Origin: a virus
Virus record (IMG/VR): IMGVR_UViG_3300030104_002295
Location: 3,904-29,556 of that record
Reading direction: 5' to 3' (one strand)
Length of the DNA stretch: 25,653 nt
The notes beneath the pieces were generated by a model. The model made no database searches and was not told the DNA's origin. It saw nothing but the letters and a program-made list of their open reading frames with translations. Shown piece after piece: positions 1 through 25,653 of this stretch. The translations under genes and the position numbers were made by a program. The stretch's first letter is position 1; each line of letters opens with the position of its first letter.

Positions 1-213
1 TTGTGCAGTGTCAAATTGAACTGCTGCACCTTCTTGTTTTACTGCTGCTTCGCCGAATCCAACTAACATTACTTCTTCTTCAAAAGCTCTGTCACTTGTT
101 TCATTGTCAAAAATTTCAGCATGCTCGTTCTCATAACGAGAATACTCCATACCGAACAAGGCGTTTAGGCCAGGTTCTAGCTCTTTCGCTAATTGGGCTC
201 TATTAATCGCCAT
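1..213 (-). CDS. Major capsid protein, N-terminal part (cut by window edge)
   Basis: The first 71 codons of a gene that runs off the left edge. The start ATG at 213 is preceded by a strong Shine-Dalgarno sequence (AGGAGG, 7-8 bases upstream). The visible sequence begins MAINRAQLAKELEPGLNALF and continues with an acidic, aromatic stretch (EYSRYENEHAEIFD) and then FEEEVMLVGFGEAAVK. I recognise this as typical of N-termini of major capsid proteins of uncultured marine tailed phages. Its place, last in the order scaffold, two small capsid-region genes, then this gene, fits the shell protein, which would assemble on the scaffold. The fold and the rest of the protein cannot be judged. It is separated by 9 bases from the preceding gene and is probably co-transcribed with it. 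Confidence 0.65.
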   Translation of the reverse strand, partial: MAINRAQLAKELEPGLNALFGMEYSRYENEHAEIFDNETSDRAFEEEVMLVGFGEAAVKQEGAAVQFDTAQ

Positions 214-222
214 AATAACCTC

Positions 223-822
223 CTATACGCCAGCTGTTCCAGTACTAGAACCTAATTGATGGTTATTGATCTTCACAACAAATACACTGTTGTTCCCTGC
301 TGCTGCAGTGGAAATTGTATTGCTTGGAGTCTCATAACCAGCAACGATTCTAACCTGAAGGGTCGCTGTTGTTGTTGCTGAACTGGAATCTATTTCTACT
401 CCAGATAGACCCGTAGTGGTACTACCAGAACCGAAAATGAGATTCGCATTTTCGTTGATGTTCGCGCCAGATAAACTTGAAGCAACTGAATCTTGTTGTA
501 CAACAAACATTTGATCAGGGTCATCTGCTACGAAAGCAATCGCATCACCAGGTGATAACGATGCTGGGAAGTGATTTTTAAAAGTCGGTTTGCTTGTAGT
601 TGGGTCTGTATAAAAACATCCCATAAATACTCCGCATGATGCATCACCAGCAGTAGCTACTTCAACTGTTCCGTCGTTTTTGTATTTAACGGGGTCGCCA
701 GTGAAGATCGCAGTACTTTGGTTGTCACCTATAGAGTATTTAGTCGTTCCAGTTGTCCCACCTGGAGCCGAACCTACTTTAGCAATTGGACGTAAACCGA
801 AAGCGGCATCTATATTAGCCAT
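223..822 (-). CDS. Capsid-region structural protein, 199 aa (possible head decoration protein)
   Basis: A 199-residue protein rich in Gly, Ser, Thr and Ala with almost no predicted helix or membrane segment, as expected of a beta-rich virion protein. The N-terminus (MANIDAAFGLRPIAKVGSAP) resembles proteins encoded next to capsid genes in marine phages. It lies between the scaffold cluster and the likely major capsid gene, which suggests a head-decoration or stabilising role; that is inference from context. The start ATG at 822 has AAGGAGAC eight bases upstream, and part of that ribosome-binding site can pair in a hairpin (826-851). No catalytic motif was seen. The function is not proven; a minor capsid or tail-attachment protein is also possible. 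Confidence 0.6.
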   Translation of the reverse strand: MANIDAAFGLRPIAKVGSAPGGTTGTTKYSIGDNQSTAIFTGDPVKYKNDGTVEVATAGDASCGVFMGCFYTDPTTSKPTFKNHFPASLSPGDAIAFVADDPDQMFVVQQDSVASSLSGANINENANLIFGSGSTTTGLSGVEIDSSSATTTATLQVRIVAGYETPSNTISTAAAGNNSVFVVKINNHQLGSSTGTAGV

Positions 823-825
823 ATC

Positions 826-851
826 AGTCTCCTTTTACTTATTCAGAGACT
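826..851 (-). promoter_or_regulatory. Hairpin that can cover the ribosome-binding site
   Basis: The mRNA can form AGTCTC-14 nt-GAGACT (6 bp). The 3' arm contains most of the GGAG Shine-Dalgarno sequence of the 199-residue gene, so the structure could lower or tune its translation. The stem is short and may be fortuitous. Confidence 0.3.
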
Positions 852-864
852 AAAATCTTACTCA

Positions 865-1329
865 TTAAGACTTTTTGCCTCCAAAAGTTACTCTGCTTTG
901 CCTTTCCTGATGGATAGGCATGCTTGGATGCTCATCTTTATGCAAGTCATTTTTAATAGCGTCTGTCTTTTGATTAGTAAGATTTCTAAAATATTCATCT
1001 CGGTCCTCTTTCACCTCAATTGGACAACGCATCAAAGCTAACCCACCGATGCCAATTACACCTTTATACTTGCCGTCAGCGATAGATGGTAAATCCATTC
1101 TATCGGGATATTCATCTGCTTTCACAAATTCATACCCACTTCGTAGTCTACCAATGACATTTTTTTCATCAGCCATACCACGATACTCAAGTCGAACCCA
1201 CCGATGGTGAAAACCTTCTGGTGGTTCTGGTGCTTCTAAATTTGACGGAGGAACCCATCCCCTCGGTCGAGCGTCCTTTTCACGGGTTTCTTGTTTGCGT
1301 GATAGGTTTTTTATTCCTTTAGTACTCAT
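865..1329 (-). CDS. Hypothetical head-region protein, 154 aa
   Basis: A highly charged 154-residue protein, basic at the N-terminus (KGIKNLSRKQETREKDARPR), with a central W/P/E-rich part and no membrane segment. I do not recognise a named family, although similar proteins occur between scaffold and capsid genes in marine phage contigs. The start ATG at 1329 has GGAGG seven bases upstream. That Shine-Dalgarno sequence overlaps the last codons of the scaffold gene, whose stop codon is one base from this ATG, so the two are likely translationally coupled. A role in head assembly or as a minor head component is inferred only from position. Confidence 0.7.
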   Translation of the reverse strand: MSTKGIKNLSRKQETREKDARPRGWVPPSNLEAPEPPEGFHHRWVRLEYRGMADEKNVIGRLRSGYEFVKADEYPDRMDLPSIADGKYKGVIGIGGLALMRCPIEVKEDRDEYFRNLTNQKTDAIKNDLHKDEHPSMPIHQERQSRVTFGGKKS

Positions 1330-1330
1330 G

Positions 1331-2263
1331 TTAAGCCTCCTTCACGTGTTTTGCGTACTCTTCAAGTGGCACACCAAGTTTTTTTGCGATAGCTACCTGT
1401 GAGGGTGTGAGTTTCACAGTGCGGCGGCCTGTTGCCGATGTTCTTACAGCAGAACCAACTTTTTGAGTTGGTCTTGCTTGACTCCCCTGTTGAGGGAAAC
1501 TTTTTGCAATTCGTTTGTCAATTTCAGTATAGTATTCATCTGTCGTTGCGTCAAATCCTTCTTCTACTAATTCTTCATGCAAACCCATTGCGGCATAAGT
1601 CATAACTTTATTTTTACCAAACCAAGCGTTTCTACCAGCCCACTCTTCTGCTTTTGGATCTGGTTTTACTACAGCTTCTGCTTTTGCTTGATCTGCTGTT
1701 TGAGGAGCAGGTTGTTGTAATATTTCAGGCATTGGTTCACCTTGAAACTCTTGACCTTTTGTTCGCTCTCTCTTTGCTTTAGTTACATTTACACGTTCTT
1801 TTTCAATAGCTAATCTAGCTATTTCCTGTTGAGCTTCTACTTGCTTATTAATGTCGCCTGCTTGAACAGCAGCTTCCATTGCTCTTTTAGCAAAAGCTTC
1901 TTGTGTTACTAATTTATCTTCTATTTGTTTTATACTGTAATCATCTTTTTGAGCTCCAGTATTAACAGCATTTTTATATTTATCGTTTACGTTTTTAGCA
2001 TATTCTATTGCTGCTTGTTCTCTTCTTTCAGCCTCTCGCATTTTACGAGTTAACTTATCAATACGTCTTTTTACAGATTGAGAATAATCTTCAAGCTCTT
2101 CTTTTTTATCATCTGTTTCAACAATAGGAGCCTGATCTACTTGTTCAACATTTACTTCTGACTCGTTACTTTTTAACTTATCATCTTCTTTTAACTCCAC
2201 TTCGACGGGGTCTCCCGAAGTATCTATCGGGACCATTTTGTCATTTTGTGTTTGTTCTTGCAT
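1331..2263 (-). CDS. Capsid scaffolding protein
   Basis: A 310-residue, strongly charged protein with the layout of a phage scaffold: an acidic N-terminal third, a long helical and probably coiled-coil centre (K/R/E/A-rich, about residues 60-165), a Pro/Gln/Ala-rich linker, and a basic C-terminal helix-turn-helix tail (KLTPSQVAIAKKLGVPLEEY). Such a C-terminal tail contacts the coat protein in known scaffolds. Scaffolds guide shell assembly and leave or are degraded before DNA packaging. I chose the ATG at 2263 rather than the in-frame ATG at 2275 because only 2263 has a properly spaced Shine-Dalgarno (GGAGA, 6 bases). It lies one gene downstream of nothing but the co-chaperonin gene and two genes upstream of the capsid-region proteins, in the usual position. 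No protease domain was seen. Confidence 0.75.
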   Translation of the reverse strand: MQEQTQNDKMVPIDTSGDPVEVELKEDDKLKSNESEVNVEQVDQAPIVETDDKKEELEDYSQSVKRRIDKLTRKMREAERREQAAIEYAKNVNDKYKNAVNTGAQKDDYSIKQIEDKLVTQEAFAKRAMEAAVQAGDINKQVEAQQEIARLAIEKERVNVTKAKRERTKGQEFQGEPMPEILQQPAPQTADQAKAEAVVKPDPKAEEWAGRNAWFGKNKVMTYAAMGLHEELVEEGFDATTDEYYTEIDKRIAKSFPQQGSQARPTQKVGSAVRTSATGRRTVKLTPSQVAIAKKLGVPLEEYAKHVKEA

Positions 2264-2276
2264 AGAGTTCTCCATG

Positions 2277-2693
2277 TTACATTATGTTAGCTGGCAATAT
2301 GTCTCTAGGATCATCAACGACTGCCAGAATCTCATCTTCGTTAATAATACGTAACTCACCACCATCAATCTTTACTCTAGATCCTGCATAGCGAGTTATT
2401 ATAACCCAATCGCCCTCTTTACACCAAGGACCATCAGGGTATCTCTCTTTATCTTTGTAGCATAAAGAACCAGTCTTTAATACTTTACATATGTTTGTTG
2501 TTATTTGTGATTCTTCTACTGTTTCATCAGTAAGAATAACACCACCTTTTGTTTTACCTTTTAATTTTAAGGGAAATAAAACTATTCTCCATCCAACTGG
2601 ATTAGGAACTTTTTCAAGTTCATTTTTTTTCTTTTCTTTACTTGCGCCATCCCAGATATGTTCTGGAACAATAAGTTTAGGTTTCGTCATCAT
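2277..2693 (-). CDS. GroES-like co-chaperonin (Cpn10 family)
   Basis: A 138-residue protein whose residues 30-127 align by eye with GroES: PVGWRIVLFPL corresponds to the first strand, GKTKGGVILTDE to the mobile loop, KEGDWVIITRYAG to the GD.V core, and NEDEILAVV to the C-terminal strand. The GGVIL motif (residues 50-54) corresponds to the GG-I-V-L of bacterial GroES that docks on GroEL, so it could cap the host chaperonin as T4 gp31 does. It differs from cellular GroES (about 97 residues) by a roughly 30-residue charged N-terminal extension, an insert near residues 76-92 and a short C-terminal tail. Directly upstream of the scaffold and capsid genes, it most likely serves capsid folding. ATGATG at 2693/2690 follows GGAG, so either Met may be used. 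Confidence 0.85.
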   Translation of the reverse strand: MMTKPKLIVPEHIWDGASKEKKKNELEKVPNPVGWRIVLFPLKLKGKTKGGVILTDETVEESQITTNICKVLKTGSLCYKDKERYPDGPWCKEGDWVIITRYAGSRVKIDGGELRIINEDEILAVVDDPRDILPANIM

Positions 2694-2877
2694 CTAGCTC
2701 CGTTTTCTTTAGCAGGTTAAGGAGTTCCTGTTCTGCTTCTTTAAGACCAGCTAACCTACCAACCATATATCGGTAAGTCTCCCAATCTTTTACATTATTA
2801 CATATAGCTTCTTTTGTAACGTCTTGTCTAGCTTTTAGTTCTTTTTTTAAATGAGTAAATAAATTTTCTATGAGCAT
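2677..2877 (-). CDS. Small conserved phage protein, 66 aa
   Basis: A 66-residue all-helical charged protein (FTHLKKELKARQDVTKEAIC at residues 7-26; KEAEQELLNLLKK near the C-terminus), with no membrane segment. Proteins of this type sit beside head genes in marine phages, but I know of no assigned function. It overlaps the lysozyme gene by 10 bases at its start and the co-chaperonin gene by 17 bases at its end, so it is translated within the same operon. The overlap and the clear codon pattern make the gene itself credible. A head-completion or lysis-accessory function would be a guess. Confidence 0.65.
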   Translation of the reverse strand: MLIENLFTHLKKELKARQDVTKEAICNNVKDWETYRYMVGRLAGLKEAEQELLNLLKKTELDDDET

Positions 2878-3308
2878 GATTTCATTTGATCCGATAATTT
2901 TTTACAGCGATTTGGAGTTTGACGATTCCATTTCGAGTCTAACATCTCTAAACTCGCACCTTCAAAATTTCGGTCCTGCAGGCATTTCCACATATTTTTA
3001 AACTTAGACACGCCTGTAGGCCCAAGTTGAAACACCATCTCCGTTAGAGTGTGCTGTGCAGTTGTAGGTAAATCAGAAACACCATTATTTTTCATAAGTG
3101 TTCTAGCTTTACCAATTGCTTTATTTAAATCTGTATCAAATACTTCTTGCAGTTCTTCTTTAGTATATGTTTTACCATCTTCAAAATTATCTTCATGTAC
3201 TACTTTATGACCCCAGCCTATTGTACGAAATCCTTCGGTATCCATGTATACGTGATCTCTAAAACCCTCGGATAATTTTACTGAACCAGCTAATTCGTCG
3301 TATGTCAC
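2868..3308 (-). CDS. Endolysin: T4-type lysozyme (GH24)
   Basis: A 146-residue muramidase that cleaves the N-acetylmuramic acid to N-acetylglucosamine bond of peptidoglycan at the end of infection. The sequence LSEGFRDHVYMDTEGFRTIG contains the T4 lysozyme catalytic triad with exact spacing: Glu14, Asp23 and Thr29 (T4: Glu11, Asp20, Thr26). WGHK follows, and a C-terminal segment DSKWNRQTPNRC matches the family. There is no signal peptide, so release through the neighbouring holin is expected. The start is a GTG at 3308 overlapping the holin stop as GTGA, which indicates coupled translation. Length fits the family (about 150-165). Confidence 0.92.
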   Translation of the reverse strand: MTYDELAGSVKLSEGFRDHVYMDTEGFRTIGWGHKVVHEDNFEDGKTYTKEELQEVFDTDLNKAIGKARTLMKNNGVSDLPTTAQHTLTEMVFQLGPTGVSKFKNMWKCLQDRNFEGASLEMLDSKWNRQTPNRCKKLSDQMKSCS

Positions 3309-3718
3309 TTAGCAATTCCTTTTGCCTTCTCGAAACTTCTCATCCCAGCTACGCCGAGCATTGAGGTGACTATGGCTAGTAAGGGCCCAGTCTCTATGGC
3401 AGGCGGTACAATATCCATACCTGAAAATTTTGCATACCATTCAATACATGGCGATAATATAAAAGCAAAAAATAAGGCAAGGGCTCCGCACCATCCTATA
3501 GCGGGTCGCCAGCCAGCAACGAATACGCTGCGATGGCTGGCTTCCTTTGCATTAACATCTAACTGTTTTTCTGCAAGCTTTTGTTGTAAGCGTTGCATTA
3601 AAATCTTTTTATCTAATTTTTCTTCCTCACTCGTATGAAGTTCATCGACAACTTTTGAAATGGTTGCTAAGGCTCCGCCTTTTCCACCACCAAGTAAACC
3701 ACCGATTAAATTAAGCAC
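3305..3718 (-). CDS. Holin (GTA-type, 3TM family)
   Basis: A 137-residue membrane protein. A Gly-rich hydrophobic N-terminus is followed by a charged amphipathic helix (residues about 22-60), then the signature HRSVFVAGWRPAIGWCGALA leading into a first transmembrane segment (about 72-97) and a second one (about 110-127, GPLLAIVTSMLGVAGM). The AGWRP-IGW motif is characteristic of the holin family described from gene transfer agents (PF11351-type). It would form the inner-membrane lesion that lets the adjacent lysozyme reach the wall. The start is GTG at 3718, sharing its G with the TAG stop of the upstream 44-residue membrane protein. The GTGA link to the lysozyme completes the lysis cassette. 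Confidence 0.88.
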   Translation of the reverse strand: MLNLIGGLLGGGKGGALATISKVVDELHTSEEEKLDKKILMQRLQQKLAEKQLDVNAKEASHRSVFVAGWRPAIGWCGALALFFAFILSPCIEWYAKFSGMDIVPPAIETGPLLAIVTSMLGVAGMRSFEKAKGIAK

Positions 3719-3852
3719 TATGCTGCTCCGCCTGTCATCCAGCTAATTACCCAGATAACTACGATCGCTACGATAGCGGCCTTAATCCAGTCCTTCATTT
3801 TCCAATCTGACCATTCTTTAATATGGCCCCATAGATCTTTTAATAGGTTCAT
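3718..3852 (-). CDS. Small membrane protein, 44 aa (lysis cassette)
   Basis: A 44-residue protein. Its N-terminal half is amphipathic and Trp-rich (WGHIKEWSDWKMKDW), followed by a single transmembrane helix (KAAIVAIVVIWVISWM) and a short GGAA end. The start ATG at 3852 has an excellent Shine-Dalgarno (AAAGGAGG, 4-6 bases upstream). It immediately precedes the holin, with the stop TAG overlapping the holin GTG by one base. Position and topology suggest a holin regulator, pinholin-like peptide or spanin-like partner; which of these cannot be told from sequence. Confidence 0.75.
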   Translation of the reverse strand: MNLLKDLWGHIKEWSDWKMKDWIKAAIVAIVVIWVISWMTGGAA

Positions 3853-3882
3853 AAAACCTCCTTTATTAAGTTAGGGATTATA

Positions 3883-4068
3883 CTATTTTACGCCTTTGAA
3901 AGCTACCTTTTTAATTTGCATTTTACTTGTCTGCCCTTGTGGTCCACTTCCTTTATTTTGTTTTACAACAAAAGGAGAAATACTTACTTCAGCAGTTGAA
4001 GCAGTTCCTCTATTAGGAAAAGGATTTTTTTGAGGTACTTGAGTCATTTTTGCATTTTTAAACTTCAT
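3883..4068 (-). CDS. Hypothetical small basic protein, 61 aa
   Basis: A 61-residue basic protein without a membrane segment or recognisable motif, rich in Lys, Gln, Pro, Ser and Thr, and apparently extended or disordered. It starts at an ATG that overlaps the stop of the upstream 69-residue gene as ATGA. That arrangement is the main evidence for a real gene. It lies in the late region between portal and lysis genes, so a minor virion or assembly role is possible but unsupported by sequence. Confidence 0.6.
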   Translation of the reverse strand: MKFKNAKMTQVPQKNPFPNRGTASTAEVSISPFVVKQNKGSGPQGQTSKMQIKKVAFKGVK

Positions 4069-4274
4069 GATCTTGCCTTTCCATAGCCACGTTGCGCTAG
4101 TCTACCTGCTAGACCACCTTTATTCATGCCCATTTTTTTTAAACCATTAATAACACCGCCATTAGCTTTTTTTGTAGCTCCAGCAATTCTGTCTGCTTGT
4201 GTAGGTTTGGGATTATTGTCTATACCTGCTTTTACAGATAACATACCAAATTCTGTTTTAGAATCTTTTCCCAT
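4065..4274 (-). CDS. Hypothetical small basic protein, 69 aa
   Basis: A 69-residue basic protein, Gly- and Lys-rich in its C-terminal half (GVINGLKKMGMNKGGLAGRL), beginning MGKDSKTEFGMLSVKAGIDN. I recall similar short proteins near portal genes in marine phage contigs, without known function. The GG-containing basic tail is reminiscent of the GG motifs in the giant protein of this phage. There is no good Shine-Dalgarno in front of the ATG at 4274, five bases from the previous stop, so translation probably depends on coupling. It ends in an ATGA overlap with the next gene. Confidence 0.6.
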   Translation of the reverse strand: MGKDSKTEFGMLSVKAGIDNNPKPTQADRIAGATKKANGGVINGLKKMGMNKGGLAGRLAQRGYGKARS

Positions 4275-4279
4275 AACAA

Positions 4280-4501
4280 TTAATGTATAGTTGGTTTTAT
4301 TAAATTTAGCAAGTCTCTTCCATTATGATTCATAATATTATCATATTCTTGTTCAGTGAGATTATTATGATACAGCATTTTAGCTACACCCATCATTGCA
4401 CCCGCTAAAAGTATCTGTTCTTCTTGACTTGTAACCGCTGTATCTGAAAAATTCATCAACTCGTTAAAATATTCCTGTAATTTATCTGTTGCGCTTTGCA
4501 T
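4280..4501 (-). CDS. Hypothetical helical protein, 73 aa
   Basis: A 73-residue acidic helical protein (MQSATDKLQEYFNELMNFSD at the start). I placed the start at the ATG at 4501, giving a 20-base overlap with the end of the portal gene; in-frame starts at 4531 and 4549 would lengthen the overlap. None has a clear Shine-Dalgarno, so translation is probably coupled to the portal gene. The segment EEQILLAGAMMGVAKMLY is amphipathic rather than a clear membrane span. I do not recognise a family. Its position directly after the portal allows a head-tail or portal-associated function, but this is only context. Confidence 0.6.
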   Translation of the reverse strand: MQSATDKLQEYFNELMNFSDTAVTSQEEQILLAGAMMGVAKMLYHNNLTEQEYDNIMNHNGRDLLNLIKPTIH

Positions 4502-6884
4502 TGTTTTGATTTTGTTTCTGAAGATTAACATTTGCACGTAATTGTGCAATATCTTCTTGTGAATCCATCTTCGCTTCTGCTAATTCTTCGTTTTGAGTTA
4601 ATTTTGCAGCGTCCAAACTCATTTTTCCTTGATCATATGTTGTTTTTCTCTGTAAATCTTGCGCTTTTAAGTTAATTTCTTGTTGTTTTAGTGCAATTAA
4701 CGGATCTTCTCCCTGTTCAGCCATCATTTGTTGCTCTTCAGTCACCATTTTCTCTGTCATTTCAACAATTCTCTCTGCAATTTTAGATTCTACTAGCTCT
4801 TGCATTTCATTTTGTTGTTCTGGTGGTAATTCACCACCTGCTTGAGCCTGTAATGCTTCAAATTCTTTTGCCATTTCTTGTTCTACCTCTTCTCTTGCCT
4901 GTAATGACACGTGTTCCATAATATGTGATTGCAAAATCATCATAGTTTGAGGATTATTTTTTACCAAAATACTAGAAAAGAAAGCTCTATGTGCATCTAT
5001 GTGTGCTAGTTGATTTTGTTTTCTAAAAGCTGTTAATGAACCACCTGATAATGCTGTTGCATTTTCCATACCTGGATCCATTGGTTCTGGCCCAGTAGGG
5101 ACTGGTAATATAGCATCAATATTTTGAACACCCATAGCTGAATACATTCTTCTATATGCCTCGTATATATTGTGCATTTGTGGTGCAGCTTCTGCTAATT
5201 GTAATTGTGTTTGTGCCAACGTCACACGTTGTGACATAGAAAATATGGTAGGATCAGAAACAGGAATAATGTCTATTCTCTCGTCAAAATCACTAGCTTT
5301 TAATGATTGTAAATCACCTTGCACTTCGTAAGGATACATAGGTGGTAAAGACTCTGCAAAAATTCTTGATAGTAACTTAAACTCTATTCTTTGAGCGTAA
5401 TGAATTCTTTTATGGATAGCGGACATGACACGCATGCCTCTTTCCATTAAAGCCATTGTTGTGCCAACAGGAGCTCCCGCATTTGCAGCATCACCTATTT
5501 TTTGATCTGCTACAGTTGCAAATTCTTTTCCTGCTTGAACACAAAATCCTAATAATTGAAATAAAGTTGGATCTGCACCTTTATAAGGTAAAGGTAAAAG
5601 ACCTGCACGTAGATCACCACTTGGTGCATCTACATCTCTAAACTCACCAGGTTGTATAGGGCTATCATCATCTGCTATTCGCAAACCTCTAGCTTTAAAA
5701 CCTGCAGGTAAATTTGCTAATGTTCCAGCATCAATTAATTGACGTAAAGCTGCTGTGGCAGTTCTAGATAAACCACCGATCATATGAATTAAACCAAGAC
5801 CATAAAAACCAAGACCTGGCATAAATTTGTAATGAACAAAATACTGTTGTTTTTTATATAAAGTGTCTCCATCTTTATAATTTCTATAAATAGAAAGAAC
5901 GTTGCCTGATCCTTCATCTATAGTAACTATGTATGGAAGTTTAATACCATCAGGATCTTCAAATCCTGGCACATCTAAATCAACATGCATTTCTAATAAA
6001 GTATATTGATCATCTCTGTATCCAGTTTTTTGTACGCCAGATAGTTTTCTTTCCTTTTCTTCAACTTTGTTTTCTTCTTGTACAACTTGTAAATCAACAT
6101 CACGGTAAAAACCCGATACTTGCATTTTTTTAATATCATTATCTGTTCTTTTTAAAATATGAGTTACTCTTTCACACTCTTCTAAATTTGTAGCTGTGTA
6201 AGGTACAACTAAATCTTCTGCTGGTATAAATTTAGATACAGCTCTTCCAAGATTTGCATCGTAATATATTTTTTTAAATGTTGAACCTGCAAGAGGTAGA
6301 TAGAAAAGCATTTGATCTAATTCTGGATCATATTCTTCCATGACGTGCATAATTTGATAGTTCATAAAATCACTTACACGCTGTGCTTGATCTTCTTTAT
6401 CTTTTGTAGCCTGTCCAATAATTTGAGTTCTTACAGGGCCACTTGCTGGTAATAATTCTTTGTATGCTTGTGCTTGAAACTGTGTAACTGATTCAGATAA
6501 TAAAGGATGTGTTACACCACTTGCACCTTGAAAGGGTTGAGATCTTTCATTGTAATTTAATCCAAGTAAATCTAAACCTTTTGTGTATGCTTCTTCCCAT
6601 TGTTGTCTTGACGATTTATCATCTTCAAAAGATTGTCTAAGTTCGCTGGCTATTACTTGTAAATCGTTTTCATCAATAAATTCTGCTAAATTACCATCAA
6701 ATCCAGTATCAGGTGGCATTATTTCAGGATTAACAATAGCTCCACCATCTTCAGTCATTTCAATATCAATAGGTTGATCAGTTCCTGGGGCTAATTCTAC
6801 TTCTTGTCCCACCAATGGTGGTATCATTAATTCGTCATTAACCGTTTGTGGTTCGTCGTAATTTGCTGGTCTTTCTACAACCAT
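4482..6884 (-). CDS. Portal protein
   Basis: An 800-residue protein with the features of the portal of podovirus-like marine phages. The N-terminal region (about 70-260) carries a conserved stretch around WEEAYTKGLDLLGLNYNERS and GVTHPLLSESVTQFQAQAYK. The core contains LPLAGSTFKKIYYD, EDLVVPYTA and GLGLIHMIGGLSRTATAALR. A long Gln/Glu/Met-rich helical tail (about 640-800) could form the barrel or crown. The portal is the dodecameric ring through which terminase packages DNA and to which the tail attaches. The ATG at 6884 overlaps the stop of the giant gene (TAATG) with GGAG upstream. The order terminase, giant protein, portal is compact and co-directional. Length is at the long end for portals, as in P22-like proteins. 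Confidence 0.88.
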   Translation of the reverse strand: MVVERPANYDEPQTVNDELMIPPLVGQEVELAPGTDQPIDIEMTEDGGAIVNPEIMPPDTGFDGNLAEFIDENDLQVIASELRQSFEDDKSSRQQWEEAYTKGLDLLGLNYNERSQPFQGASGVTHPLLSESVTQFQAQAYKELLPASGPVRTQIIGQATKDKEDQAQRVSDFMNYQIMHVMEEYDPELDQMLFYLPLAGSTFKKIYYDANLGRAVSKFIPAEDLVVPYTATNLEECERVTHILKRTDNDIKKMQVSGFYRDVDLQVVQEENKVEEKERKLSGVQKTGYRDDQYTLLEMHVDLDVPGFEDPDGIKLPYIVTIDEGSGNVLSIYRNYKDGDTLYKKQQYFVHYKFMPGLGFYGLGLIHMIGGLSRTATAALRQLIDAGTLANLPAGFKARGLRIADDDSPIQPGEFRDVDAPSGDLRAGLLPLPYKGADPTLFQLLGFCVQAGKEFATVADQKIGDAANAGAPVGTTMALMERGMRVMSAIHKRIHYAQRIEFKLLSRIFAESLPPMYPYEVQGDLQSLKASDFDERIDIIPVSDPTIFSMSQRVTLAQTQLQLAEAAPQMHNIYEAYRRMYSAMGVQNIDAILPVPTGPEPMDPGMENATALSGGSLTAFRKQNQLAHIDAHRAFFSSILVKNNPQTMMILQSHIMEHVSLQAREEVEQEMAKEFEALQAQAGGELPPEQQNEMQELVESKIAERIVEMTEKMVTEEQQMMAEQGEDPLIALKQQEINLKAQDLQRKTTYDQGKMSLDAAKLTQNEELAEAKMDSQEDIAQLRANVNLQKQNQNNAKRNR

Positions 6885-9800
6885 TATGCAGCTCCTATCA
6901 TTTCATCTATTGATACAAGAGGATCATATCGTACATATCCTCCAGATGCTAGATGTGTTTTTGTTGGTAATACCATCTCAGGGGTTAACTTTATAGCATA
7001 AGCATCTATAGTTTTAAAGCCTGAAGGTGTCTCTACTGGTCTAGCCATTAAACCTTCTGCACCAGTCTCTGCTATGTAATTCTCTGCCTTTTCCATAACA
7101 GCACCAAAATCCTCTGCTTTACTACTTTTTGACATTTTAAATTCTTTTACAACATCACCTTGTGCATTTGTTATTTGCACCGATCTACTTATAGATTTAG
7201 GTTCTCCTATCTGTACTTTAACAATTTTAAACTCAGCATTATTTGTTTTCGCTGCTCTACGCAGTGATTGTTCTAATATACTGGTAAAGTGTTTTCCATC
7301 AGGATCTGTAACATTTGGTCCGCCATAAAACTCATATTGGCCGATACCTTTCATATCTTTTGTTCGTTCAGCGTAAGCTGTTGCTGTTGTTCCCTTTTGA
7401 CCATATCTATTTGCCACAAGTTCTGCTGGTGATATAACATACCAATCAGAAGCATTTGCATCTTTATCAACAAATTTTCTTTTTGCTGCCATTGCTAAAT
7501 CATTCTTGACTAACGCATCACCCCATACTTTTCTGTCTTTAAATGGTATATTAGGAAATAATTTTTTCATTGTCTCAGGATTTGTAAATGCTTCCTCAAA
7601 CATTGTTAATACTTTATCTCTATCCTTACCTGCTGCTTTAACAGCGGCTAGCGCTCCTTGAGTCATCTCACCTGGTTTTATTTTTGCAAAAGATTTAAAT
7701 ACTGCTTGTGATTTTCTAATGTCGTCTATGTAAGCAGCAAAGTCTTCTTCTGTTTTAAATACAGGTCTAAATAAACTTTTATGTTTTACGTAAAATTGTA
7801 ATACATCGTTATCTGTTTTTAAATTCATTCGATAACCTTCTTGTCTTATTTTTGCTGTATCTTTAATATCAATACCTTTATCAACGAGCTGTTTGTAGTC
7901 GTTCATAACATTTTCTAAATGTTTTCTATATGTCTGCATAATGTCAGATTGTATTTCATCAGCGAACGTTACACGTACTGTTTGATCTCCTGTAACAATA
8001 GCGTCATCTGTTTTACCAACGTTAGCTAAATCTTCTTGTGCCTGTGCTAATTGTTTTTTTGCTTTGTTTATATTTGTTGTTGCCTGTTCTAATGATACAC
8101 GGCCACCTGACTGATTAACAATATCCTCTGCTGATCTGTTTGTTATCTTTGTCAGACGTTCTATTTTATTATTAAGTTCATCTGTCTTTGGTCCGATGTT
8201 CGTGACCTGTCCTTTAGTGCCAGGTATTATCGCATAACGGTCCGTGCCCCGCGTCCACCCGATCACGTAGTTTGTTGAGTCATCAGGGAAGAACCCGTGC
8301 GTGCTATGTTTATACAGAGCAACGTCACCAGGAATATCTCCTGCTTCAAGATACAAAATGTTTTCTCTATACGATTCAGGTATAGAACCTTTTTCGTAAT
8401 ATGAATCGCCGTACTTAGCGTTGTTAAAATTACCATCTATGTTTTCTGTTTCCGATCTAAAACCTCTAACCGTAGATTTTAATTTACGAATAGGGGCATT
8501 TTTAATTCTCTCTAACAAGTTAGCTTTTGTAATAGGCTTTCCTGTTTTAACCATTGTCTCTATAAGCTGTGGTATTTGATAATCCTCTACCTCAAATTTA
8601 GAAATACCTTTTGATTGAAAAAAATCATATAAGGCTTCTGGCCCTGCAAATACGTTTGGTGTGTTGGGGTCGATGAGCCGTGCTTCAATGCCCGAGTAAA
8701 AACGATTAGCTTTTTCTCCAACGGTTGATGCTCCTTCTGCTAAATTATCTGCCTGTGCTATTCTATTTCCTGTGTTTCCTGAACGTAGTAAATTATCAAC
8801 TTTGTTTACTCCTGCAATCGCCCATCCTGGTGCTTTACCAAAAACAACGTTAGCCATTTGTACTTCTGGTGGTAGAGCTTCTTTTCTATCTGTAGGTTTA
8901 AGATTAGCGTCTTCAAAAAACATATCTAACTCATCTACGCCTAAGTATGGTGAGCCTTGTTGTATGCTTTGAACATCAACTGATTCGTCGTCCCCGAGCC
9001 GTAGTGGATCACTAAATTGTCCTGGATCACCGCCCAAGGCCATTTTATTTTTTTTCATGCTCTCATTAAGATTAAGCTCTAAAAAATCCAAATCATTTTT
9101 ATCTTCATCTTCATTCAACATATCGTAAAATAGTGTATCACCAATTGAATTTGTTTTTAAGTTATTTTGTTTAATATATTGCCTTGCTTGTTCTTTTGCG
9201 TATCTATCTACCCAAGCAGGTACTTTCTCGAAATCGTATTTATCATCTAAAGCTTGTAATTCAATTAAATCAGCTTCTGTTCCTAATACTAAATCAGGTT
9301 CAGCAAGTAATGTTCTAAGAGCTCCTTTTGTTTTAAAGTTAATAAGATCTGTATATTGAGGATTTAATCTTTCTTGCTCTACATCTTTCTTGTAATTTTT
9401 TTCATCAACGACCATCTGTGCTGTTGTTTTTTGATCTGATATCTCACTTAGTATTCTAGATGTATTTGCTATCATTTGCATATAACCTTGTCTTTTCAGT
9501 AATTCTTCTTCTGGTAATTTTAATCCTAGCTCAGGCAATGTTTTATTTCCAACAACAAAAACATTTTCCGTTCCTGGTTTTACAGTAGCTGTTACATACC
9601 TTGTCATTCCAGCCGCTCCTTTAAAAGGTATTACAACTGGTGCGAATAATGCTTTTCTTGCTGCAGTCAGCGACAATCGTAAAATTCCTTGTAACTCTTG
9701 TACAGTAGGTATACCAATCGCTGCTGGTGTGGCTCTTATAAATTTACTAATATTAGATATATCGTCTTTTTTTAAAATATTAGTCAAACGAGAAACATAG

Positions 9801-12565
9801 TTTGGATTACCAAACATAGTAACTAAACCTATTCCTGTTAAACTATAATCTACTGCGTTTTGTAAAAGTGTAGGAGCTCTTCCCTCAACAGAACCTGGAG
9901 GATAAAAAACTCTTCTACCAAACTGATCTTTTACAGTTCCTTCAATGAAATTAATTCCCTCTAGTCCACTTACAATTGTTTCTCCTGATTCAGCTTTATC
10001 AAAATTAATTAAAACATTATCTAAAAGTTTTTCTAATTGTTCATCATCAAAGCCACTTGTTGTTTTTGCAAGGTAGTCTTTCATTTCATCTCTAGTTATA
10101 CCTTCACCTTTTCTTACCTCACCCTGACCTTTAATAGCATAGCCAGTAAATCCAGGAGCAGATAAAGCTTGATAAATTTCCATAACAAGCTTTGCTGTAT
10201 CAGCAGGTAATCCTTTAATTTGATTAACTAATAATTCTTTTTTAGCTTCTTTAACAGCACCAGCAAAATTTCCTGCACCACTATAGCTTTGCACCATATT
10301 TTTATAATCATCTGATTCAAAAAAATTCTTTTTAGCAACTTCAAGTTGTCCTAATATATTTTGTCTATCTGAAAAATCAGTGCCTGTAATTAATCCTGAA
10401 GTTGCTGCTCGTAATGTATTAATAAGCTTAAAATCTGTAAAATCTATATTAGGGTTATTTAATATAATATTATTTAATCTTTTATTATAAGACTGTTGAT
10501 CAAATTTACCATCTTCTGGAAAAACTAAATAACAAATAGGATTGTAAGGATCAGTCTCACAAGCAAATGCTTGTTTTCTTAATGTTGTAAAATCTTTTCT
10601 AAAAGCATCTGCAGTGTTTCTACTTTTTAAATATTGTTGTGTGTCATACGATAAATTAGGATTTATTTGTCCGTCTATGGTTTCTGCTGTTTTGCTTCTT
10701 GCATCATCAATATAGTCATCTAATGGTTGAAGTCGTAATTTCTCGGCAAATGCTATAGTTTGTTCAGGCGTTGCCTTTTCTATGTCTTCAATAAAACCTC
10801 TCTCAATTGGTTCGTTGCTGGCTACTTGATAAGGATACTCCTGTCCCTCTGTAAATTGTTTTTTTATATCAGCTAAAGAAGGTAACTTGCTCGTAAAGTT
10901 TTGAATAAAGTTTGCTTCTTTTGTAGGTTCTGGTTTTACAGGTTCCGTGGGCACTGGTCCGCCTGCCGCGAATCCCACAACACCACCATCTTTTTTCATT
11001 TCCATTAATCCTTTACGATCTATCTCTGAAAGTTTTTCACCTTGCACAATAAAAGGTGCTAATTTTTCATAAGCTTTATCAAATGATTTTTGAATAGAAT
11101 CCCCAGCATTTGGTAAATTTTCATATTGTTGTATGTAATTATTTTTAAATAAACTTAATGTTTGATCAGGAGAGAGATTTGCATATTCGTGATAAGGAAT
11201 ATACTTAATACTTTTTTCACCTGTTTTTACAGGAACATAAGGAATGCCTAATTTAAAATCTATATTAGGATTCACTTGTTTAAAATTTTCAACCATTCCA
11301 AAAACTTCATCACTTAAAGATTGTGCATCATCTAATTTATTATTTTTAACAAGATCAACAATACTCATAGTCATTCTATGAATATCATTTTCAAAATTTG
11401 TTTTATCCTTAACAATAGGTTTATTTACAGACCTACCTCCAGATCCAACAACTATTGCTAAATCATCACTTTCTTTTACACCTTGACTTAATCCACCAAA
11501 ATGACCTGACTCAAAAATATATCTTAAATTATCAACATCATTTCCTCCACCAAATCTTTGTGGCTGTACATGATCTAATGCAATAACATTTTTATTACCT
11601 TCAAATAAATTATTAATTTGATTAAGACGATTTTTTATGTTGGGAGTATTTTCTATAAAATTACGTTTTATTTGATTAAAATTTAATCCTTCCTTACCTG
11701 TTAGTTGAAATCGTAAAGGAGATATATATTCAAAACCTCCCTCCGTATCTAATCTTTCACCTATTTTTCTACTTTTTAAAAACTCACTTGTTGATGAAAA
11801 TTGTTTTGTCTTTAAAATATTATCAGTAGGAAATAAATTTTTAGGTAAAATAACCTTTCCATCATTTATGGTAACAAAATTTTCTTTTTGATAATATTGC
11901 CCTGTAACCCCTGTAGCTGGATTTTCAACGGTCTTTGGAGGATAGAAGTTTAATTTTAAACCTCTGGCGTTTGCTATCTTTTCTCCTTGTTCTAAAGCGG
12001 AAGAAAAAGTTCCCCCTGCCATTGAATATACAGAAGCCTTTGGATCTACAACATCTTTTAAAGCATTCATATATTTAATACGAAAAGGAAGATTACCATA
12101 TTCTGACAAGTATTCAGGATCCATCGCTTTATCAATTGCTCTATTGATGTAAGCCGCTTTTGTTATTCTTTGTGAGCCTAACTTATCTCCTGATGAAATT
12201 AAACCTCCGTAAAATTTTAAATCTTCGTGCTTTTGTTGAATTTTTGGATTATTATTAATATAAGCATTAATCATTTGTTTAAATTTAGGTTCAAAATTTT
12301 TACCAGACTTATCGGCTAAACCTAATATACCAAACTTATCTCTTAAAAGTGTTGCTCCCCAAGAATTAGGTATTTCACCTATAGCAATTGCATTTAAAAC
12401 ATCATCTTGTGTTTCATATAAATCCGCATTTTTAAAAGGTTGTTCAAAATAATTCTGTCCATATAATTTTTTAAAACTAAAATTTCCAATAGGAATCCTA
12501 GAATCATAAGGTGCTCTGTCTATTTTAAAAGCAGTTTTTGCAAAATCTACAATTGGTTTAACCAT
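6884..12565 (-). CDS. Giant multidomain phage protein (1893 aa) with HNH motif and EIQSD-type domain
   Basis: A 1893-residue hydrophilic protein encoded between terminase and portal. Residues about 325-360 contain IALDHVQPQRFGGGNDVDNL followed by His355; His332, Asn346 and His355 have exactly the spacing of a canonical HNH nuclease motif (H-13-N-8-H), without zinc cysteines. A Gly-rich, Pro-rich break follows at about 524-550 (MKKDGGVVGFAAGGPVP). A second short MKK/GG segment is at 1170-1185 (MALGGDPGQFSDPLRLG) and a third near the C-terminus (HLASGGYVRYDPL, from 1871). From about 1285 to 1650 the protein resembles the large polyvalent proteins of other phages, including YVIGWTRGTDR and the hallmark DEIQSD at 1536-1541. 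Such proteins are often virion-borne and ejected with DNA; this is inference here. There is no Shine-Dalgarno; the ATG lies two bases after the upstream stop. Some internal stretches (about 8200-8340, 8640-8700) are GC-richer than their surroundings. Confidence 0.75.
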   Translation of the reverse strand: MVKPIVDFAKTAFKIDRAPYDSRIPIGNFSFKKLYGQNYFEQPFKNADLYETQDDVLNAIAIGEIPNSWGATLLRDKFGILGLADKSGKNFEPKFKQMINAYINNNPKIQQKHEDLKFYGGLISSGDKLGSQRITKAAYINRAIDKAMDPEYLSEYGNLPFRIKYMNALKDVVDPKASVYSMAGGTFSSALEQGEKIANARGLKLNFYPPKTVENPATGVTGQYYQKENFVTINDGKVILPKNLFPTDNILKTKQFSSTSEFLKSRKIGERLDTEGGFEYISPLRFQLTGKEGLNFNQIKRNFIENTPNIKNRLNQINNLFEGNKNVIALDHVQPQRFGGGNDVDNLRYIFESGHFGGLSQGVKESDDLAIVVGSGGRSVNKPIVKDKTNFENDIHRMTMSIVDLVKNNKLDDAQSLSDEVFGMVENFKQVNPNIDFKLGIPYVPVKTGEKSIKYIPYHEYANLSPDQTLSLFKNNYIQQYENLPNAGDSIQKSFDKAYEKLAPFIVQGEKLSEIDRKGLMEMKKDGGVVGFAAGGPVPTEPVKPEPTKEANFIQNFTSKLPSLADIKKQFTEGQEYPYQVASNEPIERGFIEDIEKATPEQTIAFAEKLRLQPLDDYIDDARSKTAETIDGQINPNLSYDTQQYLKSRNTADAFRKDFTTLRKQAFACETDPYNPICYLVFPEDGKFDQQSYNKRLNNIILNNPNIDFTDFKLINTLRAATSGLITGTDFSDRQNILGQLEVAKKNFFESDDYKNMVQSYSGAGNFAGAVKEAKKELLVNQIKGLPADTAKLVMEIYQALSAPGFTGYAIKGQGEVRKGEGITRDEMKDYLAKTTSGFDDEQLEKLLDNVLINFDKAESGETIVSGLEGINFIEGTVKDQFGRRVFYPPGSVEGRAPTLLQNAVDYSLTGIGLVTMFGNPNYVSRLTNILKKDDISNISKFIRATPAAIGIPTVQELQGILRLSLTAARKALFAPVVIPFKGAAGMTRYVTATVKPGTENVFVVGNKTLPELGLKLPEEELLKRQGYMQMIANTSRILSEISDQKTTAQMVVDEKNYKKDVEQERLNPQYTDLINFKTKGALRTLLAEPDLVLGTEADLIELQALDDKYDFEKVPAWVDRYAKEQARQYIKQNNLKTNSIGDTLFYDMLNEDEDKNDLDFLELNLNESMKKNKMALGGDPGQFSDPLRLGDDESVDVQSIQQGSPYLGVDELDMFFEDANLKPTDRKEALPPEVQMANVVFGKAPGWAIAGVNKVDNLLRSGNTGNRIAQADNLAEGASTVGEKANRFYSGIEARLIDPNTPNVFAGPEALYDFFQSKGISKFEVEDYQIPQLIETMVKTGKPITKANLLERIKNAPIRKLKSTVRGFRSETENIDGNFNNAKYGDSYYEKGSIPESYRENILYLEAGDIPGDVALYKHSTHGFFPDDSTNYVIGWTRGTDRYAIIPGTKGQVTNIGPKTDELNNKIERLTKITNRSAEDIVNQSGGRVSLEQATTNINKAKKQLAQAQEDLANVGKTDDAIVTGDQTVRVTFADEIQSDIMQTYRKHLENVMNDYKQLVDKGIDIKDTAKIRQEGYRMNLKTDNDVLQFYVKHKSLFRPVFKTEEDFAAYIDDIRKSQAVFKSFAKIKPGEMTQGALAAVKAAGKDRDKVLTMFEEAFTNPETMKKLFPNIPFKDRKVWGDALVKNDLAMAAKRKFVDKDANASDWYVISPAELVANRYGQKGTTATAYAERTKDMKGIGQYEFYGGPNVTDPDGKHFTSILEQSLRRAAKTNNAEFKIVKVQIGEPKSISRSVQITNAQGDVVKEFKMSKSSKAEDFGAVMEKAENYIAETGAEGLMARPVETPSGFKTIDAYAIKLTPEMVLPTKTHLASGGYVRYDPLVSIDEMIGAA

Positions 12566-12567
12566 TA

Positions 12568-12744
12568 TTATTTTATTTTCTTTTTCATATTCTGTAGGCG
12601 AATATCTTTAATATTAAGCAATACTCTATCTCTTTCAAATTTAGCTGATAACAAGTCATGTTGTGATAATGTTAGTAGATTACTTGCTTTTCCTACGCCT
12701 TTAATTGCTACGCCTACGCCTGGTGGTTTCATTTTCTCAGTCAT
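12568..12744 (-). CDS. Small basic protein, 58 aa, between terminase and giant gene
   Basis: A 58-residue basic protein starting MTEKMKPPGVGVAIKGVGKA, followed by a charged helix (about 25-58) ending in KKKIK. The ATG at 12744 shares its A with the stop of the large terminase (TAATG), and the stop is two bases before the giant gene ATG, so the three genes are translationally linked. It has no membrane segment and no motif I recognise. The Gly-rich, basic nature allows nucleic-acid or head-interior binding, but no function can be assigned. Confidence 0.6.
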   Translation of the reverse strand: MTEKMKPPGVGVAIKGVGKASNLLTLSQHDLLSAKFERDRVLLNIKDIRLQNMKKKIK

Positions 12745-14186
12745 TAATAATACTGCCTTGGTTCTATATATTTTGGTTCATCCATATAATCAGACTCCAG
12801 TTGAATAAAATTACCCTGCCTGAATCGCAACAAAGCTTGTGTTGTTGAATCGACTAAATCGTCATGTTCACCATAAGGGAAAGCAGCGCATTCTTCAATA
12901 ACTTCTTCTGCCCAGCGGTCGTCGGTTGCCCATACTTGACCCGCTTCAAAAAGTGGAGCTACGGAGTTTACACGTACATGCTTATCATTGCCCTTACTAG
13001 GCGTATAAGTTACTACAGGAATTCCTACTTGACGTAGCTCCTGTGTTAAGGGCATACCAGATGCTTTCGCTTCAATCAAGATTGTTTCGGGTTCCCAGTA
13101 TTTATATTCATCTAAAGCAATCTTTTTTAAATCAGGAAAATCCCATCTGCCTTTACGCATACCTAAAAGTATAATGTTGAATGGTCCGTGTTCCACGGGT
13201 TTAAATACACCCCACGTTGTTATTGCACTAAAGTCTGCAGTTTCTCGTTTACTAAACGCTGTATCATAACTTTGTATAACATGCGTTAATTCAGGTATGT
13301 CTTCTTTTGGCCACACTTTCCACCACTCACGTTTAATGATAGACCCTTCTTCAGACGTTGGCGCTTGTTGCCATTGTGCTTGCCACTTCTGTTCTGACAG
13401 AGATGCTTTAACTCCTTGTAGTTCTTCTAATTTCCAAAACTGAGGCCATAATGGTTTGTCGTTCAAGACGGCTGGAAACTCGACCACCTCCCACTGATCT
13501 GAATTTTCGTTAGTTTGTGCGCTTAATAATTTTCCCGTAAGATCCTTTGTGGACCAACGAGTCATAACTACAACAATAGCACCACCAGGTTGTAAACGCT
13601 GTCTAGGTCCTGAAGTATACCATTCGTATGCGTTGTCCATGGCTGTTTGTGAGAGTGCGTCTTGTTCCGAGTGAGGATCATCAATAATAAGCAAGTCAGC
13701 ACCACGCCCAGTAATAGCACCACCCACACCAGCAGCAAAATACTCTCCACCAGCGTTAGTTGTAAAACGCCCCGCTGCCTTAGAGTCTTGTGATAAGCTG
13801 ACATTCGGGTAAACATCTTTGAAATCTTGTTGGTCAAATAGGTTCCTCACTTTCCTACCAAAGTTATACGATAATTCTGCCGTATGTGTAGTCTGAATTA
13901 TCTTTAATTTAGGTTTTTGTCCCATCATCCATGCAGGAAACAAATGAGAAGCAAACTCAGACTTAGTGTGTCTTGGTGGCATATTAACAATTAATCGTTT
14001 TATCTTTCCACGTGAAATATCTTCAAATTTTTTTGCAATAATTTTATGATGTGAACCTGCAACAAATTCTGGCCAAACTTTTTTTACAAAAGTTAAGAAG
14101 GAGGAACGGGACTCCTCAGCCAATTTTATTTGCATTTTCCTTAATTCGTATTTTAGTACTTCCGTTGGGATTTGCTTTTGATTCAT
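12744..14186 (-). CDS. terL: Terminase large subunit (DNA-packaging ATPase-nuclease)
   Basis: A 480-residue packaging motor protein. The ATPase half shows a P-loop variant MPPRHTKSEFA (residues 69-79, Lys75), the Walker B strand ADLLIIDDP (163-171) and the coupling motif VVVMTRWS (205-212). The nuclease half shows the RNase H-like acidic residues: IQSYDTAF (Asp308), ILIEAKASG (Glu372) and EHDDLVDSTTQALL (Asp442/443/446). It cuts concatemeric DNA and pumps it through the portal. The PPRHTKSE type belongs to the group common in marine and gene-transfer-agent-like phages. No Shine-Dalgarno precedes the ATG; the bases before it are a T-run, and a promoter -10 lies only 7-8 bases upstream, suggesting a leaderless message. 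The small subunit is encoded about 3.4 kb upstream instead of adjacent. Confidence 0.95.
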   Translation of the reverse strand: MNQKQIPTEVLKYELRKMQIKLAEESRSSFLTFVKKVWPEFVAGSHHKIIAKKFEDISRGKIKRLIVNMPPRHTKSEFASHLFPAWMMGQKPKLKIIQTTHTAELSYNFGRKVRNLFDQQDFKDVYPNVSLSQDSKAAGRFTTNAGGEYFAAGVGGAITGRGADLLIIDDPHSEQDALSQTAMDNAYEWYTSGPRQRLQPGGAIVVVMTRWSTKDLTGKLLSAQTNENSDQWEVVEFPAVLNDKPLWPQFWKLEELQGVKASLSEQKWQAQWQQAPTSEEGSIIKREWWKVWPKEDIPELTHVIQSYDTAFSKRETADFSAITTWGVFKPVEHGPFNIILLGMRKGRWDFPDLKKIALDEYKYWEPETILIEAKASGMPLTQELRQVGIPVVTYTPSKGNDKHVRVNSVAPLFEAGQVWATDDRWAEEVIEECAAFPYGEHDDLVDSTTQALLRFRQGNFIQLESDYMDEPKYIEPRQYY

Positions 14187-14413
14187 AAAAAAAGTTATAT
14201 CATACTATGCGTTTGTGTAAAACTTAGACTTTACAACCGCTTGCACGACGACTGCGAAACAGGGGGTGTGGGCTGTTTTAATACTAGATATGGTGTTTGG
14301 TCTTGGGTGTAAGTACCTAATGTTGATTTAGGTATTTGCTACGCTGCTGCCTGGAAGCTGGTGCAGCCTGAAGAGATGGTAGAAACTCCTGGTGGCAGGT
14401 GATGAGATGACAT
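14187..14413. other. Mostly non-coding stretch between terL and the terminator
   Basis: About 230 bases with the terL promoter at its left end. On the minus strand a frame starting at ATG 14413 encodes 24 residues (MSSHHLPPGVSTISSGCTSF...), stops at TAG 14341-14339, and would continue for 35 codons to TAA at 14231. There is no Shine-Dalgarno; the ATG follows the terminator T-run. GCTGC/GCAGC and CTGCC/GGCAG stems can form around 14342-14400. I see no gene I can support. Confidence 0.4.
14194..14221 (-). promoter_or_regulatory. Putative sigma70-type promoter of the late operon
   Basis: On the minus strand TTTACA and TATAAC are separated by 16 bases. The expected transcription start is at about 14187, next to the terL ATG at 14186, so the message would have no or almost no leader. 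In AT-rich DNA such matches can arise by chance. Confidence 0.4.
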
Positions 14414-14442
14414 AAAAAAAGGGCAGATAATTCTGCCCTTTT
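14414..14442 (-). terminator. Intrinsic terminator (probably bidirectional)
   Basis: A perfect 7-bp stem GGGCAGA-TAAT-TCTGCCC (14421-14438) is flanked by seven A on the left and four T on the right. For minus-strand transcripts the stem is followed by seven U, a classical rho-independent terminator. It closes the unit of the 84- and 25-residue genes and insulates it from terL. The plus-strand direction has only four U. Confidence 0.85.
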
Positions 14443-14447
14443 GCCAG

Positions 14448-14457
14448 CCCTCGAGGG
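14448..14457. repeat. 10-bp perfect palindrome
   Basis: CCCTCGAGGG reads identically on both strands and lies six bases from the terminator right arm, 9 bases beyond the stop of the 25-residue gene. It could be a protein-binding site or extend the terminator structure; no further support. Confidence 0.4.
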
Positions 14458-14465
14458 TAACTGTT

Positions 14466-14543
14466 TTAATATGGTAGTCTAGTAAACATTATCAATAACT
14501 GCATTGACATCATTAAGAATATTAAAAAGGCTAGCTCTTTCAT
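14466..14543 (-). CDS. Micro-protein, 25 aa, single membrane helix
   Basis: A 25-residue peptide, almost entirely hydrophobic (KELAFLIFLMMSMQLLIMF) with a short RLPY end, predicted as one transmembrane helix. Its ATG overlaps the stop of the 84-residue gene as ATGA, the arrangement used by several other pairs in this phage, and the intrinsic terminator follows 24 bases after the stop. These two facts support real expression despite the tiny size. Function unknown; a membrane-acting or partner peptide of the 84-residue protein is a guess. Confidence 0.55.
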   Translation of the reverse strand: MKELAFLIFLMMSMQLLIMFTRLPY

Positions 14544-14794
14544 ATGTTTAACTTTTGTCTAGCCTCAGATAAAATCTTTTGCCCCCAGTTCTTTAAGTAC
14601 TGAGGTGCTTGAGGATCGAAGATCATTTCCTCAACCTCAGACTCTAACCACTTATATAAAGCACGCCAATTAATATTAGTATTAGTAGTGGTATTAGTAT
14701 TAGCTTGAATATGATTATCATTTCTAGTCGTTAGTCCTAACTGTTGCTCTAAAGCAACTAATCGGTTTTGTAAGTCGTCGTTATTATCTGGCAT
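14540..14794 (-). CDS. Hypothetical protein, 84 aa, with Asn/Thr tract
   Basis: An 84-residue acidic protein. A short helix (LQNRLVALEQQLGL) is followed by an Asn/Thr tract (NTNTTTNTNIN, about residues 32-42) encoded by a run of ATTAGT-like hexamers, and then a helical domain with Trp and acidic residues (ALYKWLESEVEEMIFD; NWGQKILSEARQKL). The ATG at 14794 has AAGGAG at good spacing. It has its own promoter (14823-14851) with a leader of about 22 bases, and a terminator after the following 25-residue gene, so the pair forms a self-contained unit. The family was not recognised. Confidence 0.7.
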   Translation of the reverse strand: MPDNNDDLQNRLVALEQQLGLTTRNDNHIQANTNTTTNTNINWRALYKWLESEVEEMIFDPQAPQYLKNWGQKILSEARQKLNI

Positions 14795-14822
14795 TGATAA
14801 CTCCTTTTTTATTGTTTAGATA

Positions 14823-14851
14823 TTCTTACTCCCATTTTATCTTATACTCAA
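14823..14851 (-). promoter_or_regulatory. Promoter P1 (TGGGA family)
   Basis: Minus strand TTGAGT, 17-base spacer, TAAGAA. The spacer ends in ATGGGAG and resembles those of the promoters at 15583, 16352 and 17534. The start is expected near 14816, giving a leader of about 22 bases to the 84-residue gene. The -10 is the weakest of the four. Confidence 0.55.
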
Positions 14852-14868
14852 GAAGATAAAATATTTCT

Positions 14869-14877
14869 TGTGGATAA
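14869..14877 (-). promoter_or_regulatory. DnaA-box sequence
   Basis: TTATCCACA on the minus strand is identical to the bacterial DnaA box consensus. It lies in AT-rich DNA between promoter P1 and the bipartite element. I found only this one perfect copy, so an origin function is suggested, not shown. Confidence 0.4.
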
Positions 14878-14926
14878 CTTTTTACTTGACAACACCCGTG
14901 CAGACGCATGTGCCGTGCACCATTCC

Positions 14927-14973
14927 TTACTACTATAGTATCAACTGCGAAGTGATGATCGGAATGGAATGGA
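14927..14973 (-). promoter_or_regulatory. Bipartite element, copy A
   Basis: Reading the minus strand, TCCATTCCATT is followed after 23 bases by ACTATAGTAGTAA; it includes the 10-bp palindrome TACTATAGTA (14931-14940). It lies 75 bases upstream of promoter P1. Four copies in the window share the same block-to-block distance (see 15009, 15671, 16441). Confidence 0.55.
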
Positions 14974-15008
14974 AGTCAGCGTGGAACAACTCACGGGGGG
15001 TGCTAACT

Positions 15009-15055
15009 TTACTATATATACTAGGAACTAGGAACGAGTGTTGGAATGGAATGGA
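15009..15055 (-). promoter_or_regulatory. Bipartite element, copy C
   Basis: TCCATTCCATT followed by TATATATAGTAA on the minus strand, with the same 36-base offset between block starts as the other copies. It lies in tandem with copy A at an 82-base period. Confidence 0.5.
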
Positions 15056-15077
15056 GGGGGCGAGTAGGTCGCCCCCT
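15055..15077. other. 9-bp GC-rich hairpin
   Basis: AGGGGGCGA-5 nt-TCGCCCCCT is a perfect stem. It is not followed by a U-run on either strand, so it is not a standard terminator. It directly abuts bipartite copy C. Confidence 0.6.
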
Positions 15078-15110
15078 AGATTGTCGACTGAACTAAAGTT
15101 GACAATTTGT

Positions 15111-15144
15111 TTTCTGCTTAGGCATTATTGGAACTAAGCAGAAA
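15111..15144 (-). terminator. Terminator-like hairpin at the end of the 137-aa gene
   Basis: A perfect 11-bp stem TTTCTGCTTAG-12 nt-CTAAGCAGAAA includes the stop codon of the gene in one arm. The minus-strand transcript continues with ACAAATTG, so there is no proper U-run; it may end transcripts by another route or protect the 3' end. Confidence 0.5.
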
Positions 15145-15547
15145 TTCTAAAGTCTGCTACTTCATCAATGGTAGCTTTTTTGTTTCTTGATACTGTGCTT
15201 TCCGATAAAGGCATAGCTTGTATTTGTTTATACTGCGTTGGTACTTTGCATTGATGATACGCAATCTCACCAAGTTTTTCTTTAACGAGTTGCGAGTCAA
15301 TCTTTGCACCCAATTTTTGTGATACATGAAGTGAATAATCCCTTCCATGCAATAAGTTTGCATTTTCGCTCATAGACAAGTCTATCATCAGTTGTCTATT
15401 GACTTTAATAAAGTCTGCTAGAACTTTCTGCATTGTTAACGCACGACCATACGCATCAACGATAGCTTGTTTATTTCTTTTACTTACACTAGCTGGGCTT
15501 TGTTGTGCCTTCTCTAGTACTTCTAATATATTAACAGCTTTTGACAT
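15134..15547 (-). CDS. Hypothetical protein, 137 aa
   Basis: A 137-residue, largely helical, Lys-rich and slightly basic protein (NILEVLEKAQQ; KRNKQAIVDAYGRALTMQKV; IKVNRQLMIDLSM) ending with KKATIDEVADFRISA. It has no membrane segment, cysteine cluster or enzyme motif that I can name. The ATG at 15547 has AAAGGA upstream, and a promoter of the TGGGA family lies at 15583-15611, giving a leader of about 29 bases. A strong hairpin covers its stop codon, so it appears to be transcribed as a single-gene unit. As one of three stand-alone units between the terminase genes it may have an accessory rather than core role. Confidence 0.7.
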   Translation of the reverse strand: MSKAVNILEVLEKAQQSPASVSKRNKQAIVDAYGRALTMQKVLADFIKVNRQLMIDLSMSENANLLHGRDYSLHVSQKLGAKIDSQLVKEKLGEIAYHQCKVPTQYKQIQAMPLSESTVSRNKKATIDEVADFRISA

Positions 15548-15582
15548 TTTATTTTCCTTTCGTCTTTCTAGTTAATACTCCC

Positions 15583-15611
15583 TTTATATCCCATGTTATT
15601 CTACTTGTCAA
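15583..15611 (-). promoter_or_regulatory. Promoter P2 (TGGGA family)
   Basis: Minus strand TTGACA, 17-base spacer ending in CATGGGA, TATAAA. Both hexamers are near consensus. The start is expected near 15576, about 29 bases before the 137-residue gene. Confidence 0.7.
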
Positions 15612-15684
15612 ATCTTTTTTTAATTTTTTTCCACACGAACTTCCAGAGCAACTCCCAGCGGGGCGTAAACTTACTTATATACAT
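15601..15684 (-). CDS. Possible micro-protein, 27 aa, basic and Trp-rich
   Basis: A 27-residue frame MYISKFTPRWELLWKF followed by a strongly basic tail (WKKIKKRFDK). It would form an amphipathic, membrane-active-looking helix. It starts 14 bases after the 44-residue gene and overlaps both the bipartite element D and the -35 of promoter P2. The Shine-Dalgarno is poor (GGTTGGGT). The overlap with regulatory sequences makes it uncertain. Confidence 0.3.
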   Translation of the reverse strand: MYISKFTPRWELLWKFVWKKIKKRFDK

Positions 15685-15718
15685 ACCCAACCGAGCTTCA
15701 GCTCGGGATGGAGATGGA
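15671..15718 (-). promoter_or_regulatory. Bipartite element, copy D
   Basis: Minus strand TCCATCTCCATC followed by GTATATAAGTAA, with the same 36-base offset as the other three copies although the sequence in between differs. It lies 59 bases upstream of promoter P2 and overlaps the end of the 44-residue gene. Confidence 0.45.
15691..15706 (-). terminator. Hairpin at the end of the 44-aa gene
   Basis: CCGAGC-TTCA-GCTCGG is a perfect 6-bp GC-rich stem with a 4-base loop that contains the stop codon region of the 44-residue gene. No U-run follows, so termination is uncertain. Confidence 0.35.
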
Positions 15719-15832
15719 GCTCAGCAGGTTGTACGCTGCCGTTGCAGCTATGACTGTAGTAGTCAGCACCTGGTGCGGGGCAATGAGCAATGCAACAATG
15801 TACACTGCGAGAAAGATCCAGACGTAATGCAT
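15698..15832 (-). CDS. Small membrane protein, 44 aa
   Basis: A 44-residue hydrophobic protein: a first transmembrane helix (YVWIFLAVYIVALLIA), a short turn PHQV, and a second hydrophobic Ala/Thr-rich segment (LTTTVIAATAAYNLL). The ATG at 15832 shares its A with the TGA stop of the 111-residue gene (TGATG), which indicates translational coupling. Codon use is GC-rich like its partner gene and unlike the rest of the window. Such two-helix small proteins in phages are often involved in membrane functions, such as lysis or exclusion, but nothing here decides that. Confidence 0.6.
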   Translation of the reverse strand: MHYVWIFLAVYIVALLIAPHQVLTTTVIAATAAYNLLSSISIPS

Positions 15833-16167
15833 CAGCCGATCATCTCCTGCATCTGTCCCCAGGCCTCAGCGTCCTGGGCCACCAGCACATGCGCACCGTC
15901 TCCCCAGTCCAGGTACCAGTATTCTAAGCGATGTAGTTCGCCGTGTTCGTTCACGTATCCGCGAAGCTCATCGCTGGGACCGCCCCAGCTGAACTGCCAA
16001 CGCCAGTAGCCCTCTGGTTGGTCGTTGAATGTATGCGGTTCTACATAGTCAAAGCCCAGTGCCTCATACTCAGGATCTTCCAAATCCATCTTCCTTCCTT
16101 TCCACATGTGCTTCACCAGCTCAGCGCAGGTGGGATTCTTCTTTAATACTGTTACAGTCTCTGTCAT
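15832..16167 (-). CDS. Hypothetical Trp-rich acidic protein, 111 aa, GC-rich codons
   Basis: A 111-residue acidic protein. The N-terminus MTETVTVLKKNPTCAELVKH leads into a C-terminal region unusually rich in aromatic residues (YWRWQFSWGG; HRLEYWYLDWGDGAHVLV). It has no membrane segment. GC-rich codons (CTG, GCC, CAG, GAG) set it apart from the AT-rich replication and late genes, suggesting recent acquisition together with the coupled 44-residue membrane protein. The ATG at 16167 has AGAAAGGA upstream. The message is expected to start near 16345 (promoter P3), leaving a structured leader of nearly 180 bases with a 10-bp hairpin just before the ribosome-binding site. The family was not recognised. 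Confidence 0.7.
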   Translation of the reverse strand: MTETVTVLKKNPTCAELVKHMWKGRKMDLEDPEYEALGFDYVEPHTFNDQPEGYWRWQFSWGGPSDELRGYVNEHGELHRLEYWYLDWGDGAHVLVAQDAEAWGQMQEMIG

Positions 16168-16185
16168 GTTGTTCCTTTCTAATGT

Positions 16186-16223
16186 AGGAAGGTGGGTGCT
16201 GATATCCGACTTACCACCTTCCT
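16186..16223 (-). promoter_or_regulatory. 10-bp leader hairpin upstream of the 111-aa gene
   Basis: AGGAAGGTGG-18 nt-CCACCTTCCT is a perfect inverted repeat in the expected 5' leader, ending 18 bases before the ATG and just upstream of the Shine-Dalgarno. It could be an attenuator, an mRNA-stability structure, a protein-binding site, or an operator in DNA. Confidence 0.55.
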
Positions 16224-16351
16224 GTTGTTCATGGTATACTTCGGGCGACCATGCTACCCTATGAAGACATCGTAGCGCTTCAAGTCATGATGAACTTCAT
16301 GAACTGTATGCGCCTCTCGCCTATCGGGTCACTCGCTTCAGTTCAGGTACT

Positions 16352-16380
16352 TATATAGTCCCATTTCATTTGATAGTCAA
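16352..16380 (-). promoter_or_regulatory. Promoter P3 (TGGGA family)
   Basis: Minus strand TTGACT, 17-base spacer ending in AATGGGAC, TATATA. It is nearly identical to promoter P4 at 17534-17562. The start is expected near 16345, far upstream of the 111-residue gene. Confidence 0.7.
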
Positions 16381-16440
16381 GACCTAAATCACATAATTTA
16401 TCTACCAGCACTTCAGCTCCTGGATCCCCGCTGCGAGAAA

Positions 16441-16487
16441 CTACTACTATAGTACCAGGGGCGACTGGGCTTTGGCAATGGAATGGA
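16441..16487 (-). promoter_or_regulatory. Bipartite element, copy B
   Basis: Minus strand TCCATTCCATT, 23 bases, ACTATAGTAGTAG, containing the palindrome TACTATAGTA (16445-16454). It is 60 bases upstream of promoter P3. Both conserved blocks match copy A, while the bases between them are only about 40 percent identical. Confidence 0.55.
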
Positions 16488-16498
16488 GGCTGGGAACT

Positions 16499-16522
16499 CA
16501 GGTGCAGCTGCAGGTGCAGCTC
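16499..16522. repeat. Tandem 12-base repeat
   Basis: Two adjacent copies CAGGTGCAGCTG and CAGGTGCAGCTC, differing at the last base. They lie immediately after the stop codon of the nuclease gene, in GC-rich DNA. Confidence 0.7.
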
Positions 16523-16526
16523 CTGA

Positions 16527-16958
16527 CTATAATGACTTAGAACTGGCGGAAAACGTAGGTAATGGAGAATGGAGAAGAGCTTCTTCCAGCTGAAGCCACG
16601 CTGCGGGGGACGCTGGCGTGGTCCATGTATGACTAGCATGGTCGGGGGACAATGCGTCAATGGAGATGACAATGGAGCTTGGGAAAAGACACATCAGCCT
16701 CTGTTCGAGGGTCTGATGCATAATAAAACTTCTCCCACCTTGTCTTGCATGGCTAAAATGCCACGATTTTTGAAAGGGGCTTAACTTTGCTTTGTTGACT
16801 TTTGTTGACGTTTTAAGTTCCAACCAGAACATTACACCATCTTTACAACCATAGCAGTCTGGTACACCAGGTAGTGCCCAACTCTCTATACGAGTCCAAA
16901 AAATATCTGGTAAATTCTTTTTAATGGAGTGCCATAATTTTGATTCTGGCTTTACCAA
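16527..16958 (-). CDS. VRR-NUC-type nuclease
   Basis: A 143-residue protein from a proposed TTG start. Residues 5-65 match the VRR-NUC (PD-(D/E)XK) fold: SKLWHSIKKNLP helix, RIESWALPGVPDCYGCKDG with Glu25 and Asp34, then FWLELK with Glu47 and Lys49, and LSPFQKSWHF with Gln63; GGRSFIM is the following strand. These are the expected metal-binding and catalytic positions. Such nucleases act on branched or structured DNA and are common small phage enzymes for recombination or packaging. The TTG at 16958 overlaps the end of the 53-residue membrane gene; an in-frame ATG at 17072 would lie fully inside that gene and encode unrelated hydrophobic sequence. The C-terminal 50 residues lie in GC-rich DNA and are less family-like. 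Confidence 0.75.
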   Translation of the reverse strand: MVKPESKLWHSIKKNLPDIFWTRIESWALPGVPDCYGCKDGVMFWLELKTSTKVNKAKLSPFQKSWHFSHARQGGRSFIMHQTLEQRLMCLFPSSIVISIDALSPDHASHTWTTPASPAAWLQLEEALLHSPLPTFSASSKSL

Positions 16959-17113
16959 AGTATCAACCAAGCGAGTAATAATATTAAAAGAATAATTAAC
17001 TTGTAACCACCAAGCATAAGAAAACCTAACCAAAAAGTACGACCATATTTTTCTGGATGTTGAGCATAACAATCAACAACTATACTCCTGTTAAAATCTC
17101 TATTAGTTCTCAT
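16952..17113 (-). CDS. Small membrane protein, 53 aa
   Basis: A 53-residue protein with a hydrophilic N-terminus (MRTNRDFNRSIVVDCYAQHP) and a long hydrophobic C-terminal segment ending KLIILLILLLAWLILW, which predicts a C-terminal tail-anchored membrane helix. The ATG at 17113 overlaps the stop of the 57-residue gene as ATGA. Its end overlaps the proposed TTG start of the nuclease gene by 7 bases. These couplings, and a much better protein character than the other frame over the same bases, support it. Function unknown. Confidence 0.6.
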   Translation of the reverse strand: MRTNRDFNRSIVVDCYAQHPEKYGRTFWLGFLMLGGYKLIILLILLLAWLILW

Positions 17114-17283
17114 GGACACCTCTTCATCAGTTCCATCATCTGATTATAATACAACAACCTAAACTCAAAGTCTTCAGCAGTCAGTGCTGCACGCCTCAAG
17201 TTCTCTATCCTACGCCAGAACAATTCGTCGGTCATAGGTAATGCATGATACTCATACAAGTCTGGTCTAATTATTACTAACAT
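17110..17283 (-). CDS. Hypothetical protein, 57 aa
   Basis: A 57-residue protein with a charged helical body (FWRRIENLRRAALTAEDFEF, then LLYYNQMMELMKRC). I chose the ATG at 17283, one base after the stop of the upstream 42-residue gene and with ATAGG about ten bases upstream, instead of the ATG at 17328 that would overlap that gene extensively. It overlaps the next gene as ATGA. No family or motif was recognised. Confidence 0.6.
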   Translation of the reverse strand: MLVIIRPDLYEYHALPMTDELFWRRIENLRRAALTAEDFEFRLLYYNQMMELMKRCP

Positions 17284-17284
17284 A

Positions 17285-17413
17285 CTAATACCTATATGAT
17301 TCTGCAAGTTCATGCACCATGTCAACAATCTGGTTTAGTTCTACATGAACAACCTTCTCGTTAGCATTTAATAGTTCTCTAACTTCTCTAATAAAATCTT
17401 CTTTGCTTTCCAT
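17285..17413 (-). CDS. Hypothetical protein, 42 aa
   Basis: A 42-residue acidic helical protein starting MESKEDFIREVRELLNANEK and ending in ELAESYRY. A strong Shine-Dalgarno (AAAAGGAG) precedes the ATG at 17413. It is the first gene behind promoter P4 (17534-17562), whose leader would be about 115 bases. Its stop is one base from the next start, so it heads a chain of coupled small genes leading to the nuclease. No function can be assigned. Confidence 0.6.
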   Translation of the reverse strand: MESKEDFIREVRELLNANEKVVHVELNQIVDMVHELAESYRY

Positions 17414-17533
17414 ACTTTCTCCTTTTCTTGCCGAAGGGAACTAGCTCGGCTACTAGAGAACAAATGAATATACAAGACTAACAAGTGCGACCCAGTATAT
17501 CCACAGTCGCCAGTATTTAGATGCTCTAAAACC

Positions 17534-17562
17534 TATATAGTCCCATTCTATTTTATAGTCAA
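17534..17562 (-). promoter_or_regulatory. Promoter P4 (TGGGA family)
   Basis: Minus strand TTGACT, 17-base spacer ending in AATGGGAC, TATATA. The -35 overlaps the stop codon of terS. It should transcribe the small genes from 17413 to the nuclease. Unlike P1-P3 it has no bipartite element upstream. Confidence 0.7.
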
Positions 17563-18086
17563 GCTTTATTTTCTAATTCTTTAACTTCCTCAAACGTAGT
17601 TTCAATACTGTACTGTTCCTTCAAGTCCTGTAGCTTCTTTTCAACCTCTTCTCTAGACATCGAGTCGATTGTACCTGTAAGTATTTCTTTCTTATCAACA
17701 TACAACCCAGCTATCTGACCACGCCTGGTCTCCGCAGCTACGGCAGCGTTCCAATTACCTGAAGCAGACGCCTGGTCTCTAATTCTTGCCAATGTAGACA
17801 ACGATCTTTCCTGAGTACAGCGATACCTATCAACATTTGCTCTAATCTCTGAATCAATAGCTTTTGCAACAATAGGATACAACTCAGGGTTCTGCAGCCT
17901 GGATGCCAGCTCAGTAGCACTCTTTTTGCTGTAACCAGCTTCTATTGCACACTGCGATGCAGACTTCAAACCCTCTGAATGAACAATCAAAAGAATGAAC
18001 TTTCTCTGTTTTGGTGTTATCTTAGGGTGAAACAACGCTTCTGACAAAGGTTGTGGTATATATACGTCCTTGTTTTCTTCTTCCAT
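17559..18086 (-). CDS. terS: Terminase small subunit
   Basis: A 175-residue protein with the N-terminal DNA-binding domain of the Terminase_2 type: KITPKQRKFILLIVHSEGLK, then ASQCAIEAGYSKKSATELAS and RLQNPELYPIV (about residues 22-73). The middle (TRRGQIAGLYVDKKE) and acidic coiled-coil tail fit oligomerisation and contact with the large subunit. It recognises the packaging site. I chose ATG 18086, with AAAAGG eight bases upstream; the in-frame TTG at 18101 would include that Shine-Dalgarno in the coding sequence. It is separated from terL by about 3.4 kb of small genes and regulatory DNA, which is unusual. A promoter overlaps its stop codon. Confidence 0.8.
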   Translation of the reverse strand: MEEENKDVYIPQPLSEALFHPKITPKQRKFILLIVHSEGLKSASQCAIEAGYSKKSATELASRLQNPELYPIVAKAIDSEIRANVDRYRCTQERSLSTLARIRDQASASGNWNAAVAAETRRGQIAGLYVDKKEILTGTIDSMSREEVEKKLQDLKEQYSIETTFEEVKELENKA

Positions 18087-18180
18087 AATGCACCTTTTCA
18101 ATAGATGTTTTCTTCAAATTAATTTTATATTACTAAATAATTCCTTAAAATGCGAGTTTTTTTCGTAAAATATAGATACT

Positions 18181-18265
18181 TTGTAACTTGTAAATAATTG
18201 TAAGTTACAAGAAGTTACAAAAAAAGGTAAGTATTCTGCTACTTGTAACCTTGTAACCTTGTAAC
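18181..18265. repeat. Cluster of TTGTAAC repeats upstream of terS
   Basis: Six copies of TTGTAAC or its complement in 85 bases: 18181, 18243, 18251 and 18259 in one orientation, 18204 and 18214 in the other. The last three form an 8-base tandem array (CTTGTAAC). The stretch 18087-18329 is otherwise non-coding and very AT-rich. The pattern suits an operator array for a repressor or an iteron-type replication site. Confidence 0.6.
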
Positions 18266-18329
18266 TTGTATTTTACTAAAAAAATAATTTAAAAAATAAA
18301 ATGGTAGAAACATCTATAGAGAACGACGT

Positions 18330-18530
18330 TTATGCAAACATCTTTGGATCTTGACTAACAACTCTTAATGCTTTTTCTAAAGCTTCGCGTCCATCAGTTA
18401 TAATAATTTCCCATTCTTCTGCAGTATATGCTCTATCGTGTTTTGGATTGTAAAATTTTACGTTGACATCACCACAATGGCGGCACTTATAAACTTTTCT
18501 TACTGGGCTTTCTGGTAGCTGTGTGTACAT
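18330..18530 (-). CDS. Small protein with CxxC motif, 66 aa
   Basis: A 66-residue protein with one YKCRHCGD knuckle (Cys16, Cys19), followed by aromatic and charged residues (NPKHDRAYTAEEWEI) and a C-terminal helix. Half a zinc ribbon is visible; His31 might complete a site, but a second CxxC is missing. The ATG at 18530 has AAAAAGG close upstream and overlaps the preceding gene by 44 bases. No family is recognised; nucleic-acid or protein binding is possible. Confidence 0.6.
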   Translation of the reverse strand: MYTQLPESPVRKVYKCRHCGDVNVKFYNPKHDRAYTAEEWEIIITDGREALEKALRVVSQDPKMFA

Positions 18531-18702
18531 ACCTTTTTATCCTTTGTAACGGAAATAAAACCACATTCTCGGGTAAATTTTCTTTGAAGTATATTGAATC
18601 CATGACTCTCATGTTTTCTAATCTATCGTATTGACTCGTGGTCCGTGATGCGAGGATCGCGTCCAATAAGTCTCTCTGCTTTAATATCTCTTGGTCACTC
18701 AT
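18487..18702 (-). CDS. Hypothetical protein, 71 aa
   Basis: A 71-residue protein, helical at the N-terminus (MSDQEILKQRDLLDAILASR) and basic at the C-terminus (RIKRYVHTATRKPSKKSL). I took the ATG at 18702 with AGG eight bases upstream, rather than the in-frame GTG at 18708. It is the first gene behind the promoter at 18769-18797, with a leader of about 60 bases containing a strong hairpin. Its last 44 bases overlap the following gene. Function unknown. Confidence 0.6.
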   Translation of the reverse strand: MSDQEILKQRDLLDAILASRTTSQYDRLENMRVMDSIYFKENLPENVVLFPLQRIKRYVHTATRKPSKKSL

Positions 18703-18715
18703 AAACACCTGTTTC

Positions 18716-18747
18716 AGCCCCCACCCAGCGATACTGGTGCAGGGGCT
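18716..18747 (-). promoter_or_regulatory. Leader hairpin upstream of the 71-aa gene
   Basis: AGCCCC pairs with GGGGCT, and inside this CACC-CAG pairs with CTGGTG around a 5-base loop, a long GC-rich stem in an AT-rich leader. It ends 13 bases before the ATG. No U-run follows, so an mRNA-stability or translational role is more likely than termination. Confidence 0.5.
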
Positions 18748-18754
18748 AAATAAA

Positions 18755-18778
18755 CAATTATAGTGGTAATTATAATTG
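18755..18778. promoter_or_regulatory. Operator-like inverted repeat over the -10
   Basis: CAATTATA-8 nt-TATAATTG is a perfect inverted repeat that overlaps the -10 hexamer of the promoter at 18769-18797. A DNA-binding protein here would block transcription; the ribbon-helix-helix protein encoded at 19567-19716 is a candidate by proximity only. Confidence 0.45.
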
Positions 18779-18797
18779 AATATGGGATTTAATGCAA
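18769..18797 (-). promoter_or_regulatory. Putative promoter of the 71-/66-aa genes
   Basis: Minus strand TTGCAT, 17 bases, TATAAT. The -10 is perfect and the -35 moderate. The start is expected near 18762. Confidence 0.55.
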
Positions 18798-18801
18798 CTA
18801 A

Positions 18802-18818
18802 AAGGGCGGTTCTCCCTT
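18802..18818 (-). terminator. Weak terminator after the zinc-ribbon gene
   Basis: AAGGG-7 nt-CCCTT followed on the minus strand by TTAG (CCCTTTTAG). The 5-bp stem and short U-run make it marginal, but it sits after the stop at 18835 and before the next promoter. Confidence 0.35.
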
Positions 18819-18834
18819 AAACTTTACAACAGGG

Positions 18835-19059
18835 TTACTTTCCCGAAATCGTGTAGTTTTTGAATGATTCGGGGTCCAAGGGCGGTCCATAGTAGATCGC
18901 GATGGAATCTTCAGCGCCCTCTGTCCACGTTTGGTGGTAGTGCTTAGTTTCATCGAGTTCCCCTTGTGAGTCACAAACCTTACACTGTTCAATTGATGTC
19001 TCTGCTTCAAATGATAATCTATGATACCCATTACCTTTACAATGATGACATATAATCAT
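18835..19059 (-). CDS. Zinc-ribbon protein, 74 aa (DnaJ-like CxxCxGxG)
   Basis: A 74-residue protein with two knuckles: CHHCKGNGYHRLS (Cys4, Cys7) and QCKVCDSQGE (Cys26, Cys29). The CxxCxGxG form is like the cysteine-rich domain of DnaJ, suggesting one zinc ion and a role in protein or RNA binding. The acidic C-terminal half has Trp and Tyr residues but no known domain. The ATG at 19059 has GGAGG seven bases upstream. It overlaps the end of the upstream 55-residue gene. A competing frame over the same bases (18798-19031) lacks these features. Confidence 0.7.
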   Translation of the reverse strand: MIICHHCKGNGYHRLSFEAETSIEQCKVCDSQGELDETKHYHQTWTEGAEDSIAIYYGPPLDPESFKNYTISGK

Positions 19060-19204
19060 ATCGCCTCCATAATATTTTTCTAATGCGCTCCCATCTCATA
19101 CGGGTTGCAACTTCTTTCCAAGTTTTTGGTTCGCGAGGCGCGGTCTTTGATACTTTCGCATACTCACGAAGTAATCGTTCTTTCAGTGGCGTCTTGCGGC
19201 CCAT
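19037..19204 (-). CDS. Hypothetical basic protein, 55 aa
   Basis: A 55-residue strongly basic helical protein (MGRKTPLKERLLREYAKVSK; RMRWERIRKILWRRYDY). The ATG at 19204 has AAGAAGG nine bases upstream, inside the end of the 59-residue gene, and its own end overlaps the next gene by 23 bases. The charge suggests nucleic-acid binding. No family was recognised. Confidence 0.6.
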   Translation of the reverse strand: MGRKTPLKERLLREYAKVSKTAPREPKTWKEVATRMRWERIRKILWRRYDYMSSL

Positions 19205-19362
19205 TCCATACCTTCTTTCTCTTTCGCTAATTTCTCCGCTGCAACGCGGTTCGTTAACTCTTCTACTTTTGCCTCGTACTTGCGTTTCATGGATAGTCTA
19301 CCAAGTATAATACCCAACACAAACACGCCTACGATAGCAAGTATATGCCAAAAATGAAACAT
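19183..19362 (-). CDS. Membrane-anchored coiled-coil protein, 59 aa
   Basis: A 59-residue protein: an N-terminal transmembrane helix (MFHFWHILAIVGVFVLGIIL) followed by a charged Lys/Glu helix (KRKYEAKVEELTNRVAAEKL) that could form a coiled coil, facing the cytoplasm or the periplasm depending on orientation. AAAAGGAGG precedes the ATG at 19362 with correct spacing; the ATG four bases earlier is too close to the Shine-Dalgarno. It overlaps the 55-residue gene by 22 bases. Single-helix proteins of this layout are common in phage accessory regions; a spanin-like or host-membrane role is a guess. Confidence 0.6.
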   Translation of the reverse strand: MFHFWHILAIVGVFVLGIILGRLSMKRKYEAKVEELTNRVAAEKLAKEKEGMEWAARRH

Positions 19363-19375
19363 ACATCCTCCTTTT

Positions 19376-19570
19376 TCAATCAGTATTATTTAACAAATTA
19401 TAACATCTAAGACAGTACCAAACGTAAATAAATTTACCTTCTTCAGCGCCCATCATGTTATCGGTTAAGTATTCACGGCTACAACTATTGCAGCACTTTT
19501 TTTCATACTTCCATTCTGGTTTAAACTTTCGGTATGACTTAAACTTTGGCATTATGGTTTGTGTTCTCAT
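19376..19570 (-). CDS. Zinc-ribbon protein, 64 aa
   Basis: A 64-residue protein with a basic N-terminus (PKFKSYRKFKPEWKYEKK) and two CxxC knuckles, CCNSC (Cys27, Cys30) and YCLRC (Cys53, Cys56), a likely zinc ribbon. The start at 19570 overlaps the stop of the upstream gene as ATGA, which favours it over the in-frame ATG at 19552. It may bind nucleic acid or a host protein; no specific family is recognised. The next gene follows after 13 bases that hold its ribosome-binding site. Confidence 0.65.
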   Translation of the reverse strand: MRTQTIMPKFKSYRKFKPEWKYEKKCCNSCSREYLTDNMMGAEEGKFIYVWYCLRCYNLLNNTD

Positions 19571-19716
19571 GCCGCTAGTTTTCTTTTCTTAGCTTCTTTC
19601 TTTACTAAATATGTTATTTGCATACCTGCGGACCGATCGTCCTCTGATGCTATCTTTTTCAACAATTTATAAGTATCAATGGCGACTGCCACACTTTTAA
19701 ATTTCTTGATGTTCAT
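19567..19716 (-). CDS. Ribbon-helix-helix DNA-binding protein, 49 aa
   Basis: A 49-residue protein with the MetJ/Arc/CopG pattern: a beta strand (KFKSVAVAI) followed by a first helix (DTYKLLKKIASEDDRS) and a second helix (MQITYLVKKEAKKRK). RHH proteins dimerise so the two strands insert in the DNA major groove, usually at short inverted repeats. It is the only clear transcription-factor-like protein in the window. AAAGGAG precedes the ATG at 19716, which overlaps the previous stop as ATGA. It may act on the operator-like repeat at 18755-18778 or on the TTGTAAC cluster; that is inference. Confidence 0.65.
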   Translation of the reverse strand: MNIKKFKSVAVAIDTYKLLKKIASEDDRSAGMQITYLVKKEAKKRKLAA

Positions 19717-20012
19717 CCTGTCTCCTTTAATTTATGTGGCAACTTTGAATAATGTTCCTGCATTTCGACGTCACCAAAATCAAAAGCAGATTGTTCGGGT
19801 TCGTGAGCCACGGGCGGTGTAAACTTACGCCCTGAATTATTAGCTAGGTTACTCCACTCTAATGCAAACTCCATAAAAAGTTTTGCCATTGTTTCATCAC
19901 CTAATCTTTTCGCATCACGGGCATTTTCTATGTAAGCTTTTGCTCGTGTCAAACGTACCCCAAGACGAAATCCCTCTTTGAATGTCATCTCATAGTCTTT
20001 TTTAAGTTTCAT
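19713..20012 (-). CDS. Hypothetical protein, 99 aa
   Basis: A 99-residue mixed-charge protein (MKLKKDYEMTFKEGFRLGVR, then helices around RAKAYIENARDAKR and TMAKLFMEFALEWSNLAN), with a more polar C-terminal third. I chose the ATG at 20012 because AAGGAG lies six bases upstream; the ATG at 20027 would place that sequence inside the coding region. It is the first gene behind the promoter at 20224-20252 and starts a chain of small genes joined by ATGA overlaps. No family was recognised. Confidence 0.6.
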   Translation of the reverse strand: MKLKKDYEMTFKEGFRLGVRLTRAKAYIENARDAKRLGDETMAKLFMEFALEWSNLANNSGRKFTPPVAHEPEQSAFDFGDVEMQEHYSKLPHKLKETG

Positions 20013-20234
20013 TTCTTTCTCCTTCATTAAGTGAGTAGGGGGGTTCTTTGACTACCCCCAACCTTTTCCCGACAAGTCAATATTTCCTATATTAACTAGT
20101 ACTTCAGTACCACCCTTTGACATTTCAAGCATTTGCTCATATCGATCATCAAGTGTGCCTTACTACCTTGTTACAGTTGTTCAGCCATACTCGGAGAATG
20201 TTGCACCATTCTCATTTAATGGGATAATATAAGA
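20013..20234 (-). promoter_or_regulatory. Long structured leader of the 99-aa gene operon
   Basis: About 200 bases of leader after the expected start near 20217. A perfect hairpin GAGAATG-6 nt-CATTCTC (20194-20213) is at its 5' end, and GGGGGT-9 nt-ACCCCC (20039-20059) is near the ribosome-binding site. Short frames of 14-26 codons exist but none has a convincing Shine-Dalgarno. Confidence 0.4.
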
Positions 20235-20252
20235 TTACGCTTTTGTTGTCAA
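20224..20252 (-). promoter_or_regulatory. Strong sigma70-type promoter
   Basis: Minus strand TTGACA (perfect), 17 bases, TATTAT (5 of 6). It overlaps the end of the GH73 gene and should drive the small-gene operon that starts with the 99-residue gene. Confidence 0.7.
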
Positions 20253-20783
20253 ATGAAAAATAGTGGGATATTCATTTAATAAAGTACCCATAGTTTTTAT
20301 AAGTTTTTCAACGTAATTAGGATCAATTGCGTATTTATGTAAAGTTTTAACCACAGCTATAGGATCAATTTCTCCAGATATATACTGTTTTACTAACAGG
20401 TCTTGGTATTCTTTAAAATTTGGATGCGAATTTAATACATTAATATAATCCGCAACTGATTCACATTTTTTATCATATGCACGAATCATAATACTAGGAT
20501 TACCTAATGCTTTTAAATGTTTTGACGTTGGGTCCGTTTCAATGAGACCATAAAAATTATTACCTTCTTTAGCAAATCTAGATTGTCCCCAATCAGATTC
20601 TAAAACTGCCTGACCTACACTAATTAAAATAATAACACGCTCTGTTGGCGGTATAAAAGTATTAGCTAATAAAGTACAATCAGTAATTCCTTGAACAAAT
20701 TCTTTTTTATTTGAATATTCAAAATCAAAATTATTAAATGTCGTTTGACAAAATAAAAACAAAGTTAAGCATAAAGATTTCAT
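20235..20783 (-). CDS. Secreted cell-wall hydrolase, glucosaminidase (GH73/Bax-like)
   Basis: A 182-residue protein with an N-terminal hydrophobic signal-like segment (MKSLCLTLFLFC). The body matches the glucosaminidase family: ISVGQAVLESDWGQSRFAKE with catalytic-type Glu62, GNNFYGL (74-80), then SVADYINVLNSHPNF and KYAIDPNYVEKLI (about 150-162). Such enzymes hydrolyse N-acetylglucosaminyl bonds in peptidoglycan. It is encoded directly after the DNA polymerase gene (TAATG overlap), far from the holin-lysozyme cassette, so it may act at another time, for example export during infection, or be a second endolysin. A strong promoter overlaps its 3' end. Confidence 0.75.
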   Translation of the reverse strand: MKSLCLTLFLFCQTTFNNFDFEYSNKKEFVQGITDCTLLANTFIPPTERVIILISVGQAVLESDWGQSRFAKEGNNFYGLIETDPTSKHLKALGNPSIMIRAYDKKCESVADYINVLNSHPNFKEYQDLLVKQYISGEIDPIAVVKTLHKYAIDPNYVEKLIKTMGTLLNEYPTIFHLTTKA

Positions 20784-22660
20784 TAATCACCTGCATCACC
20801 CCAGTTTTTACCGCACTCTACATCAACTTTACTTGGTACAGCGAGTTCAACACAATTTTCCATAATGTCTTTAATCTTATTCTTATCTGCATCGCTTGCA
20901 ACAGAAAAGTCTAATTCATCATGTACTTGTATATGCGCCAGGTAGCCTTCTTTATCTAACTCTAGCATTGCCTTTTTTGTTTGATCAGCTGCAGAACCTT
21001 GTATCAATCTATTTAATGCTTTGTAGGTCCAGGCACGTTTAATCATATGTTCGCCGTATTGTTGTTGAGCTTCAGCTAATGGTAAAGACTTCTGTCCCCA
21101 TTCATTCGTTGGTTCCCATTGATCAAAACGACATCTTCTACCCTCTAATGTAGATAGATAACCTTTTTTACCAGCTTTATTCATTGTATCATTCATCAAT
21201 TGCTTAACAAATGGTACGCGTTCGTTGTAACTTGCAAGTAGTTCACTTGCTGTTTCTAAGTTAACACCAAGCTGTGACATCAGTTTACCTTTACCCATGC
21301 CATAAAATAGTCCTAAATTAATTGTTTTAGCCTGCTTACGAGGTATATCAGCCATCTCCGATACCATTGTATGAAAATCTGTTTTCTCATCCTCCTGATA
21401 CGAATCTACAAACTTACCTGCACCTGTAAAGTGCCGTAGGCTTGCGTAATGTACGACGAGCCGTGGTTCTTGTTGCGAGTAATCAAATATACCCCATTCA
21501 TGATCCTTCTCAGGAATAAATATACTTCTGATCAGTGGGCCGAGAATCCCGTGCCGTGCTGGTATTTGCTGTAAGTTCGGATTACTGTAACTGAATCTAC
21601 CTGTTACCGTTCCTCCTTGGTCGGAACGCATTTGGTGTATCTCAGCATGAATCCGCCCTCTGTACGAATGCTTGGTGATACTTTCAATAAACGTTGTTCT
21701 CGCTTTATTAATTTCACGACACTCCACAACCATCTTAGCAAGAGGGGAATCATGTGTCGAAAGAAAGTTCTTGTCAAACTTTGGTTGCCCCGTTGGAGTA
21801 CGATCATACGGCAGTGAAAGTTTATCAAACGCCTTTGCCACACTGGTGGCAGCCCAGACTTCGACGTCCACTCCAGAAAGTTTTCTAATGGATCCGAGAA
21901 GTTTATTTTCTTGTTTTTGTAAATCATTTTTAATTATGTTTGCTTTTTCTAAATCTACTCTAACACCCTTCTGTTTCATCTTAAATAAAACAGGAAACAA
22001 ATCAGTCTCTAACTCAAAAATATTAATTAAGTTTTGTGAAGTAATTTCTTTTTTGAGATGATGCCACAAGCGTAGCGTTACAGCAGCGTCTTGCTCTGCA
22101 TATTCTCCAACGTGAGATGCGGGAAGCTTCCACATTTCTCCTTTCGGATCTAGACCCCACATTTTGGCAGCCTCGTAGAGTTGGGCTTCCGATTTTGACT
22201 CTTTTAGATAATCTTTTGCTAATGAGTTTAGGTCAAATCGAAACCTGTTTTCATCTACAAGTGGTGCCGCAATAAGAGTATCAATTATTTTACCTTTGAT
22301 GTCAACACCCATCGCAGTAAGCCAGCCTACGTCATAAAAAGCGTTATGAAATATATAATTAATATTTTCGTATGAGCATTGTTTTTTAAGCCATTTAGTA
22401 ACAATAGCTTTGTCCATGTTGGGCGGTGTTTCGTGAGCAATGGGGTAGTATCCTTTCCACCCGTCTACAGCAACAGCAATACCGACTACTTCGCCGTGCT
22501 TACGAATATAACCAGGACCAGTATCTTTTATACCAGGGTCTCTTGTTTCTAAATCAATTGCTATCTCGTCATAACCAGATAGATCAGGGAAGTGATCAGG
22601 CATAACCCATTCACTGGGCATGCGATGTACTTTAGGAAACCAATTAGGTTGTTCTTTCAT
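20783..22660 (-). CDS. polA: DNA polymerase I-type replicative polymerase (family A)
   Basis: A 625-residue polymerase with a 3'-5' exonuclease but no 5'-3' nuclease domain. Exo I is IDLET (Asp36, Glu38), Exo II is NAFYD (Asp110), Exo III is YAEQD (Tyr187, Asp191), so proofreading looks intact. Polymerase motif A is DYSQQEPR (Asp393), motif B RKQAKTINLGLFYG (Arg441, Lys445, Tyr453), motif C VHDELD (His580, Asp581). Leu449 sits at the position of E. coli Phe762, a variant common in marine viral polymerases and reported to affect speed and fidelity. It replicates the phage genome together with the neighbouring helicase and primase. The start ATG at 22660 has GGAGA upstream and overlaps the previous gene by 17 bases. 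Confidence 0.95.
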   Translation of the reverse strand: MKEQPNWFPKVHRMPSEWVMPDHFPDLSGYDEIAIDLETRDPGIKDTGPGYIRKHGEVVGIAVAVDGWKGYYPIAHETPPNMDKAIVTKWLKKQCSYENINYIFHNAFYDVGWLTAMGVDIKGKIIDTLIAAPLVDENRFRFDLNSLAKDYLKESKSEAQLYEAAKMWGLDPKGEMWKLPASHVGEYAEQDAAVTLRLWHHLKKEITSQNLINIFELETDLFPVLFKMKQKGVRVDLEKANIIKNDLQKQENKLLGSIRKLSGVDVEVWAATSVAKAFDKLSLPYDRTPTGQPKFDKNFLSTHDSPLAKMVVECREINKARTTFIESITKHSYRGRIHAEIHQMRSDQGGTVTGRFSYSNPNLQQIPARHGILGPLIRSIFIPEKDHEWGIFDYSQQEPRLVVHYASLRHFTGAGKFVDSYQEDEKTDFHTMVSEMADIPRKQAKTINLGLFYGMGKGKLMSQLGVNLETASELLASYNERVPFVKQLMNDTMNKAGKKGYLSTLEGRRCRFDQWEPTNEWGQKSLPLAEAQQQYGEHMIKRAWTYKALNRLIQGSAADQTKKAMLELDKEGYLAHIQVHDELDFSVASDADKNKIKDIMENCVELAVPSKVDVECGKNWGDAGD

Positions 22661-22910
22661 CTATTTCTCCAGCTATCGCAGCGTAAGCAGCTAAATCAAC
22701 ATAGCTATCTTTCTTATGTGCGTGTTTTAATCTGGCAACTTTAACAAGCCCCATGCATATTGCAACATCATGCGGTGTAATTTCTTTATCAAGATAAGCA
22801 CTCCATAACTTTGCAATATTTTTATGGTTCGTTAATTTATCACCGTAGTCTTCTTGACGATCACCGCTAACAAGTTTTTCTGCTTCTTGTAAAATCTTTT
22901 GACAAATCAT
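22644..22910 (-). CDS. Conserved phage protein, 88 aa (DUF6378-like)
   Basis: An 88-residue protein with the conserved phrase GDRQEDYGDKLTNHKNIAKL, then AYLDKEITPHDVAICMGLVK and DSYVDLAAYAAIAGE. I recognise this as a widespread small phage family (DUF6378, tentative name), helical and of unknown biochemical role; the His/Asp pattern has prompted comparison with nucleotide-handling proteins, but that is uncertain. AAAGGAG precedes the ATG at 22910. It overlaps the helicase gene by 4 bases and the polymerase gene by 17 bases, so it belongs to the replication operon. Confidence 0.75.
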   Translation of the reverse strand: MICQKILQEAEKLVSGDRQEDYGDKLTNHKNIAKLWSAYLDKEITPHDVAICMGLVKVARLKHAHKKDSYVDLAAYAAIAGEIDERTT

Positions 22911-24520
22911 GCAGATCTCCTTTCGTGAAAAAATATTGGTTCGTATTCAAACTGCGCTTCCGTACGACGCACAATAACTAATTTTTGTTTGGCACGTGTC
23001 ATACCAACATAAAAAACTCTTGCTTCATCATCTCTACCTTGTTGTGTTTCTGTTGATGATTTGTAAGGACCATAAGATAAATCTGTTAACAACATAACAT
23101 TGTCTCTTTCACCACCTTTACTTGCATGTATCGTTGATACTTCTATACGTGGTGTGTCATCTAATTTATTTCCTTCACGCATAATTGCTCTGAGATAATT
23201 TATTCTCTTTCTTAATCCTTTCGCATTCAACACATCATACCATTTCATTGTACGAACGTCTATGTCTTTGATTGTTTCACGCAAACCATAATCTTTTATT
23301 AAATCTTCTAATGTGTAAATATTAGCATGATCACCTTTAAATGTTCCGTAGTTTCTTTTTATACGTGTGCTATCCATAAACTGATAAACAACATCACATA
23401 ACTGACCAGATACTTCTTTTCCATTTTGTAACGTGGTCCATGCTTTGATAGCTTCGATGTATTTTAAATTAACAACTGATTGTCCGTAACGTTTATACAA
23501 CCAACCAAACTGTTCTAATGATTCACTAACTTGTTGCACAATCTCATGTGTACGACATAAAATCAACCAGTCACCTTCAGCCAATCCTTTGTTTAAAGGT
23601 CTGATATTTAAGACTTTTCTCTCGCCTTCTTCATCTCTTGGCTTGTAACTTTTATCAATTCTTCGTGATATAGACTGTGCTAAATTTGTGGCAAGAGTGT
23701 GCACACTACGTGGGATACGATAAGACTGTGTTAACGGAATGATAGTGTTGGCATCATTTTTAGCCATGGCTATAAAGTGTTCTATGTCTGCACCTGCCCA
23801 ACGAAAAATTGCTTGATCATCATCACCAGCAACATACGTTTCAATTGGTTTTGCAACTTCTTGTATCATATTAATTACTTGCCATTGGTGTGCAGATAAA
23901 TCCTGTGCCTCATCAACAAATAAATATTTTAAAGGTGGTGGATTTTTTCTTTGTAAAAAATGATTAAAATAATCAACGTATTCTAATTTATCTCTATCAC
24001 GTTTAAAGTTTTTTAAATCTAAATCCATTTGTTCTATCGTGTTCCGTGCGCCGTAGTCACTGAGCTTAACAGTACGAAAGATTTGATTTAACCTATCGTC
24101 ATCATCAGGAAACTTTGCATATGCAAGATTAATCAAGTCTTGATACTCACTCTTTGCGGTTGGCATAGATATGTCCATACCATTACCTTTCTTCATCTTG
24201 TTAACAAAGAAACGTCCCGTGTCCCGTGATAAGTCATCGTAGTCACTTTGATCCATGATCTGTGATTGTTGTAACTGTAATCGTTTATAAGCAAGAGAGT
24301 GTAGTGTACAAAAATACGGATACATTTTTTTAAGTTCCGCTTCACTCCATTCTTCTCTCGCAACTCTGTCACGAATTTCTTCAGCAGCTTTTACTGTAAA
24401 ACTAAAATACCCAATCTCTTCTGGTCTACAGTGACCACCATTAATTAGTTTATCAACTTTATCTTTTAAAAATGTTGTCTTGCCTGTACCAGGAGGACCT
24501 ATAACTATATTTCTTTTCAT
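22907..24520 (-). CDS. Superfamily 1 DNA helicase (UvrD/Rep-like)
   Basis: A 537-residue helicase with all main SF1 motifs: Walker A GPPGTGKTT (8-16, Lys14), YFSFTVKAAEEIRDR (motif Ia), DEAQD (203-207), AGDDDQAIFRWAGAD (231-245), QSYRIPR (265-271), STIHASKGGERDNVML (462-477) and VFYVGMTRAKQKLVI (502-516). It would use ATP to move 3' to 5' along single-stranded DNA, as Rep and UvrD do, and probably unwinds the phage genome for the family A polymerase. The length is short for UvrD (720), mainly through smaller 1B/2B domains. The ATG at 24520 overlaps the stop of the primase gene (TAATG), and the 3' end overlaps the DUF6378-like gene. Confidence 0.93.
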   Translation of the reverse strand: MKRNIVIGPPGTGKTTFLKDKVDKLINGGHCRPEEIGYFSFTVKAAEEIRDRVAREEWSEAELKKMYPYFCTLHSLAYKRLQLQQSQIMDQSDYDDLSRDTGRFFVNKMKKGNGMDISMPTAKSEYQDLINLAYAKFPDDDDRLNQIFRTVKLSDYGARNTIEQMDLDLKNFKRDRDKLEYVDYFNHFLQRKNPPPLKYLFVDEAQDLSAHQWQVINMIQEVAKPIETYVAGDDDQAIFRWAGADIEHFIAMAKNDANTIIPLTQSYRIPRSVHTLATNLAQSISRRIDKSYKPRDEEGERKVLNIRPLNKGLAEGDWLILCRTHEIVQQVSESLEQFGWLYKRYGQSVVNLKYIEAIKAWTTLQNGKEVSGQLCDVVYQFMDSTRIKRNYGTFKGDHANIYTLEDLIKDYGLRETIKDIDVRTMKWYDVLNAKGLRKRINYLRAIMREGNKLDDTPRIEVSTIHASKGGERDNVMLLTDLSYGPYKSSTETQQGRDDEARVFYVGMTRAKQKLVIVRRTEAQFEYEPIFFHERRSA

Positions 24521-25653
24521 TAGTATGGCTCCTCTTCTTTAAAATCTTTTGACTTAACAATGTATTCTGCATCATTAATCGTGGTTGGTATCTTCCAAAT
24601 ATGTGTGACTTTATCGTTAACACGCAACTTTTCTGCTGTGCCTTTAAAGTCTGAGAATACTTTAAATTGTCCTACATCACTTAATTTATTAAAACGTTTT
24701 GTTTTAAGAAAATCTCTAAACGCTTGTGGTTTAAACATGTAATAATTTTCTTGTTCATATACCATGCCTTGCAACATGTCCTGTCTGTCTTTTGCCCCGC
24801 CATTATTCTCAATAAATATCTGTAAGTAAGATAAGAATTGACCATTAGAGCTTACTTCACCTGGCATAATAACTTCTTCAAAACCAGGATCATCAAACAA
24901 TGATTGCACTTTATCTGCCCATGCATCTGCACGAATAGGTTGTGGGCTTTCATTAATTTGTTTTATACAAGCTGCTTTATATCGAGCGTGTTGTGCCAAG
25001 GTATCACCATCAATAACTAAAACTTTTCCGTTATGTGTAACTTCAAACATAGGATCATCAGAAACAAATTTCTTTAAACTTGATATAGATGAAGTAGATC
25101 CTTTACCTATACCAAACTTTTTCTGACGGCATTTCATTTTTTCACATACACCTTTGAACAAAGGAAGTTCACAGCGAAAGAAATAATTTTTCTTATCACT
25201 AATTTGTTTTAAAATTGTTTGTACCTCTCTGCTTTTTAACGGAGGATTAAAATATGTTGTGTTGTAATAATCTAATTTATCTTCAAGCTCTGACTCTTCA
25301 AAACGTTGTCGTGCATAAATACCTAATTGAAACAAACATTCGTTCCGTGAGCCTTCAGCAAATCCCTGTGATGCTAGTGTAACTAAACAAGGTGGTGCAT
25401 CTTTAAAATCATCATTTGATCGTTCTTTTTTTTCTATAACCACCATGCCGAGATTCGATACGACTTTACTTTCATAATGCGTTATAAACATATCCAGATT
25501 ATCCAATGCATTACCTTCATCATCTAGCGCATATCTTGTCGGATACTCTGGGTGGTTATACGGCAAGTTTAAAAAGTTTCCTGTCCCTTTCGGGTTCAAC
25601 TCTATTTGTTTTGGAAAAATTTCACTTTCACCATGACCTAACCATGCGGCTAT
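24520..25653 (-). CDS. DNA primase of the archaeo-eukaryotic type, C-terminal part (cut by window edge)
   Basis: An open frame of 377 residues that continues without a stop to the right edge, so its start is outside the window; a TTG at 25599 is not the true start. Near the left of the protein AWLGHGESEIFPKQIELNPK, GTGNFLNLPY and RYALDDEGNAL resemble the end of the catalytic domain of AEP/TOTE-type phage primases (EIFPKQ and GN-NLPY). The middle has CLVTLASQGFAEGSRNECLF and a cysteine group ELPLFKGVCEKMKCRQKKFG followed by IG, typical of the PriCT-type region. The catalytic Asp motif is not in the window. It would make primers for the adjacent polymerase and helicase. The last 100 residues match nothing I know. 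Confidence 0.75.
   Translation of the reverse strand: MAAWLGHGESEIFPKQIELNPKGTGNFLNLPYNHPEYPTRYALDDEGNALDNLDMFITHYESKVVSNLGMVVIEKKERSNDDFKDAPPCLVTLASQGFAEGSRNECLFQLGIYARQRFEESELEDKLDYYNTTYFNPPLKSREVQTILKQISDKKNYFFRCELPLFKGVCEKMKCRQKKFGIGKGSTSSISSLKKFVSDDPMFEVTHNGKVLVIDGDTLAQHARYKAACIKQINESPQPIRADAWADKVQSLFDDPGFEEVIMPGEVSSNGQFLSYLQIFIENNGGAKDRQDMLQGMVYEQENYYMFKPQAFRDFLKTKRFNKLSDVGQFKVFSDFKGTAEKLRVNDKVTHIWKIPTTINDAEYIVKSKDFKEEEPY

Follow-up and report, generated by a model that had tools for sequence, protein, structure and literature searches.

Conserved promoters and a varying set of RNA modules between terS and terL in a group of marine phages

The interval between terS and terL was analysed in a window of 25,653 nucleotides taken from the virus record IMGVR_UViG_3300030104_002295. 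It was compared with related sequences from a group of marine phages recovered from many independent metagenomes. All units of the interval, and all features given below by their position in the window, lie on the minus strand, in the order nuclease operon, U3, U2 and U1. The core of the small nuclease gene (approximately 16690-16980) was recognised by PHROG matches; its open frame continues to 16527 and its coding tail (...LHSPLPKP...) is conserved. U3 (111 aa, 15832-16167) is followed by a weakly conserved, membrane-like frame of 44 aa (15698-15832), U2 encodes 137 aa (15134-15547), and U1 (84 aa, 14540-14794) is paired with a frame of 25 aa (14466-14543). The initial annotation had listed the same five genes at the same places. 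U2 is highly conserved, U3 was found in 70 of 76 contigs, and U1 is widely conserved among the relatives, with the exception of its 25-aa companion. Since U3, U2 and U1 occurred together and in identical order in 68 of the 76 contigs spanning nuclease to terL, they are conserved core genes and not three recent insertions. Two loci (L102/L114) carry diverged counterparts in place of U2 and U1. The structure predicted for U3 was confident (pLDDT 86) and had no significant match in PDB or BFVD; the prediction for U2 was a poor model. The interval had also been described as richer in GC than its flanks, which applies to the U3 unit (47-48%), but not to U1 and U2, whose 36-38% equals the flanks.

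Each unit is preceded by a predicted sigma-70-like promoter with a 17-nt spacer containing a fixed TGGGA: TTGAGT-17-TAAGAA for U1 (14823-14851), TTGACA-17-TATAAA for U2 (15583-15611) and TTGACT-17-TATATA for U3 (16352-16380). The TGGGA-family promoters reported earlier were thereby recovered, sigma-70-like being the better term, and the transcript starts expected near 14816, 15576 and 16345 agree with the predicted promoter positions. A fourth copy, which lies at the end of terS (17534-17562) and reads TTGACT-17-TATATA, likewise with TGGGA, had been missed; it precedes the nuclease operon and matches the U3 promoter stretch over 33 nt at 88%. These sequences recurred in relatives in 101 distinct cases for U1, 90 for U2, 117 for U3 and about 108 for the nuclease operon, and terL has a conserved promoter-like sequence of its own. 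The strong hairpin proposed for the 3' end of every unit was present in full only after U1, where an intrinsic terminator with a T-run (14414-14442) is the only standard terminator of the three. U2 is followed by a GC hairpin (15056-15076), in the window a weak terminator without T-run, which in several relatives does carry one, and U3 by a short hairpin only (15706-15691).

The proposed bipartite upstream element was confirmed as two boxes upstream of the -35: a tandem CCATT (CC) box at a distance of about 95-150 nt and a TATAGTA-like box at about 60-125 nt. A box survey found the CC box at 86 of 116 U3, 72 of 87 U2 and 65 of 96 U1 promoters and at 0 of 102 nuclease-operon promoters, compared with at most two in shuffles. 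In the window, CC and TATAGTA boxes lie at 16474-16487 (CC box 3) and 16438-16454 for U3, and at 15706-15718 (CC box 4) and 15670-15682 for U2, the latter TATAGTA-like. For U1 they lie at 14958-14973 (CC box 6) and, identified by sequence, 14925-14940. Inspection of the sequence located another element (CC box 5, 15040-15055, with a TATAGTA box at 15007-15021) and two CC boxes within the 3' coding end of the nuclease gene (CC boxes 1 and 2, 16659-16676 and 16561-16573). In the gap between nuclease and U3 the CC/TATAGTA element forms tandem arrays with a spacing of about 80-105 nt. A role of the array element as RNA was rejected: segments of the U2-U1 gap had no folding advantage over shuffled DNA (mean z 0.2), and the array was therefore treated as a DNA-level element. 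Other conceivable roles of the CC/TATAGTA arrays are those of a packaging site, an integron-like element or an enhancer. A replication origin was discarded as well, with an exact DnaA box preceding the U1 -35 by 26 nt in only 23 of 96 cases and no GC-skew switch.

What really varies in the locus is the set of structured RNA modules carried by two 5' leaders, which the initial annotation had not noted. U1 and U2 leaders are short and fixed (23-31 nt in nearly all U1 cases, 25-39 nt in 89 of 90 U2 cases) and module-free apart from one case. The U3 and nuclease-operon leaders, which range from about 20 nt when empty to about 300 nt, are slots with zero to four tandem or nested, separately folding modules. 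About 36 recurring families and 23 singletons were distinguished in about 200 distinct leaders, with 46 line-ups in the U3 slot and 21 in the nuclease slot; the relatives contributed 114 distinct U3 leaders. Among U3 genes with 90-97% identity, only 22% of the pairs shared the same module set. Modules were absent from 8 U3 and 18 nuclease leaders, and are therefore dispensable.

In the window, the U3 leader (16168-16345, folding z -2.9) contains M1 (16301-16344), M19 (16262-16299), the hairpin M33 (16230-16253) and M20 (16186-16223), followed by a constant ribosome-binding tail. M1 occurred in 13 variants in U3 leaders and M19 in four distinct U3 leaders; M33, recognised by inspection of the sequence, occurred in the window alone. 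The nuclease-operon leader carries M3 (17457-17527), present in 14 viral contigs, and the hairpin M4 (17430-17453), which adjoins the ribosome site and recurs in 16 distinct nuclease-operon leaders. M3 was also detected in L070, where it occupies the U3 slot, and in the diverged lineage L075/L081, and M3, M5, M6 and M16 were each found in more than one slot. Modules can be nested, M12 and M16 inside M8 and M20 inside M10 (L150, L240); line-ups are mixed, and repetition of one module within a leader is rare. When 14 module patterns were searched in two relatives of 60-64 kb, clear copies were confined to the U3 and nuclease slots. Among the longer nuclease-slot leaders, some represent small genes rather than RNA modules.

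The case for RNA structure is built on covariation and recurrence and not on folding energy, because the latter was only moderately low in the leaders (mean z -1.4 for U3, -0.7 for the nuclease slot) and lower in U2 coding DNA (z -2.2). In M1 and M2 the helices covary and the inner loops are fixed, the covariation being reached in 0 of 500 shuffles for each; in M2, 99.1% of the cells were paired compared with 90.9% after shuffling. M7 has three two-sided pairs, M20 five (0 of 200 shuffles, three sequences only), and the shuffle counts were 0 of 200 for M12 and 1 of 200 for both M13 and M22. M3 has one two-sided pair, which is at chance level, and several families comprise only two to five sequences or lack two-sided changes (M8, M14, M24). 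The ribosome site was mostly unpaired (0.74-0.77), and 0 of 181 leaders contained a T-run.

Rfam returned no family match for the leaders, a permissive setting covering part of the module families; apart from a tRNA in L056, the scan yielded only a snoRNA-like match, which fell below its cut-off and is attributed to chance. ARAGORN was likewise negative for the leaders, and a tRNA-like or otherwise known RNA was rejected. The M2 pattern was absent from the bacterial genome contigs searched, in which terL had no relative either. Among cultured phages, U2 had no relative and a 1.3-kb stretch of the relative L072, located between U2 and terL and thus without the U3 leader, had no meaningful match. 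Phage HTVC023P has an extended gap upstream of gp26 that resembles a leader, and infection transcriptomes exist for HTVC027P in SAR11 HTCC1062 (PMC12753301). The neighbour genes scanned included no toxin family.

Taken together, we are highly confident that the terS-terL interval consists of separately promoted core genes and two leader slots with exchangeable RNA modules. As to function, we tentatively regard the modules as exchangeable host-facing RNAs that are made with the early messages. Host RNA polymerase would initiate at the sigma-70-like TGGGA promoters, assisted at U3, U2 and U1 by a putative factor binding the CC and TATAGTA boxes. Over 30-280 nt from its start, the U3 or nuclease message would then fold into a chain of zero to four modules beside which the ribosome site stays open, and the modules, delivered with the message, would act as decoys for host or defence proteins or as platforms to which these bind. 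Modules differ between relatives by swapping, which may proceed by recombination between co-infecting phages in the conserved flanking promoter and gene sequences as well as at module ends. A hypervariable, RNA-only host-interaction locus, with a shared pool of modules, each binding its own host or defence factor, that are exchanged at two fixed slots, is a more speculative form of this proposal. The lack of likeness to any known decoy RNA counts against a host-facing role, as would a failure of the leaders to accumulate as RNA, which might be the case.

Somewhat unlikely, in our estimate, is that the modules armour the 5' end, any stable structure near the start shielding the messages of U3 and the nuclease against decay. 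Modules do start only a few nucleotides from where the transcript is expected to begin and leave the ribosome site open, and since many different structures would serve, their free exchange and diversity would be explained. However, M2 and M1 keep their inner loops and bulges and change their outer helices, the opposite of what simple armour predicts. Empty leaders also exist, and U1 and U2 share the promoter type yet lack modules almost entirely.

It is improbable that the modules are put-like RNAs, which would bind the transcribing host polymerase, carry it past the U2 and U1 hairpins and so connect terL and the structural genes with the early promoters. The HK022 putRNA, which is transcribed, acts in cis and suppresses both pausing and termination during early transcription (PMC9378689), is a precedent for a structured RNA with which early phage transcripts begin, and the modules occur almost exclusively on the two upstream transcripts, in front of both hairpins. 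Yet HK022 has one type of cis-acting put element, whereas about 36 families with zero to four modules per leader, and sometimes none, occur here. Tens of unrelated folds for a single polymerase are hard to explain, some phages have no modules, and terL has the promoter-like sequence noted above.

Ligand- or protein-sensing switches that control translation of U3 and the nuclease appear less probable still. Their leader position and conserved loops would suit such switches, but the leaders showed neither form of riboswitch or attenuator expression platform, with the ribosome site mostly exposed rather than hidden and terminator-like T-runs absent, and the module sets differ between most close relatives.

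The initial annotation had interpreted the three units as morons. Morons are marked by their own promoter and terminator and by their presence in some relatives and absence in others at the same site. That U1-U3 are such recent insertions is very improbable and is ruled out by synteny: their predicted promoters are individual, but conserved and of a common architecture, a clear terminator in the window follows only U1 (U2 weak, U3 without a T-run), and the units stand together in 68 of 76 contigs instead of coming and going at an otherwise identical site. The moron interpretation does hold for additional genes in the nuclease-U3 gap, and some support for an insertion spot there persists: in six fetched loci (L026/L152, L242, L066, L071, L225) this gap contains one further gene, preceded by a promoter copy of its own. 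A DUF7222-like protein is encoded near the U3 position in L061, L075 and L081 (Pfam match run on the L061 protein).

Other mobile or RNA-based phage elements share single traits with the locus. PeSLs, reportedly described by Arbiol and others in 2010 as mobile regulatory cassettes of T4-type phages, consist of an early promoter between stem-loops. In both systems small regulatory units between phage genes recombine and neighbouring genes are shuffled, here in the form of added units and gene replacements next to the modules. Unlike in PeSLs, the promoter stays put and the leader modules vary without it: the exchanged parts are structured RNA domains downstream of the promoter, with conserved cores and covarying helices. 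Racrs, or RNA anti-CRISPRs, are phage RNAs made from their own promoters that copy CRISPR repeats, and RacrIC1 even shares one message with the protein AcrIC5 (PMC10651486), a likeness to the leaders; copying CRISPR repeats is a Racr feature, whereas the modules are exchanged as chains within a leader of fixed position. M6 resembles a short pseudoknot whose loop is rich in A, and ToxI of type III toxin-antitoxin systems is likewise a short RNA pseudoknot (PMC5772629). Such antitoxins are tandem repeats of one RNA beside an RNase toxin gene; here the modules are mixed, no toxin gene was seen nearby and Rfam gave no match.

Phage genomes exchange genes and regulatory DNA in blocks. At this locus the exchanged parts are folded RNA domains, drawn from tens of families, and the variation is concentrated at two slots. 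Should the modules act on the host, they would represent a catalogue of natural RNA ligands and possibly a new form of counter-defence; an RNA-only host-interaction locus, if true, would parallel, at the level of RNA, an island of anti-defence proteins. Should they act on their own message instead, they would show how much freedom there is in rebuilding a leader RNA. In both cases, the locus supplies covarying, alignable RNAs that are open to direct testing.

The 30.5-kb IMG/VR virus record containing the window encodes portal and DNA polymerase proteins that share 49-57% identity with their counterparts in the HTVC023P-type pelagiphages, phage 023Pt_psg01 and phage DSL-LC04. All genes discussed are carried by the minus strand in the order terS (17559-18101, minus), small nuclease, U3 (111 aa), U2 (137 aa), U1 (84 aa) and terL (12744-14186, minus). 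For comparison, 80 related loci (L numbers) were fetched by terL; all were metagenome contigs, some of them overlapping, and duplicates were removed by sequence only. The gene and promoter positions of the initial annotation were borne out in the window, but its view of U1-U3 as morons was contradicted by the relatives: U3-U2-U1 occurred in this order in 68 of the 76 contigs covering nuclease to terL. The three genes are thus core genes, not morons. They were absent by sequence in four of the 76 contigs, of which at least L075 and L081 had small genes of diverged sequence at the corresponding positions. No relatives of U2 were found among 50,697 phage records. The proposed insertion spot held insofar as extra genes adjoin U3 in some relatives, each behind its own TGGGA promoter (125 aa in L026/L152 and L242; 68-73 aa in L066, L071 and L225); U1-U3 themselves are not insertions. 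The start of the nuclease operon (window 16952-17413 and relatives) is hypervariable in its own right: the very small genes found there (x42, x72, x55 and others) differ from phage to phage.

The promoters are sigma-70-like with TGGGA in a 17-nt spacer, and across the relatives the same promoter precedes U1, U2, U3 and the nuclease operon; the nuclease-operon copy (17562-17534, minus) had been overlooked initially. The bipartite upstream element was confirmed: it consists of a tandem CCATT box and, about 37 nt further downstream, a TATAGTA-like box. Most U3, U2 and U1 promoters had the CCATT box upstream, and all 102 nuclease-operon promoters lacked it; tandem copies, spaced 80-105 nt, fill the nuclease-U3 gap. 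CCATT boxes 1 and 2 (window 16561-16676, minus) lie inside the conserved 3' end of the nuclease coding sequence (...LHSPLPKP), where repeat element and protein tail are the same DNA. A strong hairpin had been noted at the 3' end of every unit; a standard terminator follows U1, and within the window U1 only. Likewise, elevated GC content applied to the U3 unit and not to the U1 and U2 units. A perfect DnaA box (window 14869-14877, minus) was located 26 nt upstream of the U1 -35 box, exactly this distance recurring at 23 of 96 U1 promoters; none in this orientation was found at U2, U3 or nuclease promoters. terL is preceded by a very conserved promoter-like sequence of its own, TTTACA-16-TATAAC (window 14194-14221, minus). 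This sequence ends only 6-7 nt ahead of the first ATG, so that the terL message is predicted to be leaderless or to start translation at a later codon.

Judged from sequence, the variable part of the interval is probably RNA. For every fetched locus, the ones retrieved by promoter pattern included, leader length was taken as the distance between the end of the -10 box and the start codon. Of 90 U2 leaders, 89 were 25-39 nt long, and all U1 leaders but one (89 nt) fell within 23-31 nt. The spread was wide for U3 leaders (17 to about 290 nt, plus an outlier of 408 nt) and for nuclease-operon leaders (19 to about 300 nt, plus an outlier of 498 nt). Most long leaders consisted of several domains in a row, each folding on its own. 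Cut at exterior stems, they gave 297 domains, which fell into 36 recurring clusters plus 23 singletons; the clustering is coarse, with families merged in some clusters and a few of the nuclease-slot members being small genes. Signature patterns of the module families (M numbers) distinguished 46 line-ups in the U3 slot and 21 in the nuclease slot. The same module set was shared by 22% of phage pairs with U3 genes 90-97% identical and by 15% at 80-90% identity; the three pairs above 97% all agreed.

Modules also changed position. M6 and M16 were found in both slots; M3 occupies the nuclease slot in most phages and the U3 slot in L070, and M5 precedes x72 in most phages and U1 in L059. M12 or M16 was nested within M8 (L025, L070) and M20 within M10 (L150, L240). 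M3 was also present in L075/L081, a diverged lineage with only about 45% identity in terS. In these two loci and in L061, a DUF7222-like protein is encoded near the U3 position, between nuclease and U2; in L075 and L081 it lies downstream of the M3-containing leader. L102 and L114 kept U3 with M2, and strongly diverged counterparts replaced U2 and U1, which indicates recombination inside the interval. Within two relatives (60 and 64 kb), clear copies of the searched module patterns were confined to these slots, and a collection of 84,980 bacterial and archaeal species genomes lacked the M2 core pattern. No scanned leader matched Rfam, and a search of open-licence papers for modular phage leader RNAs brought up nothing similar.

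Folding energy is weaker evidence for RNA-level selection than covariation. U2 coding segments (window 15134-15547) in relatives folded more stably than dinucleotide shuffles (mean z -2.2, 46 sequences). In M2, the UACCGAAUC bulge hardly changed and the outer helix around it varied (GUGGC/GCCAC, GGGUCGG/CCGACCC, GGGGG/CCCCC); pairing held in 99.1% of cells compared with 90.9% in shuffles, and none of 500 shuffles, which ignore relatedness, reached its covariation score. M1 behaved alike under the same shuffling, and M7 had three two-sided pairs. In a joint test against shuffles that likewise ignore relatedness, M12, M20 and M26 beat 200 of 200, and M13 and M22 all but one of 200. M3, M5, M8, M14 and M24 varied too little or failed the covariation test.

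Inner loops that stay fixed within changing outer helices, together with rapid exchange, suggest that the RNAs are recognised by a factor that varies from host to host. We therefore favour the reading that the modules would be host-facing RNAs made with early messages, the U3 and nuclease-operon messages being probably early by their promoter type. Work on Racr offers a precedent for an RNA inhibitor sharing one message with a protein inhibitor (PMC10651486). Empty leaders occur in some phages, so the modules are dispensable. Alternatively, the modules may act put-like on RNA polymerase (PMC9378689), or may armour the 5' end of the message. Action as a switch or attenuator is unlikely, because none of 181 leaders had a terminator-like T-run and the ribosome site was mostly unpaired (mean probability 0.74-0.77). 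In the cultured pelagiphage HTVC023P, the comparable place (L084 8619-9037, upstream of gp26) is a long gap containing a promoter-like sequence and a leader rich in hairpins, and this phage could be a laboratory model.
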